A stretch of 64,000 nt of DNA from an uncultured Clostridia bacterium (GTDB taxonomy: Bacteria > Bacillota > Clostridia > Oscillospirales > Acutalibacteraceae): the NCBI GenBank assembly GCA_944412445.1, contig CALYBJ010000014.1, forward strand, positions 1 to 64,000. The letters run 5' to 3'. How positions within the stretch are numbered: position 1 is the stretch's first letter; the number at the start of each line of letters is the position of its first letter. Positions 1-64,000 of the stretch are shown here, one piece after another. The notes below the pieces were generated by a model. It saw only the letters and a list, made by a program, of their open reading frames with translations, was not told the DNA's origin and did not search any database. A program made the position numbers and the translations under genes.

Positions 1-31
1 AAAATTTTCGGTTACGATATCGTTTGTAAGA

Positions 32-150
32 CTTTCGGATTTCCGGGAGCCTTTTTATATCGAAAGAATTTCATAAATAATTTGTTTTTTATATCATCTT
101 CAAAGCCTTCATCTTTCGGAAGCCTTTTTATATTGACAAAAAGAATTTCA
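32..150 (+). repeat. degenerate tandem duplication of a promoter region
   Basis: Two copies of one block lie head to tail, about 32-73 and 113-150. Both contain AGCCTTTTTATAT (48-60 and 121-133) and AAGAATTTCA (64-73 and 141-150), and both begin CTTTCGGA. After each copy a similar ATATCATC string follows. Copy two carries the intact -35 TTGACA; copy one has ATCGAA at that point, so it looks like a decayed older promoter copy. No gene is seen in 1-150. Confidence 0.6.
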
Positions 151-161
151 GCTGTTATAAT
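133..161 (+). promoter_or_regulatory. sigma-A promoter of the SAM riboswitch transcript
   Basis: A perfect consensus promoter: TTGACA at 133-138, a 17-bp spacer, TATAAT at 156-161. The expected start point, near 168, falls just ahead of the riboswitch P1 helix. Confidence 0.9.
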
Positions 162-168
162 ATCATCA

Positions 169-248
169 CCATAAAGAGTGCACGAGGGACAGCCCCGACG
201 ACTGCACAGCAACCTGCTTCTGCAAGGTGCTAAAGGCTGAACGATGGG
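169..248 (+). promoter_or_regulatory. SAM-I/IV-variant riboswitch aptamer
   Basis: The sequence matches the SAM-I clan core: AGAG after P1, a P2 helix (GTGCA 178-182 with TGCAC 203-207) holding the GAGGGAC kink-turn strand, then GCAACC, a P3 hairpin closed by AAGG, GGTGCTAA and a closing CGATGG. P1 pairs CCAT (169-172) with ATGG (244-247). The loop CAGCC (190-194) can pair with GGCTG (235-239), the conserved pseudoknot. There is no P4 hairpin between the pseudoknot and P1, which points to the SAM-I/IV variant rather than classical SAM-I. Class assignment is by eye from the consensus; a covariance-model search would settle it. Confidence 0.85.
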
Positions 249-261
249 CAGAAAAAACATT

Positions 262-292
262 AACGCTTATCTGACGATGGGCGTTTTTTTTT
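262..292 (+). terminator. riboswitch-controlled intrinsic terminator
   Basis: AACGCTTATC (262-271) pairs over 10 bp with GATGGGCGTT (276-285), followed by a run of nine T. The P1 3' strand GATGGGC (243-249) can instead pair with GCTTATC (265-271), the left arm of this terminator. Sequestering GATGGGC in the SAM-bound aptamer would therefore free the terminator, so the sequence predicts a transcriptional OFF switch. Confidence 0.88.
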
Positions 293-327
293 CGTCTTTA
301 CGGAAAAATTTTAAGGAGACAAAAAAA

Positions 328-636
328 ATGAACAAAACAGAAATCACAAAGCGTTTAAAACCCGGATGCAAATTATATGTTTACCTTGAGGACACGGAAA
401 CGGCATTAAAATTCGCGGAAGACGCCGAGAACCAAGGCTTTTTATTCGGCGACGGCAAAAAGCCCACGGAAAGAACCATGGAGATGATAATGGCAGTAAA
501 CGAAGATAAAACAATAAACTATGTTGGCTTTACAGGCTTTACGGCATACGGCTGCAAAGCGAAAAAAATCGGAGAAAAAACCTTAATAAGAGTTGATTAT
601 AAAAAGCATCTGCAAAAAGCAAACAAAAAAAATTAA
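328..636 (+). CDS. SAM-riboswitch-controlled small protein of unknown function
   Basis: Encodes 102 residues that I do not recognise as any named family. It is soluble: no signal peptide, no membrane segment, no metal-binding Cys cluster (two Cys, residues 11 and about 84). It is Lys-rich at both ends, with a central stretch of alternating acidic and hydrophobic residues. The start chosen is ATG 328, which has AAGGAGA at 313-319; an upstream in-frame ATG at 244 lies inside the riboswitch and is rejected. It is the first gene after the SAM switch, so a role in methionine, SAM or methylation metabolism is a guess from regulation only. The next gene begins 61 bases on with no terminator between. 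Confidence 0.8.
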   Translation: MNKTEITKRLKPGCKLYVYLEDTETALKFAEDAENQGFLFGDGKKPTERTMEMIMAVNEDKTINYVGFTGFTAYGCKAKKIGEKTLIRVDYKKHLQKANKKN

Positions 637-697
637 GCCTTGCTTCTTTCGGTTTTATATGCCATTATAGAATAAACTTATTTTAGGAGCTGATAAT

Positions 698-1624
698 TTG
701 AAAAACAATTATATCTGCGGAAGCTATATTCCCTCTGCGGAAGCAAAGCAGGAGGATTTGCAGAAAATCAATTTTAACAAAATCACTCATGTTTTTATAG
801 CCTTTTCCACACTGCACAGGGAAAACGATTTATATTTGCCTCAGGTGGGAAGCGACACGGAGCAGGGACTTCGCCTTATTCAAAAGGAAATCGCCCGTCA
901 AAAGGCTTCTTGCCAAATGTTAATATCAATCGGAGGAGCAGGAGCAGGATTTTTCTGTGAAGCTTCTTCAAATGAAGAAAACAGAAAGGCATTCGCATTA
1001 AGATGTGCCGAATTTATAAGCCGTTATTCTCTTGACGGAATTGATTTGGACTGGGAGTTTCCGGGGCTTCGTCATCTGGATGTCAGCGCCTGCGACCACT
1101 GCGTCAGTGATTTTACACTGCTTTGCCGGGCAATAAGGGAAGAAATCGGCGGCAAGCTTTTAACCTCGGCAATGGGCTCCGACCACTGGAACAGACTTGA
1201 AAACACACAGCTTAACAAGCTTCTTGACTATGCGGGAATAATGACCTACGACATGGACGAGGAATCCCACAGCAAAATGTCCCTTACAAAAAGCGCCATG
1301 GAGGGCTGGGCGGCTAACGGCTTTGACAGGGAAAAACTGCTTTTGGGCGTGCCCTTTTACGCCAGAAGCAGGATTGAGAAATACAACTGGATGGGCTACG
1401 ATATAATCAAAGAGAGAGTAATAAACGGCGACGGAAAAATTTTTGAAAAGGACGGTCAGAGCTACGCCCAGCTGGACGGAGATGTTATGTCAATAGACAC
1501 GCCGGAAGCAATAAAAGAAAAGGTTTCCTACTTAAAGGAACAGGGCTTCGGAGGAATATTCTGCTGGCAGGAGCTTTCCGACTATAACGGTGAGCTGAGA
1601 GACGCCATGTATATAAATATTTAA
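698..1624 (+). CDS. glycoside hydrolase family 18 protein (chitinase-like)
   Basis: A 308-residue single-domain GH18 TIM barrel. The family signature DxxDxDxE is intact as DGIDLDWE at residues 113-120, with Glu120 the expected proton donor; SIGGAGAGF near 77-85 is the second conserved strand and GGIFCWQE near the end carries the usual Trp. GH18 enzymes cleave beta-1,4-GlcNAc links in chitin oligomers or N-glycan cores. There is no signal peptide and no carbohydrate-binding module, so it probably acts in the cytoplasm on imported oligosaccharides. The start is TTG 698 with AGGAG at 685-689. No terminator separates it from the small gene upstream, so it may share the SAM-controlled transcript. 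Confidence 0.88.
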   Translation: MKNNYICGSYIPSAEAKQEDLQKINFNKITHVFIAFSTLHRENDLYLPQVGSDTEQGLRLIQKEIARQKASCQMLISIGGAGAGFFCEASSNEENRKAFALRCAEFISRYSLDGIDLDWEFPGLRHLDVSACDHCVSDFTLLCRAIREEIGGKLLTSAMGSDHWNRLENTQLNKLLDYAGIMTYDMDEESHSKMSLTKSAMEGWAANGFDREKLLLGVPFYARSRIEKYNWMGYDIIKERVINGDGKIFEKDGQSYAQLDGDVMSIDTPEAIKEKVSYLKEQGFGGIFCWQELSDYNGELRDAMYINI

Positions 1625-1630
1625 AATAAA

Positions 1631-1656
1631 AACGGCGTCACAAATGTGACGCTGTT
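1631..1656. terminator. bidirectional terminator between convergent genes
   Basis: An inverted repeat with core GCGTCACA-AA-TGTGACGC sits between the GH18 gene (plus) and the DUF3267 gene (minus), with T-rich flank on the plus side and A-rich flank on the other. A close relative occurs at 2366-2392. Confidence 0.75.
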
Positions 1657-1657
1657 A

Positions 1658-2236
1658 TTAATTTATTTTTTCAAAAACATTCATTGCTGTGCCTTCATCA
1701 TATATTAAAATATCATCCGGCTTTTTTCTCAGAATAAATGACACATAAAAATCTCCTGTCGCTCCCGACAAATTTGCAATCTGAACAATATATATATACC
1801 AGAACAGCGTCTCTCTTAAAATAAGATTTAATATAAGACAAAGTATTCCGAAAAATACAACAGGAGCAAGTCCTATAATTAAATATTCTTTTTTATTAAA
1901 AAAAGCATCGCTTTTCGCATAAGCATACAGACCGGTAAAACCGTATTTTACCTTTTTACCGGAAAACTTCTTAAAAAAAATTCCGTGAACTGCTTCATGA
2001 AGCATCATATATACCACAACTAACGCCAATAATATAAAAAGTTTTATCAGCGATATATAGAGCTCCTGTGAAAAAAACTTATATATGTCAACAGGCACTA
2101 AAACATATCCAACAACAAGCAAAATAATTTCAATAAACAGTGCAGCTGTGTTTAGCCAAATTGCTTTTTTCTTGTCATGCTTCAAATCAATTCTCATAGT
2201 CTGTCTGTAATTTTCGGGAAGCTCAAAAATATACAT
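1658..2236 (-). CDS. DUF3267 family putative zinc metalloprotease
   Basis: A 192-residue membrane protein with an HExxH zinc motif (HEAVH, residues 80-84) at the end of the second hydrophobic helix, followed by Phe/Lys-rich FKKFSGKKVKYGF and two further hydrophobic segments. This arrangement is that of the DUF3267 putative zincins, whose substrates are largely unknown. I chose the ATG at 2236, preceded by GCAGGTGA; a longer in-frame start at 2275 lacks a ribosome site and adds residues not typical of the family. It has its own terminator at 1631-1656 and is flanked by similar hairpins on both sides. Confidence 0.75.
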   Translation of the reverse strand: MYIFELPENYRQTMRIDLKHDKKKAIWLNTAALFIEIILLVVGYVLVPVDIYKFFSQELYISLIKLFILLALVVVYMMLHEAVHGIFFKKFSGKKVKYGFTGLYAYAKSDAFFNKKEYLIIGLAPVVFFGILCLILNLILRETLFWYIYIVQIANLSGATGDFYVSFILRKKPDDILIYDEGTAMNVFEKIN

Positions 2237-2365
2237 AAAATCACCTGCTCTGAGAAATATTATTAAAGACTCCATTTATTAACTTTATTTTAATATAGCA
2301 TAGTAAAATATTAAAGTCAAATATAAAGTCCCATAGAAAATAAATTTTACCCTCTTGAAGAAAAA

Positions 2366-2392
2366 AACAGCGTCACAAATGTGGCGCCGTAA
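2366..2392 (-). terminator. terminator of the CPBP protease gene
   Basis: On the minus strand ACGGCGCCACA pairs with TGTGACGCTGT around a short loop and runs into seven T. Its core GCGTCACAAATGTG is identical to that of the hairpin at 1631-1656. Confidence 0.8.
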
Positions 2393-2403
2393 TTATTTAG
2401 TTT

Positions 2404-3741
2404 TTAATATAGCATTAAAGCCATTATTGTTTCGTATGCAACTGCTATAATTGCAATTATCATAGGTCCCGTGCCGATATACGCTCCAGCAAGAGTTTTA
2501 TTTGAAATTTTTGCCGAGAACGGATGAGGCGCCCAGGAAAAATCTCTGCCCACATTAACAAGGGGCGATTTATACAGCTTTTTCGGGGTCTTGAATCTGA
2601 ACAGTATAAAGGCGCATATAAGTCCCAGAACTATAAATCCGTAGAAAAATATGTTGCAAAGCATATATTGTGATGAATCTGTTCCGTAAAAGTCGGCAAC
2701 GATTGTTACGGCAACGGAAAATGCGTTGTTTATAAAGTGGATTATTATACCCGTCCATATTGACTCGGTAATTATAACCGCATAGCCTATGGCAATTCCC
2801 GCTATAAACGCAAAGGGAATCTGAACAAGGTTGCAGTGCATTAATGCGAAAACAAATGAGGAACACAAAACCGCGAACATATCGCCGTATCTTCTGAGAG
2901 GCTGCATTATAACGCCTCTCAGAGCCATCTCTTCAATAAACGCCGGCACAACAGCCGAGCTTACAAAATAAAGGTTTATGCCCAGCGGGTCAAAGGGCGT
3001 CTTAACGGTTTCGGGCAGATTGATTTCAACGCCGAAAAGAGTTTCAATAAACTCATTGAAATATCCGGTAATTATATTTCCTATAAGACATATTCCGAAA
3101 GCCGCAAAAACAATCAGCGGCAGAAGAGAAGGATTCTTCGGTTTTTCCGCAGGAATCCTGCAGCCGCAGCTTTTCCTTGTTAAATATCCTAAAAGGAAAA
3201 AGGGGCCTCCTACAAACAGCACGGAATAAAGTATCTGAAAAAGATACTGAACCCTTGCGGTGTTCCAAAGAAGGGCAAAAGCGTTGTAATCAGCTGAGCC
3301 GCTCGCTTTGAAATAGCCCATAAACATCTGAAACGCTCCAACAAAAAGCGATGACAGAATTATATACAAAAGCATGGAGCCGCCGCCTACCGCGCTGAGC
3401 TTCCTTAAATTGTTTTTTTCTCTGCGCCACAAATCAGCAGGAATAAAAGAAGGAGGTCTGCGGAAATTTTCTCCGCCGTAAAAGCCGCCGCCTTCCGGCT
3501 GACCGTTTGTATAAAAACTTCCGTTTCCTTCCGGCTGACCGTTTGTATAAAAACTTCCGTTTCCTTCCGGCTGACCGTTTTTATAAGAATCAGCATTTTC
3601 ACTTGACCGGCTGTCAGTGTAAAAACCGGCATTTTCACTTGACTGACCGTTTCCGTAAAAATTACCGTTCCCGCTTTCCGGCACATTATAATAATTATTT
3701 TCCTCCGACGGTCTGCCGTCTTCTCTCGGCTCATAATCCAT
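2404..3741 (-). CDS. CPBP family intramembrane metalloprotease with repeat-rich N-terminal tail
   Basis: A 445-residue protein. Residues 1-100 are a hydrophilic Asn/Gly/Tyr-rich tail with repeats of the form NGQPEGNGSFYT, encoded by a 36-bp DNA repeat. From about 120 there are seven or eight membrane helices. The CPBP (Abi) motifs are present: EEMALR at 270-275, FALMH with His302, and HFINN with His335, which bind zinc in this glutamic protease-like family (relatives of Rce1). Relatives process prenylated proteins or peptides, but the substrate here is unknown. The start ATG 3741 follows GGGGGAG about 13 bases upstream. It is transcribed alone, ending at the hairpin 2366-2392. Confidence 0.85.
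   Translation of the reverse strand: MDYEPREDGRPSEENNYYNVPESGNGNFYGNGQSSENAGFYTDSRSSENADSYKNGQPEGNGSFYTNGQPEGNGSFYTNGQPEGGGFYGGENFRRPPSFIPADLWRREKNNLRKLSAVGGGSMLLYIILSSLFVGAFQMFMGYFKASGSADYNAFALLWNTARVQYLFQILYSVLFVGGPFFLLGYLTRKSCGCRIPAEKPKNPSLLPLIVFAAFGICLIGNIITGYFNEFIETLFGVEINLPETVKTPFDPLGINLYFVSSAVVPAFIEEMALRGVIMQPLRRYGDMFAVLCSSFVFALMHCNLVQIPFAFIAGIAIGYAVIITESIWTGIIIHFINNAFSVAVTIVADFYGTDSSQYMLCNIFFYGFIVLGLICAFILFRFKTPKKLYKSPLVNVGRDFSWAPHPFSAKISNKTLAGAYIGTGPMIIAIIAVAYETIMALMLY
3491..3598. repeat. 36-bp tandem repeat inside the CPBP gene
   Basis: Two identical 36-bp units (3491-3526 and 3527-3562) and a third diverged one (3563-about 3598), with weaker echoes further on to about 3660. Because the unit is a multiple of three, copy number can change without shifting the frame; it encodes the 12-residue NGQPEGNGSFYT unit. 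Confidence 0.9.
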
Positions 3742-3802
3742 CCGCCGCTCATCTCCCCCCGTAATTCCCTGCCGGATTATTGTTTCATTTTATTTTTTCT
3801 CT

Positions 3803-4672
3803 TTATTGTATCTCTTTAAGTATTTCCTTTAATGCCCCTGCCGCAGCCGAAAAAGCTTCTTTATTGGTTTTATAGGTATAAACATTTTTAAGCTTATCGG
3901 CGATTCCGCCTTTCTGCTCAAGCTTTTCAAGACCTACAAAGCTTATAAGATGAGGCTCCAGTGTAAGGAACACGCTTCCGTCCTTTTCCTCGCCGCATCT
4001 TTTTAAAAGCTCCTTTATATTTCCGTCGCCTTTTCCCGGAGGCACTACCGCTCCGTCAGAAAAAAGAGCGTCTTTTATATGAAGATATTCCGTAAAACCG
4101 GAAAGCTTTTCAAAAGCGGGAAGCACCTGAACGCCGCACTGTATAAAGTTGGCAGGGTCGAAAACTCCCCTTATTTTTCCCTTAAAGCTTTTAAGTATAT
4201 CAAGGCATCTGTCGTCGGTATCGCCCCAGATGCCCTTTTCGTTTTCATGACAGCACATAACGCCGTTTTTCAGGGCGTAGGAGCTCATGGCGTCAAGCCT
4301 TTCAAAGCACTCGCTGCGGCAGTCCTCATATTTTTCATTCTTATCAATAAAAAAACTGAAAATACGGATATTTTTCGTGCCTAAAATACAGGCGTTTTCA
4401 ACGCACTGCTTAAACTTTTCAAAATGAGGCTTAAAGTCCTCATGTATGCCGATTTTACCGAAGGGCGAGCCGATTGCCGAAACGCCTATGCCGCCGCCGT
4501 CAAGCTGTTTTTTCAGCTCTTTTGCCATATCTGCCGTAAAATCGGAAATATTTACTCCGTTTACCCCTCTGGGCTCTATGTGTGTAATGCCGTTTTCACG
4601 AAGAACGGCTATCTGCTCCGAAGCAGTTTCGCCGCCTTCGTCGGCAAAGGCTGAAAGTATAAACTCCGCCAT
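3803..4672 (-). CDS. sugar phosphate isomerase/epimerase family protein
   Basis: A 289-residue TIM-barrel protein of the xylose isomerase-like (AP endonuclease 2) superfamily. The early FADEGGE segment, the central FDPANFIQCG and HIKDALFSDG, and a late LTLEPHL supply the acidic and His residues that coordinate a divalent metal in this fold. Family members isomerise or epimerise sugars and inositols; the substrate here cannot be read from sequence. The start has AAGGAGA six bases upstream. It follows glgA by 14 bases and is likely co-transcribed with it. A second family member lies at 10559-11410. Confidence 0.8.
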   Translation of the reverse strand: MAEFILSAFADEGGETASEQIAVLRENGITHIEPRGVNGVNISDFTADMAKELKKQLDGGGIGVSAIGSPFGKIGIHEDFKPHFEKFKQCVENACILGTKNIRIFSFFIDKNEKYEDCRSECFERLDAMSSYALKNGVMCCHENEKGIWGDTDDRCLDILKSFKGKIRGVFDPANFIQCGVQVLPAFEKLSGFTEYLHIKDALFSDGAVVPPGKGDGNIKELLKRCGEEKDGSVFLTLEPHLISFVGLEKLEQKGGIADKLKNVYTYKTNKEAFSAAAGALKEILKEIQ

Positions 4673-4686
4673 AAAAAATCTCCTTA

Positions 4687-6108
4687 TCAGCCTAAGATTT
4701 CCTTATACATATTGATGTACTCTCCTGCTGAGCGCGCCCAGCTGAAATCACATTCCATTGCTCTCTTTACAAGAATCTGCCAGCCTTCCTTATCCTTGTA
4801 GCCCTCGTCGGCTCTTCTCATGGTGTGAAGCATATCGTGGGCGTTGTAGTTGGCAAAGGTGAAGCCGTTGCCTCCGCCCAGTCCCGAATCCTCAATGGAA
4901 TCCTTTAAGCCGCCTGTTTCCCTTACTATGGGTATAGTGCCGTAGCGCAGGGAAATCATCTGGGAAAGTCCGCAGGGCTCGCTCTTTGAAGGCATCAGGA
5001 ATATATCCGAGCCTGCGTAGATTTTATTTGCCAGATCGGCGAAAAAGCCTAATTTAAGGCCAACCTTGTCGGGGTATCTTGCCGCAAGCTCACGGAAGAA
5101 GTTTTCATACTGCCATTCGCCGGAGCCTAAAATTATTACCTGTGCGTCGGAGGTGCAAATAAACTCCTCAAGAACCGCCTTTACAAGGTCGAAGCCCTTA
5201 TGTCCTACAAGCCTTGATACCATTGCGAAAATGGGAGCGTCCTCATTCTGGGGAAGATTGAAATATTTCTGAAGCTCCGCTTTGTCCTTTTTCTTGTTTT
5301 CAAGATTTTCAGCGGAGAAATTATACCATATATCCTTATCGGTTTCGGGATTATACATATCGTAGCTTATGCCGTTAAGTATTCCCTGAAGCTTCCATGA
5401 CCTTGCCACAAGAATCTGGTCAAGTCCGTGGGAGTACCACGGGTCAAGAATTTCCTTTGCGTATGTAGGACTTACTGTAGTTACCTTATTCGCGGTTTCA
5501 ATGGCGCCCTTCATAAAGTTAATGCAGTCGTCATACTCAACGATGCCTCTGTCATACCATGAAAGTCCTACTACATTTTCAAGTATTTCCTTGCCGTATT
5601 TGCCCTGGTACTGAATATTGTGAATTGTAAATACCGTTTTAATGTTTTCATATCCGGGCTTCTGAGCGTACATTGTGCTGTAATATACGGGAACAAGCGC
5701 CGTCTGCCAGTCGTTGCAGTGGATAATATCCGGCTTGAAATCAATAACGGGTATTATTTCCAGAACCGCTCTTGAGAAAAAGGCGAACCTTTCAGCATCG
5801 TCGTAATGTCCGTAAATGGAATCACGCTTAAAATAATACTGGTTGTCTATAAAGTAATAAACAACTCCGTCTTTTCTGAGCTCAAATATTCCGCAGTACT
5901 GCCTTCTCCATGCTACGGGCACGGTAATATTGGTGATGTACTGCATCTGGTCCTTGTATTCCTGCTTAATTCCCTCATAGAGAGGAAGAACTACGCGGCA
6001 GCCGATCATTCTCTTTCTCAGAGCCTGTGGAAGAGAGCCCGCAACATCACCTAATCCGCCGCTTGCTATAAACGGCTTCGCTTCGCTAACTGCAAATAAT
6101 ACTTTCAT
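4687..6108 (-). CDS. glgA: glycogen synthase (ADP-glucose, GT5)
   Basis: A 473-residue GT-B glycosyltransferase that extends alpha-1,4-glucan from ADP-glucose. The N-terminal ADP-glucose site is present as SGGLGDVAGSLPQAL (residues about 16-30), the HCNDWQTALVP and TIHNIQYQGKY segments are typical, and the C-terminal domain has the MPSKSEPCGLSQMISLRYGTIPIVRETGGL nucleotide-sugar region here named by its ends at about 375-405. The Lys of the usual KxGGLGDV is replaced by Ala (IASGG), a variant common in clostridial enzymes. It stands without glgC, glgB or glgP nearby, between an orphan ParA and a sugar isomerase-like gene. AAAGGAG precedes the ATG. Confidence 0.95.
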   Translation of the reverse strand: MKVLFAVSEAKPFIASGGLGDVAGSLPQALRKRMIGCRVVLPLYEGIKQEYKDQMQYITNITVPVAWRRQYCGIFELRKDGVVYYFIDNQYYFKRDSIYGHYDDAERFAFFSRAVLEIIPVIDFKPDIIHCNDWQTALVPVYYSTMYAQKPGYENIKTVFTIHNIQYQGKYGKEILENVVGLSWYDRGIVEYDDCINFMKGAIETANKVTTVSPTYAKEILDPWYSHGLDQILVARSWKLQGILNGISYDMYNPETDKDIWYNFSAENLENKKKDKAELQKYFNLPQNEDAPIFAMVSRLVGHKGFDLVKAVLEEFICTSDAQVIILGSGEWQYENFFRELAARYPDKVGLKLGFFADLANKIYAGSDIFLMPSKSEPCGLSQMISLRYGTIPIVRETGGLKDSIEDSGLGGGNGFTFANYNAHDMLHTMRRADEGYKDKEGWQILVKRAMECDFSWARSAGEYINMYKEILG

Positions 6109-6123
6109 TGATTTTTGCTCCTT

Positions 6124-6888
6124 TCATTTCTGATGTGATAAAAACTCGTCGCAGAGAGCGTTGTACGCCGCAGCTCCTTTGGAATTTTTATCGAAATATA
6201 TTACGGGCTGACCGAAGCTGGGAGCTTCCGAAAGCCTGACATTTCTCGGAATCGTTACCGAATAAACCTTCTTGGGGAAAAATCTTTTAACCTCGTTTAC
6301 AACCTGCTGTGTAAGATTGAGCCTGCCGTCGTACATTGTAAGAAGAACGCCTTCTATATCAAGGTACGGATTATAAAGCCTTTTTATTTTTCTTACGGTT
6401 GACATAAGCTGGGAAAGTCCCTCAAGGGCGTAATACTCGCACTGTATTGGCACCAAAAAGGTGTCGGAGGCGGTAAGGGCGTTTAAAGTTATAAGCCCCA
6501 ATGACGGCGGACAGTCAAGGAATATGTAGTCGTAGTTTTCCCAAACCTCCGCAAGGGCGTTTTTTAAAATGCTCTCCCTGTTGTCCATGTCTATGATTTC
6601 AAGCTCCGCTCCCGCCAGGTTCATATTCGCCGGTATAATGTCCACTCCCTGAAACTCCGTGGATATTATTGCTTCCGAAGCTTTAATCTCACCTGTTATA
6701 ACCTCATAGGAGGACTTTTTTATTTCTCTTTTGTTGATTCCGTAGCCGCTGGTGGAGTTGCCCTGAGGATCTATATCCGCAAGAAGCACCTTTTTGCCTC
6801 TTGCTCCCACAGCCGCCGAAAGATTTACCGCGGTTGTGGTTTTACCGACGCCGCCTTTCTGATTCAATATTGAAACGGTCTTTGCCAT
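6124..6888 (-). CDS. ParA/Soj family ATPase without a ParB partner
   Basis: A 254-residue deviant Walker ATPase. Walker A is KGGVGKTT at residues 11-18, Walker A' is ADIDPQGN near 38-45, and Walker B is FLDCPPSLG near 123. Length and sequence are those of Soj/ParA chromosome-partitioning ATPases, which bind DNA as ATP dimers. No parB/spo0J or oriC-linked gene is beside it; neighbours are ktrA upstream (61 bases) and glgA downstream (15 bases). It could be a second, non-oriC ParA that positions another cargo. The ribosome site is weak (AAGAAAAG). Confidence 0.88.
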   Translation of the reverse strand: MAKTVSILNQKGGVGKTTTAVNLSAAVGARGKKVLLADIDPQGNSTSGYGINKREIKKSSYEVITGEIKASEAIISTEFQGVDIIPANMNLAGAELEIIDMDNRESILKNALAEVWENYDYIFLDCPPSLGLITLNALTASDTFLVPIQCEYYALEGLSQLMSTVRKIKRLYNPYLDIEGVLLTMYDGRLNLTQQVVNEVKRFFPKKVYSVTIPRNVRLSEAPSFGQPVIYFDKNSKGAAAYNALCDEFLSHQK

Positions 6889-6949
6889 AATAACTTTTCT
6901 TACACTTTCCTTATTTTTATTTTATCCCTTATCTTTAATATAAGCTTAA

Positions 6950-7597
6950 TTATCTGATAAATTTCTTAACATTCCCCTGAGTACTTAAAACTATCATTCT
7001 CTCGCCCTCTCCGAATATGTAATCGGGAGCGGGATTTGAGTTAAGATCTCCGTTCTGTTCTCTTATCGCAAGAATATTTATGCCGTATTTTGAACGCACA
7101 TTTAAAGCCGCAACCGTTTTTCCTATCCAGCTGTCGGGAACAAATATCTCATAAATGGCAACATCCTTCGATATTTCAAAATAATCCACAAGATGATTTG
7201 AGCTGAATTTAACAGCGGTTTTTAAAGCCGTGTCCTTTTCGGGATAAATAATCTCATCGGCTCCGTTCTTTAAAAGGAATTTTGCGTGAATATCCCGACC
7301 TGCCTTACTCACAACATAAGAAGCTCCCATTTCCTTTAAAAGAGAGGTTATTTCGAGACTGCTTTGGAAATCGTTCCCTATGCATACAAAGCATATATCA
7401 AAATTGTTTACGCCTAAAGACATAAGGGTTTCTTCGTTTGTGCAGTCGCCTACCTGAGCGTAAGCCACGCTGCCGATTACCGACTGAACTGCATCCTCGT
7501 TTTTGTCAACCACCATTATTTCGTCACCAAGCTCCACAAACTTTGTAGCAAGATGCCTGCCAAAACGTCCTAATCCGACTATCAGTATACTTTTCAT
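6950..7597 (-). CDS. ktrA: Ktr/Trk potassium uptake regulatory subunit (RCK)
   Basis: A 215-residue cytoplasmic protein: an N-terminal Rossmann RCK_N domain with GLGRFG at residues 8-13 (NAD/ATP site) and a C-terminal TrkA_C domain from about 135. It forms the octameric ring that gates the KtrB channel in response to ATP/ADP and cyclic di-AMP. It lies 103 bases downstream of ktrB on the same strand, and AAGGAGAG gives a strong start. Confidence 0.9.
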   Translation of the reverse strand: MKSILIVGLGRFGRHLATKFVELGDEIMVVDKNEDAVQSVIGSVAYAQVGDCTNEETLMSLGVNNFDICFVCIGNDFQSSLEITSLLKEMGASYVVSKAGRDIHAKFLLKNGADEIIYPEKDTALKTAVKFSSNHLVDYFEISKDVAIYEIFVPDSWIGKTVAALNVRSKYGINILAIREQNGDLNSNPAPDYIFGEGERMIVLSTQGNVKKFIR

Positions 7598-7700
7598 TAC
7601 AATCTCTCCTTATAGAGTTATAAAAATTACAGCAGCAATATGCTTAATGCGTTTTATTTTACTTACCCGCATTATATCCGCTTATTTCGATTACGGAAAA

Positions 7701-9095
7701 TCATCCGATAATTATATTTTCCGAGGGCTTCATTACCGTTGACGGCGCCTTCTGCTCTGTAAATACCATTGCAAAGGACATGCTGCCGACCCGCCCGCAG
7801 TACATAAGAAGCGTCAAAACTATCTGCCCCGTAAGGTTTACTTTTCCCATGGTTCCGCATGTAAGACCTACGGTGCCTATTGCGGAAGCGATTTCAAACA
7901 ATATATCGGAAAGGGAAAGCTCCGGGTTTGAAAAGCCTATTATAATTGTCGATACAAATACGAAAACGCTGTAAATCATGGCTACCGTAAGAGCTTTTCT
8001 GATAATATCCGATTCAAGCCTTCTGCCGAAAACATTTATATTTTTTGAATTTCTTATATTTGCCCATGCGGCGATAAGAAGAACGGCAAAAGTGGTTGTT
8101 TTCATACCTCCCGCCGTGGAGCCTGAGCTTCCGCCGATAAGCATCAGTATAATATTTATAAGATCCGTAGCCTCTGTAAACTGATCGCAGGCAACAGCGT
8201 TAAAGCCTGCCGTTCTTGTAGTAACGGAAGCAAAAAACGAATTAAGGATTTTGTCGCCCAGTGACATATCCTTTAAAACATTGTTATACTCAAGAATGAA
8301 AATAAGCAGCGCGCCCCCTGCTATAAGAAAAAGACTTGTAACAATGGCAAGCTTTGAGTGAAGCTTGTATCTGCTTATTTTAAAACGGAAGCGGCAAACA
8401 TCGCTCCAGACAACAAATCCTATACCGCCTATGAAAATAAGCGCCATAATGGTAATAAGAACTACGGGATCGGATTGAAACGGCACTAAAGAGCAGTACG
8501 GCTCTATGGTGCCCAGGAGGTCAAAGCCCGCGTTGCAGAAAGCGGAAACAGAATGGAAAATCCCGAAATAAACGCCCCTTTTCAAGCCGAATACGCCTAC
8601 AAAGCGTGTGGCAAGAAGAACAGCTCCCGTCAGCTCAAACAGAGCCGTGCCGCAAACAACTCTTTTTGTAAGGGAAATAAGACCGCCTATTTGAAGAGAA
8701 TTGGTGCTTTCCTTTAACAGGCCGCGCTCCTTAAGACCGATTTTTCTTCCTATTAAAACAGAGAGAAGAGTAATAATCGTCATATATCCCAGTCCGCCTA
8801 CCTGGATAAGACCGAGAATCACCAGCTGCCCGAAAACCGACCAGTGAGAAAAGGTATCAAAAACAATAAGTCCCGTTACGCATGATGCAGAAGTGGCTGT
8901 TGTAAGGGCGTCAAAAAACGATGTCCATTCTCCCCCCTTAGATGAAACAGGCAGCATCAGCAAAAGGGTTCCTGCCATCAGCAGCAGGAAATAACCTGCC
9001 GCCACTATTTTTGTATAAGAAGACGCTATAAATTTTTTTCTTATGCTTCTGAAAAGCTTGCTGTCGCTTAATTTATCTTTGATTTCAATATCCAT
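7701..9095 (-). CDS. ktrB: Ktr/Trk family potassium transporter, membrane subunit
   Basis: A 464-residue membrane protein of the TrkH/TrkG/KtrB superfamily, made of four channel-like membrane-pore-membrane units. Selectivity-filter-like segments are visible as TSASCVTGL (near 90), SAFCNAGFD (near 205), TTRTAGFNA (near 290) and IGTVGLTCGT (near 390). It moves K+ with Na+ or H+. It pairs with ktrA immediately downstream. The ribosome site is poor; the start is chosen by homology of the N-terminus. Confidence 0.9.
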   Translation of the reverse strand: MDIEIKDKLSDSKLFRSIRKKFIASSYTKIVAAGYFLLLMAGTLLLMLPVSSKGGEWTSFFDALTTATSASCVTGLIVFDTFSHWSVFGQLVILGLIQVGGLGYMTIITLLSVLIGRKIGLKERGLLKESTNSLQIGGLISLTKRVVCGTALFELTGAVLLATRFVGVFGLKRGVYFGIFHSVSAFCNAGFDLLGTIEPYCSLVPFQSDPVVLITIMALIFIGGIGFVVWSDVCRFRFKISRYKLHSKLAIVTSLFLIAGGALLIFILEYNNVLKDMSLGDKILNSFFASVTTRTAGFNAVACDQFTEATDLINIILMLIGGSSGSTAGGMKTTTFAVLLIAAWANIRNSKNINVFGRRLESDIIRKALTVAMIYSVFVFVSTIIIGFSNPELSLSDILFEIASAIGTVGLTCGTMGKVNLTGQIVLTLLMYCGRVGSMSFAMVFTEQKAPSTVMKPSENIIIG

Positions 9096-9148
9096 ATACA
9101 GTTTTTAAGGCTTGATTACCCCGTCCTCCGTTTAATTATTAAATTGTG

Positions 9149-10528
9149 TCATTTGTTATCTTCAATGCGCGACAAAATTCTTTCGGCTTCCCGTCTGACG
9201 TTTTCGGGAGCCGGTCCGCCCTGAGAGGTTCTGCACCTTACACAGCGGTCAAGATTTACCGCCTCATAAACTCCCTTGTCAAATTTATCGGAGAATTTTT
9301 TATATTCATCCAAAGGAAGCTCCTCAAGGGTGGTGTTCTTTTCTATGCACAGCGCCACAAGTCCTCCCGTAATTTTATATGCGTCACGGAAGGGCAGTCC
9401 CTTTGATACAAGATAATCGGCGCAGTCGGTGGCGTTTATAAATCCTCCCGCAGCAGCCTTTCTCATGTTTTCCGAGTTAACGGTCATTGTTTCAATCATG
9501 GGAATAAATGCGGTAAGGCAAGCCTTTACCGTGTCAACGCTGTCGAAAATACAGTCCTTGTCCTCCTGCATATCCTTGTTATAGGCAAGAGGTATTCCCT
9601 TCATAACCGTTAAAATTGTCATAAGATCTCCGAAAACTCTTCCGGTCTTTCCCCTTACAAGCTCCGCTATATCGGGATTTTTCTTCTGGGGCATAATGCT
9701 TGAGCCGGTGGAAAAGGCGTCGTCAAGCTCAATATACTTAAACTCATGGGAGCACCAGAGTATTATCTCCTCGGAAAATCTTGAAAGATGAACTCCGATT
9801 AAAGACAAACAGGACGCCAGCTCGGCTATAAAATCCCTGTCTGACACGGCGTCAAGAGAATTGTGGCAGATATCGTCAAAGCCAAGAAGAGACGCCGTCT
9901 TATATCTGTCTGTATTATATGTTGTTCCTGCAAGAGCGCAGGCTCCCAGGGGACACCTGTTCATTCTCTTGCGGCAGTCCCCAAGGCGCTCCGTGTCACG
10001 GAGAAACATCTCTGCGTATGCAAGCATATAGTGTCCGAAGGTAACGGGCTGGGCTCTCTGGAGATGAGTATAGCCCGACATTACCGTATAAGCGTACTTT
10101 TCGCCCATTCCTCCGAGAACGGTTATAAGCTTTTTAAGAAGCGCTGAAATTTCATCACATTCCTTCATAAGGTTAAGCCTTATGTCAAGAGCTACCTGAT
10201 CGTTTCTGCTTCTTGCAGTATGAAGTCTTTTGCCGGGATCCCCCACTCTTTTCGTAAGCTCCCCCTCAACAAAGGTATGTATATCCTCCGCCGTCATATC
10301 AATTTCCAGAGTGCCCTCTGAAATCTCCCGCTCAATATCCTTTAAGCCGGATATTATTATTTCGGCATCCTCAGGGCTTATTATCCCCTGTATTCCCAGC
10401 ATCTCCGCATGGGCTATGCTTCCCTCGATATCCTCACGGTACATTCTCCTGTCCGTGCCTATCGAAGAGTTAAAATCGTTTGTAATTTTGTCCGCTTCCT
10501 TTGAAAAGCGTCCCGTCCATAATTTCAT
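9149..10528 (-). CDS. argH: argininosuccinate lyase
   Basis: A 459-residue cytoplasmic enzyme that splits argininosuccinate into arginine and fumarate, the last step of arginine synthesis. The fumarase/aspartase superfamily signature GSSIMPQKKNPD is at residues 275-286 with its catalytic Ser, and TARSRNDQ (104-111) and SGYTHLQRAQP (151-161) are intact. Length is normal. argG is not adjacent, so the pathway is split. It follows the isomerase-like gene by 30 bases. GAGGAAAG precedes the ATG. Confidence 0.97.
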   Translation of the reverse strand: MKLWTGRFSKEADKITNDFNSSIGTDRRMYREDIEGSIAHAEMLGIQGIISPEDAEIIISGLKDIEREISEGTLEIDMTAEDIHTFVEGELTKRVGDPGKRLHTARSRNDQVALDIRLNLMKECDEISALLKKLITVLGGMGEKYAYTVMSGYTHLQRAQPVTFGHYMLAYAEMFLRDTERLGDCRKRMNRCPLGACALAGTTYNTDRYKTASLLGFDDICHNSLDAVSDRDFIAELASCLSLIGVHLSRFSEEIILWCSHEFKYIELDDAFSTGSSIMPQKKNPDIAELVRGKTGRVFGDLMTILTVMKGIPLAYNKDMQEDKDCIFDSVDTVKACLTAFIPMIETMTVNSENMRKAAAGGFINATDCADYLVSKGLPFRDAYKITGGLVALCIEKNTTLEELPLDEYKKFSDKFDKGVYEAVNLDRCVRCRTSQGGPAPENVRREAERILSRIEDNK

Positions 10529-10558
10529 ATTTTTTCTTTCCTCGGATTTTCTAATTTA

Positions 10559-11410
10559 TCAGTTATTTGCGATAATGTCCTTCAGGAACAACACCGCTTT
10601 TTCAATATCGGCTCCCGGATTTTCTCCTACTTCACGCTCGATTGTAAGGAAGCCCTTATATCCGATTTCCTGAAGAGCTTTAAGATAAGCCGGGAAATCC
10701 ACGCTGCCCTCTCCCAAAGGCACCTCGATAAATGATGAATCCGTTACTATAACATCTTTTTTGATGCCGTATACAACTTCCGGATCACGGTAGAAAAGCT
10801 GTTTGCCGTCCTTGGCGTGAGTATGGACTATGTAATCCTTAAGGTTGTGAACAGCCTTAACAGGATCGTCTCCCGTTACCATTACAAGGTTGGCAGGGTC
10901 AAGGTTTACTCCAACGCCCTTTGAGCCCAGAGAATCAAGGAAGCCCTTTAAAACAGCCGATGTTTCGGGACCTGTTTCAATGGCGAAATGAGCGTCAAGG
11001 CTGTCAGCATACTCCGCAAGGCTGAAGCACGCCTCCTGCATGATTTTATATCTGTCATGTCCGGGATCGGCAGGCACTACGCCTATATGGGTCGTAACAA
11101 TATTCGTTTCCATTTCCTTTGCCATTTCAAGGATAACCTTTGATTTTTCAACCTTCCAGCCGTTGTTTTCCGGAACGGTAAAACCGCCGCCGCCCAAATC
11201 TCCGCAGAGAGCCGATATGTAAAGTCCGTTGTCCTTTACTATCTTTAAAAATTCCTTTCTCTGCTCATGAGAAAAATTATCGGGATCCATTTCGCCTCTG
11301 GCGGCATAAACCTGAATGCCGTCAGCGCCGAGCTTAGCGGCCTTTACAACCGCTTCCTTTAAATCGCATTTAAAGCTGTCGATAATAACGCCGATAGGAA
11401 AATTATACAT
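10559..11410 (-). CDS. sugar phosphate isomerase/epimerase family protein
   Basis: A 283-residue TIM-barrel enzyme of the xylose isomerase-like superfamily. Metal-ligand segments are visible: FAIETGPETS (near 142), VNLDPANLVM (near 168), HTHAKDGKQ (near 193) and LTIEREVG near the end, in the order seen in the tagatose/ketose epimerase and inosose group. The substrate is not known. It is the first gene after the promoter at 11457-11485 and leads into argH. It is clearly related to, but not a copy of, the gene at 3803-4672. Confidence 0.82.
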   Translation of the reverse strand: MYNFPIGVIIDSFKCDLKEAVVKAAKLGADGIQVYAARGEMDPDNFSHEQRKEFLKIVKDNGLYISALCGDLGGGGFTVPENNGWKVEKSKVILEMAKEMETNIVTTHIGVVPADPGHDRYKIMQEACFSLAEYADSLDAHFAIETGPETSAVLKGFLDSLGSKGVGVNLDPANLVMVTGDDPVKAVHNLKDYIVHTHAKDGKQLFYRDPEVVYGIKKDVIVTDSSFIEVPLGEGSVDFPAYLKALQEIGYKGFLTIEREVGENPGADIEKAVLFLKDIIANN

Positions 11411-11456
11411 AATTATAACCCCTTTTATTTATTATAAAATACAGTATTTCAGGTTG

Positions 11457-11485
11457 ATTATATACCCAAATACAGTTGTTGTCAA
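11457..11485 (-). promoter_or_regulatory. promoter of the isomerase-argH unit
   Basis: Minus-strand TTGACA (11480-11485), 17-bp spacer, TATAAT (11457-11462). Confidence 0.85.
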
Positions 11486-11610
11486 TAAAAATATACAGTC
11501 TCCTGCACAGCGTCTTTCCCTTTTATCAGGGCGCAGCTTTCCCGAAGTTAAGCCGTTTTGTTAACTTTTTTAAAATTTTTGATTATTTTTGAAGTTTTTT
11601 ATTTTAAAGG

Positions 11611-11639
11611 TTGTATTTTCCGTTTTGCAATGGTATAAT
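11611..11639 (+). promoter_or_regulatory. promoter of the beta-galactosidase gene
   Basis: TTGTAT (11611-11616), 17-bp spacer, TATAAT (11634-11639), with a TG one base ahead of the -10 (extended -10) and A/T tracts upstream that could serve as an UP element. Confidence 0.8.
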
Positions 11640-11702
11640 AAAATAAATTTATTATGTAATATTATATGTAGTTTTATAAGTTTGAACAGGAGCGATTCGT
11701 AA

Positions 11703-13484
11703 ATGGAAAACAATCAGATATTTTCTATCGGCAAAGACAACTTTCTCCTTAACGGCGCGCCTTTTACCATAGCGTCAGGCGCTGTTCACTATTTCAGAAT
11801 CCCCAAGGAGTATTGGCGCGACAGACTTTTAAAGCTTAAAGCCTGCGGCTTTAACACTGTTGAAACGGCTATCCCCTGGAACTGCCATCAGAAAAACGAG
11901 GACACCTTCGATTTCAGCGAAAACAACAATATTGAGGAATTTCTTGACATAGCGGCTTCTCTCGGCCTTTACGCCATCGTTAAGCCCGGTCCTTATATCT
12001 GCTGCGAATGGGAATTCGGCGGCTTCCCCTGGTGGCTTCTTAAATACGACGACATCGAGCTGCGCTGCATGAACAAACGCTACATAGGCTTTGTTGACAA
12101 GTATTTTGACGAGCTTATCCCCAGAATCGCTACTCATCAGATTACAAGCGGCGGCAATGTTATTATGGTTCAGGTTGAAAACGAATACGGCAGCTACGGC
12201 GATGACAACGCCTATATGCAGTATCTTGCGACTGGTCTTGTAAACAGAGGCATAAATGTTCCCCTGTTTACCGCCGACGGAATTGAAGACCACATGATGA
12301 CCAACGGCTCCGTTGAAGGCGTTTACAAAACGGCGAAATTCGGCGCGAACCCCTCGGTTAATCTTCCCTATCTCCGCGACTTCCAGGAGGAAGGGCCTCT
12401 TATGTGCTCCGAATTCTGGAACGGCTGGTATGACCAGTGGTGCTACAGACACTATGAAAGAAAGCCTCAGGACGCCGCAAAGAGCCTTCAAAGAATACTT
12501 GCGGAGGACGCTTCCGTTTCCACATATATGTTCTGCGGAGGAACAAACTTCGGCTGGATGAACGGAGCAAACTGCGACAAGGAATACAAGCCCGTTGTAA
12601 GCAGCTATGACTTTGACGCTCCCGTATCGGAAAGCGGCGATCTTACGAAAAAATACGAGCTTTTTAAAAGCACAATAGCGAACCACATTAAGCAGACTGA
12701 GGAAACCGCAATAGATCCTCAGGTTCCCAAGGCAAAATACGGCTCCATTCCCTTTACACAGTGCGCAGACCTTTTTGAAAATATAGATAAGCTTTCAAGC
12801 GCCTTTGAGCTTTTGAAGCCTGTTCCCATGGAAAAATTAGGTCAGGGCTACGGCTTTATTCTCTACAAAACACATCTTAAAGGCCCCAGAGATTATATGC
12901 CGCTTTCAATAAGCGAAATTCACGACAGAGCCTACATATTCATAAACAACGACCTTTACGCAGTCCAGTCAAGAAACGATCCCGAATCCACCGTTGACAT
13001 AAGAGTTCCCGAAGAGGGCATCGACCTTTCAATTCTTGTTGAGAACATGGGACGAGTAAGCTTCGGTCCCTGTCTCAAGGACTACAAGGGAATTACCGAC
13101 AGCGTAAAGCTGGGTCAGACCTATGTATATAACTGGCAGGCATATCCTCTTGAGCTTAACGACCTTTCCCAGATTGATTTCAAAAACGATCCGGATATAA
13201 TTTTCTACGATCATCCCACATTCCTTAAGGCTCAGTTTATTATCGAGGAAACGCCCTCCGACACCTTCGTAAAGCTTCCCGGATTTACAAAGGGCATGAT
13301 ATTTATAAACGGCAAGCCTCTTTCAAGATACTGGAACAAAGGTCCTCAGAAATCGGCTTATCTTCCCGCTCCTTTCCTTGTTCAGGGCGTAAACGAAATA
13401 GTTGTATTCGAGCTTGAGGGCATCAAAAAGAGCAAAAACAATCCTGTTGTTGTTCTTGACAGCAAGCCGGAGCTTAACGGTTAA
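11703..13484 (+). CDS. beta-galactosidase, glycoside hydrolase family 35
   Basis: A 593-residue cytoplasmic enzyme that releases beta-linked galactose from oligosaccharides. The N-terminal TIM barrel (about 1-330) starts with the GH35 hallmark SGAVHYFRIP; the acid/base is Glu161 in ENEYGSYG and the nucleophile Glu237 in SEFWNGWYDQW. Two jelly-roll domains follow. Length is that of bacterial GH35 enzymes of the BgaC type. No signal peptide is present. AGGAG lies ten bases ahead of the ATG. It heads a small cassette with an acetyltransferase and a DUF1349 protein, separated by a terminator at 13493-13516. Confidence 0.95.
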   Translation: MENNQIFSIGKDNFLLNGAPFTIASGAVHYFRIPKEYWRDRLLKLKACGFNTVETAIPWNCHQKNEDTFDFSENNNIEEFLDIAASLGLYAIVKPGPYICCEWEFGGFPWWLLKYDDIELRCMNKRYIGFVDKYFDELIPRIATHQITSGGNVIMVQVENEYGSYGDDNAYMQYLATGLVNRGINVPLFTADGIEDHMMTNGSVEGVYKTAKFGANPSVNLPYLRDFQEEGPLMCSEFWNGWYDQWCYRHYERKPQDAAKSLQRILAEDASVSTYMFCGGTNFGWMNGANCDKEYKPVVSSYDFDAPVSESGDLTKKYELFKSTIANHIKQTEETAIDPQVPKAKYGSIPFTQCADLFENIDKLSSAFELLKPVPMEKLGQGYGFILYKTHLKGPRDYMPLSISEIHDRAYIFINNDLYAVQSRNDPESTVDIRVPEEGIDLSILVENMGRVSFGPCLKDYKGITDSVKLGQTYVYNWQAYPLELNDLSQIDFKNDPDIIFYDHPTFLKAQFIIEETPSDTFVKLPGFTKGMIFINGKPLSRYWNKGPQKSAYLPAPFLVQGVNEIVVFELEGIKKSKNNPVVVLDSKPELNG

Positions 13485-13492
13485 AAATTTCA

Positions 13493-13516
13493 GCCGCCTT
13501 TTCAGGCGGCTTTTTT
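13493..13516 (+). terminator. terminator after the GH35 gene
   Basis: GCCGCC-TTTTCA-GGCGGC followed by six T. Confidence 0.9.
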
Positions 13517-13540
13517 GTAAGGAGAATAAGGTGAAAATTT

Positions 13541-14140
13541 ATGACTGAAAAAGAAAAAATGGAAAAACAAATGCTTTATGACGCTAATTATGATGAGGAA
13601 CTGATTGTAGCCAGAACAAAATGCAAAGATTTATGCTTTGAATACAATCATCTTAAACCTTCTCAAACTTCAGCTCAAGAAGCTGTCATCAGAAAGCTTT
13701 TAGGAAAAACAGGAAAACGTTTTTGCATAACGGCTCCTTTTTGGTGCGACTACGGATTTAATATAGAAATAGGGGAAAATTTTTATACAAACCATAACTG
13801 TGTAATTTTGGACGGAGCAAAAGTCATTTTCGGAGATAATGTTTTTATTGCACCCAACTGTATTTTTTCAACAGCCGGACATCCCCTGGATTCGGAACAG
13901 AGAAATATGGGACTTGAGTATGCTTATCCTGTTACAGTAGGCGACAATGTATGGTTCGGCGCTTCGGTAACCGTTTTGCCCGGTGTAACAATCGGAAGCA
14001 ATACGGTAATCGGCGCAGGAAGCATTGTCAACAAAGATATTCCGGATGGTGTAATTGCCGTGGGCAACCCCTGCCGGGTACTGCGAAAAATTACTGAAGA
14101 GGACAGGAAAAAGTATTGGAGGAACAAAAATGAAGTTTGA
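13541..14140 (+). CDS. sugar O-acetyltransferase (maltose/galactoside acetyltransferase type)
   Basis: A 199-residue left-handed beta-helix enzyme that moves acetyl from acetyl-CoA to a sugar hydroxyl. It has the N-terminal Mac domain (MEKQMLYDANYDEEL) and hexapeptide repeats from about 75; FSTAGHP supplies the catalytic His and WFGASVTVLPGVTIG the CoA-binding coil. LacA-type enzymes acetylate non-metabolised galactosides, which fits its place just after a beta-galactosidase, but its true acceptor is unknown. AAGGAGAATAAGGTG precedes the ATG. Confidence 0.9.
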   Translation: MTEKEKMEKQMLYDANYDEELIVARTKCKDLCFEYNHLKPSQTSAQEAVIRKLLGKTGKRFCITAPFWCDYGFNIEIGENFYTNHNCVILDGAKVIFGDNVFIAPNCIFSTAGHPLDSEQRNMGLEYAYPVTVGDNVWFGASVTVLPGVTIGSNTVIGAGSIVNKDIPDGVIAVGNPCRVLRKITEEDRKKYWRNKNEV

Positions 14141-14744
14141 TGCAAACGCGCTTAAATGGACAAGAGAGCCTAAGGACTTTTTTATTTCTCAGGACAGAAT
14201 TGAGATAACTACCAATCCGCATACGGATTTATGGCAAAGAACATATTATCACTTCCGCAACGACAACGCTCCTGTGCTTCAGATGTCAACAAAGGAACGC
14301 TTTTTTTCATTTACGGTAAAAACAGAATTCAGCGAAAGCAAGCACCGCTTTGACCAGTGCGGCGTGGTTGTATATATGAACAGCGAAAACTGGCTGAAAG
14401 CCTCTGTTGAATATGAAAACCGGAGTTTTCAGCATCTGGGCAGTGTTGTGACAAATCACGGATATTCCGACTGGGCAACTACGGAAATACCGTCAAATGT
14501 AAAATCCATGTGGTACCGCCTGAGCCGCCGTGAAGATGATTTTTGCGTTGAATGTTCGGAAAACGGAAAAGATTTTCATCAAATGCGCATTTGTCATTTT
14601 TATGAAGGGAAAGATGAAATCAGCTTCGGAATATATGCCTGCAGTCCGGAGGAATCCTCATTCAAGGCAGTTTTTACACACATGGAGCTTTCCGAATGTA
14701 AATGGCAGGCTCACAGCGGACAGGCTCCTGACGAAAATATTTAA
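14130..14744 (+). CDS. DUF1349 family protein (concanavalin-like fold)
   Basis: A 204-residue soluble protein spanning one DUF1349 domain: the FWxRT-like segment WQRTYYHFRNDNAPVL near 30, DQCGVVVYMNSENWLKASVEY near 70 (named by its ends), and SFGIYACSPEESSFKAVF near 165. The domain has a lectin/glucanase-like jelly roll and is linked to carbohydrate loci, but no activity is firmly assigned. I use ATG 14130 with TGGAGGAAC upstream; a longer frame from 14055 overlaps the acetyltransferase and is not needed. The two genes overlap by 11 bases and are surely translated together. Confidence 0.85.
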   Translation: MKFDANALKWTREPKDFFISQDRIEITTNPHTDLWQRTYYHFRNDNAPVLQMSTKERFFSFTVKTEFSESKHRFDQCGVVVYMNSENWLKASVEYENRSFQHLGSVVTNHGYSDWATTEIPSNVKSMWYRLSRREDDFCVECSENGKDFHQMRICHFYEGKDEISFGIYACSPEESSFKAVFTHMELSECKWQAHSGQAPDENI

Positions 14745-14776
14745 AGAAATAAACAGTTCACCGAAAAATTCAGAAA

Positions 14777-14813
14777 AACCGTCTTTGCCTTGCGGCTCAG
14801 ACGGTTGTTTTTT
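14777..14813. terminator. bidirectional terminator
   Basis: AACCGTCT (14777-14784) pairs with AGACGGTT (14799-14806), with T-rich sequence on both outer sides. It ends the GH35 cassette on the plus strand and the feo operon on the minus strand. Confidence 0.85.
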
Positions 14814-14962
14814 CATTTATGCTCTTTTTCACGGGTGCCGCAGCAGCCGTTACAGTAAGGGCAGCCGGCGCATTTACCGCCTTTTTTCTTTTGCTTTACA
14901 AGATAGGCAATAACAGCAGCGGCAATCAATATAAGAACAGCGGCTATAATATAATTCTCCAT
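14813..14962 (-). CDS. FeoB-associated Cys-rich membrane protein
   Basis: A 49-residue protein: a short N-terminus, one membrane helix (ENYIIAAVLILIAAAVIAYL), a basic KQKKKGGK stretch, and a Cys-rich tail with the order C-x2-C-x2-C-x2-C-C (CAGCPYCNGCC). This is the layout of the FeoB-associated family (Pfam FeoB_associated), short proteins encoded after feoB in Firmicutes. The cysteines probably face the cytoplasm and may handle Fe2+ at the FeoB exit; that role is inference. The ATG at 14962 lies two bases beyond the feoB stop, so it is translated from the same mRNA, which then ends at 14777-14813. Confidence 0.9.
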   Translation of the reverse strand: MENYIIAAVLILIAAAVIAYLVKQKKKGGKCAGCPYCNGCCGTREKEHK

Positions 14963-14964
14963 AA

Positions 14965-16998
14965 TTATCTGCCTGAGGCATACTCCTTTCTTATTTTATT
15001 TTTAGAGTTTACTGTTAAGTAAGTTAAAATACCTGCGAAAACAAGAACCGCCGCAAGTCCTCCTAATGCCGCCCCTATGTTAAGTGTTTCGGGAGCTGTA
15101 ATAAGAGTGCCCACAGTATAAACAAGATACGCCACAGTATATCCTACCCCAAGCTGTAAACCGATGCCTGCCAGAACCCATTTACGGCTTTTCATTTCGG
15201 CATTCATGGCGCCTATTGCCGCAAAGCAGGGAGGCGTATACAAATTAAACATAAGATATGCCAGAGCGGCAACCTTCGTAATTGCAATAATTCCTGCGGC
15301 TTCCGCTCCCGCCCCGTCAATAAGGGCAAGCTCTTCGGTATCAATCAGGTTCTGAAGTCCCGCAAAGCAAACCGCCAGTGTGCCTACAACGTTTTCCTTG
15401 GCTATAAAGCCCGTAACAGCCGCAGCCGCAAGCTGCCAGGAAAGAACGCCTACTATCGGAACAAGAAGGTAAGCAAAAGGTCTTGCCGCTGCCGCAAGTA
15501 TTGAGGAATCGGAAGCTTCTGCAACGCCGAGACTCAAATCAAAGGTCTGCATAATCTGAACGGCAGTATTGCACAGAAGAATAATTGTGGCGGCTTTTAC
15601 AATATACGCCTTTCCCCTGCTGCACATTGCCTTAAATGCGCCCCAAAGGGACGGACGCTTATATTCGGGCAGTTCAATAATGAAAAATGACTTGCTGTTT
15701 TTATTTCCCGTAATTTTTTTTACAAGAAGAGCGCCCAGGAATACAAGAACGATGCCTGTAAAATACATCAATGCGCTGACCCAGCCTGCGTTATCAAAGA
15801 AAGCTCCGGCAAAAAGAGCGATTACGGGAATTTTCGCGCCGCAGGGCATAAATGGGGCGAGCATCGCAGTGGCTCTGCGTTCACGCTCATTGCGGATTGT
15901 GCGGCTTGCCATAATCCCCGGCACTGCGCAGCCTATTGTAATAACAAAGGGGATTACCGATTTACCCGAAAGCCCCACCTTTTTAAAAATGGGGTCAAGG
16001 ACAACAGCCGCTCTTGACATATAGCCGCAGTCCTCAAGAAGGGCAATAAGAAAATACATTACCATAACAAGAGGCAAAAAGCCTACAACAGCGATTACGC
16101 CGCCGATAACTCCGTCAACAAGAAGCGCCGAAAGAAGAGGATTAGCCCCTTCAAGCAGTCCGCCAACCCATCCCTGAAACATTTCCAGAAGACTCACAAG
16201 TCCGGGAATAAACACGCCGCCGGGAAGCTCCACGCCCTCGGCAATCCAGGTGCCCAAATACGTCTGGGAAATCTGGAAAACAAGGAACATGACAACGGCG
16301 AAAATCGGTATACCCAGCCATTTGTTTGTTAACACCTTGTCAACTCTGTCGCTTAAGGTTTCGTCCTTTGTCTTTGTTTTCCTTATTTCCGCGTCCTTTA
16401 CAAGCTCCTTTACAAACTCAAAACGCCTGCGGTCCGCTTCCTCAACCTCCTTTTTGCTGTTAAGGTCGATTTCGCCTTGACTATAAGGAGCCTCCTGCGG
16501 TTTTCCCGCCGCATTCACAGCCTGCTTAACAACCTCCTTCAAGCCCTCCGAAGATGTAGAAATCGTCTCAACAACAGGACATTGAAGCCTTTCCGCAAGG
16601 GTCTTTACATTTATTGAAATATCCTTTTTTCTGCTGACGTCGATTTTATTAAGAGCTACAACAACAGGTATTCCCAGCTCCAGAAGCTGAGTTGTAAAGA
16701 AAAGACTGCGGCTCAGATTTGAGGCGTCTACAATATTAATGATAACGTCCGGATTTTCTTTTCTTACATATGAGCTTGTTATACTTTCCTCACTTGTAAA
16801 AGGCGACATTGAATAAGCTCCCGGCAAATCCACCGCCGTTAGCTTTTCATCTCCACGGCAGTACGCCTTTTTTATAGGGTGTTCCTTTTTTTCCACTGTA
16901 ACGCCAGCCCAGTTTCCCACCTTTTCGTTTCTGCCGGTAAGTGCGTTATACATTGTGGTTTTTCCTGAATTGGGATTGCCTGTTAATGCAATTCTCAT
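14965..16998 (-). CDS. feoB: ferrous iron transporter B
   Basis: A 677-residue Fe2+ importer of the inner membrane. The N-terminal G domain has G1 GNPNSGKTT (7-15), G3 DLPGAYSM (from 57) and G4 NKID (near 120), followed by the GDI-like helical region to about 210. The membrane part shows the duplicated gate domains with the conserved Cys in CAVPG and the CGAK/Gate motifs. Length is normal. Upstream lies the 18-bp palindrome at 17053-17070, and feoA lies beyond a terminator, so feoB may be transcribed both with feoA read-through and from its own start. GAGGAGG precedes the ATG. Confidence 0.97.
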   Translation of the reverse strand: MRIALTGNPNSGKTTMYNALTGRNEKVGNWAGVTVEKKEHPIKKAYCRGDEKLTAVDLPGAYSMSPFTSEESITSSYVRKENPDVIINIVDASNLSRSLFFTTQLLELGIPVVVALNKIDVSRKKDISINVKTLAERLQCPVVETISTSSEGLKEVVKQAVNAAGKPQEAPYSQGEIDLNSKKEVEEADRRRFEFVKELVKDAEIRKTKTKDETLSDRVDKVLTNKWLGIPIFAVVMFLVFQISQTYLGTWIAEGVELPGGVFIPGLVSLLEMFQGWVGGLLEGANPLLSALLVDGVIGGVIAVVGFLPLVMVMYFLIALLEDCGYMSRAAVVLDPIFKKVGLSGKSVIPFVITIGCAVPGIMASRTIRNERERRATAMLAPFMPCGAKIPVIALFAGAFFDNAGWVSALMYFTGIVLVFLGALLVKKITGNKNSKSFFIIELPEYKRPSLWGAFKAMCSRGKAYIVKAATIILLCNTAVQIMQTFDLSLGVAEASDSSILAAAARPFAYLLVPIVGVLSWQLAAAAVTGFIAKENVVGTLAVCFAGLQNLIDTEELALIDGAGAEAAGIIAITKVAALAYLMFNLYTPPCFAAIGAMNAEMKSRKWVLAGIGLQLGVGYTVAYLVYTVGTLITAPETLNIGAALGGLAAVLVFAGILTYLTVNSKNKIRKEYASGR

Positions 16999-17052
16999 TT
17001 GCTTTCCTCCTCGGTCTTCTTTTATATATATTTTAAGGAAATGCGCTTATAT

Positions 17053-17070
17053 AGTTAGCAAAGGCTAACT
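17053..17070. promoter_or_regulatory. palindromic operator upstream of feoB
   Basis: AGTTAGC-AAAG-GCTAACT, a perfect 7+4+7 palindrome 55 bases ahead of feoB, the same motif as the two sites upstream of feoA. The TTAG/CTAA half-sites resemble DtxR/IdeR/MntR-family boxes, so an iron-dependent DtxR-like repressor is the likely binder. Confidence 0.75.
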
Positions 17071-17081
17071 GCATCCCCTGA

Positions 17082-17106
17082 AAAAAAAGCTGATTTTTCA
17101 TCAGCT
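17082..17106 (-). terminator. terminator after feoA
   Basis: On the minus strand AGCTGA-TGAAAAA-TCAGCT is followed by eight T, starting just past the feoA stop codon. It would separate feoA from feoB, perhaps giving unequal amounts of the two products. Confidence 0.8.
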
Positions 17107-17109
17107 CTT

Positions 17110-17322
17110 TTATATGATAATAGCTTGAGCCAGCCCGTTGTCAATATTATATCTTCCGTCCTTTACACAGACAACACAGCCGCCTTTGCGCCGTGAAACC
17201 ACCGTTATATATTCCCCTTTATAACACCCAAGAGAAAACAAAAACGCGTCCATTTCCTCATCTTCGGTTAAAACATCTTTTATTATGTATTCTGTTCCCG
17301 TATCAGCTTCATTTAAGGTCAT
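17110..17322 (-). CDS. feoA: FeoA family ferrous iron transport protein
   Basis: A 70-residue SH3-like FeoA domain protein, needed for FeoB activity in the cytoplasm. The MTLNEADTGTEYIIKDVL start and the central FLFSLGCYKGEYITVV are typical; family length is 70-80. It is the first gene of the feo unit, with AAAGGAGG ahead of the ATG and a promoter covered by two palindromes. Confidence 0.9.
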   Translation of the reverse strand: MTLNEADTGTEYIIKDVLTEDEEMDAFLFSLGCYKGEYITVVSRRKGGCVVCVKDGRYNIDNGLAQAIII

Positions 17323-17347
17323 TTTATCCCCTCCTTTATAATTATTC

Positions 17348-17365
17348 GGTTAGTCATTGCTAACT
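17348..17365. promoter_or_regulatory. palindromic operator 1 upstream of feoA
   Basis: GGTTAGT-CATT-GCTAACT, the 7+4+7 palindrome with two changes in the left arm; it lies downstream of the feoA start point, in the untranslated leader. Confidence 0.7.
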
Positions 17366-17381
17366 GATAAGCCAAAGAAGA

Positions 17382-17399
17382 AGTTAGCTTCCGCTAACT
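17382..17399. promoter_or_regulatory. palindromic operator 2 over the feoA start point
   Basis: AGTTAGC-TTCC-GCTAACT, a perfect palindrome 34 bp from its neighbour, covering the predicted transcription start of the promoter at 17406-17434. A bound repressor would block initiation. Confidence 0.78.
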
Positions 17400-17405
17400 A
17401 TCCTC

Positions 17406-17434
17406 AGTATATTCATTTTTCCTTTGTTTGTCAA
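17406..17434 (-). promoter_or_regulatory. feoA promoter
   Basis: Minus-strand TTGACA (17429-17434), 17-bp spacer, TATACT (17406-17411); start expected near 17399, inside the second palindrome. Confidence 0.85.
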
Positions 17435-17458
17435 TACTTTTTTTAATTTTTTACAAAA

Positions 17459-17962
17459 TTATAAGACGCTTTCCTCAAGGGCGTTTTCAATATAATCCTC
17501 TATTTCAACGCCGTTTATATAAAGATCGGTATAAATTATTTTTCCGTTATACACATATCCCAGGGCGTAAATGTCGTCAGCGGACATATAGCCGGAATAA
17601 TACAGCACCTTCTCATCAAGATCAGCTTTTTCAAAATCATAATTTTTGTCAAAATAATAATTCATTCCATCTGTATTAATATCATAGCTTTTCCCGTCTA
17701 TGGAATATGCCGGAGATGTTGAAAAATATATCTGACCGTCAATGTTTTCCATCAGGCTTAATTTTTTATCTTTCCAGGCGCCGGTATCGCCTGTTATCCT
17801 GAAAGAAACGCGTCTGTCCTCAATGTAATATGACCTTACGTCGAAATAATAGGGTGTGCCGTATTTGATAAAAATTTTTTCACGGACAACAGGAACGCCG
17901 CCGAGACAAGCCGCAAATACAAACTGGGCGGCAATTAAAATTCCCAACAGTCTTTTACCCAT
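17459..17962 (-). CDS. membrane-anchored GDYXXLXY-like protein
   Basis: A 167-residue protein with one N-terminal hydrophobic segment (residues 4-24) and an exported domain. The pattern YGTPYYFDVRSYYIEDRRVSFRI followed by a late YINGVEIEDYIE, each named here in part, resembles the GDYXXLXY family (a short anchor, an early D/R-x-Y strand motif and a late G-x-x-I/V-E motif), but the GDY motif itself is not conserved, so the match is moderate. It overlaps the HTH-membrane gene upstream by 8 bases, just as GDYXXLXY genes commonly pair with DUF2157/DUF4401 membrane proteins. Function unknown. Confidence 0.6.
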   Translation of the reverse strand: MGKRLLGILIAAQFVFAACLGGVPVVREKIFIKYGTPYYFDVRSYYIEDRRVSFRITGDTGAWKDKKLSLMENIDGQIYFSTSPAYSIDGKSYDINTDGMNYYFDKNYDFEKADLDEKVLYYSGYMSADDIYALGYVYNGKIIYTDLYINGVEIEDYIENALEESVL

Positions 17963-19343
17963 TATTCTGCGCCTCCTTTCTCTTTGAAAAGAGCTTTGTC
18001 ATTAAGGTGTTGGACAAAATCAGGAGAACTCCCGCGGCAACACAGAAAAGTCCTTTTATAATAAAGTTCATATCAAATCCGAAAATTAAAGCAATCAAAA
18101 TTACGCACAGGCTTAAAAGGCCTAAATTGGCTGTTAAAATCTGAGCTTTTTTTATACCCGCGGCAATAAGAACTATATCAATAAGGGCGGTAATATAAGG
18201 GCTCGGCACCGAAAAACGGAACAGCAGAGTAAATATTAATGACAGCATAATAAAAACAAGCTTAAAGGGATTGTTTTTTATGCTTTCCCTGCCTGCAAAA
18301 GCAGCCCCGGCGATTAAGGCAAGAAAAATCGCTGTTCCCGCCAAATTGTAAATGTCAAAAATCTTAAAGGATGAGTCCCGGAAATTTGACATACCTATTA
18401 TACCGTAAATCGTATCGAAAACAACACAGCCTAAAACGGCAGGATATTTAAAGGGATAAAATTTTCTTTTTCCGTTGTCAAGAGCGTATAAAGCCGTAAA
18501 AACCGCGGAAATAGACATAACCATTAAGCCGGTGCCGTTTCTGTCAAAAATGTTTCCGAAAAAACATATTCCCAGCCCCAGAGACAGCACAGCCGCCCAG
18601 CCCACGGGAACGATTTTTATATTGTCGGCCTTTTGCCTGAACAGAAACGCGAAAGCCCCTGCGAAAAGCAAGACGAAAAACAGTGCTGTCTGAATATACG
18701 CGTCCTCGGAAAACATTCTCCAAAACCATATATCTATAAGAACAAAAAACGCTGTTTTAACACCTGTGGAATCCATAAGCAGACCTATGAAAAATACGAA
18801 CACGGCGTCGATTATAAGAAGATTATCAAATCCCAGATGCACCGAGTAAACTGAGTTTATAAGGGCGTTTGTGGCAATCATGCCTATGCACCACACGCAC
18901 GCTGACGATTCCGTAAGAATAAGGCTGTCACGCTTTTTAAGGTAAACGAAAACCGCAAAAGCCGCTCCTGCCGCCAGAGGAACAAAGGAAAACAGCGTCT
19001 GAACGGGAAGATAAAACATTCTCCAGAAATTCACAAAGAGGATAACCACGCCGGCGGCGGTAAAGGCAGAGCCGATTACGGCGAAAGTTATTCCCATAAT
19101 TTTTCTCTTGTCTCTTTCCTCCGCTTCAAGACCTACTTTTCTTTTGTCGCCGTAAATTATTTCCTCGGCGGAAACTCCGAAAACTTCCGCAAGATTTTCT
19201 ATCATTTCAATATCGGGCAGAGTTCTGCCGGTTTCCCAGCTTGAAATCGTCTGCCTTGTAACGTTCATTTTAACTGCCAAAGCGTCCTGAGTTAATTTTT
19301 TATCGCTTCGGAGCTTTTTAATGTTCTTTGAAATTTTCGCCAT
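17955..19343 (-). CDS. XRE-family HTH regulator fused to a polytopic membrane domain
   Basis: A 462-residue fusion. Residues 1-65 are an XRE/Cro helix-turn-helix (LRSDKKLTQDALAVKMNVTRQTISSWETGR, named by ends, then LPDIEMIENLAEVFGVSAEEI). After a charged linker (70-82) there are about a dozen membrane helices to residue 455, arranged like DUF2157-type proteins. This would be a one-component, membrane-tethered regulator; the membrane part may sense a ligand or membrane state. The gene is followed by its anchored partner with an 8-base overlap. AAAAGGAGG precedes the ATG, and an inverted repeat at 19405-19419 could be its own operator. Confidence 0.78.
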   Translation of the reverse strand: MAKISKNIKKLRSDKKLTQDALAVKMNVTRQTISSWETGRTLPDIEMIENLAEVFGVSAEEIIYGDKRKVGLEAEERDKRKIMGITFAVIGSAFTAAGVVILFVNFWRMFYLPVQTLFSFVPLAAGAAFAVFVYLKKRDSLILTESSACVWCIGMIATNALINSVYSVHLGFDNLLIIDAVFVFFIGLLMDSTGVKTAFFVLIDIWFWRMFSEDAYIQTALFFVLLFAGAFAFLFRQKADNIKIVPVGWAAVLSLGLGICFFGNIFDRNGTGLMVMSISAVFTALYALDNGKRKFYPFKYPAVLGCVVFDTIYGIIGMSNFRDSSFKIFDIYNLAGTAIFLALIAGAAFAGRESIKNNPFKLVFIMLSLIFTLLFRFSVPSPYITALIDIVLIAAGIKKAQILTANLGLLSLCVILIALIFGFDMNFIIKGLFCVAAGVLLILSNTLMTKLFSKRKEAQNNG

Positions 19344-19404
19344 AAATTCGCCTCCTTTTCTGTTTTTCTAAGTATATAAAAGCATATTTTCATTAAAAAG
19401 TCAC

Positions 19405-19419
19405 GCAACAATGTGTTGC
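19405..19419. promoter_or_regulatory. inverted repeat, possible autoregulatory operator
   Basis: GCAACA-ATG-TGTTGC, a perfect 6+3+6 palindrome 62 bases ahead of the HTH-membrane gene. XRE regulators often bind such short palindromes near their own start; binding is inferred, not shown. Confidence 0.45.
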
Positions 19420-19436
19420 ATTGGGTTTTTAGAAAA

Positions 19437-19462
19437 AAGCAGCCGAAAAAAATTACGGCTGC
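19437..19462 (-). terminator. terminator of the GPH transporter gene
   Basis: GCAGCCG (19439-19445) pairs with CGGCTGC (19456-19462); on the minus strand a T-run follows. It also separates this gene from the HTH unit downstream. Confidence 0.82.
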
Positions 19463-19471
19463 ATTGACTTT

Positions 19472-20974
19472 TTATTTGTTTTCAGCCTCCTGAAGGATTG
19501 ACTTCTCCGGAGATTCTCCCGAAATAATACCTGTTTCTTTCGCTCTCTGCTCCATAAGCTCCTGATGCAGCTTTTCAAGGTTTTTCTTATTGAGAGGATA
19601 AAGTATAAACATCAAAAGCGTTACGGCATAAGCTGCGGCCATAACTCTCGTTACCATTTTGTAAAGCCTGTCGCCTACTCCCGGGATATAGCCTACTCCC
19701 TTTGTCTCCGGGTCATACTTGGCGTACTTGTAGAGAAGCTGAAGTCCGCCGGAATCAGCAAGGGTCTGGCCTATCTTTCTGGCGAAGGTGTAAACGGCGT
19801 AAATCGCGCTTTCGTTCTTTATTCCCGTCTTTCGCTCCTGATAGTCTATAACGTCGGTTACAACAGCCCATGTAAGTATGGACAGGAAGGAATAGCCTGC
19901 GCCTACTCCGAAATTGATTATGAAAAAGGGCGCCGGATTAAGCCTTAAATTTTCATTGGGTCCGATAACCGACAACACAATGCTTGACACCGTCGCAAGT
20001 CCCAGTCCCCAGGTGCAAAGCTCTTTTTTGCCGAATCTGCCCGCAAGCTTGGGCACGAAAAGTATAAGCAGAACCATGGGAGCGTAGGTGGAGATTGTAA
20101 GGAGAATTGAAAGATCGGCGTTGGCGAAATAGTTTTTGGTAAGGTACTGGTTAAAGGAGCCGAACTGGAGAAGTCCGCTTATAAGCATACCGGCAACGGT
20201 AACCGTTACAAAGGGACGGCTTTTGAAAAGAGAACCGTAAGTGAGCTTTATATCAACCTTTTTCTTTTCCTGGGAATAAACAACTCTTTCCTTACAGGTT
20301 TTATAGCATGAGAAATAAGCCAGCGCCGCAAGAGCCGACAGAACGCAGGCGGCAATAAAGGTTTTCTGAGGGTTAAGCTTTGTGCCGTCGTCGTAAATAA
20401 GCTTCTGAGCCACAAGCGTTACGGCGGCTCCTCCAACTCCTGCGCCTATTGAACGGAAGGTTGAAAGAAGTGTTCTGCCCTTGGGGTCGTCGGTAATAGC
20501 CGAAGCCAGAGCGCCGTAGGGTATATTCATTCCCGTATACATCATTCCGTATACGCAGTAGGTTATGTAGGCAAAGGCAAGAAGAAGAGCGTAGGAGCTT
20601 ACGACATTCTGGATATTCAGAAAGCAGAGAGCCGTTGAAAGGGCAAGAGGTATTGCGACTGTTTTAAGATACGGTCTGAACTTGCCGTTTTTGGAGGGCT
20701 TTCTGGTATCCACAATAATTCCCCACAGGGGGTCGTTTATAGCGTCCCACAGTCTTATTACAAGGAATAAAACAGTAAGGTCGGTGCTGATTTTAGACGC
20801 CGAGGCTCCGTGTCCCGGCAAAAGGCAGTCCGTATAAAACACCTTTAAATAGGTTGACACAAAGGTGAGCACCAAAAGGTTTCCCATATCTCCGAAAAGA
20901 TAGCCGAAAGCCTCGCCTATTGAAATGGCGTTGGGATGTTTTTTTATTTCAGGGGAAGTTTTTTGCTTTTTCAT
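19472..20974 (-). CDS. GPH-family (MFS) sugar:cation symporter
   Basis: A 500-residue transporter with 12 predicted membrane helices, of the glycoside-pentoside-hexuronide family. The signature WDAINDPLWGIIVDTRKPSKNGKFRPYLK (near 77-105, named by ends) holds the Asp residues that bind cation and sugar in MelB-like carriers; the internal repeat GVGAGYSFLSILTWAVVTDVIDYQERKTG, named by ends near 355-383, is also typical. It likely imports an oligosaccharide or glycoside, possibly a GH35 or GH18 substrate, but nothing fixes the substrate. Monocistronic: promoter at 21003-21031 and terminator at 19437-19462. Confidence 0.9.
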   Translation of the reverse strand: MKKQKTSPEIKKHPNAISIGEAFGYLFGDMGNLLVLTFVSTYLKVFYTDCLLPGHGASASKISTDLTVLFLVIRLWDAINDPLWGIIVDTRKPSKNGKFRPYLKTVAIPLALSTALCFLNIQNVVSSYALLLAFAYITYCVYGMMYTGMNIPYGALASAITDDPKGRTLLSTFRSIGAGVGGAAVTLVAQKLIYDDGTKLNPQKTFIAACVLSALAALAYFSCYKTCKERVVYSQEKKKVDIKLTYGSLFKSRPFVTVTVAGMLISGLLQFGSFNQYLTKNYFANADLSILLTISTYAPMVLLILFVPKLAGRFGKKELCTWGLGLATVSSIVLSVIGPNENLRLNPAPFFIINFGVGAGYSFLSILTWAVVTDVIDYQERKTGIKNESAIYAVYTFARKIGQTLADSGGLQLLYKYAKYDPETKGVGYIPGVGDRLYKMVTRVMAAAYAVTLLMFILYPLNKKNLEKLHQELMEQRAKETGIISGESPEKSILQEAENK

Positions 20975-21002
20975 AATACCCTCCTACCAAATTAATATAA
21001 TA

Positions 21003-21031
21003 ATTTTACAGGATTTATTGTATAAAGTCAA
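21003..21031 (-). promoter_or_regulatory. promoter of the GPH transporter
   Basis: Minus-strand TTGACT (21026-21031), 17-bp spacer, TAAAAT (21003-21008). Confidence 0.75.
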
Positions 21032-21040
21032 TAAAAATAC

Positions 21041-21069
21041 TTGATATAAAAGACCTTTTCTGATAAAAT
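21041..21069 (+). promoter_or_regulatory. promoter of the HAD hydrolase
   Basis: TTGATA (21041-21046), 17-bp spacer, TAAAAT (21064-21069); back to back with the transporter promoter, ten bases apart. Confidence 0.7.
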
Positions 21070-21093
21070 ATTTTTAAACAAGGAGTGGATATA

Positions 21094-21966
21094 ATGTCAG
21101 ATATGCCCATTTTCGCTGTAATGTACGACTTTGACAGAACCCTCAGCCCTAAGGATATGCAGGAATATCAGTTTATTCCCAGTCTGGGTATGAAGGCTTC
21201 TGATTTCTGGGGCGAGGCAAACGCCTTCGGCGATAAAAACGAAATGGATAAAATTTTATCCTATATGTACATAATGATTAAAAAGTCAAAGGAAATGAAC
21301 ATTCCCCTGACCCGTGACCGTGTTGTAAAATGCGGCGAAAGCATTGAATTTTTCAAAGGGGTGGAAAGCTGGTTCACAAGAATTAACGAGTTCGGAATCA
21401 AAAACGGCGTTATCGTTGAGCATTATGTGCTGTCCTCGGGGCTTGTGGAAATAATCGAAGGCTCAAAAATCGGAAAATTCTTTAAAAAAATTTACGCCAG
21501 CGAATTTTTATACGATGAAAACGGCTATGCCGTTTTTCCGAAATCCGCTGTTAATTACACCTCGAAAACTCAGTTCGTTTACAGAATCAACAAGGGCGTT
21601 CTAAATGTTTCCAACGACTGGGATTTAAACCGCTCCACTCCCGATAACGACAAAAGGGTTAGATTTAAAAATATGCTGTACATAGGTGACGGAATGTCCG
21701 ATGTACCCTGCATGAAAATGGTAAAGGCATACGGAGGCAGCTCCATTGCCGTTTACAACAGCGAGTCAAACAGGCATCTTGTAGAGGACCTTTTAAACCA
21801 CGGCAGAGTAGATTTTATGTTTCCTGCCGACTATTCGGAAAACACGGATTTTGATGTGACGGTTAAAAACCTTATAAAAAAGGCTGCCATTGAAGACAGC
21901 CTTATAAGAGAGCATGACGGTCAGATTGCCGACGCCTCTCAAAAACAGTATTCTATTTTTTACTGA
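21094..21966 (+). CDS. HAD superfamily hydrolase
   Basis: A 290-residue haloacid dehalogenase-fold phosphatase. Motif I is DFDRT (nucleophile Asp12, second Asp14), motif II is in VLSSG near 120, and motif IV is IGDGMSDVPC near 200, so all catalytic residues are in place. The overall layout is SerB/phosphoserine phosphatase-like, but the substrate is unknown. I use ATG 21094 with AAGGAG eight bases upstream; the GTG at 21085 overlaps the ribosome site. The stop is six bases from the convergent ligA stop. Confidence 0.85.
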   Translation: MSDMPIFAVMYDFDRTLSPKDMQEYQFIPSLGMKASDFWGEANAFGDKNEMDKILSYMYIMIKKSKEMNIPLTRDRVVKCGESIEFFKGVESWFTRINEFGIKNGVIVEHYVLSSGLVEIIEGSKIGKFFKKIYASEFLYDENGYAVFPKSAVNYTSKTQFVYRINKGVLNVSNDWDLNRSTPDNDKRVRFKNMLYIGDGMSDVPCMKMVKAYGGSSIAVYNSESNRHLVEDLLNHGRVDFMFPADYSENTDFDVTVKNLIKKAAIEDSLIREHDGQIADASQKQYSIFY

Positions 21967-21972
21967 ATTAAA

Positions 21973-23976
<2,004 letters not shown>

Positions 23977-24019
23977 TTATCCTTTTTATTTTATCATGTT
24001 TTATTTTCTTTTGCAACGC

Positions 24020-24697
24020 TTATTCAAACCCCACCAGATTCTGCCATAAATCGTTGCTGCCGTCCGAATAGATTTCCGGAACCGCTCCCACGATTACCGT
24101 TTCTGCCACGATAATACTGTTTGTAACCTCCGTTGAAATATTCCCGCTCTGCATTATTACATAAACCTTTGTCTTTATATCAAGTATCATCTGATGTCTT
24201 GTCTGATTTATTCCGGCGGTTTCAAAATCGTTAAGTATTTTTGTTGTGGACGAGCCTGAAAGAGTTATGGCGATATGTATTGAAGGGCCCTTTCCCGCCA
24301 GCATATCTATTCCCGTTAGCGAGCCTATTGGTATGGACACCTGATTTTCCGAAAGGTTGTTAAAATAATCCGTAATTCTGGCTCTTATTTCCGCGCAGAG
24401 AGTATTTATCTTTACGCTGTCAACCTTGATTGACGCTACGCTTCCGTTTTCCTCGGCGGTAAGCTCCACAAGGCTGTCGTACTTTATGTCGTTTTCGCTT
24501 AATACGAACCAAACGGAATCGTTTACCGCCTCCGTGGCTATGTTTTTAGCTCTTGATTCTGCCATTGCCGAAAGCACCGGGCGTATTCTCGACTGAACCG
24601 TCCAGAGGCAAAGAGATATTATCAGCGCAAGAGATATAAAAAATATTCCCAGCCTTCGCCGTCTGGGTCTGCCGAAGCTTACCACTCTGCCTCTCAT
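24020..24697 (-). CDS. yunB: sporulation protein YunB
   Basis: A 225-residue protein with a basic N-terminus (RGRVVSFGRPRRRRLG), one membrane helix (about 16-35) and an exported domain. The SRIRPVLSAMAESRAKNIATEAVN segment, named by its ends, and the late IPIGSLTGIDMLAGKGPSI are characteristic of YunB, a mother-cell-expressed protein needed for normal sporulation in Bacillus subtilis. It marks the host as an endospore-former. I use ATG 24697 with AGAGGTG at the right spacing; the GTG at 24706 is part of that ribosome site. Confidence 0.93.
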   Translation of the reverse strand: MRGRVVSFGRPRRRRLGIFFISLALIISLCLWTVQSRIRPVLSAMAESRAKNIATEAVNDSVWFVLSENDIKYDSLVELTAEENGSVASIKVDSVKINTLCAEIRARITDYFNNLSENQVSIPIGSLTGIDMLAGKGPSIHIAITLSGSSTTKILNDFETAGINQTRHQMILDIKTKVYVIMQSGNISTEVTNSIIVAETVIVGAVPEIYSDGSNDLWQNLVGFE

Positions 24698-24752
24698 AAA
24701 AATCACCTCTTATAATAATATGTGATTTTTTCTTAAATGTGCCGGAAAACGC

Positions 24753-24783
24753 AAAAAAACTCCCGGAGAGCTTTCCCCGGGAG
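24753..24783 (-). terminator. terminator of the ABC/DUF4340 operon
   Basis: CTCCCGG (24760-24766) pairs with CCGGGAG (24777-24783); the minus-strand transcript then has seven T. Confidence 0.9.
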
Positions 24784-24796
24784 GATGTGAATTTAT

Positions 24797-26260
24797 TTAT
24801 TCCGTTGTATCCTCAACTGCTTTAAGGGCTTCCTTAAACATATCGTAAAGGTCGTCGCACTCGCTTTCGTCTGCGAAATATTTAACCTCGCCTCCTACGC
24901 CTGCCGCGCAGTAATCATCGTCATAGGAGTAAATATAAATACTTTCCTGTGTGCCGTCCTTATACGTGTTTTTAACGGATATAAGAAGATCTCCCTTATT
25001 TCCGATTTCGGTCTGCTGAACCGAGGACGCTTTAAGCTCCGACAGAGAGGTTACAAAGGAGCTAAGGTCGATTTCTGCGGAGTTCAGATAATATACCGTT
25101 TCCGTTGTTTCGTCACCGTATTCGTCGGTGGTTTCCTTTTCTTCGGCGGTTATTTTATACTGCTCCCCCTTATAGGTAACGGTCATTTCCTGTATATCAG
25201 CTTCATCGAAGCTCATAAGCTCCTTTGAAAACAGCTCTTCCGCTCCCGAAATTATATAGGCTTCACCGGAGGAGGCGCTTAAAGCGTATACGCACTTGCC
25301 GCCCTGTATCATGGCGTAATAATAGTTTTCCCCGTCTTCCTGAGAAGCAAAGCTGTTTCCAATCAGCAAAGTATCCCTGCCGGTTACTTTATTGTCGGAC
25401 TGCTCCTCCCCGCTTGCCGTTTCGCTTTCAACGGTATAAGTGTACTCTATGGAAAACGCCGCCGCCGGGCTGTTAAGTCCGTAAAGAGCAAGATCATCTT
25501 CCGTCACGTTATACGCCTGACATGAGCTCCATGAGATATTCGTAAAGCCTGTTATAAGGGATTTTACGGTGCTTTCATCGCAGGGTGACTGGTTTCCGGA
25601 ATCGTCGGTTACGAAATATTTATACTGACTGTCAAAGCCTTCTTTTCCGTCCGCATAATAATTTATTTCAATTTCTTTGCCGCCGCTTGCTATGGTAATT
25701 TTTGAAACATCCTCCGTTTCAATTTCCGGCAGGTATTCCTTTTCGGCTAAATCAAGCAGCTCAAGGCTGAACAAATCATAAAGAGAGCTGTCAACATAGT
25801 AAAGAGAAGCATCGCCGGTGTGCATCATATAGTAATAGCCGGAGGATTCGTTATAATCGCCTATGTCATATTCATGCTCCTGTCCGTCTGCGGTAACATA
25901 CAGTTTAATCTGCGGGTCGTCTATGCCGTAGGTTGAAAGGTCGGACGGGTCGTCAGTTACTTCCTTGACAGCCTTTACGCTGCTTACGGCGGAAAGCATA
26001 TCAACGGCTGTATCCTGGTCAAGAGGAAAGCTTTCATCGTCTGCATAATACCAGCTGTTATCATCGCCCTTTTTTATTTCACACTGATTGCCTTCAAAGT
26101 CCCATTTGATTGAAGTTATCTTGCCGCTGTCAACGGAGGTTATTTCTATATTTCCCCCGGAAAGGGATTCCTCGCTTAAAAAACGGTCTGCTATGAAGTA
26201 AATTCCCACGCACAACACAAGCACCGTCAAAAGTATCAGTAATTTTTTATTTCTGCTCAT
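24797..26260 (-). CDS. DUF4340 domain-containing membrane-anchored protein
   Basis: A 487-residue protein: N-terminal membrane anchor (residues 6-25) and a large acidic exported region with two DUF4340-like repeats (about 70-250 and 300-480), each rich in Tyr and Asp with the recurring STYGIDDPQIKLYV-like and LALYGLNSPAAAFSIEY-like strands. DUF4340 proteins are encoded with Gld-type ABC exporters and are thought to work outside the membrane with them. The ATG overlaps the stop of the GldG-like gene (TGATG). Confidence 0.85.
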   Translation of the reverse strand: MSRNKKLLILLTVLVLCVGIYFIADRFLSEESLSGGNIEITSVDSGKITSIKWDFEGNQCEIKKGDDNSWYYADDESFPLDQDTAVDMLSAVSSVKAVKEVTDDPSDLSTYGIDDPQIKLYVTADGQEHEYDIGDYNESSGYYYMMHTGDASLYYVDSSLYDLFSLELLDLAEKEYLPEIETEDVSKITIASGGKEIEINYYADGKEGFDSQYKYFVTDDSGNQSPCDESTVKSLITGFTNISWSSCQAYNVTEDDLALYGLNSPAAAFSIEYTYTVESETASGEEQSDNKVTGRDTLLIGNSFASQEDGENYYYAMIQGGKCVYALSASSGEAYIISGAEELFSKELMSFDEADIQEMTVTYKGEQYKITAEEKETTDEYGDETTETVYYLNSAEIDLSSFVTSLSELKASSVQQTEIGNKGDLLISVKNTYKDGTQESIYIYSYDDDYCAAGVGGEVKYFADESECDDLYDMFKEALKAVEDTTE

Positions 26261-27735
26261 CAGCTGTTTTTCCTCCTGTACCAGATTGTTATGCCTGCGG
26301 CAAGGGATATTGCAACAGGGAGAACGGCTACCGCAAAAATAAGGGATGCCGTGGGAGTGCTTCCGAAATCAAGAGTCGTATCAGATGTAATTGATTTTGC
26401 GTGAACCGATATGGCGCTGTCCTTGTCACAGAGATAGCCTACGGAATTTACAAACAAATCGCTGTTTGAATAGCTTGCATTTTCCATATAGTCGGAAGAA
26501 GTATATTCAGTTGTGCCGTAGACTATAAGCTGTGCTCCCGTAGAGGAATCGTCGGCAACAACGCCTAAATTAAATGTCTTGAAATCAATGTCGTCAGAGT
26601 CGTCCGTGGAAAGATAACCCGACTCCGAGGTTACCATAAGAGGCGTTACGGTAATATTATCCTTCTCCGTTGCTTCTATTCCCATGGCATCAGGGAAGCA
26701 CATATAATTTGCCTTGGCAAAGGGAGAAATAACTGCGTGTTCTCCCGTATAGGCAGGGTATAAAAGCTCCTGGGAGCCGTAGTTTCTGTCGCCGTCATAA
26801 AGCGTCGCCGATGTAAAGGAAAGTCCGTACGCCGACATAAGCTTATTAAGATTTTCTCTTTCCCCGCTGCTGTAATCGGCTGCTATATAAACCTTTCCGC
26901 CCTTTGAAAGATATTTGGATATATCCTCATACTGTTTATCCGTAATATCGTCTTCGCTTACATTTATAACAATGCAGGATGCGTCGTCGGGTATGCTTTC
27001 CCCGTCTTCAAGGCTTATTGTATCGCATATTATATTTTCGTTGTCAAGAGCGTCTGTTAAAAGAGAAAAATCCTCGTCCCCCGTAATATTCAGGAAATAA
27101 ACATTATATGTTGCCGTTGTTATAACATAGTCAATAGCCTTTAAAATCTCAACCTCTCCGTTCCAGTAAACCGATGTCTGCTGACCGTTCTGGAGATAAT
27201 ACATATAGTATTCATAGGAGCCTGCCTCATACTCTATCATATCGCTGTAATGAACAACAGCCGACTTATCTCCGCACACAACAAGCAGATCACCGTTAGA
27301 AACGGATTCGTCGGTGTACTCCGAAGCGAAATCAGGATTTATATCCGGGTCGATTTCCTCTGTTTTAAGGTTGCTTCCCTTAGCTCTGAACTTATCAAGG
27401 AGGTTGCTTACATACTCCGCTTTACTGTCAGGTGACACAATATAGTATATATATACCTCCTTTTCAAGAGAGGATACAATATCCTTTGTCTGCTCCGACA
27501 GAGAATATACTCCTGCGGCAGTGGTGTCGATGTTTGTATAAGCGGTGGAAATTCCCGAAACTATAAGGTTAAGCACAACGGCGATAACAATAACTATCGC
27601 GGCGGCGGCAGTGCTGTAACCGCCGGCTCTGAAGGCCTTAGTCTTAAACATTGAAATATTTTTCTGCTTGCTTTCGCTCTTCTTTTCTTTTTTGACCTTT
27701 TTTTCCCTGTTTAAAGGCTTTTTGTTTTCATCCAT
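26260..27735 (-). CDS. GldG-like ABC transporter auxiliary protein
   Basis: A 491-residue protein with a Lys-rich cytoplasmic start, a membrane helix (about 38-62), an exported domain of the ABC_transp_aux/GldG type (TTAAGVYSLSEQTKDIVSSLEKEVYIYY, named by ends, near 73; then the thioredoxin-like KGGKVYIAADYSSG near 290), and a C-terminal helix (about 463-485) ending in WYRRKNS. It is the auxiliary subunit of the permease encoded upstream. The ATG at 27735 shares the TAATG with the permease stop; GAGGAGGTG precedes it. Confidence 0.88.
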   Translation of the reverse strand: MDENKKPLNREKKVKKEKKSESKQKNISMFKTKAFRAGGYSTAAAAIVIVIAVVLNLIVSGISTAYTNIDTTAAGVYSLSEQTKDIVSSLEKEVYIYYIVSPDSKAEYVSNLLDKFRAKGSNLKTEEIDPDINPDFASEYTDESVSNGDLLVVCGDKSAVVHYSDMIEYEAGSYEYYMYYLQNGQQTSVYWNGEVEILKAIDYVITTATYNVYFLNITGDEDFSLLTDALDNENIICDTISLEDGESIPDDASCIVINVSEDDITDKQYEDISKYLSKGGKVYIAADYSSGERENLNKLMSAYGLSFTSATLYDGDRNYGSQELLYPAYTGEHAVISPFAKANYMCFPDAMGIEATEKDNITVTPLMVTSESGYLSTDDSDDIDFKTFNLGVVADDSSTGAQLIVYGTTEYTSSDYMENASYSNSDLFVNSVGYLCDKDSAISVHAKSITSDTTLDFGSTPTASLIFAVAVLPVAISLAAGITIWYRRKNS

Positions 27736-28601
27736 TATGCCCACCTCCTCTTTTCAAGTGACTGCACGGTAAGGAATAAAAATACTCCCGCAACAGAAAG
27801 ATAAAAAATTACTCCCGTTAAATCAAATATGCCGCCCACAAAAACGTCAAGCTTGTCAAAAAGAGAAATGCTGTTCATAACGCCGGGAACAAGTCCCTCG
27901 AAAAAGTCCTGTTTAAGGAAATAGAACAGCACAAGGGCAAAATCTATAACCGCCGCGGTAAGCACACCCACAACATAGTTTTTCGTCATAAGAAAAACTA
28001 TAAGGCCTATTACTATTCCCGTTATAACAAGAAATACGGCTGAGGCAACAGCGCTTGAGGAAGCGTAGGAGGCGATATAAGGCAGGAAATAATTAAAGAA
28101 AATTATAACAGCCGTGCCGATAGCGGCGACAATCTGATTTTCCACAAGAGAGGAAATAAACACTCCCATGGCAATAAGCGCCGCAGCCATAAGATAAAAG
28201 GCGAATATTGAGGAATAGCAGGTGGCGAAATTTACAGTGCCGAAAAAGGACAGAACCACGGGATAAAGGCTTATTACGGCAACGGGTACAAGAAGAACGG
28301 TTATCGCCGCAAAATATTTTCCGAAAACAATATCCGTTGTTTTAAGAGGGAGAGAATAAAGAAGCTGATCTGTTTTCTGTTTTCTCTCCTCGGAGAAAAT
28401 CCTCATTGTCAGAAGAGGCACCGGCAGCACGCACATCCAAAAAGCCATGTTTGACACAGTCATCTCAAAGCTTCCCGATGCGCTTTGAATATTTATCGCC
28501 CAGGTATAAATTCCGGCGATTAAAAACATCAGTGTAAAGCAGGCGTAAGCGCCTACGCTTGTAAAATAGGATCTCAGCTCTTTAACATACACCGCTTTCA
28601 T
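27735..28601 (-). CDS. GldF-like ABC transporter permease
   Basis: A 288-residue ABC-2 type permease: AVYVKELRSYFTSVGAY at the N-terminus, then six membrane helices, with MRIFSEERKQKTDQLLYSLPLK (named by ends) in the first cytoplasmic loop as in other Gld/NosY-type permeases. I use ATG 28601, which has AAGGAGG upstream; the longer frame to 28655 lies inside the ATPase gene. It overlaps that gene by 20 bases. Confidence 0.88.
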   Translation of the reverse strand: MKAVYVKELRSYFTSVGAYACFTLMFLIAGIYTWAINIQSASGSFEMTVSNMAFWMCVLPVPLLTMRIFSEERKQKTDQLLYSLPLKTTDIVFGKYFAAITVLLVPVAVISLYPVVLSFFGTVNFATCYSSIFAFYLMAAALIAMGVFISSLVENQIVAAIGTAVIIFFNYFLPYIASYASSSAVASAVFLVITGIVIGLIVFLMTKNYVVGVLTAAVIDFALVLFYFLKQDFFEGLVPGVMNSISLFDKLDVFVGGIFDLTGVIFYLSVAGVFLFLTVQSLEKRRWA

Positions 28602-29619
28602 CCGGGTTTTCCTCCTTTTCTTCATTTTCAGCGTCCACGGTATTGCTTTTCGCAAGCTTCAGCTTTTCTTTAAGCTCCGGTGAAATCTCATCGGAGGTAA
28701 GCTTTATAAACACATCCTCAAGAGAAGCCTTTTTAATGTTCATGGAAAGAAGCGTACAGCCGGATTCCTTCATGGCGTAGAATATATTTTCCCTTATGTC
28801 TCCGCCTGTTTCGGAGGTTACCTGAGCCGTAACGGTTCCGTCGGTTTTTGCGTCGGTAATTTTAACATCCTTTACCTGTTCAAGAGAGCTTAAAGCCTTC
28901 TTTATTTCCTCTGCTCCGCCCTTTGCCTGAATTTCAGTTACCGGATCCGTTTCAAATATTTTAAGAAGATTTTCCGTTGTGTCGCCGGCGACAAGCTTTC
29001 CCTTTGATATTATAAGTATCTCGTCGCATACGGCGCTGACCTCCGACAGAATATGACTGCTTAAAATTACCGTGTGATTTTTTCCCAGCTCCTTTATAAG
29101 CTCTCTTATTTCGATTATCTGGGCAGGGTCAAGTCCCACGGTAGGCTCGTCAAGTATTATTATATCAGGATCTCCTATCAGCGCCTGGGCAATTCCCACT
29201 CTCTGACGGTAGCCCTTTGAAAGATTCTTTATAACCCGGTTAAGCACATCCTTGATTCCCGTAATCTGGCTTACTGATTCTATCCCTTCCTTTAAAGCGC
29301 TTCCCTTTAAGCCCTTTGCCGAGCCTACAAAGCTTAAATATTCCCGGGGCGTCATATCGGGATATACCGGCGGTATCTCAGGAAGATAGCCTATGCACTT
29401 CTTCGCCGCCACAGGCTCTTCAAAAATATCGTGACCGTCAATAATAACAGCGCCCTCAGTTGCCGCAAGACAGCCTGTTATTATATTCATCGTGGTGGAT
29501 TTTCCCGCTCCGTTAGGACCTAAAAGTCCGTAAACCTGTCCCGCTTCTACCTTAAAGCTCAGATCGGACACGGCTGTGTTATCGCCGTATCTTTTAGTTA
29601 GGTTTTTAACTTCAATCAA
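28582..29619 (-). CDS. ABC transporter ATP-binding protein (GldA-like)
   Basis: A 345-residue ATPase. Walker A GPNGAGKST (34-42), signature LSKGYRQR (near 138), Walker B IIILDEPTVGLDP (near 158) and the H-loop SSHILSE (near 192) are all present. A C-terminal extension of about 100 residues with TAQVTSETGGDIRENIF resembles the regulatory tail of DrrA/Gld-type ATPases and ends in an acidic stretch. It starts at TTG 29619 with AGGAGG nine bases upstream and heads the four-gene operon. Confidence 0.92.
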   Translation of the reverse strand: MIEVKNLTKRYGDNTAVSDLSFKVEAGQVYGLLGPNGAGKSTTMNIITGCLAATEGAVIIDGHDIFEEPVAAKKCIGYLPEIPPVYPDMTPREYLSFVGSAKGLKGSALKEGIESVSQITGIKDVLNRVIKNLSKGYRQRVGIAQALIGDPDIIILDEPTVGLDPAQIIEIRELIKELGKNHTVILSSHILSEVSAVCDEILIISKGKLVAGDTTENLLKIFETDPVTEIQAKGGAEEIKKALSSLEQVKDVKITDAKTDGTVTAQVTSETGGDIRENIFYAMKESGCTLLSMNIKKASLEDVFIKLTSDEISPELKEKLKLAKSNTVDAENEEKEENPDESGVC

Positions 29620-29872
29620 GGATTATTCCTCCTGTATTAAGATTATATATTATTTTTATTGCGTAACGATAATAGTTATATTTGTTTAAATCTACCTTGA
29701 AACAAAAAATTTACTGTTTTTTTGCTTTTGAATACTGTTTTTCTTTTTATTAAAAATATTTAAGCTTAAACGAGAATAAAAATTTAGCTGTTTTTCAATA
29801 TTCATAAATTATTTGCAGTTAAAAATTTTCTTTCAAGTTTATTTTAAGCAACTGCGGATATATTATAGTCAC
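29620..29872. other. AT-rich intergenic stretch
   Basis: About 250 bases of very AT-rich DNA with no plausible gene on either strand. It must hold the promoter of the ABC operon (minus; a TATAAT lies at about 29643-29648 but no clear -35) and that of the RNA downstream (plus; weak TTTATT at 29838-29843, 17-bp spacer, TATTAT at 29861-29866). Confidence 0.5.
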
Positions 29873-30028
29873 AAGATGCATCAAACAGGTCGGCTGTCCT
29901 GACCGTTGCAAATATAAACAGCATAAAAAGGACAGGCTAATATCTACGGTCTTCGGACGTTCAAATACAGTACACTACCTCTTAAAATGCCAGAACGCAG
30001 TCCTTCCGGACTGCGTTTTGGCATTTTT
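29873..30028 (+). ncRNA. candidate structured RNA (leader or sRNA) of unknown class
   Basis: A non-coding stretch between a -10-like TATTAT (29861-29866) and a strong terminator. It contains a hairpin AAC(A)GGTC / GACCGTT (29884-29907) whose loop CTGTCCT (29894-29900) is exactly complementary to AGGACAG (29929-29935), predicting an H-type pseudoknot; a UUCG-capped hairpin at 29946-29960; and the terminator. The 5' end AAGATGC (29873-29879) can pair with GCATTTT in the terminator's right arm (30021-30027), a possible antiterminator. I do not recognise an Rfam class. It may be a leader of the SDR gene, whose start is 74 bases past the terminator, or a free sRNA. Confidence 0.55.
29984..30028 (+). 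terminator. very strong intrinsic terminator
   Basis: A continuous stem of about 18 bp: AAATGCCAGAACGCAGTCC (from 29985) pairs, with one G-T, with GGACTGCGTTTTGGCATTT, closed by a TTCC loop and followed by T. It is nearly symmetric and could act both ways. Confidence 0.92.
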
Positions 30029-30101
30029 CAGCTTTTTCACCGTTTTTATTTTTATAATCACTTATAACGGAAATAATAATAAAAAAAGAAAGGTGAAGAA
30101 A

Positions 30102-30911
30102 ATGTATATTGCCGTAATAACAGGAGCGTCTTCCGGACTGGGAGCGGAATTTGCCCTTCAGACCGATAAAAAATTTCAGCTTGACGAAATATGGCTTATT
30201 GCCAGAAGAGAGGAAAGACTTTTGAATTTGGGAAAAAGACTTAAATCCAAAGTGAAAATTTTTCCTCTGGATTTATCACAAAACCGGTCACTTGATGTTA
30301 TAAGATATGCCCTTGAGGAAAACAGGCCTCAGATAAAGCTTCTTGTAAACGCGGCAGGCTTCGGAAAATTCGGCACGGTGGAGGCTTTATCCTTAGAAGA
30401 ACAGACAGATATGATAAATGTGAACATTACGGCGCTTACAGGCATAACAAAGCTCTGCATACCATTTCTGACCTGCGGCGCAGGAATTATCAACATGGCC
30501 TCCGTATCGGGCTTTATGAGCCTTCCCTGTCTTAATGTTTATTCGGCATCAAAAGCCTATGTGCTTAATTTTTCAAAAGCTCTCTCCCATGAGCTTAAGG
30601 ATAAAGGCGTAAGGGTCACGGCAGTCTGTCCCTACTGGACGGCAACTGAGTTTATTTCCGTTGCCTCCGATTCTCCCATGGGAGACTGCGTAAACAATTT
30701 CAGGCTGATTTCATATCCCTTCGCCGTAACGAAAAAAGCCCTTGAGGCAAACGGCAGAGGAAAAATCACGGCTATTACGGGAGCCGTTCCCCAAGGAATA
30801 AAATTTCTTGCGAAAACAGTTCCCTTAAAGCTTCAGTTTTTAATCTGGGACAAGGTCAGAAAGCTTAATAATCCACAATATAGTCAACAATGCCCTGAGC
30901 TATGGCGGTAG
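30102..30911 (+). CDS. short-chain dehydrogenase/reductase (SDR)
   Basis: A 269-residue classical SDR. The cofactor motif is TGASSGLG (7-14), NAAG is at 83-86, and the catalytic triad is Ser134 or Ser136, Tyr147 and Lys151 (YSASK). It reduces or oxidises a carbonyl/hydroxyl with NAD(P)H; the substrate is unknown. ATG 30102 is chosen because AAAGGTG precedes it and the protein then starts at the first beta strand; an upstream ATG at 30018 lies in the terminator. The 3' end overlaps the convergent amidase gene by 47 bases. Confidence 0.9.
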   Translation: MYIAVITGASSGLGAEFALQTDKKFQLDEIWLIARREERLLNLGKRLKSKVKIFPLDLSQNRSLDVIRYALEENRPQIKLLVNAAGFGKFGTVEALSLEEQTDMINVNITALTGITKLCIPFLTCGAGIINMASVSGFMSLPCLNVYSASKAYVLNFSKALSHELKDKGVRVTAVCPYWTATEFISVASDSPMGDCVNNFRLISYPFAVTKKALEANGRGKITAITGAVPQGIKFLAKTVPLKLQFLIWDKVRKLNNPQYSQQCPELWR

Positions 30912-33588
30912 CCAGTATATTCTGCCCGTTATCGTCCTTTAAAAAGGCGTAATCCTTTTCGTTTGTAATATATCCGCACTCAACAAGCACCGAAGGACAT
31001 TCCTCAACTCTTGTTACCATATAGGGATAAAATTTATATCCCTTGTCAACATCCGAATATTCCCCGGAGGAAGAATCGGTGTAATAATATTTTCTGTATG
31101 CGGAAACCAGCTGTTGATGTATGCTCTCCGCAAGAGGCATTGAAAAGCTTTTATAATAAAATGTATGAGTTCCCAGCCAGGATTTCGCGTCGGCGCCGTC
31201 ACAGTGGATGCTTACGAAAATATCCGGATTAACGCTTCTTATCATTTCAACTCTTTCATTAAGGAACAGGGCGGTGTCCTCTTCTCTTGTCAAAATAACC
31301 GTGGCTCCGTACTTTCTCAGTATATCCGCCGTTTTCTGCCCTATTGACAGAACGATTTCCCGTTCATAAACCGTCATATCGTTTGTAGCGCCCGGGCTTC
31401 CGTAGCCGCCGTGTCCCGGGTCAAGCATTATTACCGTTCCCTCCAGCGATGCGGTATCGTTTTTAAAGGAGAATACCGTTTTTTCATTTTGTCTTGTAAA
31501 GGAATAGCCGTAAAATGCGCCCTTTTCCTTAAGATACAGCCTTAAGGTTATAAAATTTTCTTCGCTGTTAACATACCACTCGATTTTTGAAAACAGCTGA
31601 CTTTGGGAAAAATCAGGCGTTACCGATGAATTGCAGTTTGTCGTATTCATGAAAATTATATCTATATATTCAGCGGTAAAGCTTTCAACGTTATAAATTC
31701 TCTCAAGATATCCTGTATAATACTCCTGAGGAGCAAGGTTTGTTTTTATGAAAACAGGATAGTCAAAGGAAAAGGTAAAAACATCTCCGTCATCATAGGA
31801 CACGCTTTCCAGGTTTACGCTGTTGTCGGGAAGAACATATCCTCCCACTATAAGCCTTGAAGCATCTCCGTGTATCTTCATTCCGGAATTAAGAGTGTAT
31901 ATTAAATCGTTTTCGTTTACCGATACCTCATTAACATAGCCGTATGAGCCTGAAAGCTGAGGAGTGCAGGTAGGGTCGGAGGTGTCGTCCTCCGAAGCGG
32001 CAGATGTTGTTTCGGCATAGTCCCGTGTTACAACGCACATATTCTCCCTGCCCAGACCGTTGTCCGAATAAGGAGTAGACTGTGCTTCTTCTCCGCACAT
32101 GATTTTTTCACTTAATCCGTTATATATTCCCATATAGGATATAAGGCTGTCGGAAAGAGATAAAAGGCCTCCGCGAAGCTCGTATTCCCCGGTAAAATCA
32201 CAGTAACCGTTTTCTTCTTCTCCCGTTTCCTGAAGCCTTAGCAGCACCGTATTGGCAAGAGAAGCATATACTTCCGAGCCTTTTTTCGCCTTTACCGTTA
32301 CGGTTACCTTATTTTCATTTACCGCCGCTGAATACGAGGCTATTATATCAACCGGTTTGTCGATATAATAAGTATACATGGCGTTTTTATGCTTTACAAC
32401 AACCTTGTTTTCCCCTTCTCTTAAAGGAATTTCCGAAGAAAACAGCCCGTCGTCTCCGCTTGTCTGGGCAGTGTGCCACTGTCCCTGTGCGGAGCACCAG
32501 ATATGAACGGGATAATTTTTATCTGTTGTGCCCTGAACAAACAGAGTGTTATCGTCTTTAAGCTCTATTTTTTTATATGTTAATGCCGTATAATCCACAT
32601 CGTTAAAATATTCGTTATAAGAATAAAGGCTTGTGGCAGTGTTGTTGTCGTCGGTGCTGAGCTTTTCCCTTGAATACATAACACAGCCGGCAAAGCCTCC
32701 GTAATTATAAAGAAGCTTTACCTGAGCGATGATTTCTCCCGGGTCGGTCCAGCCTTGGGCAGACATTACATAATCGTTCCTTAATATGCCGTAAACCTTT
32801 GATCCGCTCTTTAAGGCTGATGACGCCCAGGCTTTTATTTTTTCGGTAACTCCCGCGGATACGGAAGATGTTATTTTTACAAAAAAGAAATCAGCCCTGC
32901 TGCCTTCAACAGCGTTTTTCACCGTGTCCGTTATATTTTCGGAAAGCGTAAAGCCGGTTTTTATATTTTTTTCCCTTAATGCCATTCTCAGGCTTTCCAT
33001 GGCTTCAAAATATTCCTCTTGGGAGCTTTTTTCGTTAAGCTCAAAGAATCCGTCGGTTAAAACTCCCTTGGCATTATATTTTTCCGCCGCCGCCCCAAGC
33101 TTTTCCGTACTGCATTTAAGACTGCCGTTAAAATATTCCTGAGCGTCCGTAAGAAGAATAACCGTAAGTCCCTGATTCTCAGCGAAATCAGAAAGATATT
33201 CCAGATAATTAAAGCCGTTAACCTCATAATTTTTCTTATCGGAATATTTTATCAAAACGGTATTGGGCAGAATGGCGTCCACCTTGTCAAAGACGCTTTC
33301 TGCCGCCTTTTTAAGGCTGTCCTCATCGGTTTTTTCCGTATTTATATCCGTTTCCGGGTCAATTATATAGCCTTTCATATTGTCGGGCAAAGGGCTTTCT
33401 TCTTTCACGGCAGACGCAAAAGCGGCGTCTGCGTTTTTTTTCGCCAGCGCCTCAAGATCGGCGCCCTCTTCTATTTCGGTTTCTTTTTCGCCTTCGTCCG
33501 TATATTCACCAAGCCCCAGCCAAAGTCCCAGTCCTCCGGCTGCGGCTATAATTATTACAAGAAATGCCGCCAAAAGTTTTTTCTTCAT
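30865..33588 (-). CDS. N-acetylmuramoyl-L-alanine amidase with N-terminal TIM-barrel-like domain
   Basis: A 907-residue exported protein with a membrane anchor at residues 4-26. The C-terminal amidase_3 domain begins near 716: zinc ligands are His in LDPGHGG, Glu in YEREIVL and His in SIHCDG, and the catalytic Glu is in VLVECGYITN. It cleaves the bond between MurNAc and the peptide stem. Residues about 70-320 look like a glycosidase-type barrel (SLRMALREKNIKTGFTLSE, YGGFAGCVMYSREKLS) and the middle is beta-rich. It is translationally coupled to the exonuclease (ATG/TGA overlap of 4 bases), which is an odd pairing. Confidence 0.9.
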   Translation of the reverse strand: MKKKLLAAFLVIIIAAAGGLGLWLGLGEYTDEGEKETEIEEGADLEALAKKNADAAFASAVKEESPLPDNMKGYIIDPETDINTEKTDEDSLKKAAESVFDKVDAILPNTVLIKYSDKKNYEVNGFNYLEYLSDFAENQGLTVILLTDAQEYFNGSLKCSTEKLGAAAEKYNAKGVLTDGFFELNEKSSQEEYFEAMESLRMALREKNIKTGFTLSENITDTVKNAVEGSRADFFFVKITSSVSAGVTEKIKAWASSALKSGSKVYGILRNDYVMSAQGWTDPGEIIAQVKLLYNYGGFAGCVMYSREKLSTDDNNTATSLYSYNEYFNDVDYTALTYKKIELKDDNTLFVQGTTDKNYPVHIWCSAQGQWHTAQTSGDDGLFSSEIPLREGENKVVVKHKNAMYTYYIDKPVDIIASYSAAVNENKVTVTVKAKKGSEVYASLANTVLLRLQETGEEENGYCDFTGEYELRGGLLSLSDSLISYMGIYNGLSEKIMCGEEAQSTPYSDNGLGRENMCVVTRDYAETTSAASEDDTSDPTCTPQLSGSYGYVNEVSVNENDLIYTLNSGMKIHGDASRLIVGGYVLPDNSVNLESVSYDDGDVFTFSFDYPVFIKTNLAPQEYYTGYLERIYNVESFTAEYIDIIFMNTTNCNSSVTPDFSQSQLFSKIEWYVNSEENFITLRLYLKEKGAFYGYSFTRQNEKTVFSFKNDTASLEGTVIMLDPGHGGYGSPGATNDMTVYEREIVLSIGQKTADILRKYGATVILTREEDTALFLNERVEMIRSVNPDIFVSIHCDGADAKSWLGTHTFYYKSFSMPLAESIHQQLVSAYRKYYYTDSSSGEYSDVDKGYKFYPYMVTRVEECPSVLVECGYITNEKDYAFLKDDNGQNILATAIAQGIVDYIVDY

Positions 33589-34460
33589 GAATCCGCCTTT
33601 TTATCCTCTCTTTTCCCGTCTTCCGTTACCTTGCTTCTCTTTGATTTTACATCTATATGGTCAAAATATTCCTTGAACCTTATTGAAAACATGGTATAGT
33701 TATCGCAGTTTTTACAGTAAAACAGCGCTCTGAAGGACTGATTTACGGACTTCCACTCCGAAACCTTGCTCATTCTCCTATGACATTCATCACAGTAGCA
33801 AACCATTTTGCTTCTGTCAATTCTCTCATCGTGAATGTTCGTAATGTTTTTCGCCTTGAATAAAAGCCTTTTGTAAAACTCATCGTCGCAGTTCAGTATA
33901 AAGTCTGCAAGGTTCTCCTTGTCAAACGCCTTTTTAAAGCATCTCCAGCTTAAAAGACTGTCCTCCAAAGCTCTGTGGGTGGAATACTCGCTGACATCTA
34001 TACCCAAAAGCGTTGCCGCCGCCGAAAGTCCTACCTGCTGGGCGTTTGAAAGCTTCAAAAACTGCTGACAGTATTTCTGCAAATCCATATATCTTGAAAT
34101 AAAAGGTATTCCCTCAATATCCTCAAAAAACTTCAGGTTGTCAAGCATTACCCTTAAATCGCCGTTGCCCCAGGACATAAATATGCAGTCCTTATTGCCT
34201 ATCCATTTTGAAAAATCGGAAACAGCTTTGCCGAAGCTTACGCCGCCGTACATATCCTCGTTTGAAATATGGGTAAGATTTTTAACTCTTCCGCTTAATT
34301 TGTTGGAAAGCTGAGATTTTATAAGCACGGAAAAGGTATCCACAACCTCAAGGCTGCTGTCAATCATAACGGCGCCGATTTCAATTATCTCATTAAAAAA
34401 GCATTTCAGCTTTTTATTGTAGGAATTATTCCACTCCAGATCCATTATTACATAGTACAC
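33585..34460 (-). CDS. DEDDh-type 3'-5' exonuclease
   Basis: A 291-residue protein. Its N-terminal 185 residues form an RNase T/DnaQ fold with the DEDD residues: Asp7 and Glu9 (MDLEWNN), an Asp in WGNGDLRVM near 101, and HRALEDSLLSW near 162 giving the final His and Asp. The last 90 residues include a possible zinc-binding pair of Cys motifs (CYCDECHRR and FYCKNCDNY). This resembles KapD/ERI-1-like exonucleases acting on structured RNA or DNA. It starts at GTG with GGCGGTGAT upstream and has a consensus promoter at 34510-34538. Confidence 0.82.
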   Translation of the reverse strand: MYYVIMDLEWNNSYNKKLKCFFNEIIEIGAVMIDSSLEVVDTFSVLIKSQLSNKLSGRVKNLTHISNEDMYGGVSFGKAVSDFSKWIGNKDCIFMSWGNGDLRVMLDNLKFFEDIEGIPFISRYMDLQKYCQQFLKLSNAQQVGLSAAATLLGIDVSEYSTHRALEDSLLSWRCFKKAFDKENLADFILNCDDEFYKRLLFKAKNITNIHDERIDRSKMVCYCDECHRRMSKVSEWKSVNQSFRALFYCKNCDNYTMFSIRFKEYFDHIDVKSKRSKVTEDGKREDKKADS

Positions 34461-34509
34461 GGGAAATCACCGCCCTTATCTTTCTTAAAAATACAGCAAT
34501 ACATTATAA

Positions 34510-34538
34510 ATAATACAATATGTTAAATATATTGTCAA
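34510..34538 (-). promoter_or_regulatory. promoter of the exonuclease-amidase operon
   Basis: Minus-strand TTGACA (34533-34538), 17-bp spacer, TATTAT (34510-34515). Confidence 0.82.
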
Positions 34539-34622
34539 ATGTATTTCTCGTAAAATATTCCCTTAAGCTTTTAATATAACAGCAATATATTTTATTGTTT
34601 CAGGAACAAGCCTTAAAACTAT

Positions 34623-35072
34623 TTAGAGAAAGTTATTATCAATCAGCCATTTTATAATTATTTTTGCCCTGCTTTCAAGATTCTCCGTTTCTTCTTTTTT
34701 AAAAAATTTAAGCTGGCGGCTTTCTCCGTCGCTGATTTTAAGCTTTCCTGCCGTTCTTTCGGCAAGATACAGAACTGCAACAGAATAAAGCTCGTCTCCG
34801 TTGGGATATTTACAATAAAAATCCTTTCCCGAAAATACATTTAAAAGAGTAAAGGCTTCCGCTTCAAGGTTTGTTTCCTCTTTCAGCTCTCTTGCCGCTG
34901 TTTCCTCAAGAGTTTCCCCAAGCTCACTGGCTCCTCCCGGAATTCCCCATGTTCCCGTATCGCTTCTGAGATTCAGAAGTATTCTGCCGTCTTTTATTAC
35001 GGCAACCGTTGCCCCGGGAGCTATCATGGGCTTATGACCTATATACTTTCTTATTTCATTGATGTAATTCAT
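34623..35072 (-). CDS. NUDIX hydrolase
   Basis: A 149-residue protein with a complete Nudix box, GGASELGETLEETAARELKEET named by its ends at about residues 44-66 (pattern Gx5Ex7REUxEExGU, with Asn instead of the last Gly). Such enzymes hydrolyse nucleoside diphosphates linked to another group. N-terminal KPMIAPGATVAVIKDGRILL is typical of the ADP-ribose/8-oxo-dGTP type, but the substrate is open. It stands alone between the exonuclease promoter and the ribosomal operon. Confidence 0.88.
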   Translation of the reverse strand: MNYINEIRKYIGHKPMIAPGATVAVIKDGRILLNLRSDTGTWGIPGGASELGETLEETAARELKEETNLEAEAFTLLNVFSGKDFYCKYPNGDELYSVAVLYLAERTAGKLKISDGESRQLKFFKKEETENLESRAKIIIKWLIDNNFL

Positions 35073-35174
35073 TGTAAAATATTCTCCATTGTGTTTTTCT
35101 GATTAAAATGTATTTTCCGACAATCTATAATTAAGCCGAATTTCAACGCTTCGCTTTTTACACAGTATACTAAC

Positions 35175-35212
35175 AAAAAAGCCCGAAAGCCAAAGCCTTC
35201 GGGTTTTCGTAA
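35175..35212 (-). terminator. terminator of the rplM-rpsI operon
   Basis: On the minus strand ACCCGAAGGC pairs with GCTTTCGGGC around a short loop, followed by six T. Confidence 0.85.
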
Positions 35213-35232
35213 TCCGTAAAGATAAGGACTGA

Positions 35233-35628
35233 TTATCTCTTGGAGAACTGAGGTGCACGTCTTGCGCCTTTGAGACCGTATTTCTTTCTTTCCTTCATTC
35301 TGGGGTCTCTTGTAAGGAAGCCTGCCTTCTTGAGAGTAGGACGAAGATTTTCGTCAAACTGAAGAAGAGCTCTTGCAAGACCGTGACGGATTGCGCCTGC
35401 CTGGCCTGTAACTCCGCCGCCTGCTACCTTGCATACGATATCGAACTTTTCAGCCGTGCCTGTAAGAGCAAGAGGCTGACGAACGATAAGTTTAAGTGTT
35501 TCAAGACCGAAATAATTGTCAATATCTCTGTCGTTTATTGTGATTTTACCTGTGCCGGGGTATACACGAACACGGGCAACGGAACTTTTTCTTCTGCCTG
35601 TTCCGTAGTAATAATTGCTTTCGTACAT
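35233..35628 (-). CDS. rpsI: 30S ribosomal protein S9
   Basis: A 131-residue S9. [19 protein letters not shown] near the start and the C-terminal [17 protein letters not shown], whose tail reaches the P-site tRNA, are diagnostic. It follows rplM by 19 bases with GGGAGG ahead of the ATG, the universal L13-S9 order. Confidence 0.98.
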
Positions 35629-35647
35629 TTAAGTCTGCCTCCCTTTC

Positions 35648-36076
35648 TTAAAACTCTCTTACTTTAGGCTGCTGAGCCTGATGCTTATGCTCTGCGCCCT
35701 TGTAAACATGAAGTCTTGTAAATGCTTTTCTGCCGATTGTTGAGTCGGGAAGCATACCTTTTACAGCCTTTTCTACGGCGAACTCAGGCTTTTCCTTCAT
35801 AAGAGTGCTGTATTTAACCTCTTTCATGTTGCCGATGTAGCCTGTGTGATGATAATACATTTTCTGCTCAAGCTTTTTGCCTGTGAGAACAACTTTTTCA
35901 GCGTTGATGATAATTACATTGTCGCCGCAGTCCTCATGATAAGCGAAAGTGGGCTTATGCTTTCCGCGAAGAAGAACAGCAGCTTCAGCGGCAACTGCGC
36001 CGAGAGTTTTGCCCTCTGCGTCAAGAACATACCAATCACGCTTAATGTCTGCGACTTTAGGCATATAAGTTGACAT
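35648..36076 (-). CDS. rplM: 50S ribosomal protein L13
   Basis: A 142-residue L13 with the typical WYVLDAEGKTLGAVAAEAA start, GDNVIIINAEKV near 48 and the HHTGYIGNMK segment near 77. It is an early-assembly large-subunit protein. It is first in the rplM-rpsI operon, with a hairpin leader and promoter just upstream. Confidence 0.98.
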   Translation of the reverse strand: MSTYMPKVADIKRDWYVLDAEGKTLGAVAAEAAVLLRGKHKPTFAYHEDCGDNVIIINAEKVVLTGKKLEQKMYYHHTGYIGNMKEVKYSTLMKEKPEFAVEKAVKGMLPDSTIGRKAFTRLHVYKGAEHKHQAQQPKVREF

Positions 36077-36111
36077 AATTTCTACCTCCGTATATGGTTA
36101 AAAAAATTAAA

Positions 36112-36143
36112 CAAAAATCAAGCACGCCTCAACGTGCTTGATT
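36112..36143 (-). promoter_or_regulatory. L13 leader hairpin
   Basis: AATCAAGCACG (36116-36126) and CGTGCTTGATT (36133-36143) form an 11-bp hairpin upstream of rplM, followed on the minus strand by TTTTTG. It matches the L13 ribosomal leader found ahead of rplM in Firmicutes, thought to be bound by L13. The promoter start point (about 36137) falls within the 5' arm, so the RNA may contain only the inner 8 bp. Confidence 0.7.
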
Positions 36144-36172
36144 ATGATATCACAAGATTTTTTACAAGTCAA
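36144..36172 (-). promoter_or_regulatory. promoter of rplM-rpsI
   Basis: Minus-strand TTGACT (36167-36172), 17-bp spacer, TATCAT (36144-36149). Confidence 0.85.
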
Positions 36173-36271
36173 GAGTTTTTATCCGATTTTTTTAAGGAGA
36201 TTTAAAATCCTCTGTTTTTCTCGTGTTTTCTCTTGATTTTGTATATTTATCTCACTTATTATTTTTGTTTA

Positions 36272-37201
36272 TTACTTAAGAAACTCTATTGAAAGGGCCG
36301 CAAGAGTTGAAGGATCTGTTTCAATAACTATATGGCTTCCCTCTACTGTATGAACTTCAGCGCCTGAAAGAGCATTTGTAATGTTGTTTACCTGGGTCTG
36401 ATTTATCATGTTGTCTCCGTCTGCCCAAACAAGCATTGTGGGAACGGTTATCTGAGAAGCTTCCTCCATATTTGTATTCTCGGCGTAAGCCATTGAATAG
36501 AATATTCCGGAAGGTGTTCCCTCTACAAGAAGAGGCGCAGTAAGTATATCAGTATCATAGCTGAATGAATAGCTTATATCCTTTGTTACCATCAAAAGCA
36601 TAAGTCTTACAAAAATTTCGCTCTTTGTAAAGAAGTTAAATATTCCGGTAAATGCTTTCTGGAAAAGGTCTGATGTTGTAATGGGATTAAGTATTGATTC
36701 TCCGGGCATTGTGATTTCCCCGGGACAGTAAAGCATCATTGCCTTAAGCTCGGGATGGTCATAGGCGATATTCATTGAAACGCCGCCGCCCATTGAATGT
36801 CCCGCAAGAATCCAGCTGTCAAGAGGAGCTACCGTTTCCATAAGATTTACTACAAGGTCTTCTCTGGGAATTGTTACTGTATCGGCGTTTTCTCTTGTGC
36901 TGTAGCCGTAGTTGGGCAGATCAACAAGGTAGCAGTCATAGCCTGCCTTGCTCATTTCAGCAGCCATTCCGTCCCATGTTGTTCCCGAATAAAGGAAGCC
37001 GTGAATAAACATTATTCTGCCTTTAAACTCACCCTGTGCGGGAATGACTCTGTAATGAATGGCGTAGTCGCCTTCGTAATAATATTGACTGTTTTCAAAG
37101 GGGCCTGTTTTTTCTTCGGCAAAAACTCCAACGCTCAGTAACGACAGCATCATAAGCATTGCGAGAATTACCGATAAAGCTTTTTTGCACGTTGTTTTCA
37201 T
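36272..37201 (-). CDS. secreted alpha/beta hydrolase
   Basis: A 309-residue protein with a Sec signal peptide (basic KTTCKK, hydrophobic core, cleavage after VGVFA near residue 28). The alpha/beta fold has the nucleophile Ser136 in GHSMGG, an oxyanion HGF motif (IHGFLYSG near 67), Asp in VWADGDN and His in EGSHIVI. Probably an esterase or lipase outside the cell; the substrate is unknown. ATG 37201 is used, with GAGGTG six bases upstream. It follows aspS by 23 bases and could be read through from it. Confidence 0.85.
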   Translation of the reverse strand: MKTTCKKALSVILAMLMMLSLLSVGVFAEEKTGPFENSQYYYEGDYAIHYRVIPAQGEFKGRIMFIHGFLYSGTTWDGMAAEMSKAGYDCYLVDLPNYGYSTRENADTVTIPREDLVVNLMETVAPLDSWILAGHSMGGGVSMNIAYDHPELKAMMLYCPGEITMPGESILNPITTSDLFQKAFTGIFNFFTKSEIFVRLMLLMVTKDISYSFSYDTDILTAPLLVEGTPSGIFYSMAYAENTNMEEASQITVPTMLVWADGDNMINQTQVNNITNALSGAEVHTVEGSHIVIETDPSTLAALSIEFLK

Positions 37202-37224
37202 TTGCTTCACCTCAAAAAATTATT

Positions 37225-39000
37225 TTACTGCTTTTTTATTTCAATTCCCAAAACGTCAAGCTGCTCTTGGTCAACGGCTGACGGACAATCCGTCATAGGC
37301 TCCGTTGCGTCTTTAAGCTTCGGGAAAGCAATAACATCTCTTAAGCTCTCTGCCCCTATCATCTGCATAACAAGTCTGTCAAGACCTATGCCCATTCCTC
37401 CGTGAGGCGGCGCTCCGTACTTGAACGCTCCCAGAAGGAATCCGAATTTTTCATTGGCTTCCTCTTCGGAAAGTCCCAAAAGACGGAACATTCTGTCCTG
37501 AAGCTCGGGATTTGTTATTCTTATGGAGCCTGAGGAAAGCTCTATTCCGTTTAATACAAGGTCGTACGCCTTTGCCTTTACAGCCGCCTTGTCGGTTTCA
37601 AGATAAGGCAGGCACTCGTCCATAGGAGAAGTAAAGGGATGGTGCATTGCAACATACTGCTGAGCGTCCTCGTCCCAGTCGAAAAAGGGAAATTCCGTTA
37701 TCCAAAGGAAATTGTAGCCGGGTTTTATAATGTCAAGCTTTCTTGCGGCTTCGCATCTCAATGCGCCCAGTACGGACAATACAAGAGATTTTTTCCTGTC
37801 GGCAACAATAAGAATTACATCTCCTGTTTTCGCATCGGCTTTTTTAAGTATTGCGTTCATTTCATCCTCCGTCATAAACTTTGCGAAGGAAGAAGCCATG
37901 CCGTCGGGAGTCATTCTTATCCAGGCAAGACCCTTTGCGCCTATTCCCTTTGCCATATCCGTAAGCTTGTCGATTTCTTTTCTTGAAAAAGTTTTTACAG
38001 CATTTTCGGCTTTTATTGCCCTTACGGTGCCGCCTGCTTCAAGGGCTGACTTGAATACGGCGAACCCGCTGTCCTTTACCTCTTGGGAAATGTCGAAAAG
38101 CTCCATGCCGAATCTTGTGTCGGGTTTATCGGAGCCGTATCTCTCCATGGCTTCGTTATAAGTAAGTCTGGGGAGCTTTTCGGGAATGTCAACATTTACG
38201 GCTTCCTTAAATACTCTGTGTATATATTTTTCAATTAATTCAAGAACGTCGTCCACGTCTACAAAGGACATTTCAAGGTCTATCTGAGTAAATTCAGGCT
38301 GTCTGTCGGCTCTTAAATCCTCATCTCTGAAGCATCTTGCAATTTGAATATATCTGTCGAAGCCCGCAACCATTGAAAGCTGTTTATAAATCTGGGGAGA
38401 CTGGGGAAGAGCGTAAAAACAGCCGTTGTGAAGCCTTGAGGGCACAAGGAAATCTCTTGCTCCCTCAGGAGTTGACTTCATAAGCATGGGAGTTTCAATC
38501 TCTATAAATCCGTTCTCATAAAAATAATCTCTTGTGATTTTCGCAACTTTATTTCTTAAAAGAATATTCTTCTGTAAATCGGGTCGTCTTAAATCAAGGT
38601 ATCTGTATTTAAGCCTTGTTGTTTCAGCAGTGGGGCAATTTTCAACAATCTCAAAGGGGGGCGTTTCGCTTTTGGCAAGGATTCTAAGCTCCTCAACAGC
38701 TATTTCAACATCTCCCGTGGGAATGTCGTGATTTTTGGCTGAGCGTTCCTTTACCGTTCCCACAACAGCAAGAACATATTCGCTTCTTACTCCGAAGGCC
38801 TTTTCAAAAACCGCCTTATCGGTGTTTTCGTCAAAGGCAAGCTGAATAATTCCCGTTCTGTCCCTTAAATCTATAAATATAAGAGAGCCTAAATCTCTCT
38901 GACGCTGAACCCAGCCGCAAAGAGTAACTTTTTTATTGACGTCTGAAATTCTCAGATCGCCGCAGTAATGGGTCCTTTTAAGACCTGTCATAAAATCCAT
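37225..39000 (-). CDS. aspS: aspartyl-tRNA synthetase
   Basis: A 591-residue bacterial-type AspRS. The N-terminal OB fold reads the anticodon; the class II core has motif 2 (RCFRDEDLRADRQPEF near 220) and motif 3 (GMGIGLDRL near 535), with the bacterial GAD insertion near 290-420. It may be discriminating or relaxed (Asp or Asx); this needs a check against gatCAB and asnS in the genome. ATG 39000 overlaps the hisS stop (TAATG), with GGGAGG upstream. Confidence 0.97.
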   Translation of the reverse strand: MDFMTGLKRTHYCGDLRISDVNKKVTLCGWVQRQRDLGSLIFIDLRDRTGIIQLAFDENTDKAVFEKAFGVRSEYVLAVVGTVKERSAKNHDIPTGDVEIAVEELRILAKSETPPFEIVENCPTAETTRLKYRYLDLRRPDLQKNILLRNKVAKITRDYFYENGFIEIETPMLMKSTPEGARDFLVPSRLHNGCFYALPQSPQIYKQLSMVAGFDRYIQIARCFRDEDLRADRQPEFTQIDLEMSFVDVDDVLELIEKYIHRVFKEAVNVDIPEKLPRLTYNEAMERYGSDKPDTRFGMELFDISQEVKDSGFAVFKSALEAGGTVRAIKAENAVKTFSRKEIDKLTDMAKGIGAKGLAWIRMTPDGMASSFAKFMTEDEMNAILKKADAKTGDVILIVADRKKSLVLSVLGALRCEAARKLDIIKPGYNFLWITEFPFFDWDEDAQQYVAMHHPFTSPMDECLPYLETDKAAVKAKAYDLVLNGIELSSGSIRITNPELQDRMFRLLGLSEEEANEKFGFLLGAFKYGAPPHGGMGIGLDRLVMQMIGAESLRDVIAFPKLKDATEPMTDCPSAVDQEQLDVLGIEIKKQ

Positions 39001-40340
39001 TATTTTAATCCTCCCAAAACAGACGATAAATCTATATTCATATCTCCGGTGTCAAAATCGTCAACAGCCTTATTTATAGACATTTTTATAAAATCCTCGG
39101 CAAAGTTTTCAAGGGAAATTTCCTTTTCCGTTCCGTCCGCCATACATTTAACTTTGGCTGTCCCCTTTTCTATTTCATCCGTGCCCAGCACCACGGTAAA
39201 CAATACACCTATTTTATTGGCATATTTCATCTGAGCCTTTAAGGAGCGTCCCACCGTGTCAAAAAGACAGGGCACGCCTTCGCTTCTCACCTCTGCGGCA
39301 AGCTTCGCCGCTGTGATGTTGGCTTCCGTATTCATTGACGCTATATACAAATCCACGGGATTTTCTCCGGGAAGCTCAATGCTTCTGGCTTCCAGAAGCA
39401 TCATGAACCTTTCAAGTCCCACTGCAAAACCGCAGGCAGGCACCGAGGGGCCTCCCAGCTCCGCCACAAGTCCGTCATATCTGCCGCCGCCGCAGACAGT
39501 GCTCTGGGCGCCGATGGAGCCTGTTACAAACTCAAAAACTGTTCTCGTATAATAATCAAGACCTCTTACAATAGACGGATTTACCGTATATTCAATTGAA
39601 AAAGCGTCTAAATATTTTTGAACAAGCTCAAAATGACTGCGGCAGTCATCGCATATATAGTCAAGGATTTTCGGCGCTCCCGCCGCAATCTCCGAGCAAA
39701 CGGGGCTTTTGCAGTCCAGTATTCTCATGGGATTCCTGGCAAGTCTGCCCTTGCAGGTTTCGCACAAATCCTCTCTTTTGCTTTTAAAATATTCCTTCAG
39801 CGCTTCCTGATACTTTTTTTTTTTTTTTTGACAGCCGATTGAATTAATCTCAAGGGTAAGGTCGTCCACTCCGAAAAAGTCGAAAATGCTTTTGGCAAGA
39901 GCTATTACCTCGGCGTCGGCGGAAGGGTCTCCCGCTCCGAAGCACTCAACCCCGAACTGATGGAACTCCCTGAGCCTTCCCGCCTGAGGCTTTTCATAAC
40001 GGTAGCAGGGTGTTACATAGGCAAACTTCTGAGGCATGGGCTCGTTAAAAAGTCCGTGCTCGATAAAGGCTCTGACCGCTCCTGCCGTTCCCTCGGGCTT
40101 TAATGTAACCGAACGGCCGCCGTTGTCGTCAAAGGTATACATCTCCTTCTGAACCACATCGGTAGTCTCTCCTACGGAACGGTTAAAAAGCTCCGTATGC
40201 TCAAACACCGGAGTCCTTATTTCCTTAAAGCCGAAATTTTCTCCGATTTCAAGCATTGTCTGTTCTATAAATCTGTTTTTATAGCTGCTTTGGGGAAGAA
40301 CATCCTGAGTTCCTCTTATCGCCTTTGTAAGTATCGCCAT
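39000..40340 (-). CDS. hisS: histidyl-tRNA synthetase
   Basis: A 446-residue class II synthetase. Motif 1 is in VFEHTELF, motif 2 is YRYEKPQAGRLREFHQFG named in part near 112, the histidine-binding GLDYYTRTVFE lies near 262, and motif 3 is GFAVGLERFM near 305. A run of 16 A in the coding strand (39814-39829) encodes Gln plus five Lys (CQKKKKKYQE, near residue 170) in the loop before the anticodon-side insert; the frame is open through it. hisS leads directly into aspS, a common pairing. Confidence 0.96.
   Translation of the reverse strand: MAILTKAIRGTQDVLPQSSYKNRFIEQTMLEIGENFGFKEIRTPVFEHTELFNRSVGETTDVVQKEMYTFDDNGGRSVTLKPEGTAGAVRAFIEHGLFNEPMPQKFAYVTPCYRYEKPQAGRLREFHQFGVECFGAGDPSADAEVIALAKSIFDFFGVDDLTLEINSIGCQKKKKKYQEALKEYFKSKREDLCETCKGRLARNPMRILDCKSPVCSEIAAGAPKILDYICDDCRSHFELVQKYLDAFSIEYTVNPSIVRGLDYYTRTVFEFVTGSIGAQSTVCGGGRYDGLVAELGGPSVPACGFAVGLERFMMLLEARSIELPGENPVDLYIASMNTEANITAAKLAAEVRSEGVPCLFDTVGRSLKAQMKYANKIGVLFTVVLGTDEIEKGTAKVKCMADGTEKEISLENFAEDFIKMSINKAVDDFDTGDMNIDLSSVLGGLK
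39814..39829 (-). repeat. A16 homopolymer inside hisS
   Basis: Sixteen consecutive T on the plus strand, A on the coding strand. It is the longest mononucleotide run in the window and a likely site of slippage by RNA polymerase or of sequencing error. Confidence 0.9.
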
Positions 40341-40393
40341 ATCAGTTTTCTGCGCCGTTTAGTGCGCTGTTCCTTTCATTTTAAATTTTCATT

Positions 40394-40430
40394 CAAATAA
40401 AGACGACCGTAAGTCGCCTTTATTTTTTTC
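40394..40430. terminator. hairpin between mgsA and hisS
   Basis: AATAAAG-CGAC and GTCG-CTTTATT form a stem with a CGTAA-type loop, T-rich on the plus side. On the minus strand it would end mgsA. Confidence 0.6.
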
Positions 40431-40443
40431 ACAATATAACAGG

Positions 40444-40848
40444 TTATTTCTTGGGGTTTACTATATCGCGCCACGCAAAGTCGCCTCTCTCAAGTCCCAG
40501 AACAAGAGGCTCTGCCGTTGCGATATTAGTTGCTACCGGAATATTATGAACATCGCAAAGTCTTAAAATTGCCGCTTCGTTAGGCTCGTGAGGCTTGGCG
40601 TTTAACGGATCTCTGAAAAACAAAAGAAGGTCAATTTCGTTGCACTGAATTCTTGAAGCTATTTGCTGATCGCCGCCTTGAGAGCCGCTCATAAATCTTG
40701 TGATTTCAAGTCCCGTAGCCTCTGCGACAAGTCTTCCGGTAGTTCCCGTTGCGCAAATGTTATGGTGGCTTAAAATACCGCAGTAAGCAATACAGAACTG
40801 AGTCATCAGCTCTTTTTTGGAATCATGAGCAATCAAAGCTATATTCAT
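40444..40848 (-). CDS. mgsA: methylglyoxal synthase
   Basis: A 134-residue enzyme turning dihydroxyacetone phosphate into methylglyoxal, a glycolytic bypass when phosphate is scarce. [16 protein letters not shown] (phosphate loop, near 33), [12 protein letters not shown] (with the catalytic Asp, near 55) and [14 protein letters not shown] are all intact. Length is about that of the bacterial family. It has its own promoter and lies downstream of the mre cluster, a placement seen in other clostridia. Confidence 0.96.
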
Positions 40849-40901
40849 AAATTACACCGTCTTTCTTAAAAATTTTATATACCATATATTCCTACTGTAA
40901 T

Positions 40902-40930
40902 ATGATAGCATATCTTTTTGTTTATTTCAA
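40902..40930 (-). promoter_or_regulatory. mgsA promoter
   Basis: Minus-strand TTGAAA (40925-40930), 17-bp spacer, TATCAT (40902-40907). Confidence 0.75.
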
Positions 40931-41048
40931 CAATTTATTTTAATAATAAGTTAAAAAAGTTAAAATATTATTTAAAAACATAAGTATTTCCGTTTCGCTT
41001 GTTAAATAATTGACAATCAAGGGTAAATTTTTTTAGCTTATGGACTTA

Positions 41049-41801
41049 TTATTTCAGCTCGTTAAGCTTTAAAGGCACATTTTCACCCTCTATCCTGCCG
41101 CATACTCTTGAAACAGCTTTCATAAAGGGGCTTTTTTTGCCGGGAAAAACATTTGTAACGCTGCTGAAAGGGATTTTTTTATCCTCCGGGAGAATCCCCA
41201 GAAGCATCACGCCCGATTTATCAATTACTCCGTCGATACTCAGAATTCTGCTTTTGACCGCCGCTTTTTTTGAAAATCTGTTGATTAAAAGCCGCATATT
41301 TTCTCTTTTCATGCCGTATTCCTGAGCCTTGTCTCCGGCAGCCGCGGCGCCTCTTACGGATATTTCGTCGGCGGTTGCAACAAATATGCCCTTTTCGCAC
41401 CCTTTAACCGCCCACTTAAGATTGCTTTCAATGCCTGCGGAGGCGTCAACAAAAATATAGTCAAAATTATTTTTACACTGCCGTATTATATTATTAAAAA
41501 CATTTTCGTCAACATTTTCCGGATTTTCCGGGAAAAACTTCGGTGAAGGCAAAAGAAACAGCTTTTCGGAAATCCGTATAAAAGCCTGTTCGGGAGAGCA
41601 GTTTGACAATTCAATGTCAAGCCATGTGTTCATAACCTTGTCTGCAACTCCGAAAATTATATCAAGGGCGCCCAGTCCCGTGTCCCCGTCAATAAGCAGC
41701 ACCCTTTTGTTTTTCTTCCCAAGAGCCTTCCCCAGAAATGCGGCAGCGGTGGATTTTCCTACGCCTCCCTTTCCGGAGGCAATCATTATTGTTTCGCTCA
41801 T
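41049..41801 (-). CDS. MinD-like deviant Walker ATPase
   Basis: A 250-residue ParA/MinD superfamily ATPase. Walker A is GKGGVGKST at 10-18, A' is LIDGDTGLG near 35, Walker B is FVDASAGI near 116. Its place after mrdA is the slot for minD, but minC and minE are absent and the C-terminus (ENVPLKLNELK) lacks the basic amphipathic membrane-targeting helix of true MinD. It could be a divergent MinD or a related cell-division or flagellar-type ATPase. AAAGGA precedes the ATG; 13 bases separate it from mrdA. Confidence 0.78.
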   Translation of the reverse strand: MSETIMIASGKGGVGKSTAAAFLGKALGKKNKRVLLIDGDTGLGALDIIFGVADKVMNTWLDIELSNCSPEQAFIRISEKLFLLPSPKFFPENPENVDENVFNNIIRQCKNNFDYIFVDASAGIESNLKWAVKGCEKGIFVATADEISVRGAAAAGDKAQEYGMKRENMRLLINRFSKKAAVKSRILSIDGVIDKSGVMLLGILPEDKKIPFSSVTNVFPGKKSPFMKAVSRVCGRIEGENVPLKLNELK

Positions 41802-41814
41802 GCTTTACCGTCCT

Positions 41815-43917
41815 TTATCTTAAAAGCTCGTTGGGAGACTGGAAATCGGATATCTGATTTTTCGTTGAGAAATAATAGTCGTAAATATCAGCCGCAACCG
41901 TGGCGGTAGCCGTACCGCTGTCAACATTTTCGATAATTACGGCAACCACTATTTCCGGATTGTCAAAAGGCGCAAAGGATATATTAAGACCGTTATTGCC
42001 CTCAACCTTTTCTCCGTTTACAATTCTTACAACCTGTGTCGTACCTGTTTTGGCTCCTACCTTTTCCTCGATTCCGGAAAATGCCGAAGCACAGCTTCCC
42101 GTTGTGGTAACCGCCAGCATACCTTCCTTGACAATATTTATCGTGCTTTGTGAAATGCCCGTTTCCTCCAGAATTTCAGGCTCCGCCTCATAAACTACGG
42201 AGCTGTGGTCGGGAGACATTACATATTTTACATAATGACATTTATATCTTGTGCCGTTGTTTGCAACAGTGGCGCAGTAATTTGCAAGCTGCAAAATTGT
42301 AAAAAGGTTATCCGACTGACCGATTGCCGCCTGAATGGTGTCGCCCATCTGCCATGTGGAGCCTATGGACTGTCTGTAAGCTCTTCCCGCAAGTATGCCC
42401 GATGCCTCAGAAAGCTCAACCCCGGTTTTCTGACCCAGACCCAGCTTTGTGCTGTACTCGTTCATAATATCTATTCCCAGAAGATTTCCCACATTATAAA
42501 AGAATATGTTGCAGGATTTTTCAAGAGCCGTTACGACATTGATATTTCCGTGGGCGTCAAGGCAGGTAAAGGGTACGTCGTAATACTGGAAAACGCTGGT
42601 GCACAAAAACTTGCTGTCTTTTGTTATAGCGCCTTCCTCAAGTCCGGCGATTGCCGTTGAAAGCTTCATTGTTGAACCGGGCTCGTAGGTACTTTGGGTA
42701 ACTCTGTTGATAAGAGGCGAGCCGTCGGCTTTCAGCAAATCGTTATATTTATCATAGTATTCATTCAAATCGTATGAGGGATAAGACGCGCTGGCAAGGA
42801 TTTCTCCCGTATCCACGTCCAGAACCACAACGGCTCCTGCGGCTTCCAGACCTTCCTCCTGGGTAAGCTCAAGAATTCTTTTTTGGAGAGAATTCTGAGC
42901 CACTCTCTGAAGACCGGAATCAATGGTAAGCACAACCGTATCTCCCTGCTTGGGATTTTTAGTGAACTCCGAGGTTACATTGCCCTCATTGTCAATGCTT
43001 ATTGTCTTTATTCCCTTTTCTCCTCTTAAATAAGACTCCATGGCGCTTTCAATGCCGAACTTTCCTACATAATCCGTAAGAGAATAGGCGTTAAGCTCCA
43101 TTGTCTCGATTTCGTCCTCGGTATATTCGCCGCTTTCGATACTCTCCTGAAGCGCCTGTGTTTTTGCGTCGTATTCCTCGCTGCTTATAACTCCTGTTAT
43201 TCCTATAACATGAGGAGCTATTGTTCCGTCGTCAAGCTGGCGGTAAGTATCAACCGTCGCTTCCACACCTTTATAAAATTCACTTTTTTCCTTTATTATT
43301 GAAACGGTTTCGTTGGACACATCCTGAGCGAATGTATAGGGATTGCTTACGGAATAGCCCGTGCGCCACATCTCATACTGTACCGAAGCTATTTTTCTTG
43401 CGGTCGCCTTGTCGCAGTCCTCAAGACCGTACATATCTATCAGGGCGTCAAGACAGTTTTCCGCAGTGGCATAAGAATTAAGGTTCAGCATATTCGCCGC
43501 CTTCAGGCTCTTTATATCGGTTTCTCTGCCCTCTTCAAAAACAAGCCTGCCGCTTTCATCGTATTTAATGGGAAGATTGTCCGTCCACTCCTCGTTTTTT
43601 GACTCGCAAAGCTCTATAAGAGCCGCTATAATCCTGTTTCTCGACTCTCTCTCCGACTGAGTGGGAAAAAGCGCAGCGTTAAACTCTATGCTGTTGCCCT
43701 GCTTGTTTGAAACAAGCGTCACTCCGTTGCGGTCAAGAATATCGCCTCTTGAGGCTTCAACCACCACCTGATATCTGCTGGCAATATTATCCGAACCGTC
43801 TCCGGCTTTTCCGTCAACCATAATCGTTTTCGTAAGCACGGCGCCGTAGACAATCAGCACCGTTATAAAAAGTCCTATTAAAAAATCGGCTCTTGCGCCT
43901 TTTTTCTGTTTTTTCAT
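41815..43917 (-). CDS. mrdA: class B penicillin-binding protein 2 (elongation transpeptidase)
   Basis: A 700-residue bitopic enzyme that cross-links peptidoglycan. A membrane helix at about 8-30 is followed by the pedestal/dimerisation domain (RGDILDRNGVTL near 56) and the transpeptidase with STMK (catalytic Ser, in YEPGSTMKLS near 415), SCN (EKSCNIFF near 462) and KTGT (GAKTGTTQ near 615). Its position after mreD argues for the elongasome PBP2 role rather than FtsI. GGCGGTG precedes the ATG. Confidence 0.93.
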   Translation of the reverse strand: MKKQKKGARADFLIGLFITVLIVYGAVLTKTIMVDGKAGDGSDNIASRYQVVVEASRGDILDRNGVTLVSNKQGNSIEFNAALFPTQSERESRNRIIAALIELCESKNEEWTDNLPIKYDESGRLVFEEGRETDIKSLKAANMLNLNSYATAENCLDALIDMYGLEDCDKATARKIASVQYEMWRTGYSVSNPYTFAQDVSNETVSIIKEKSEFYKGVEATVDTYRQLDDGTIAPHVIGITGVISSEEYDAKTQALQESIESGEYTEDEIETMELNAYSLTDYVGKFGIESAMESYLRGEKGIKTISIDNEGNVTSEFTKNPKQGDTVVLTIDSGLQRVAQNSLQKRILELTQEEGLEAAGAVVVLDVDTGEILASASYPSYDLNEYYDKYNDLLKADGSPLINRVTQSTYEPGSTMKLSTAIAGLEEGAITKDSKFLCTSVFQYYDVPFTCLDAHGNINVVTALEKSCNIFFYNVGNLLGIDIMNEYSTKLGLGQKTGVELSEASGILAGRAYRQSIGSTWQMGDTIQAAIGQSDNLFTILQLANYCATVANNGTRYKCHYVKYVMSPDHSSVVYEAEPEILEETGISQSTINIVKEGMLAVTTTGSCASAFSGIEEKVGAKTGTTQVVRIVNGEKVEGNNGLNISFAPFDNPEIVVAVIIENVDSGTATATVAADIYDYYFSTKNQISDFQSPNELLR

Positions 43918-43952
43918 TTTTTCACCGCCTTATTTTCTCTGTCCCCGTAAAA

Positions 43953-44483
43953 TCATACTTCCTGTTTTTTTTTTTTTTTCGCTCCGGTTACGGCTTTTAT
44001 AATAAAATAAGGTATAAAGGAAAATACACAGGTCATCACCGCCGCCGGAAGATAAAATGTTAAAAGCTTCCGGCTTCCGCTGTCGCCGATGGGATAAGCC
44101 ACTGTCATATACCAGTACAGAACCGAGTAAAGAGCGGAAGCAACAATACAGATGCAATACTGGGTTAAAAGCTTGTTTCTCATAATAAAACGCACAAGAA
44201 GTCCGGAAGCAAGTCCCGTCAAAGCAAGAAACAGACCGTGGAAGCCGTCGGTACCCGACGCGCAGACATCCCAGAAAGCGCCTCCCGCAAGACCGTAAAG
44301 AAGCCCCGAAAGCTCGCCCTCAAACATTCCGATGCTTATAATCACCGGAATAAGCACAAAAAGCCTTGCTCCGAAGACAGAGGGAAGAAAGCCGTCTGTA
44401 TTCTGAAAGACAGCCGCCGCCAGCACAAGGACAAAAAGCAGTATTCTTTTAAAAAATACGGGTAAACCCTCTTTTCGGAACAT
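43953..44483 (-). CDS. mreD: rod shape-determining protein MreD
   Basis: A 176-residue membrane protein with five or six helices, the integral partner of MreC in the rod complex. Typical segments are VPVIISIGMFEGELSGLLYGLAGG (named by ends, near 40) and SGTDGFHGLFLALTGLASG near 72. It ends in GAKKKKKQEV, where an A15 run (43965-43979) encodes five Lys just before the stop. GCGGTGAT precedes the ATG. Confidence 0.88.
   Translation of the reverse strand: MFRKEGLPVFFKRILLFVLVLAAAVFQNTDGFLPSVFGARLFVLIPVIISIGMFEGELSGLLYGLAGGAFWDVCASGTDGFHGLFLALTGLASGLLVRFIMRNKLLTQYCICIVASALYSVLYWYMTVAYPIGDSGSRKLLTFYLPAAVMTCVFSFIPYFIIKAVTGAKKKKKQEV
43965..43979 (-). repeat. A15 homopolymer at the 3' end of mreD
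   Basis: Fifteen T on the plus strand, A in the coding strand. Slippage would replace the last residues QEV by a longer tail ending TGSMILRGQRK (stop at 43930), still short of mrdA. Confidence 0.9.
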
Positions 44484-44502
44484 GATATCACCGCTTAAAA
44501 AA

Positions 44503-45357
44503 TTATTGCGTGCCGTCTTCGTGCATACCGTCGAAGGCGGTTATAATAAACACGTCGTTAAGGCTTCTTACGTTAACCGACGGCTCGATTACTCCGTACA
44601 GGGAAACGTCGGAGCTTTCGTTTTGTATCTCTGTTATGGTTCCCACAATTAAATCTCTGGGGAAAATTCCCCCCAGACCCGAAGTGCATACGATTCCGCC
44701 GGCTGCCACGGCTGTTTCCTTTGAAAGACCCGACATTCTGCAAAGTCCCTCGTATGACAGCGCCGCAGTAGTAGTTGAATAGCCGTTTTCCCTTGATTTT
44801 ATCTCATATACGCTGATATTGAGTGTCGGGTCAAGAATTGTTTTCACGGTGCAGGTTGTAACGGCAACATCCTTAACAATTCCCACAACATTATTTCCGT
44901 ATATTACGGGATCGTTTGCCGATACTCCGTCTGACGAGCCCTTGTCAAGAGTAAATGAGTCGTAAATATCGGAAGAATTTCTTGAAATTACTGTTGCAGG
45001 AGTAAACTCATAATCGGGATTTTCTTCCTTTACCTCAAGAAAAGCCTCATAGGCCTGGAGCTTCTGCTTTGTCCGCTCATAATCCATAAGCTGCTCGTTG
45101 TAAACAACCGCTTCTGACTCCAGCTCATCGATTTTTTCCTTATATTTTGCCGAAGACACAAAAGAGCTTTTCCAGTTTTCCGTTTTTTCGGCTATGTACG
45201 CCGCAGCCTTCTGAAATGGCTTATAAATAATTCCGGCAGCGTCCGTAACGGGAGAAGTGCCGCTCCCTGCGAATGCGGCAATGAAAACTCCTGCGGCAGC
45301 AGCCGCCAGAATACAGACGATCACCTTAAATCTAACGCTTTTAAAATAGTTTTTCAT
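44503..45357 (-). CDS. mreC: rod shape-determining protein MreC
   Basis: A 284-residue bitopic protein: membrane helix at about 8-28, a coiled coil (about 60-100, EKIDELESEAVVYNEQL) and the exported beta-barrel domains that bind PBP2 (VISRNSSDIYDSFTLDKGSSDGV named by ends near 120). I use ATG 45357 with AAGGAA nine bases upstream rather than the TTG at 45366. It is second in the mreBCD order. Confidence 0.92.
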   Translation of the reverse strand: MKNYFKSVRFKVIVCILAAAAAGVFIAAFAGSGTSPVTDAAGIIYKPFQKAAAYIAEKTENWKSSFVSSAKYKEKIDELESEAVVYNEQLMDYERTKQKLQAYEAFLEVKEENPDYEFTPATVISRNSSDIYDSFTLDKGSSDGVSANDPVIYGNNVVGIVKDVAVTTCTVKTILDPTLNISVYEIKSRENGYSTTTAALSYEGLCRMSGLSKETAVAAGGIVCTSGLGGIFPRDLIVGTITEIQNESSDVSLYGVIEPSVNVRSLNDVFIITAFDGMHEDGTQ

Positions 45358-45387
45358 AAATTTCAATTCCTTACAGCTATACGAAAA

Positions 45388-46383
45388 TTAAAGTCCCAGA
45401 ACATTTTTCTCAAGACAGCGTCCCGTGCCCAGTACAACGCAGTCAAGAGGGTTTTCGCAAACCTTGACGGGCATTTTCGTAATATGGGAAAGAAGCTTGT
45501 CAAAGCCTCTGAGAAGGGCTCCTCCCCCGGAAAGAGTTATTCCCTTGTCAAGTATGTCCGAAGCCAGCTCCGGAGGTGTTTTTTCCAAGGTTTCGCATAT
45601 CATGTCGGCAATCTGGTTTACGCTGTCCGATATTGCCTCTCTTACCTCCGCTGATGTAATCTCAACGTTTTTCGGAAGTCCGTCAACAAGATTTCTGCCC
45701 TTTATATTTATTGCCGCCTCTCCGTCGTAAGGATAAGCGGAGCCGATTTTTATTTTTATATCCTCGGCTGTTCTTGAGCCGATTAAAAGGTTATGCTTTC
45801 TTCTGACATAGGCTATAATGGCTTCGTCAAGATCGTCGCCGCCCACACGGACGGAATTTGAGGCAACTATATCCCCCAGGGACACAACAGCCACCTCGGA
45901 AGTACCCGCTCCCAAATCGGCAATCATGCTGCCTACAGGCTCTCCCACGGGAAGCCCCGCTCCGATAGCCGCCGCCATAGGCACTTCTATTAAGCTTACG
46001 TATCTTGCGCCTGCGTTTCTCGCAGCGTCGTGAACGGCTCTTCTCTCAACCTCCGTAACTCCCGAAGGAATCGAAAGCATTACTCTTGCTCTGTTAAAAA
46101 GAGATTTTCCCTGAGCTTTTTTTATAAATTCACGAAGCATATCCGCCGTCATTTCATAGTCGGCGATAACTCCGTTTTTTAAAGGCTTCTGAGCGGTAAT
46201 GGAGCCGGGAGTTCTTCCTATCATGGTTTTAGCCTCAGCGCCTACCGCCACAACCTTTGACGGGTTTTCCCTTACGTCCATAGCCACAACAGAGGGTTCT
46301 CTTATTATAATTCCCTTGCCCTTGGCGTAAACAACCGTATTTGAAGTTCCTAAATCTATTCCGAAATCCTGTGAAAGTACCAT
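45388..46383 (-). CDS. mreB: rod shape-determining protein MreB
   Basis: A 331-residue bacterial actin. Phosphate 1 is DFGIDLGTSNTVVY near 5-18, phosphate 2 is MIADLGAGTSEVAVVSLG near 158, and the adenosine motif is LSGGGALLRGF near 285. It polymerises under the membrane to guide wall synthesis. ATG 46383 is chosen with AGGGGA upstream. It heads mreB-mreC-mreD-mrdA-minD-like. Confidence 0.96.
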   Translation of the reverse strand: MVLSQDFGIDLGTSNTVVYAKGKGIIIREPSVVAMDVRENPSKVVAVGAEAKTMIGRTPGSITAQKPLKNGVIADYEMTADMLREFIKKAQGKSLFNRARVMLSIPSGVTEVERRAVHDAARNAGARYVSLIEVPMAAAIGAGLPVGEPVGSMIADLGAGTSEVAVVSLGDIVASNSVRVGGDDLDEAIIAYVRRKHNLLIGSRTAEDIKIKIGSAYPYDGEAAINIKGRNLVDGLPKNVEITSAEVREAISDSVNQIADMICETLEKTPPELASDILDKGITLSGGGALLRGFDKLLSHITKMPVKVCENPLDCVVLGTGRCLEKNVLGL

Positions 46384-46426
46384 TTTATATTCCCCTGTCA
46401 AAAAGAAAATTAAACTTATTCAATTT

Positions 46427-46455
46427 ATTATAGCTTTTTATAAAAAATATTACAA
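46427..46455 (-). promoter_or_regulatory. promoter of the mre operon
   Basis: Minus-strand TTGTAA (46450-46455), 17-bp spacer, TATAAT (46427-46432). Confidence 0.75.
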
Positions 46456-46551
46456 TAGAATTTTTTAAGATATTTTAATAATTGTATTTTTCTTAACTTT
46501 TTACTGATTGAACTTTTTTAAGGTATTATATTATAAAATCATAAAAAACTC

Positions 46552-46580
46552 TTGCATTTTGATTTTATGCGTGCTATACT
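46552..46580 (+). promoter_or_regulatory. promoter of the rimP-nusA-infB operon
   Basis: TTGCAT (46552-46557), 17-bp spacer, TATACT (46575-46580) with a TG extended -10 (46572-46573). Confidence 0.85.
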
Positions 46581-46606
46581 GTATGCAGTGATAGTATATT
46601 TTACTT

Positions 46607-46630
46607 GAGCGGGTTCATTCCCGCTCTTTT
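46607..46630 (+). terminator. leader hairpin/attenuator ahead of rimP
   Basis: GAGCGGG (46607-46613) pairs with CCCGCTC (46620-46626), followed by TTTTGTTTT. It sits in the 5' leader between the promoter and rimP, so it is a probable attenuator rather than an end-of-gene terminator. Confidence 0.75.
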
Positions 46631-46677
46631 GTTTTGCTATGGCTGTTTACTTAAAATTTATTTCGGGAGGTTTTATT

Positions 46678-47154
46678 TTGGCTGAAAAGAAAAATACCGT
46701 TTCCCTTGTATGGGACATCGCTCAGCCTATCGCCGAAAAGCTGGGGCTTATTCTCTGGGACGTGCGGTTTCAGAAGGAAGGCGCCAACTGGTATTTAAGA
46801 ATTTTCATTGACAAAAACGGCGGCGTAGGCATTGACGACTGCGTGGATATGAGCCACGCCTTAGAGGAAAAGCTTGACGAGCTTGACCCTATTGAGCAAA
46901 GCTATAATTTACAGGTTTCCTCTCCCGGTATCGAAAGAGATCTTGTAAGAGACGAGCATTTTTCAAGATACATCGGAGAAAAAATCATGTTAAAGCTTCC
47001 CCGAGCCGTAGACGGTCAAAAGGAATTTCACGGAATTTTAAGCAAATACGAAAACGGAGAAGTTACTCTTACCTACGGAGAGGATAAGGTTCTTACCGTT
47101 GACAAAAAGCAGACCTCATGGATAAGGCTTGACGATTTTCCGGGCTTTAATTAA
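46678..47154 (+). CDS. rimP: ribosome maturation factor RimP
   Basis: A 158-residue factor for 30S maturation. Two domains: alpha/beta N-terminal (LVWDIAQPIAEKLGLILWDV to LRIFIDKNGGVGIDDCVDMSH) and a C-terminal Sm-like barrel (from about 85, VSSPGIERDLVRDEHF). I use TTG 46678 with GGGAGG upstream; this gives the normal MAEKKNTVSL start. It is first in the operon with nusA. Confidence 0.95.
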   Translation: MAEKKNTVSLVWDIAQPIAEKLGLILWDVRFQKEGANWYLRIFIDKNGGVGIDDCVDMSHALEEKLDELDPIEQSYNLQVSSPGIERDLVRDEHFSRYIGEKIMLKLPRAVDGQKEFHGILSKYENGEVTLTYGEDKVLTVDKKQTSWIRLDDFPGFN

Positions 47155-47201
47155 TTAAAATCTTAACATTTAAAATAACTTGAAAGGATTGACAGGAAAA
47201 A

Positions 47202-48272
47202 ATGGATAAAGAATTTTTTGAAGCCGTGAATATGCTTCAGAAAGAGAGAAACGTTTCCGCGGAGGCGCTTTACGAAAAGATTGCCAACGCTCTTGTAATA
47301 GCCGCTGGCCACAACTATGGCACAAAGGAAGGAATTTACTGCGACATCAACCCCAAGGAATATGAAGTCAGACTTTACATGAGAAAAACGGTAGTGCCCG
47401 AAGAGGAAGATGTTATGGACCCGGCAATAGAAATGTCGGTAGGCGAGGCTCAGCATTACAGTTCGGGAGCAGTTGCGGGAGATATAGTAGAAATCCCCCT
47501 TGAAATAAACGATTTCGGAAGAATCGCAGCCCAGACGGTAAAACACGTGCTTCGTCAGGGAATAAGAGAAATCGAGCACGGACAGGTGCTTCAGGAGTTC
47601 CAGAGCCGCAACCAGGAAATCGTAACAGCAAAGGTAATGGGAATAGACATAAAAACAGGCAATTTAACTCTTGAAATCGGAAAAGCGGAAGCACTTCTTC
47701 CCAAGAGCGAGCAGATACCCGGCGAATCCTTTGAAATCGGACAGCTTATAAAAGTATATATCGTAGATGTTAAGGATACGGACAAAGGTCCCAAAGCCAT
47801 AATTTCAAGAACCCATCCGGGACTTGTAAAAAGACTTTTCGAGCAGGAGGTTCCGGAAATATTCGACGGCACAATCGAGGTTAAGGGCGTTTCAAGAGAA
47901 GCCGGCTCAAGAACAAAAATCGCCGTATGGAGCAAGGATCCCGACATTGATCCCGTCGGAGCCTGCATAGGCCAGAGAGGCACGAGAGTCAGCAAAATAG
48001 TAAGCGTATTAGGCGGAGAAAAAATAGATATAGTAAAATACAGCGAAAATCCCGGGGAATTTATAGGAGCGGCTCTTGCTCCCGCGGAGATTTTAAATGT
48101 TGAGATAACAAGCGAGTCGTTAAAATCCTGTCAGGTAACGGTGCCCGACACTCAGCTTTCCCTTGCAATAGGCAACAAGGGTCAGAACGCAAGGCTTGCG
48201 GCAAAGCTTACAGGCTGGAAGATAGACATAAAGCCGGAAAGCGGATTTTATCAGCCAATGATACAGTTATAA
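47202..48272 (+). CDS. nusA: transcription termination/antitermination protein NusA
   Basis: A 356-residue NusA: N-terminal RNA polymerase-binding domain (1-125), S1 domain (near 135-200), KH1 (DPVGACIGQRGTRVSKI near 255) and KH2 (LAIGNKGQNARLAAKLTGWKI near 325). It lacks the acidic C-terminal repeats of proteobacteria, which is normal for Firmicutes. A 47-base gap follows rimP. Confidence 0.97.
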   Translation: MDKEFFEAVNMLQKERNVSAEALYEKIANALVIAAGHNYGTKEGIYCDINPKEYEVRLYMRKTVVPEEEDVMDPAIEMSVGEAQHYSSGAVAGDIVEIPLEINDFGRIAAQTVKHVLRQGIREIEHGQVLQEFQSRNQEIVTAKVMGIDIKTGNLTLEIGKAEALLPKSEQIPGESFEIGQLIKVYIVDVKDTDKGPKAIISRTHPGLVKRLFEQEVPEIFDGTIEVKGVSREAGSRTKIAVWSKDPDIDPVGACIGQRGTRVSKIVSVLGGEKIDIVKYSENPGEFIGAALAPAEILNVEITSESLKSCQVTVPDTQLSLAIGNKGQNARLAAKLTGWKIDIKPESGFYQPMIQL

Positions 48273-48293
48273 AAACATACTGGAGGTCTTTCG

Positions 48294-48560
48294 GTGCAAC
48301 AGAAAAAAATACCCATGCGCAAATGCGTAGGCTGTAACCGGTCAAAACCAAAGAAAGAGCTTTTAAGAATAGTAAAATCTCCCGACGGAGAAATAAGCGT
48401 TGACACAACGGGCAAAAAATCCGGAAGAGGAGCGTATATATGCACCGATCCGGAATGTTTCGAAAAAATGCGGAAATCAAAGCGTCTTGACAAAACCTTT
48501 GAAGCGCCTGTTCCCGATTTGGTATACGAGGAAATAGAAAGGATGCTGAAGGACGGTTGA
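48294..48560 (+). CDS. rnpM: RNase P modulator RnpM (YlxR)
   Basis: An 88-residue YlxR-family protein. MRKCVGCNRSKPKKELLRIV and KKSGRGAYICTDPECFEKM, each named here, hold the conserved Cys and Arg residues. YlxR binds RNase P RNA and modulates its activity. It starts at GTG with TGGAGG upstream. Confidence 0.92.
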   Translation: MQQKKIPMRKCVGCNRSKPKKELLRIVKSPDGEISVDTTGKKSGRGAYICTDPECFEKMRKSKRLDKTFEAPVPDLVYEEIERMLKDG

Positions 48561-48877
48561 CGGAAAAGTTTTTTAATGCAGTAGGGCTTTGCAGAAGAGC
48601 GAAAAAGCTCTGCATAGGTCATGACGAAGTAAAAGCCTGTGTAAAAAGCGGAAAAGCCAAGCTGATTTTGCTGACTGCGGACGCGTCTCCGAGGCTGGAA
48701 AAGGAGATAAAAAATCTCAGTGAAGAAGCGGAGATAATAAGGGTAGACGCCTTAATGGAGGATATGGGAAACCGTGTAGGAAAGCGGTCGGGAATATTCT
48801 CCGTGACGGACGACGGACTGAAAGAACTTGTTTTAAGAACAATAAGGGAGGACTCAACACATGGCACAAACCAATAA
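48557..48877 (+). CDS. L7Ae-family ribosomal protein YlxQ
   Basis: A 106-residue L7Ae/L30e-fold protein of the YlxQ group, which binds kink-turn RNA. It starts at TTG overlapping the rnpM stop by four bases, and its end overlaps infB by 17. The [13 protein letters not shown] and [17 protein letters not shown] segments are typical. Confidence 0.88.
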
Positions 48878-51308
48878 ATACAGAGTTCACGAGGTTGCGA
48901 AGGATTTTAACATAAAGAGCAACAGTGTAATAGATTTGCTGGGCAAATATTTTGAGGAGCCGAAAAAGCATCAGACAGCTCTTACGGACGAAGAGCTTGA
49001 CATAGTATTCGAGACGCTGACTCAGGAAAACGAGCTTCAGAGCTTTGACGAATACTTTAAGGTAACGGCGGAAAAGAAAGAGGAGCCAAAGGCTCAGGAA
49101 ACGGCTAAAAAGAAGGCCGACGAGGAAAAGCCCGGAGAGGAAAAGGAAAACAAGAAAGCGGAGACTTCTGCAAAGGAGCCTGCGGAGGGAAAAAAGACTG
49201 CGGACGCCGGAGACAAAAAGCCTTCCGACGGCAAAAAGGAGCAGCCTAAGCAGAGCCCTGCGAAGCCCTTTGAAAAGAGAGCAGACAAGAAGAAAGCCGA
49301 CCAGCCCATTCAGGCGAGAACAAAGGGCGACAAGCGCACAATAGATACAAGAATAAACAATGTAGATCTTGATAAATATAATGAAAAATACGAGGAAATC
49401 GCTCCCGAAAACGCAAGAATGAAGGATAAGGATTCCTCAAAGAAGCAGAAAATCAACCAGAAGTCAAAGCAGTACAGAAAGCAGGGAATGCGTTCCGGCA
49501 AAAAGGAAACGGAAAGCGAAAGGCTTGCGAGAATCGCCGCCGAAAGAGCAAAGAAAACAATACTTGTAAAAATCGGGGATGAAATTACCGTAGGCGAGCT
49601 TGCCTCAAGGCTTAAAATGACCGCTCCCGAAGTAATAAAGAAGCTGTTTTCCTACGGCATCGCGGCGTCAATCAACGAAACCATCGACTTTGACACTGCG
49701 GCGATAGTAGCCACGGAGCTGGGCGCTAAGGTTGAAAAAGAGGTTGTAGTTACAATCGAGGACAAAATCATAGACGACTCCGAGGACGATGAAGAGAACC
49801 TTGTTCCGAGAAGTCCCGTTGTATGCGTAATGGGACACGTTGACCACGGAAAGACATCTCTTCTTGACGCCATAAGAAACACCTCCGTAACCTCTACGGA
49901 ATCAGGCGGAATCACACAGCATATCGGCGCGTACAGAGTATCGGTAAACGGCAGCGACATTACATTCCTTGACACTCCGGGACACGCTGCGTTTACAGCC
50001 ATGAGAGCCAGAGGCGCCATGGCTACGGATATAGCCGTGCTTGTAGTAGCCGCCGACGACGGAATTATGCCTCAGACAATTGAAGCCATCAACCACGCAA
50101 AGGCGGCGGGAGTATCCATAATCGTAGCCATAAACAAAATGGATAAGCCCGATGTAAATCCCGACAGAGTTCTTCAGCAGCTTACGGAATATGAAATCGT
50201 GCCTGAGGAATGGGGCGGAGATACAATCTGCGTACCTGTTTCGGCAAAAACTCACATGAATATAGATAAGCTTCTTGAGTCAATACTTCTTATTGCCGAA
50301 ATGAAAGAGCTTAAAGCCAACCCCAACAGAGCGGCAAAGGGTATAGTAATCGAGGCGAGGCTTGACAAGGGCAGAGGCCCCATAGCTACCCTGCTTGTTC
50401 AGAACGGAACATTAAAATCAGGGGACACAATCGTAGCCGGCACAGCTGTAGGACGAGTAAGAGTAATGAATGACTACAAGGGCAAAAAGATAAAGGAAGC
50501 GGGACCCTCTGTTCCCGTTGAAATCGCCGGACTTACGGAAGCGCCCAACGCCGGAGACGCCTTTGACGCAGTTTCCGATGAAAGGCTTGCAAGAGAGCTT
50601 GTCGAACAGCGTAAGCAGAAAGCAAAGGAAGCTCAGTTCAATTCAGTTCACAAGGTAACCCTTGACAACCTGTTCTCAACTATCGAGGCAGGAGAAATGA
50701 AAGAGCTTAACATTGTTGTAAAAGCCGATGTTCAGGGTTCGGTTGAGGCTGTTAAGCAGAGCCTTGAAAAGCTTTCAAACGACGAGGTAAGAGTTAAGGT
50801 AATCCACGGCGGCGTAGGTGCTGTAAACGAATCCGACGTAATGCTTGCCCACGCTTCAAACGCAATAATCATAGGCTTCCATGTAAGACCCGATCCCGTA
50901 GCAGCGGCAAACGCCGAGAGAGATCATGTTGAAATGCGTATGTATATGGTTATTTACGACTGCATAGAGGATGTTGAAGCGGCAATAAAGGGAATGCTTG
51001 CGCCTAAGTACAGAGATGTTGACCTGGGCAGAATCGAAGTAAGAAACACCTTTAAGATTTCAAGCGTTGGCACCATAGCCGGCTGTTATGTTCTTTCCGG
51101 CAAGGTTCAGAGAAACGCAAAAATCAGAGTCGTAAGAGACGGCATTGTTATTGCCGAGGACGAAATCGACTCCCTGAAGCGCTTTAAGGACGATGTAAAG
51201 GAAGTAGCTTCCGGATATGAATGCGGAATAGGTCTTACCAAATTCAACGACATTAAAGAGGGCGACATTTTCGAGGCATTTATAACCGAGGAATACAGAG
51301 AACAGTAA
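48861..51308 (+). CDS. infB: translation initiation factor IF-2
   Basis: An 815-residue GTPase that brings fMet-tRNA to the 30S. The N-terminus is a Lys/Glu-rich low-complexity region (about 60-230); the IF2_N domain is near 235-290; the G domain begins near 315 with G1 [10 protein letters not shown]3 DTPGHAAF and G4 NKMD; domains II-IV and the C1/C2 region follow. GGGAGG precedes the ATG. Confidence 0.98.
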
Positions 51309-51351
51309 AATATAAATATATTAAAAAATTCAAAGGAAAGGATGACCGGTC

Positions 51352-51717
51352 ATGTCAATGTATAAAACCGACCGCACAGCGGAGGACATCAAAAGAGAGA
51401 TAACCGCTGTCATCAGAGAACTTAAGGATCCCAGAGTTAAAGACAAGCTTCTGACAGTAGTAAGAATAGAGCTTGCCTCGGATTTGTCCTACGGAAAGGT
51501 ATATATAAGCGCGCTGGAGGGGCTTGACACGGCAAAAAAAGCGGTGGAAGGACTTGAAAGGGCAACAGGGCTTATAAGACGCGAAATAAGCAGCAGGCTT
51601 CACCTGAGAAAATCCCCTGAGCTGCGATTTATCGCCGACGATTCCGTAAGGGAAGGCATTGAGCTTTTCAAAAAATACGAAGAAAGACTGGGAAAGGATA
51701 AACCCCATGAGGATTAA
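51352..51717 (+). CDS. rbfA: ribosome-binding factor A
   Basis: A 121-residue KH-like protein that matures the 30S 5' domain. RTAEDIKREITAVIRELKDPRV near the start and the late RLHLRKSPELRFIADDS are typical. It follows infB and overlaps nrnA by 11 bases. Confidence 0.95.
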   Translation: MSMYKTDRTAEDIKREITAVIRELKDPRVKDKLLTVVRIELASDLSYGKVYISALEGLDTAKKAVEGLERATGLIRREISSRLHLRKSPELRFIADDSVREGIELFKKYEERLGKDKPHED

Positions 51718-52672
51718 CAAAGCACAGGCGGCAGAAATGCTGCTTTCCATGGACAATATACTGATACTTGCCCATGAAAATCCCGACGGAGATGCAGTGG
51801 GCAGCGCCTGCGCTCTCTGCAAAGGATTAAGACAGCTCGAAAAAAAAGCGAAAATCAGCCTTGAGCCTGCCGCGAAAATCGACGCCTATTTAACCGAGGG
51901 GCTGACATCGGGAGATTTCGAGCCTTTATACAAGGTTGCGGTAGATACTGCCGACTGTAAAATTTTAGGGGTAGGCGGCACTTCTTTTCAGAAAGATGTA
52001 AAAATTGATTTGTGCATCGACCATCACATTTCAAATGTATTTTACGCTGAAAACACATATCTTGACGAAAAGGCAGCCGCGGCGGCGGAAGCCGTTGCGG
52101 ATATTCTTTCCGAAATGAAGATTAAAATCACAAAAGATATTGCAGAGTGTCTGTATGTGGGCATTTCCACGGACACCGGCTGCTTCAGATACGGCAACAC
52201 AACGCCGAAAACTCTCAGAACTGCGGCGGATATGGCGGATACGGGAATTGATATCGGAAAAATCAACAAAATACAGTTTGAAACGAAGTCAAAGGAATAC
52301 GCCGAAATCGAAAAGCTTGCAATAGCTTCCATGGAAACCTATCTTGAGGGCAAATGCGCCGTAATCATTGTTACAAACGAAATGTATAAGCAGACAGGCA
52401 TTGCCGACAGCGAAACTCAGCCCTTAGCTTCAATTCCCCGTCAGATAGACGGCGTTCTCGTAGGAATCACCATGAAGGAAAAACAGCCGGGTTTTTTCAG
52501 AATTTCAATACGCACCAACGAGCCTGCCGACGCTTCTGAAATAGCGAAATTCTTAGGCGGCGGAGGTCATAAGATGGCAGCGGGCTGTTCCTACAGCGGA
52601 ACGAAAGAAAACGCAGTAGGCACCGTGCTTCAGTACACGGAAATGGTTCTCAGGGAAACAGGATTGATATGA
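51707..52672 (+). CDS. nrnA: DHH family phosphoesterase, NrnA-like
   Basis: A 321-residue DHH/DHHA1 enzyme that degrades nano-RNA, pAp or cyclic-dinucleotide products. The motifs are HENPDGDAVGSA (near 24-35), the DHH itself as CIDHHIS near 105, and STDTGCFRYGNT near 155; the DHHA1 domain ends with GGGGHKMAAG near 285. ATG 51707 is used with GGAAAGGA upstream. Its stop overlaps the truB start (ATGA). Confidence 0.92.
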   Translation: MRINKAQAAEMLLSMDNILILAHENPDGDAVGSACALCKGLRQLEKKAKISLEPAAKIDAYLTEGLTSGDFEPLYKVAVDTADCKILGVGGTSFQKDVKIDLCIDHHISNVFYAENTYLDEKAAAAAEAVADILSEMKIKITKDIAECLYVGISTDTGCFRYGNTTPKTLRTAADMADTGIDIGKINKIQFETKSKEYAEIEKLAIASMETYLEGKCAVIIVTNEMYKQTGIADSETQPLASIPRQIDGVLVGITMKEKQPGFFRISIRTNEPADASEIAKFLGGGGHKMAAGCSYSGTKENAVGTVLQYTEMVLRETGLI

Positions 52673-53550
52673 CAGGATTTATAATTGCTGACAAGCCCGG
52701 CGGCATGACCTCCTTTAAGGCGGCGGCAGTTCTCAGAAGAATAACCGGCGAGAAAAAAACGGGACATACAGGCACTCTCGACCCTATGGCGACGGGAGTA
52801 CTGCCTGTGGCGCTGGGACACGCTACAAGATTTATAGATTTTCTCCCTGATTCCACAAAAGGCTACAGAGCCTCATTCCTGCTGGGAGAAACAACGGACA
52901 CCCTTGATATTACGGGAAAAGCTCTTTCACATTCGGACAGTATCCCCTGTGAAGAGCTTGTTTTAAAAGCCGTAGAAGCCTTTAAAGGCGAAATTATGCA
53001 GCTTCCTCCCATGTATTCGGCAATAAAAATAAACGGACAGAGGCTTTACAGTCTTGCGAGACAGGGCGTTGAAATAGAAAGGGAAAAAAGGAAGATTACC
53101 GTTTATTCCGTAGATGTTGTTTCAGCAGGAGAAAAGGAGTATACGATTGATGTAAAATGCTCCAAGGGCACCTACATAAGGTCCTTAATAAGCGATATAG
53201 GTGAAGCTCTCGGCTGCGGAGCCGTTATGACAGCCCTGAGGAGAACAATGTCAAACGGCTTTGAAGAAAACGAAGCACATACGCTTGACGAGCTTGAAAA
53301 CGCAGAAAACATAAATCAATTTATACTGCCTGTTGACCAGGCTCTGAAAAAATATCCTGCAATAACCGTTTCGCCGGCGCAGGCAAAAAGATTCGGAAAC
53401 GGCGGGGAGCTTGATGTTTCAAGGCTTTCCTCTCCCCTTTCGGAATCATTTTACAGAGTGTATTCTCCCGACGGAAGCTTTAAAGGCATAGGAGAATACC
53501 AAAAAGGCGGAACATCATTAAAGGTCAAAAGGGTTTTTGTAAATGACTGA
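52669..53550 (+). CDS. truB: tRNA pseudouridine-55 synthase
   Basis: A 293-residue TruB. The N-terminal DKPGGMTSF (about 6-14), GHTGTLDPMATGVLP (Asp near 38 is the nucleophile) and the HATRF region are intact, and a C-terminal PUA-like part follows. It makes the T-loop pseudouridine. Coupled to nrnA upstream and ribF downstream. Confidence 0.97.
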   Translation: MTGFIIADKPGGMTSFKAAAVLRRITGEKKTGHTGTLDPMATGVLPVALGHATRFIDFLPDSTKGYRASFLLGETTDTLDITGKALSHSDSIPCEELVLKAVEAFKGEIMQLPPMYSAIKINGQRLYSLARQGVEIEREKRKITVYSVDVVSAGEKEYTIDVKCSKGTYIRSLISDIGEALGCGAVMTALRRTMSNGFEENEAHTLDELENAENINQFILPVDQALKKYPAITVSPAQAKRFGNGGELDVSRLSSPLSESFYRVYSPDGSFKGIGEYQKGGTSLKVKRVFVND

Positions 53551-54451
53551 CTTTAAAAATCAACAAACAGCCGTTGCCCTGGGCACTTTTGACGGCTTGC
53601 ACAAGGGACATATATCGGTAATCAATAAGGCTGTTATTCAAAGGGATAACGGTCTTTTGCCTGTTATAATGCTTTTTTCGTCACATCCCATGAAAATCCT
53701 TACGGGAAAGCCGCCCAAGGAGCTTTTCAGCGGTGAAATCAAAAAAAGAGAATTTTTGAAAACAGGCTGTGAAATATATAAAATTCCCTTTGAGAAAATA
53801 AGGAATATGTCTCCCGAGGAATTTGTAAGAGATGTTTTAAAAAAGGAATTAAACGCTTCCTTCGTTACCTGCGGATTTAATTTCCGTTTCGGCAGGGACG
53901 GAGAAGGCAGTCCGGAAACTCTTAAAGCCTTAGGAGAAAAATATAATATAATTACTCAAGTGGCAAACGAGGTTGACTTCGAGAATGAATGTGTCAGCTC
54001 AACGAGAATAAGAAAAGCTCTTGAAAAGGGAGAAGCAGAAAAAGCCAACTGTATGCTGGGCAGATATTTTTCATACGATTTCACCGTTGAAACAGGAGAT
54101 AAAAGAGGACGGCTTTTGGGCTTTCCCACAATAAATCAGTTTTTCCCGGAAAGCTTTGTGCTTCCGAAATTCGGCGTGTACGCTTCGGCGGCATACGCTG
54201 AGGGCAGATGGTATCCGGCTGTTACCGACATAGGAATAAGGCCCACAATCGGCAACAGCGCCCCCAGAAGCGAAACCTGTATTTTAGGATATTCGGGGAA
54301 TCTTTACGGCACAAACACCGAGGTGGCTCTGCTTTCGTATTTAAGAGGAGAAATAAAATTTAATTCCCTTGAGGATTTGTCAAAGCAAATGGAAAAAGAC
54401 GCCGAAAAGGCAAAGGAAATTTTTAAAAACTGCGATCTCGCGGAGAAATAA
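53543..54451 (+). CDS. ribF: bifunctional riboflavin kinase / FAD synthetase
   Basis: A 302-residue enzyme making FMN and FAD. The N-terminal nucleotidyltransferase has GTFDGLHKGH (near 14) and CVSSTRIRKAL near 152; the flavokinase has GRLLGFPTINQ near 188 and TDIGIRPTIGN near 229. It overlaps truB by eight bases. rpsO and pnp, often next in Firmicutes, are not here. Confidence 0.97.
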   Translation: MTDFKNQQTAVALGTFDGLHKGHISVINKAVIQRDNGLLPVIMLFSSHPMKILTGKPPKELFSGEIKKREFLKTGCEIYKIPFEKIRNMSPEEFVRDVLKKELNASFVTCGFNFRFGRDGEGSPETLKALGEKYNIITQVANEVDFENECVSSTRIRKALEKGEAEKANCMLGRYFSYDFTVETGDKRGRLLGFPTINQFFPESFVLPKFGVYASAAYAEGRWYPAVTDIGIRPTIGNSAPRSETCILGYSGNLYGTNTEVALLSYLRGEIKFNSLEDLSKQMEKDAEKAKEIFKNCDLAEK

Positions 54452-54463
54452 GGAGCTGATTTT

Positions 54464-55024
54464 TTGGAAATCATACTTGCGTCAGGCTCTCCCAGACGCC
54501 GTGAGCTTTTAGCCTTGGCAGGCATAGAATATAAGGTTATCCCCTCGGAATGTGACGAAACACTGCCCCAAAATATTTCTCCCGGGGACGCTGTCAGGCT
54601 TTTGGCACAAAGAAAGGCAGAAGATGTTTTTAATAAACATGAGGACGCTCTTATAATCGGAGCAGATACGGTGGTGGCTCTTGATGGTAAAATTTTAGGC
54701 AAGCCAAAGGACAGGGAAAACGCAAAGGAAATGCTTCTTGCGCTTTCCGGAAAAACCCATGAAGTCTATACGGGAGTTGCCCTGATTTCAAAATATAAAA
54801 GAGAAGTTTTTTCATGCCGTTCACTGGTTACCTTTTACCCTCTTACGGAAAAGGAAATCGACAATTATATAAAAACAGGCGAGCCTATGGATAAAGCCGG
54901 AGCCTACGGCATACAGGGCAGGGGATTTTTCCTTGTAAAAGGCATCAGCGGCGACTACAACAATATTGTCGGACTGCCTTTAAGCGAAACCGTAAGAAAA
55001 CTTGAAAAATTCAAAACCGAATAG
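54464..55024 (+). CDS. maf: Maf family nucleotide pyrophosphatase
   Basis: A 186-residue house-cleaning enzyme that hydrolyses non-canonical nucleoside triphosphates. ASGSPRRRELL (near 5), GADTVVALDG (near 65) and DKAGAYGIQG near 145 are the family motifs. It starts at TTG 54464 with AAGGAG eight bases upstream and ends the operon. Confidence 0.95.
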   Translation: MEIILASGSPRRRELLALAGIEYKVIPSECDETLPQNISPGDAVRLLAQRKAEDVFNKHEDALIIGADTVVALDGKILGKPKDRENAKEMLLALSGKTHEVYTGVALISKYKREVFSCRSLVTFYPLTEKEIDNYIKTGEPMDKAGAYGIQGRGFFLVKGISGDYNNIVGLPLSETVRKLEKFKTE

Positions 55025-55029
55025 GCAAA

Positions 55030-55068
55030 AAAATAACCGCATTAAGCTTTCGCCTGATGCGGTTTTTA
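55030..55068. terminator. bidirectional terminator
   Basis: AACCGCAT (55035-55042) pairs with ATGCGGTT (55057-55064), T-rich on both outer sides; it ends the rimP-maf operon and the M23 peptidase gene. Confidence 0.88.
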
Positions 55069-55073
55069 TATTC

Positions 55074-56861
55074 TCAGTCAACTGCCACGCCGTAGGTTGA
55101 GCTGTATACATAGGGCAGAGGATTTACTCTTACTCCGTCCAGCCAAACCTCAAAATGAAGATGATATCCCGTCGAATTGCCTGTGGTGCCTATTGAGGAA
55201 AGCTGCTGTCCGGCTTTTACATAGTCTCCTACATTTACCCTGAAAGAGCCTTCCAAAGCGTGAGCGTAGCCTGTTACAACGCCGCTGCCGTGATCCACCC
55301 TTATATAATAGCCCCAGCTGTAATGATATGTTGCCATGGTTACAATTCCGTCGGCAACAGCCACGATTCTTCTGCCCTTGCAGGAGCCGCTGTCAGAGGA
55401 TACTATATCAATTCCGTAGTGTCCGTTCGAGGGATTATAGCCCTGGGAAAGCCAGAAGCAGTTGTCGGGAGCAGGCCATATAAATGTGCCTCCCTGATCC
55501 CTGTAAAGTCTGGGTGATACGGGAATATTGCTGTTTCCTACGGGCACACCCTTGGTGCCGATTTTTAAAAGCTCGTTAACGGGGCTTTTGGCGTTGTAGC
55601 GTACAACCTCGGTTTGGGAATCCGTAAGAACTCCGTCCACATAGGTGTCTGTATACGACACCACATCCTGTCCCTGAGAGCCTTCAACAACAGTCATGGT
55701 GGTGCCTATATAAAGATTGTTGTCATACTGCTTTACCGTTGTAAAGGGAATTGTTTCAACCTTTAAATATGTAACGGTGCATTTTATGCTTAAATTCTTC
55801 TCTCCCTGCTTAATAAGAAGAGTTGAGCCTTCGGGAATATTATCCGTATCAAGATTGGGATTAAGCTTCAAAAGCTCTTCCTCCGTTATATTATACTTTT
55901 TAAGTATATCCTCAAGCTTTTCGTTTTCGGCTGTTTTATGCTCCGTCTTTTCTGTTTTCCAGCCGGTCATATAATTATAAAGCTCATCATAGCTCCATAC
56001 TTTTTCGTTTTCCGGATAAAGTCCCGTTACTGTCGTAATGCTGTCGTTAAACTCAACCTTATAATCATCTGTTATATAAGAATTTTCAACGGCATACTCT
56101 CCGAGAACCCTTTCAGTCACTCTTTCATAGGTGTCCTCGCTGTTTACGGCGCATAAAAACTCATCGTTAACATATATTCCGCAGGCGTTTATTGTTTTGT
56201 CGCTTACCGCGTCTATGATGTTATTGCAGAGAGCTTCCTTATCGTCAAGACCGTTTACCGTTGTAAGGGTGATTTTGTACTGAGGCGCCGCTATGTCAAT
56301 ATCGCTTCCCACAGTTTCAAATCTTCTTTTGGCTTCCTTTTCCGCTTCCTTATACACGCTTTCATCGCTGACGGTTCCTACCTCGCTGCTGTTAATATAT
56401 ACGCTCACCGCAAAGGTAAGGCTCCTTAGCGTGCCTCCCAGGGAAATAAGGAATATAACTGCTATAACGGGTATAACGGTGCTTAAAACGGCTCTGTTGA
56501 ACCTTTCATGATTTTTAAAGGCTTTGGACACATAATGAAAAAAGGTTTTTATTCCCCTGCCTTTTTTCTCCTTAAAGGCTTCCCCTATTACAGGCAAGGC
56601 TCTTTTAATTTCTCCGAAAAGCTGTCTGCCCTCTCTTAAAACCGCTTTTCCGTATCTTTTGAAAAATCTGCCCAGAGAAATGAAAACCGATATAAGCCAA
56701 AGGACAAAATGCTTTAAAGGCTTCACCGTAACGGAATAAACGCCTCTTCCCAGCGCCTTTATCCCTCTTATGTAAACGGCGCCCAGCAAATATATATCTC
56801 CGTACAGTCCTTTAAAAAAAACCGAGCCCGAATTTTTTTTGTCTTTCTTTTCCCTTTTCAC
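55074..56861 (-). CDS. M23 peptidase with LysM and G5 domains
   Basis: A 595-residue membrane-anchored cell-wall hydrolase. A long basic cytoplasmic N-terminus with a hydrophobic patch precedes a membrane helix at about 125-150. Then come a LysM (LEDILKKYNITEEELLKLNPNLD, named by ends, near 320), a G5 domain (near 355-430, KVETIPFTTV) and a C-terminal LytM/M23 endopeptidase with GHYGIDI and HLHFEVW giving the zinc residues. It likely cleaves cross-links during growth or sporulation. I use GTG 56861 (GGGGAG upstream); the ATG at 56882 has no ribosome site. Confidence 0.9.
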   Translation of the reverse strand: MKREKKDKKNSGSVFFKGLYGDIYLLGAVYIRGIKALGRGVYSVTVKPLKHFVLWLISVFISLGRFFKRYGKAVLREGRQLFGEIKRALPVIGEAFKEKKGRGIKTFFHYVSKAFKNHERFNRAVLSTVIPVIAVIFLISLGGTLRSLTFAVSVYINSSEVGTVSDESVYKEAEKEAKRRFETVGSDIDIAAPQYKITLTTVNGLDDKEALCNNIIDAVSDKTINACGIYVNDEFLCAVNSEDTYERVTERVLGEYAVENSYITDDYKVEFNDSITTVTGLYPENEKVWSYDELYNYMTGWKTEKTEHKTAENEKLEDILKKYNITEEELLKLNPNLDTDNIPEGSTLLIKQGEKNLSIKCTVTYLKVETIPFTTVKQYDNNLYIGTTMTVVEGSQGQDVVSYTDTYVDGVLTDSQTEVVRYNAKSPVNELLKIGTKGVPVGNSNIPVSPRLYRDQGGTFIWPAPDNCFWLSQGYNPSNGHYGIDIVSSDSGSCKGRRIVAVADGIVTMATYHYSWGYYIRVDHGSGVVTGYAHALEGSFRVNVGDYVKAGQQLSSIGTTGNSTGYHLHFEVWLDGVRVNPLPYVYSSTYGVAVD

Positions 56862-56946
56862 GATTCTCACTCCCCTTTTCATTTGCTTTAAATTTAATTA
56901 TACGATAACCTGTCCCTTTTTTCAAGAAGCAAAAGGTCATTTTACA

Positions 56947-57651
56947 TTATCTTACAGCAATTACAACGCAGTACACCTTTTCCGCGCCGCTGAGCTTTAA
57001 AACCTTCGCACATTCTCCCAGAGTGCATCCGGAGGTTTTTATATCGTCCGCAATCAGAATATTTTTGCCCTTTACTCCTTGGGCGTCAATACATTCAAAA
57101 ACTCCCAGAACATTTCCGCTTTTTAAGTACCAGGGCAAATCATGCTGACGGCGTGTTTCAAAAACCTTGAAAAGCGCCCCTTTTACAGGTATTCCCGTAA
57201 GCCTTGAAAGCTCTTCCGCCAGCGCCCTGCTTTGATTATATCCTCTTTTTTCCTTTTCTTTTTCGGTCTGGGGAACATAGCATATAAAATCGAAATCTAT
57301 GTTTTTATAGTTTTCGTCAATAACACGCTTCATGGCTTTTCCGAAAAATTCCGTATTTTTATGCCGTCCGCCGTATTTCCAGAGCTTCACTCCTGTCTGA
57401 ACCACCCCGGAATACATAAACGGCGCCGCCACACCGTCATAAAAACGGCGTCTGCCTGCGCATTTGCATTTGTCCTTAGGCTTTCCGCAGCCGAAGCACC
57501 TTGCTCCCTTTATAACCGGAACCGTTTTTCTGCATTTTTTGCATACCGAGATGCCGTGATCAACTACCCTGTCGCAGAAAACGCACCTGTCGGGATAAAT
57601 ATACGACTTAATCAGCTTTCCGTAAAATATAAGATCTTCCCTGATTCCCAT
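56947..57651 (-). CDS. comF: ComF family phosphoribosyltransferase-like protein
   Basis: A 234-residue protein with an N-terminal double zinc-binding region (CVFCD, CKKC, CFGCG, CKC within residues 20-66) and a type I PRTase domain with the PRPP loop NILIADDIKTSGCT near 193-206. ComF is needed for DNA uptake in competent bacteria; no other com genes are in view. GGTGTG precedes the ATG. Confidence 0.9.
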   Translation of the reverse strand: MGIREDLIFYGKLIKSYIYPDRCVFCDRVVDHGISVCKKCRKTVPVIKGARCFGCGKPKDKCKCAGRRRFYDGVAAPFMYSGVVQTGVKLWKYGGRHKNTEFFGKAMKRVIDENYKNIDFDFICYVPQTEKEKEKRGYNQSRALAEELSRLTGIPVKGALFKVFETRRQHDLPWYLKSGNVLGVFECIDAQGVKGKNILIADDIKTSGCTLGECAKVLKLSGAEKVYCVVIAVR

Positions 57652-57791
57652 TTTTCACACCGTTTTATTATAACATTAAAAAAACAGCTTCGTCAATTAA
57701 ATTTGAACAGCGATATAACCGAATTGACAAATAGCGGCTTTTTTCAGCCTCTTTATATATTTTAAAAAAATAAAAAAATTGAAAAAAATAC

Positions 57792-57820
57792 TTGACATTA
57801 AGGGGTTTTTATGATATATT
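57792..57820 (+). promoter_or_regulatory. tRNA promoter
   Basis: TTGACA (57792-57797), 17-bp spacer, TATATT (57815-57820), 20 bases ahead of tRNA-Thr. Confidence 0.88.
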
Positions 57821-57839
57821 AAATCTCGCGTTGAGAGTC

Positions 57840-57915
57840 GCTGGTGTAGCTCAGTTGGTAGAGCAGCTGATTTGTAATCAGCAGGTCGGGGGTTCGAGTC
57901 CGTCCACCAGCTCCA
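57840..57915 (+). tRNA. tRNA-Thr (TGT)
   Basis: A 76-base cloverleaf: acceptor GCTGGTG pairs with CACCAGC, D arm GCTCAGTTGGTAGAGC, anticodon stem CTGAT/ATCAG with TGT in the loop TTTGTAA, T arm with GGTTCGAGTCC, discriminator T and an encoded CCA. Confidence 0.97.
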
Positions 57916-57941
57916 CTTTTTTTACGCAAAATGTAATAAGC

Positions 57942-58026
57942 GGAAGAGTTCCCGAGTGGCCAAAGGGGGCAGACTGTAAATCTGTTGCAAGTTGCTTCGG
58001 TGGTTCGAATCCACCCTCTTCCACCA
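57942..58026 (+). tRNA. tRNA-Tyr (GTA)
   Basis: An 85-base class II tRNA: acceptor GGAAGAG pairs with CTCTTCC, anticodon loop with GTA between CAGA and TCTG, a long variable arm (GTTGCAAGTTGCTTC region), T arm GGTTCGAATCC, encoded CCA. It is 26 bases from tRNA-Thr and surely co-transcribed. Confidence 0.97.
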
Positions 58027-58028
58027 AC

Positions 58029-58064
58029 AAAGTCCGAGCATTTTTCAATGTGTTCGGACTTTTG
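58029..58064 (+). terminator. terminator after the tRNA pair
   Basis: AAAGTCCGA (58029-58037) pairs with TCGGACTTT (58054-58062), followed by T-rich sequence. Confidence 0.85.
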
Positions 58065-58085
58065 TTTTATCTACGGAGGTGTTTT

Positions 58086-58841
58086 ATGAACGAAGAAAAA
58101 TTCAGCGGAAAAAGCAAAATTTATTCCCTTTTCCGTCCCGGCTATCCCGACGAGTTTATTGATATGCTTTACAAAAAAGCATACATTGCGGAAAACAGCG
58201 TTATCGCCGATATCGGCTCCGGCACGGGAAAGCTTACGGAACAGCTTTTAAAGCGTGGAAACACGGTTTACGGCGTTGAGCCTAACGAGGATATGAGAAA
58301 AACCGGCGAAGAAAATCTTAAAAAATTTAAGAGCTTTATATCGGTTAACGGAACAGCCGAAAACACATTGCTGCCCGACGAAAGCACAGACGCGGTAACA
58401 GCAGCCCAGGCTTTTCACTGGTTCCACCGAGGCGCCTTTAAAAAGGAATGTAAACGAATATTAAAAGAATCCGGCAGAGTTATTATAATATGGAACATGA
58501 GAGATGAAAGCGCCCCCGTAACAATAGAAAACAAAAAAATCAACAGAGAATTCTGTCCCGGATTTAAAGACTTTTCGGCAGGCTCCGGAAACGACAGGGA
58601 AAAAATTAATCTTTCGGATTTCTTCACAGGCGGATATATAACCGAATACTTTGACAATCCTTATGTATTTGACAGAGAAAGCTTTATAGGACGGTGTCTT
58701 TCGTCATCTTACGCGCTTAAGGAGGAAGATAAAAATTACAGTGACTATATAAACGCTCTGAGCTTTCTTTTTGACAGATTTCAAAGAAACTCGGTTATAA
58801 CCGTTCCCAATACCGTCTGCTGTTATATAGGCTCAGTTTGA
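58086..58841 (+). CDS. class I SAM-dependent methyltransferase
   Basis: A 251-residue methyltransferase. Motif I is VIADIGSGTGKLTEQLL near 38, the acidic motif II is VYGVEPNEDM near 62, and AFHWFHRGAFKKECKRILK, named by ends near 108, is the usual post-motif III helix. The substrate is not clear; similar proteins are annotated as ubiquinone/menaquinone or small-molecule methyltransferases. A longer open frame upstream runs through the tRNA genes and is not coding. ATG 58086 has GGAGGTG upstream. Confidence 0.88.
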   Translation: MNEEKFSGKSKIYSLFRPGYPDEFIDMLYKKAYIAENSVIADIGSGTGKLTEQLLKRGNTVYGVEPNEDMRKTGEENLKKFKSFISVNGTAENTLLPDESTDAVTAAQAFHWFHRGAFKKECKRILKESGRVIIIWNMRDESAPVTIENKKINREFCPGFKDFSAGSGNDREKINLSDFFTGGYITEYFDNPYVFDRESFIGRCLSSSYALKEEDKNYSDYINALSFLFDRFQRNSVITVPNTVCCYIGSV

Positions 58842-58855
58842 ATAATGCAAGTAAA

Positions 58856-58892
58856 AAGGCTTGATCTCCCTTCGGAAATCAAGCCTTATTTT
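58856..58892. terminator. bidirectional terminator
   Basis: AAGGCTTGAT (58856-58865) pairs with ATCAAGCCTT (58878-58887); T-rich on the plus side and A-rich upstream, so it can serve both convergent genes. Confidence 0.85.
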
Positions 58893-58916
58893 TATTGTTT
58901 GCAGGACTTAAAAATA

Positions 58917-60380
58917 TCAGTCTTCTTTAACTCCGCGCTTTGCGATAAGCTCTTCCGTTATTCTCTTTTTCTTGTCGCCTACAAGGTCATAGAAGAGAAT
59001 GGGCATACCCTGGAAAATAACGAACACAGCGGGAATAATCGTATAGATTATAAGGAATCTGTTTAACGTTGCGTCTGTCTGAACGCCGTAGGTGCTGCCT
59101 GTAGCGGCGATGTAGCCCGTCCAGCCTATAAGAAGAACGCCGAATGAGTCCGTTAAAGCGGCAGCGATTTTTGAAAACAGACTTACGCCTGAATAGCAGA
59201 GTGCGTCAACACGCTTGCCTGTTTTAAGCTCGATTTCATCAATACAGTCGGCAATCATAATGTTGGGAGTAAGGTTTGTGTTGCCGTGCTGAAGGCCTAT
59301 GAAGAAGTTGAGGACAAGGAAAATTACAAGATATATGGGATGCTCCTTCAAGCCGTTGAAGCCTACCGCCTGAGTAAACAGGAACAGTATCGCAAGCGTT
59401 GTTGCGCCGTAAAGACAGAAGCTTATGTAAATCTTTTTTGTTGAGTATTTTTTAAGAAGGAAGTTAACTATAAGCATACTTACGGCAGTGCCAACGCCCA
59501 TGGGAAGCATAAGGGCGATATTCAGGTCCTTGCTGCCCAGAAGATATACGGCAATATAAATTGAAACCGCCGAATAAACGCCTCTGCCGAAGCCTGTAAG
59601 CTTTGTTATGGCAACCATTAAAAGGTTTTTGTTTGTAAAAACAACCTTGAGCGCTTCAAGGATATTTGTTTTTTCATTTGAATAGGGAACTCTCTCTCTG
59701 TTGTTGAAGAATGCCAGCATTACAAGGGTTATGCCCAGGAATGCGCATATAATAGCCGAAATAGTATATTCCTGCTTGTCAATGTGATGACCGTATTTTG
59801 CCTTAAAGATAATGCCTACGATAAGAAGGGCAACCATTCCGCCCTGCTGACCTACTGCTTTTGCGATATTGGCAAAGGAAAGGAAGCTTACTCTCTCCTT
59901 GGGATTGGGAGTGGAAACAGCTCCGAAGCAGTTAAGAGGATTTTCAACGCCGCCGCCGATAACGGTATAAAGAATATAAAGAACATAAACCCATACAACG
60001 GTAAACATAACGCTGTCTGTTCTGGGAGCCACGAAAAGAAGAACCGTTATAAGGAACAAAGGCGCCGAGCAGAAAAGTATCCAGGGACGAAGCTTGCCCC
60101 ATTTTGACTTTGTTCTGTCAACCTGATAGCCTATTCCTATATCGCATACGGCGCCAACGATTCTGGCAATAAAGAACAGCGCCGCAACAATTGCGGTAAT
60201 CGCAGGAGTGGGAAGTCCCGAATCTCCGAAAGCGAAGTCAATAAAGAATGTTTTTGAATAGCCCTGAACCCAGCCCGTAAGCATCGCCATACCGAATAAG
60301 CTTAAGGCGTATGTAATAGGCTCGGATTTTCTTAAATATTTTTTCATTTCAGCAGGTTTTTCTGCGGTTTGATTTTTCAT
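58917..60380 (-). CDS. GPH-family (MFS) sugar:cation symporter
   Basis: A 487-residue, 12-helix carrier. The cation/sugar signature ARIVGAVCDIGIGYQVDRTKSKWGKLRPW, named by ends near 75-103, has the Asp residues of the MelB group, and MIADCIDEIELKTGKRVDAL near 375 marks the second half. It is only distantly related to the transporter at 19472-20974. ATG 60380 is used with GGAGGTG upstream. It follows the anchored unknown protein by 18 bases. Substrate unknown. Confidence 0.88.
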   Translation of the reverse strand: MKNQTAEKPAEMKKYLRKSEPITYALSLFGMAMLTGWVQGYSKTFFIDFAFGDSGLPTPAITAIVAALFFIARIVGAVCDIGIGYQVDRTKSKWGKLRPWILFCSAPLFLITVLLFVAPRTDSVMFTVVWVYVLYILYTVIGGGVENPLNCFGAVSTPNPKERVSFLSFANIAKAVGQQGGMVALLIVGIIFKAKYGHHIDKQEYTISAIICAFLGITLVMLAFFNNRERVPYSNEKTNILEALKVVFTNKNLLMVAITKLTGFGRGVYSAVSIYIAVYLLGSKDLNIALMLPMGVGTAVSMLIVNFLLKKYSTKKIYISFCLYGATTLAILFLFTQAVGFNGLKEHPIYLVIFLVLNFFIGLQHGNTNLTPNIMIADCIDEIELKTGKRVDALCYSGVSLFSKIAAALTDSFGVLLIGWTGYIAATGSTYGVQTDATLNRFLIIYTIIPAVFVIFQGMPILFYDLVGDKKKRITEELIAKRGVKED

Positions 60381-60398
60381 TTGCTTCACCTCCGGACA

Positions 60399-61058
60399 TT
60401 ATTCTGAAATAACAGAGTTAACGAACATATTTTCAACCTCGCTGAAGGAACCGTCCTTAAACTCTACATTTGTAAGAGCAAGGGAGTTGTTGTTCACTTT
60501 AAGTCCGGCCATTGTAATATCGTTGTCAACCTCAATATGAATATTGTCGCCGTCGGCAAATTCATAGCCTTTAATCAGAACCGTCAGGGTAACGGTGTCG
60601 CCGTTGTCCGTGTATGTGTATTCGCTCTGAACCGTCTCAAGAGACTTTCCTTCCCTTACATACTTAATCGCCGTAAGGAAATCCATCTCCGAATTATCGC
60701 TCTGGGAAGCCCCCAGCGTGCTCCAGTCCGCGTACTGATAATTTCCGTCCTCGTCAAGAGCGTATGTGCCGTCGTCGTTTTTCGTTGCCTCGGGACGAAT
60801 GGTAATCGTTCCGTAAAGGTCATCGCCGAAGTCGTCAGGCAGTACCGTCTGCTTTTTGTATTTGGTATCCGAATACGCTTCGTTTTTGTCAAGTGTGAAA
60901 ATAAGCTTTGTTTCGTCGCCGTTTACTTCCGTTGCCACATCATAATTGCGGGTGTTATACTCTTTATATACAAATCCCTGTATATAAGTAAAACCGCCGA
61001 ATGATAAAACAGCAATAAGCACCAGCGCCGTAATAACAGCTGCTACTGATTTACTCAT
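60399..61058 (-). CDS. membrane-anchored protein of unknown function
   Basis: A 219-residue protein with one N-terminal membrane helix (about 5-27) and an acidic, Asn/Asp-rich exported domain in which repeated short beta strands alternate (LIFTLDKNEAYSD, GTYALDEDGNYQYAD, VTLTVLIKGYEFADGD). I recognise no named domain. It is the first gene of a two-gene unit with a GPH transporter, so a role in substrate binding or wall contact is possible but unproven. AAAGGAA precedes the ATG; a consensus promoter is at 61096-61124. Confidence 0.8.
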   Translation of the reverse strand: MSKSVAAVITALVLIAVLSFGGFTYIQGFVYKEYNTRNYDVATEVNGDETKLIFTLDKNEAYSDTKYKKQTVLPDDFGDDLYGTITIRPEATKNDDGTYALDEDGNYQYADWSTLGASQSDNSEMDFLTAIKYVREGKSLETVQSEYTYTDNGDTVTLTVLIKGYEFADGDNIHIEVDNDITMAGLKVNNNSLALTNVEFKDGSFSEVENMFVNSVISE

Positions 61059-61095
61059 TTTTAAGATTCCTTTCTTGTTTTACAAATAATAAGCA

Positions 61096-61124
61096 AGTAT
61101 ATATTTTTAGTTTCTGATTGTCAA
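61096..61124 (-). promoter_or_regulatory. promoter of the anchored protein-GPH unit
   Basis: Minus-strand TTGACA (61119-61124), 17-bp spacer, TATACT (61096-61101). Confidence 0.85.
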
Positions 61125-61160
61125 TATATTTTTATATAATTTACAAAAATCAGTAAATTT

Positions 61161-61187
61161 TCACAATTATTTAATGCAATTATTGTG
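61161..61187. promoter_or_regulatory. imperfect palindrome upstream of a divergent promoter pair
   Basis: TCACAAT (61161-61167) and ATTGTGA (61181-61187) are inverted and further inner bases (ATT/AAT) also match. It lies about 37 bp upstream of the minus promoter and 98 bp upstream of the proB promoter. A transcription factor site is inferred. Confidence 0.4.
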
Positions 61188-61285
61188 ATGAAAAGCAATA
61201 TCTCATTCCGAAAATTTTCCTCCGGGGAATAATTTTTACACCGTATTTTTTATACTGCCTTTTTCTGCTAAATTGTATTTTTTAC

Positions 61286-61315
61286 TTGTAAAAAAGATTT
61301 AATTTATGATATACT
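61286..61315 (+). promoter_or_regulatory. proB promoter
   Basis: TTGTAA (61286-61291), 18-bp spacer, TATACT (61310-61315). Confidence 0.65.
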
Positions 61316-61353
61316 TAATTATGTATATTATAAATTTACGGAAGTGATATTTT

Positions 61354-62151
61354 TTGGCCGGACTTAAAAGCGCAAAAAGAATCGTATTCAAGGTGGGAAC
61401 CTCCACCCTTACATATCCCAACGGGAAAACCAATATAAGAAGACTGGCAAAGCTTGTTTCAATTCTTTCGGATTTACAGAACGAAGGAAGGGAAATAGTC
61501 CTTGTAACCTCGGGAGCCATCGGAGTGGGCGTAGGCAAATTAGGGCTTAAAGAGAGGCCCTCGGACACTCCCGGACGTCAGGCTGCCGCCTGTATAGGCC
61601 AGTGCGAGCTTATGTTTATGTACGACAAGTTTTTCTCCGAATACTCCCATACAATAGGACAGCTTCTTATTACAAAAAGCGACGTTGAAAATGAAGAAAG
61701 ACGCAACAATCTTGTAAACGCATTTGACAACATGTTCCGATTCGGAGCCATACCCATTGTAAACGAAAACGATTCCGTAGCGGTAGAGGAAATAGTTTAC
61801 GGGGACAATGACAGCCTTTCGGCAATAGTGGCGAAGCTTATAAACGCCGACGCTCTTGTAATTCTTACCGATATAGACGGGCTTTTTAACGCTAACCCTC
61901 AGGAGGACGACAACGCAAGGCTTATAGCCTTTGTTGACGAGATAACTCCTGAAATAAAAGCCCTTGCCGGAAGCGCAGGCACGAAAAGAGGCACCGGCGG
62001 CATGATAACAAAGCTTAATGCGGCGCAGATATCCACGGAAGCCGGAATTGACACTGTTATAATGAGCGGAAGCGATCCCAGAGAGATATACAAGCTTTTT
62101 GACGGACATCAGATAGGCACGTTTTTTAAAGGAAAGAAAAGTGATAAATAA
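61354..62151 (+). CDS. proB: glutamate 5-kinase
   Basis: A 265-residue amino-acid kinase that phosphorylates glutamate, the first step of proline synthesis. RIVFKVGTSTLT at the start, VTSGAIGVGVGKLGL near 50, PIVNENDSVAV near 136 and GTGGMITKLNAA near 210 are the family motifs. It lacks the C-terminal PUA domain of E. coli ProB, which is the usual short form in Firmicutes. It starts at TTG 61354 with GGAAGTGA upstream. Its stop overlaps the proA start. Confidence 0.95.
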   Translation: MAGLKSAKRIVFKVGTSTLTYPNGKTNIRRLAKLVSILSDLQNEGREIVLVTSGAIGVGVGKLGLKERPSDTPGRQAAACIGQCELMFMYDKFFSEYSHTIGQLLITKSDVENEERRNNLVNAFDNMFRFGAIPIVNENDSVAVEEIVYGDNDSLSAIVAKLINADALVILTDIDGLFNANPQEDDNARLIAFVDEITPEIKALAGSAGTKRGTGGMITKLNAAQISTEAGIDTVIMSGSDPREIYKLFDGHQIGTFFKGKKSDK

Positions 62152-63404
62152 TGGATAACGGCGAATATTTAATAAAAATGGGCGAAAGAGCCAAGGAAGC
62201 GGCAAAAACCCTTTCAAAGGCCTCCTCTGATTTAAAAAACAAGGCACTTAAAAGCATTACGGAAAATTTAAGAGAGTTTTCCCATGAAATAATCGAAGCC
62301 AATAAAAAGGATATTGAAAACGCAAAAAAAATGAACATATCCGGCGCCATGATAGACAGGCTCACTCTTACGAAGGAAAGAATAGAGGGAATTGCAGTTT
62401 CTGCTGAGGAAATAATCGCCCTTGAAGACCCAATAGGAAAAACTCTTTCCGGAACAACAAGACCCAACGGACTTAAAATTTCAAAGGTAACGATTCCTCT
62501 GGGAGTAATAGCCGTAATTTACGAGGCAAGACCCAATGTTACAGCCGACGCCGCGGCGCTGTGCTTAAAATCAGGCAACACGGTTATATTAAGAGGCGGC
62601 AAGGAAGCGATAAACTCCAACAAGGCAATAACGGATATTATGAGAAAAGCAATAAAGGACGCCGGACTGCCGGAGGACTGCGTTCAGCTTATTGAAAGGA
62701 CAGACAGGGAAACAGCGTCCCTTCTTATGAAGCTTAACAAATATGTAGACGTGCTTATCCCCAGAGGCGGAGCAGGACTTATTAATTCCGTTGTTCAGAA
62801 CTCCACGGTGCCGGTTATAAGAACAGGCGAGGGCAACTGTCACATATATGTTGACAAGGACGCAGATATAGATATGGCTGCGGATATAGTTTACAACGCA
62901 AAAACCTCAAGAGTATCCGTTTGCAACGCCTGCGAAAGCCTTCTTATTCATAAGGATATAGCGGAGCTTGCCCTTATCGCGATAAATGAAAGACTGAAAG
63001 AAAAGAACGTTCTTATAATAGGCGACGAAATGGTAAGGAGCGTTTTGCCCGACGCTGCGGAAGCCACGGAAGAGGACTGGGGAACGGAATATCTTGACTA
63101 CAAAATATCGGTAAAAATCGTAAAGGACATTGACGAAGCCATTGCCCATATTTCAAAATATACTACCGACCACAGCGAATGTATAGTAACAGACAGCTAC
63201 GAAGCGGGAGAAAAATTCGTAAACGAAGTAAACTCCTCCGCTGTTTACATTAACGCCAGCACACGCTTTACCGACGGAGGCCAGTTCGGCTTCGGAGCGG
63301 AAATCGGAATATCAACTCAGAAGCTCCACGCAAGAGGCCCTGTAGGACTGCCTGAGCTAACGTCATACAAATATATAATAAGAGGCAACGGTCAAACAAG
63401 ATAA
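62151..63404 (+). CDS. proA: gamma-glutamyl phosphate reductase
   Basis: A 417-residue NADPH-dependent enzyme making glutamate-semialdehyde, the second proline step. IAVIYEARPNVTADAAALCLKSGN near 125, SRVSVCNACESLLIH near 250 (with the catalytic Cys), and QFGFGAEIGISTQKLHARGPVGL named by ends near 376 are diagnostic. ATG shares TAATG with the proB stop. Proline synthesis is complete here except proC. Confidence 0.97.
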   Translation: MDNGEYLIKMGERAKEAAKTLSKASSDLKNKALKSITENLREFSHEIIEANKKDIENAKKMNISGAMIDRLTLTKERIEGIAVSAEEIIALEDPIGKTLSGTTRPNGLKISKVTIPLGVIAVIYEARPNVTADAAALCLKSGNTVILRGGKEAINSNKAITDIMRKAIKDAGLPEDCVQLIERTDRETASLLMKLNKYVDVLIPRGGAGLINSVVQNSTVPVIRTGEGNCHIYVDKDADIDMAADIVYNAKTSRVSVCNACESLLIHKDIAELALIAINERLKEKNVLIIGDEMVRSVLPDAAEATEEDWGTEYLDYKISVKIVKDIDEAIAHISKYTTDHSECIVTDSYEAGEKFVNEVNSSAVYINASTRFTDGGQFGFGAEIGISTQKLHARGPVGLPELTSYKYIIRGNGQTR

Positions 63405-63419
63405 CCGGGAGGTGTAAGC

Positions 63420-64000
63420 TTGAAAAAAAAGAAAAAGAAGGCTGAAACAGCCCCTGAGGAAAAAACAGAAAAAGCAGAAAACGAAGTATCAAAGGAAGAG
63501 GAAAAACCAAAAAAAACGGAAGAAAAAACCGAAGCCGAAGATATTAAAAATGCTTCGGAGGGCGTTATCGAGCTTCAGAAGGACGACAGCGCAGGCGAAA
63601 TTATTTCGGAGGAGATAACCAAGGTAAACGCTGTCCCCGACTACTCCAAAGAAAAAGAGCTTAAAAAAATACGGGAAAAGCAGGAAAAGCTAAAAAGAAA
63701 AGAAGAAAAAAAACAGCTTAAAAGGAAAAAGTATCCTCAAAAGCTTGCGTTTTCAATAGGCTTTATCGTGCTTGTTTTCGCGGTTATAGGAGTCGTTCTC
63801 ATAATCTGGAACAGCGTGGGATATATTAAGGAAACATCCGACAGCGGAAGCCGTTACAGTCAGTACAACTCATATCTCACTCCCGTGGCGGCAGTTGACC
63901 CGGATCCCTTTGACGATATTACAAAAGCCGACGGAAGCCAGCTTTTGAATGTGGCTATATGGTCTGTTTTAAGCGCGGACTCAACGCCTGATACCTACAC
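63420..64000 (+). CDS. membrane protein with Lys/Glu-rich cytoplasmic tail (partial, runs off the window)
   Basis: An open frame from TTG 63420, with GGGAGGTG upstream, to the window end (at least 193 codons, no stop). Residues 1-115 are highly charged Lys/Glu-rich, probably coiled; a membrane helix follows at about 117-137 (KLAFSIGFIVLVFAVIGVVLIIW, named by ends), then an exported region beginning NSVGYIKETSDSGSRY and DPDPFDDITKADGSQLL. I recognise no family. It starts 16 bases past proA and may be in the same transcript. Confidence 0.75.
   Translation, partial: MKKKKKKAETAPEEKTEKAENEVSKEEEKPKKTEEKTEAEDIKNASEGVIELQKDDSAGEIISEEITKVNAVPDYSKEKELKKIREKQEKLKRKEEKKQLKRKKYPQKLAFSIGFIVLVFAVIGVVLIIWNSVGYIKETSDSGSRYSQYNSYLTPVAAVDPDPFDDITKADGSQLLNVAIWSVLSADSTPDTY

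Follow-up and report, generated by a model that had tools for sequence, protein, structure and literature searches.

A predicted P4-less SAM-I riboswitch leader shared by unrelated, partly phage-borne orphan genes of Clostridia

RESULTS

A promoter, a putative riboswitch, and an orphan gene lie at a contig end

The DNA analyzed here, referred to as the window, is a 64,000-nucleotide stretch from an uncultured Clostridia bacterium (assembly GCA_944412445.1, contig CALYBJ010000014.1, positions 1 to 64,000). At this contig end, on the forward strand, a sigma-70-type promoter (133 to 161) is followed by a putative SAM-clan aptamer (166 to 250), a terminator with its U-tract (262 to 292), a hairpin that sequesters the Shine-Dalgarno (SD) sequence (294 to 320), and a gene for a 102-amino-acid orphan protein (family A; 328 to 636). 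A chitinase-like GH18 gene (698 to 1624) and chromosomal genes lie beside them. The promoter matches the consensus at all 12 positions (TTGACA at 133 to 138 and TATAAT at 156 to 161, with a 17-nt spacer), in agreement with the “perfect promoter” of the initial annotation, and the predicted transcription start, at about position 168, falls at the first base of helix P1. In 21 of 26 related leaders, 4 to 7 nt separate the end of the −10 box from the aptamer; thus, transcription should start at P1. Upstream of the promoter we noted an imperfect 28-nt direct repeat (82%; 41 to 68 and 114 to 141), the second copy of which enters the −35 box, and a terminator-like site at 32 to 49. Together these are possibly a duplicated promoter region.

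The aptamer is assigned to the SAM-I class and lacks P4

The initial annotation had named a SAM-clan aptamer and proposed an Rfam search, in which the SAM model RF00162 matches positions 166 to 250 with 49.9 bits (E = 4e-10), over its gathering score of 44.4. Two other matches in the Rfam scan, to snoR29 and the lysine riboswitch, scored below their own cut-offs and were dismissed as chance. In the RF00162 alignment and an alignment of 23 related aptamers, P1 consists of just 4 bp, formed by CCAU (169 to 172) and positions 244 to 247. P2 (178 to 182 with 203 to 207) leads through a kink-turn (183 to 185 and 197 to 202) into P2b (186 to 188 with 194 to 196), whose loop, CAGC at 190 to 193, pairs with GCUG at 236 to 239 to form the pseudoknot PK-1. 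P3 (208 to 231) carries the SAM-binding GCAAC and GGUG elements.

Across the 23 aptamers, 94.7% of pair cells form standard pairs, and 14 pairs covary by two-sided changes, against a mean of 5.2 in shuffled alignments. Covariation extends over P1, P2, P3, and PK-1; all four PK-1 pairs show two-sided changes and are 100% paired. The kink-turn of the window aligns without gaps to the RF00162 internal loop between P2 and P2b, and its A20 and G21 on the 5′ side and G35, A36, and C37 on the 3′ side are invariant. Also invariant are columns A6, U7, G11, C45, A46, A47, C48, U63, G64, A79, and U80 (window-sequence numbering), which we take to be the SAM-contacting core bases of the SAM-I crystal structure (T. 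tengcongensis numbering). With this core the aptamer probably binds SAM, and since P1 has only 4 bp, its affinity could be low.

The absence of P4, also predicted at the outset, is borne out by 17 consensus P4 positions that are gapped in the window's RF00162 alignment, and P4 is missing as well from every homologous leader read (24 plus three). The RNA has a P2 internal loop and PK-1 and lacks P4, the reverse of SAM-I/IV aptamers, which two sources describe as having P4 and neither of the other two elements (PMC6890682, PMC2864571). For this reason we regard it, judging from its sequence, as a SAM-I (S-box) aptamer that lost P4. Filing it as a P4-less SAM-I variant also follows from its acceptance by Rfam over the cut-off and from the P4-less leaders that precede metK genes elsewhere in the order.

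A direct repeat reflects the standard S-box switching mechanism

The initial annotation drew attention to the string GATGGGC, which indeed occurs twice, at 243 to 249 and 276 to 282, with either copy able to pair with GCTTATC at 265 to 271. The exact repeat is longer, spanning 9 nt (ACGATGGGC at 241 to 249 and 274 to 282). The first copy had been described as the P1 3′ strand, which holds for AUGG (244 to 247); G248 and C249 stand opposite A168 and C167 and are unpaired in P1. This copy also supplies the 5′ arm of a predicted antiterminator (243 to 249 with 265 to 271; 7 bp, −6.5 kcal/mol) and would thus be the switching strand. The second copy lies in the 3′ arm of the terminator (262 to 271 with 276 to 285; 10 bp, −11.8 kcal/mol), where GCTTATC is part of the 5′ arm and doubles as the antiterminator 3′ arm. 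The run of nine Ts anticipated after the terminator is present at 284 to 292. Among relatives, U-runs after the terminator are weak at two loci (L018 and L024), and none is obvious at a third (L025).

P1 and the terminator had been proposed to compete directly through one shared strand, with no separate antiterminator sequence, in a transcriptional OFF switch. The sharing is confirmed, and the OFF logic agrees with our reading; as a special feature the sharing does not stand, because in standard S-boxes P1 and the antiterminator have the P1 3′ strand in common as their switching strand (PMC3656099). A repeat is expected whenever this strand and the terminator 3′ arm have one terminator 5′ arm as their shared partner. 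It is thus a sequence signature of the standard S-box mechanism, not a new principle.

When growing transcripts were folded without ligand, the antiterminator dominated for RNA ends at 271 to 280 (P = 0.98), and the terminator took over at RNA end 285 (P = 0.96). At equilibrium without ligand the terminator wins, so the switch would depend on timing, with the decision falling in the short interval between these positions, as is usual for S-boxes. A variant arrangement occurs on the minus strand of an IMG/VR contig (L049, from about position 8383 downwards), where a module-type aptamer is followed by two successive terminator-like hairpins, each with a GATGGGC-type arm, and then by a gene for an unrelated acidic protein. 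We also considered a conserved leader peptide starting at the ATG of ACGATGGG or at one within the loop of the hairpin and rejected it by eye because the frames differ between loci.

A second hairpin is predicted to sequester the Shine-Dalgarno sequence

Separate from the terminator, GUCUUU (294 to 299) pairs with GGAGAC (315 to 320) and thereby covers the SD sequence AAGGAG (313 to 318). A hairpin of this kind, pairing CUCUUU with AAGGAG after the terminator, was predicted in nearly all of 32 folded leaders, including those of unrelated genes, and the SD was sequestered in the folds of 20 of 22 leaders. Two pairs flanking the hairpin core showed pairing beyond all 2000 shuffles across 30 leaders; because predicted folds were used to define the arms, this count is biased toward pairing close to the anchor. 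In the leaders tested by folding, SD pairing was the same with or without the terminator formed, and release of the hairpin by SAM is unsupported by the folds. The hairpin thus looks, in these models, like a second, state-independent gate, a feature that a simple OFF switch does not explain. Perhaps it blocks translation when transcripts run through from genes further upstream. Its loops (e.g., L050, L028, L044) often keep UAGGAA or UAUGG, even before unrelated genes; this motif could be a ribosome standby site or a protein-binding site.

The initial annotation placed all parts of the switch within 160 bases. The parts it listed are present there, and the SD hairpin and the orphan gene lie past position 292. 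It is this hairpin, together with the conserved orphan gene, that is the less ordinary part of the locus.

The orphan gene is consistently preceded by the aptamer

The 102-amino-acid protein belongs to no family in Pfam, NCBIfam, PADLOC, or PHROGs, where we found just scattered sub-threshold matches, and family database searches found no methionine-pathway relatives. AlphaFold2 predicts a confident small alpha/beta fold (pLDDT 88). A fold search gave no PDB match, and its only hits were uncharacterised phage proteins with a TM-score of about 0.5 at E > 0.01; we therefore read no function from the fold.

By protein sequence we found 31 family A loci in all: the window gene, a paralog in the same genome, sets of 5 and 12 relatives, one complete phage (Ruminococcus phage NatCom_28274), 8 IMG/VR contigs, and 3 from other families of the class, found after the RNA model described below was built. 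Their homes are thus bacterial genomes, one phage, and viral contigs. All 31 have a SAM-clan aptamer immediately upstream. At one locus (L021) the aptamer scores 30.1 bits in Rfam, under the cut-off, and 66.8 bits with R1, a model built including this locus. In 24 leaders read, the aptamer starts 144 to 191 nt before the start codon. Many loci are related (L033, for example, is a near-copy of L028), so these counts do not represent independent events. In the reverse direction, 9 of 11 viral stretches picked by aptamer DNA pattern alone encode family A, some of these being contigs already among the protein-found loci. Plasmid records gave no match to a family A protein, and blastn with the aptamer gave one weak match, to a Mycoplasmopsis record. 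A candidate relative from Legionella (L006) was rejected as spurious, being missed by the family HMM and without an aptamer.

Several irregular loci were also noted. In the window, the reading frame of the orphan gene continues without a stop upstream to an ATG in the P1 strand (244 to 636, 130 amino acids), and automatic annotation may therefore place a false start within the riboswitch. In two family A homologs (L024 and L025) the matched stretch is interrupted by an in-frame stop codon, so these may be copies in decay whose leader persists. L009 (401 to 490) and L012 (2458 to 2544) each contain a second module copy that has no intact family A gene after it and looks like a leader that stayed behind or lost its client.

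The leader appears to be a portable module

A covariance model from the family A aptamers (R1) was run over 394 genomes of the order. It placed the same leader before orphan open reading frames of families B (L050, L056, L067), C (L054), D (L058), F (L062, L064, L097, L098), and H (L070, L071), before a MORN-like protein (L059), and before one further open reading frame (L068). A viral contig adds family G (L043), and a genome of the window's own genus adds a leucine-rich-repeat-like protein (L125). Near-identical leaders thus precede at least eight mutually dissimilar orphan families beyond A; blastp between the families, in a comparison that covered all except L068 and L125, found no similarity at E < 0.01. 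Two leaders of family A share a mean identity of 0.786 and two from different families 0.789, and identity to metK leaders is 0.63 to 0.76. Sequence conservation thus points to a module made up of promoter, P4-less SAM-I aptamer, terminator, and SD-sequestering hairpin.

Within the window's genus, the module (87 to 102 bits) occurs in 5 of 11 genomes, and a second class of SAM switch (42 to 48 bits) in at least 9 of 11. This second class precedes metK and has P4 in all four cases read, and the metK of the window's own genome has such a separate P4-bearing SAM-I switch. In other parts of the order, P4-less SAM-I leaders precede some metK genes too; therefore, P4 loss is not confined to the module. 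On contig C11 of the window's genome (L001), an FMN riboswitch (106 bits) lies close to metK's P4-bearing SAM riboswitch (2396 to 2515 and 1501 to 1595).

Phage or viral-contig locations were recorded for L028 to L034, L036, and L037. Among these, L028 sits among phage terminase, primase, and helicase genes, L037 adjoins an integrase, and L029 adjoins a processivity factor. The paralog in the window's genome adjoins a protein resembling phage structural proteins. A literature search reaching only a minority of subscription journals found no report of SAM riboswitches in phages.

DISCUSSION

We consider it probable that the window encodes a P4-less SAM-I riboswitch acting as a kinetic transcriptional OFF switch, with a leader that serves as a module of unrelated, often mobile orphan genes. 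The RNA would start at P1. With SAM bound, 169 to 172 would hold the P1 3′ strand (244 to 247), allowing the terminator (262 to 285) to form and transcription to stop at the U-run. Without SAM, 243 to 249 would pair with 265 to 271 once these are made, delaying the terminator and permitting read-through into the 102-amino-acid gene. The second hairpin would cover the SD in both states.

That last element raises the question of whether control is mainly translational, with the SD hairpin as the real output and the terminator secondary, or with the hairpin opened by some further input, such as a protein or an upstream ribosome. The frequent SD sequestration, the covarying arms, and the recurrence of the hairpin before unrelated genes fit such a scheme. 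We nevertheless find it improbable, because SAM would not move an SD pairing that is the same in both terminator states, and because the first hairpin ends in a terminator-typical U-run in most leaders. An ordinary chromosomal S-box leader of a methionine-cycle gene, serving routine SAM homeostasis, would share the aptamer class and the logic, and P4-less SAM-I leaders do precede metK in some members of the order; we give this explanation little weight, given that the 102-amino-acid gene has no methionine-pathway relative, that the genome's own metK has its separate P4-bearing switch, and that the module is patchy in the genus and common to unrelated orphan genes and phages.

The remaining alternatives concern the target and the RNA class. 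Read-through from the same promoter could have the GH18 gene as its true target, across an intergenic gap of just 61 bp without a terminator-like site. This is very unlikely: across 31 loci it is the small gene that stays with the switch, GH18 matches elsewhere in the genus reach no more than 40% identity, and no GH18 was seen beside the switch in other loci read. As for class, the initial annotation called the aptamer SAM-I/IV-like, and assignment to SAM-I/IV or SAM-IV can appeal to the missing P4, as in SAM-IV, and to a sub-threshold RF01725 match of 32.6 bits. That match falls under the 41.1-bit cut-off, RF00634 (SAM-IV) gives no match at E ≤ 10, and the P2 internal loop and PK-1, missing in SAM-I/IV, are present, so that this assignment is largely refuted.

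Returning to the P4-less SAM-I module, our best reading of the comparisons is of a portable OFF switch, acting on transcription, for accessory genes that are often carried by phages and would be expressed at low SAM. Because the whole leader is common to many unrelated orphan genes in Clostridia and in phages or mobile elements, the window's gene is itself most likely an accessory gene of mobile origin, expressed at low SAM. More tentatively, phages and mobile elements of gut Clostridia might deploy diverse small accessory proteins through a single portable SAM sensor fused to its promoter, specifically when host SAM falls, for instance under active methylation, SAM-consuming defence, or a shortage of methionine. 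The clients might then serve to take over the host, to counter its defences, or to compete with rival phages.

The known role of SAM-I switches is to regulate methionine and SAM genes. One SAM-switch leader before at least nine unrelated orphan families, several of them in phages, would make host SAM a signal that mobile elements read. With the leader as a DNA handle, co-regulated accessory genes that have stayed hidden could be found, and the question of why a phage would care about SAM becomes directly testable. The module also suggests that an entire natural group of SAM-I switches can do without P4.

Compared with known RNAs, the window aptamer shares with SAM-I (RF00162) P1, the kink-turned P2, PK-1, P3, the core bases, the switching strand, and the OFF logic. 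It differs in lacking P4, with J3/4 merged with J4/1, in its 4-bp P1 and transcription start at P1, in the SD hairpin after the terminator, and in its orphan-gene client. It has the SAM-clan core in common with SAM-I/IV (RF01725), and departs from the published description of that class in its P2 internal loop, PK-1, absence of P4, and score below the cut-off. With SAM-IV (RF00634) it shares the lack of P4 and the presence of PK-1; unlike SAM-IV, it has no sign of P5 or PK-2, the 3′ side being the terminator, and its kink-turn is as in SAM-I. Structured regulatory RNAs carried by phages have precedents in the glutamine riboswitch of methylophage Melnitz (PMC9004378) and the manA and wcaG RNAs of cyanophages (PMC2864571). 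Those are other RNA classes from marine phages, and the available text of these sources describes no one leader module for many unrelated orphan genes.

Among phage genes, a possible parallel is to morons, accessory genes of phage genomes that carry a promoter of their own and stand outside the core operons. Most leaders here have a promoter-like site next to the aptamer, and a phage or viral location is recorded for relatives; the window copy itself lies beside chromosomal genes. Unlike in morons, a metabolite switch is built into the leader, and the new part is this portable leader together with its orphan, partly phage-borne clients.

Follow-up and report, generated by a model that had tools for sequence, protein, structure and literature searches.

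The window, which is the whole 64,000-nucleotide stretch of DNA that was analysed, forms the start of contig C14 in a 2.02-Mb draft genome, so the sequence upstream of base 1 is invisible. A promoter, a riboswitch with its terminator and antiterminator, and a gene for a protein of 102 amino acids were all found on the forward strand within positions 133-636. The promoter scan placed a sigma-70 promoter (TTGACA-17-TATAAT, 12/12, with a TG before the -10 element) at 133-161, ending 4 nt before a SAM-I-type riboswitch aptamer (166-250) that lacks helix P4 and carries a pseudoknot, CAGC/GCTG, between the P2 loop and J3/4. The 3′ strand of helix P1, GATGGGC (243-249), is followed by an intrinsic terminator at 262-285, AACGCTTATC-TGAC-GATGGGCGTT plus a T run, the 3′ arm of which (276-282) repeats the GATGGGC of the P1 strand. 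A Shine-Dalgarno sequence, AAGGAGA (313-319), precedes the gene of the 102-aa protein, which starts with ATG (328-636), encodes a predicted soluble alpha/beta domain and represents what is called family A below. After a gap (637-697), a 308-aa GH18 hydrolase is encoded on the same strand from a TTG start (698-1624) behind the Shine-Dalgarno sequence AGGAG (685-689), and a terminator was called behind it at 1631-1656. The SAM switch and both open reading frames listed in the first-pass annotation were thus recovered by Rfam and in the ORF list. Short tandem DNA repeats were also seen by eye at 3490-3600, where the minus strand encodes the N-terminal portion of a CPBP/Rce1-like protease (2404-3741).

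The aptamer was recognized at 166-250 by the Rfam SAM-I model RF00162 with 49.9 bits (gathering score 44.4), and by R1, a covariance model built from 40 aptamers of the family-A loci, with 85.8 bits. The draft genome contains three SAM-I switches: the window copy, one before metK and one before a paralogue of the 102-aa protein. The fold was borne out by covariation among the 40 aptamers, in which 94.7% of the cells were paired and two-sided changes occurred in 16 of the 28 pairs versus 8.2 in shuffles, none of the 500 shuffles reaching as high; sliding the partner strand, as a control, cut the pairing to 27-41%. In the pseudoknot between the P2 loop and J3/4, the four pairs were paired in 100% of the cells and each showed a two-sided change, CAAG/CTTG being swapped for CAGC/GCTG in the window and for CAGA/TCTG and others elsewhere.

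Helix P4 was absent from all of these aptamers, its positions being deleted in the Rfam alignment and missing in the 40-aptamer alignment. According to the structural description in PMC6890682, the solved SAM-I structure has a P4 helix, and its SAM pocket is made of residues 6-8, 11-12, 44-47, 57-59 and 87. When these residue numbers were mapped by hand onto the 40 aptamers, A6, U7, G11, A12 and the CAAC and GUG cores were invariant or nearly so. The SAM-IV model RF00634 had no match in the draft genome at E ≤ 10, and the SAM-I-IV model RF01725 gave the window 32.6 bits, which falls short both of its cut-off (41.1) and of the 49.9 bits reached by RF00162. With P4 missing as well, the RNA was classified no further than as a SAM-clan variant that lacks this helix and stands closest to SAM-I.

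The 5′ arm of the terminator (265-271) is able to pair with either copy of GATGGGC, the one at 243-249 as an antiterminator (duplex energy of -9.3 kcal/mol) or the one at 276-282 as the terminator (-13.3 kcal/mol). This arrangement of repeats is the usual layout of an off-switch, and high SAM should therefore stop transcription before the gene. From the fold and from precedent we infer repression by SAM: when SAM is ample, P1 would be closed, the terminator would form and the gene would be off, and when SAM is scarce, the 3′ strand of P1 would pair with the 5′ arm of the terminator and the gene would be read. Across the family, a promoter-like site of at least 9/12 was present within 90 nt upstream in 60 of 67 switch-bearing loci, a count made without a shuffle control, and most such sites end 3-8 nt before the aptamer. 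The same script, likewise without a shuffle control, called a terminator downstream of the aptamer and ahead of the gene in only 47 of the 67; in some loci (e.g. L080, L087 and L090) a hairpin over the ribosome-binding site was called instead.

The 102-aa protein had no Pfam and no NCBIfam match at E ≤ 1, and 35 family-A members compared with Pfam, PHROGs and PADLOC yielded just scattered weak matches of a few members. The orphan status suggested by the first-pass annotation was thereby upheld, no curated family of Pfam, NCBIfam, PHROGs or PADLOC covering the protein, and so was its position under a SAM-clan switch, given an RF00162 score above gathering. The coding frames of the family are under purifying selection, with a median dN/dS of 0.31 and values below 0.5 in 62 of the 69 usable pairs, i.e. 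those of the 2278 pairs with dS between 0.1 and 1.5. The ribosome-binding site and the frame were retained in nearly all copies. The conserved residues were mostly structural or lay within a D-x-T-I-N-Y/F-V-G-x-x-G motif; catalytic-looking conserved residues and an enzyme signature were not found in the family. There is no membrane-like stretch and the net charge has a median of +1, by which a DNA mimic like ArdA was ruled out. The protein is small, predicted to be soluble and probably non-enzymatic.

An AlphaFold2 model of the 102-aa protein reached a pLDDT of 85.7 and a pTM of 0.77. A fold search against PDB with this model returned no match at E ≤ 0.001. The RemA-like DNA-binding fold was a weak structural match (Z 2.4, rmsd 4.3, 58 aligned residues), the best of 235 chains. 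In the viral fold library BFVD, small uncharacterised proteins of phages came up consistently, if weakly, the best at E = 0.010. At one locus (L081:1396-2013), a frame of 206 aa was observed to contain a tandem pair of family-A domains, preceded by one switch.

The GH18 frame matched PF00704 (Glyco_hydro_18, E = 1.7e-40), and its translation contains DGIDLDWE, which we take to match the GH18 motif DxxDxDxE. The nearest solved relatives are chitinases (best 5gzu, E = 3.2e-36), and no signal peptide was seen by eye. None of 97 other related genomes held a relative at E ≤ 1e-30, and among the 73 loci tested GH18 stood behind family A solely at the window locus. The GH18 gene is a local, lineage-specific passenger and not part of the unit of promoter, switch and family-A gene, referred to below as the cassette. 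The lack of a terminator between the two genes, pointed out in the first-pass annotation, was reproduced: the scan of 637-697 called no terminator, and no promoter reaching 9/12. Read-through into GH18 is therefore possible, and the two genes are possibly co-transcribed.

Homologues of family A were searched by protein similarity alone; they belong to Ruminococcus-type bacteria of the gut and the rumen and to the viruses of these bacteria. Their distribution is patchy: 6 of 60 relatives had one, and so did 31 of 398 genomes from the taxonomic family, 12 of 394 from the order and 2 of 398 from the phylum, in samples that overlap. Scanning named genomes turned up 31 loci, including those of Ruminococcus bromii YE282, Ruminococcaceae bacterium P7, Ruminococcus sp. 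zg-924 and numerous rumen MAGs. Family A was further present in 7 viral contigs and in 1 of 50,697 phage records, that of Ruminococcus phage NatCom_28274; none of 72,556 plasmids carried it at E ≤ 0.01. A restriction to one order, at which the 2 of 398 for the phylum hinted, was ruled out by switch-linked copies from further families within the class (L161, L164 and the distant L165).

The pairing of gene and switch holds almost throughout the family. Of 84 loci, 9 with identical or contained genes were dropped, and in 68 of the 75 distinct loci an R1 switch lay upstream of family A, with scores of 63.8 to 105.1 bits; the R1 scan comprised 76 rows, of which 8 were second switches or not upstream. 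Rfam alone gave a switch in 67 of the 75; the gathering score was missed by two, L050 with 30.1 bits and L091, the same place as L028, with 43.8. This count weighs more because R1 was trained on these same loci. The switch was just upstream in all 8 loci of phages or viral contigs, and 2 of the 3 SAM-I switches of the draft genome precede family A. The question raised with the first-pass annotation, whether homologues also follow SAM-clan switches or lie elsewhere without them, is thus answered in favour of the pairing.

Seven of the 75 loci had no switch (L019, L041, L029, L032, L077, L093 and L094). Among these, the gene lies behind another gene in L019, L029 and L032 have short leaders of their own, L093 is a fragment, and in L094 the gene stands just 83 nt from a contig end. 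In L032, a ZMP/ZTP riboswitch (555-636) on the opposite strand adjoins the family-A gene. A same-strand ORF followed family A within 150 nt in 14 of 73 loci, with no visible recurrence save in L022 and L091, where the downstream ORFs look alike by eye; a conserved operon partner was ruled out accordingly for these 73 loci.

The cassette is located in phages and has been acquired repeatedly. The second family-A copy of the draft genome (contig C22) lies in a prophage behind terminase, portal, integrase, ArdA and an Ig-domain structural protein. NatCom_28274 carries family A behind the switch, in a short plus-strand group beside opposite-strand genes, and this copy adjoins a C5-cytosine DNA methylase and a second DNA methyltransferase. 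In eight loci (L029, L066, L067, L068, L070, L071, L072 and L074) a neighbour was found that we take, by our own reading of the sequence, to be serine-recombinase-like. When 119 of 199 neighbour proteins were scanned, integrases were the commonest family (4), ArdA occurred in 2, and housekeeping genes were plentiful, so many family-A copies clearly sit in chromosomes. A tree of 68 rows was built on few columns, with 29 of 65 inner branches left open; the viral label needed 4 changes on it, and the starred branches forced 2. The two copies of the draft genome stand apart in it, L012 with the viral L057 (100/90) and the window copy with L015, L076 and L078 (86/87). The switch and family A appear to move together from one genome to another.

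Second P4-less switches were also recorded in elements of the serine-recombinase type (L066 3340-3429, L067 7485-7574, L068 7342-7430, L070 7485-7573, L071 6443-6532 and L074 6487-6575), where they precede HNH or unknown genes. In L066/L136 the second switch is accompanied by a mere short stub frame, as if the cassette had decayed.

The reverse search was carried out with R1 over 200 genomes of the family. It gave 32 places of at least 77 bits, the next scoring 61, a gap that is not absolute since L058 (73.0), L169 (67.7) and L050 (63.8) fall inside it. Family A followed in 19 of the 32 places. The other 13 preceded family B (3), N-formylglutamate amidohydrolases (2, PF05013), further small proteins (2), metK (1), an amidohydrolase of PF01979 (1), an orphan plus a hydrolase (1) and interrupted or decayed units (3); therefore, the switch is not confined to family A. 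The PF01979 amidohydrolase (L131) is, by our own reading, presumably MTA/SAH-deaminase-like. A search of viral contigs by aptamer pattern, blind to the protein, found 21 contigs, all with at least 90 bits by R1, of which 15 had family A behind the switch (three pairs with identical genes), 1 had family B, and 5 had a different small frame or none. Among 196 class genomes, 10 had a match at E ≤ 1e-14. Nine further class loci comprised family A (3), a distant relative (1, E = 3e-7), metK (1), other small frames (3) and a frame that looked formylglutamate-hydrolase-like by eye.

Family B is a second orphan family behind the P4-less subtype, of about 140 aa and with the motif YFSxxDGWGE (L125:2880-3302, L126:1553-1975, L127:3025-3447 and L143:8530-8943). 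No Pfam match was obtained for the three members scanned, and the structure prediction was poor (pLDDT 60.9 for 141 aa) and was set aside. N-formylglutamate amidohydrolases were found directly behind P4-less switches in three genomes (L128:2913-3671, L135:1644-2675 and L166), with PF05013 matches in L128 and L135 and an assignment by eye in L166; this would be an unexpected enzyme under predicted SAM regulation. Two metK switches also score as the P4-less subtype (L130 and L168, 99.5 and 74.7 bits), and switches linked to metK are a possible cellular source of it.

We propose, with a probability of roughly 0.8, that the window copy is a mobile, self-contained and SAM-repressed cassette that makes one small soluble protein at low SAM. 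Such a cassette would consist of a strong promoter, a P4-less SAM-I-type switch, a terminator (in some relatives a hairpin covering the ribosome-binding site) and a single small protein. Ruminococcus-type Clostridia would carry it on phages, prophages and further elements and, in some cases, in the chromosome, and the GH18 gene would be within reach of read-through here by chance. Counting against the proposal are the 7 of 75 loci that have no switch, the 13 of 32 subtype switches that stand ahead of other genes, the terminator called in only 47 of 67 loci, the many copies next to housekeeping genes instead of phage genes, and the weak likeness of the fold to phage proteins (best BFVD E = 0.010).

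What the protein does can be named only tentatively. One guess, which we hold to be rather unlikely, is that it acts as a non-enzymatic binding protein when SAM is short and adjusts a process of the host or phage that consumes SAM or depends on methionine. Another reading, a module spread by phages whose P4-less switch reads host SAM and whose new protein acts in a methylation-linked conflict or takeover, the methyl-donor state of the host deciding the outcome, is more doubtful still. A modulator of methyl or methionine metabolism and a SAM-gated function of a phage or element were given about equal weight.

The former would make family A a member of the methionine/SAM regulon of the host, for example a modulator of SAM synthesis or salvage that phages merely picked up. 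It is possible, though improbable, and is favoured by what else the subtype precedes, namely metK (L130, L168), the MTA/SAH-deaminase-like amidohydrolase (L131) and the N-formylglutamate amidohydrolases (L128, L135); judged by the metK and deaminase-like genes, a methyl-related role for family A may be considered. However, presence in 31 of 398 genomes of the family is patchy for such a member, no metabolic neighbour is conserved, no conserved residue looks catalytic, and the nearest folds are those of uncharacterised phage proteins. For this lack of an enzyme signature and of a conserved neighbour, and because the gene is often found in phages, the suggestion of the first-pass annotation that the 102-aa protein is a new piece of sulphur or methyl metabolism is no more than a possibility.

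The latter would be a counter-defence, a methylation-linked takeover or a lysis/lysogeny cue gated by the methyl-donor state of the host, and we regard it as conceivable rather than probable. The locations in a complete phage and in prophages, the prophage copy near ArdA and the phage copy beside two DNA methylases are consistent with it. Methylases and ArdA were, however, few among the 119 scanned neighbours (ArdA in 2), many copies lie outside a visible phage context, and the median charge of +1 does not agree with an ArdA-like DNA mimic.

It is very improbable that the leader RNA itself is the product, as a SAM-binding sponge or a trans-acting RNA, with the protein incidental: a few decayed loci (L136, L137) do keep the switch with a stub frame alone, but the protein is under purifying selection and its ribosome-binding site and frame are kept in nearly all copies, and a standalone leader RNA was rejected on dN/dS. 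Least probable, and next to negligible, is the alternative in the first-pass annotation that an unrelated unit captured the switch and that the pairing in the window is accidental, which stands for GH18 (0 of 97 relatives at E ≤ 1e-30, 1 of 73 loci) but is wrong for the 102-aa gene, since 68 of 75 loci have the switch.

In a search of open-licence literature, no paper on the cassette of switch and family A was found. SAM-I switches are known from textbooks as controllers of methionine genes. With SAM-I (S-box, RF00162) the window switch shares the core, the kink-turned P2, the pseudoknot, the conserved positions of SAM contact, a terminator-type platform and a score above gathering; it differs by the lack of P4 and by a partner that is an orphan protein in phages, and not only genes of methionine, cysteine or SAM. 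SAM-IV, as characterised in PMC6890682, also lacks P4, but RF00634 had no match in the draft genome at the E value given above, and RF01725 (SAM-I-IV) stayed below its cut-off. The GH18 chitinases have PF00704 in common with the hydrolase of the window, which lies outside the cassette. The BFVD phage proteins I6R9N2, A0A8S5SUX2 and A0A1S5R1R0 resemble family A weakly (Foldseek probability 0.98-0.99, E 0.011-0.019), and with 14% identity over the alignment the likeness is one of predicted fold only.

The cassette offers a tight and testable regulatory model, and SAM shortage is the physiological condition in which a function of family A should be sought. A switch subtype that is carried by phages and tied to an orphan family would mean that mobile elements read the methyl-donor supply of their host. 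Riboswitches are described in PMC9004378 as a rare feature in phages, and its account of methylophage Melnitz includes a glutamine riboswitch that is located on the phage and controls a phage gene. Both the Melnitz riboswitch and the family-A cassette are phage-borne metabolite switches before a phage gene, and they differ in the ligand and in the gene.
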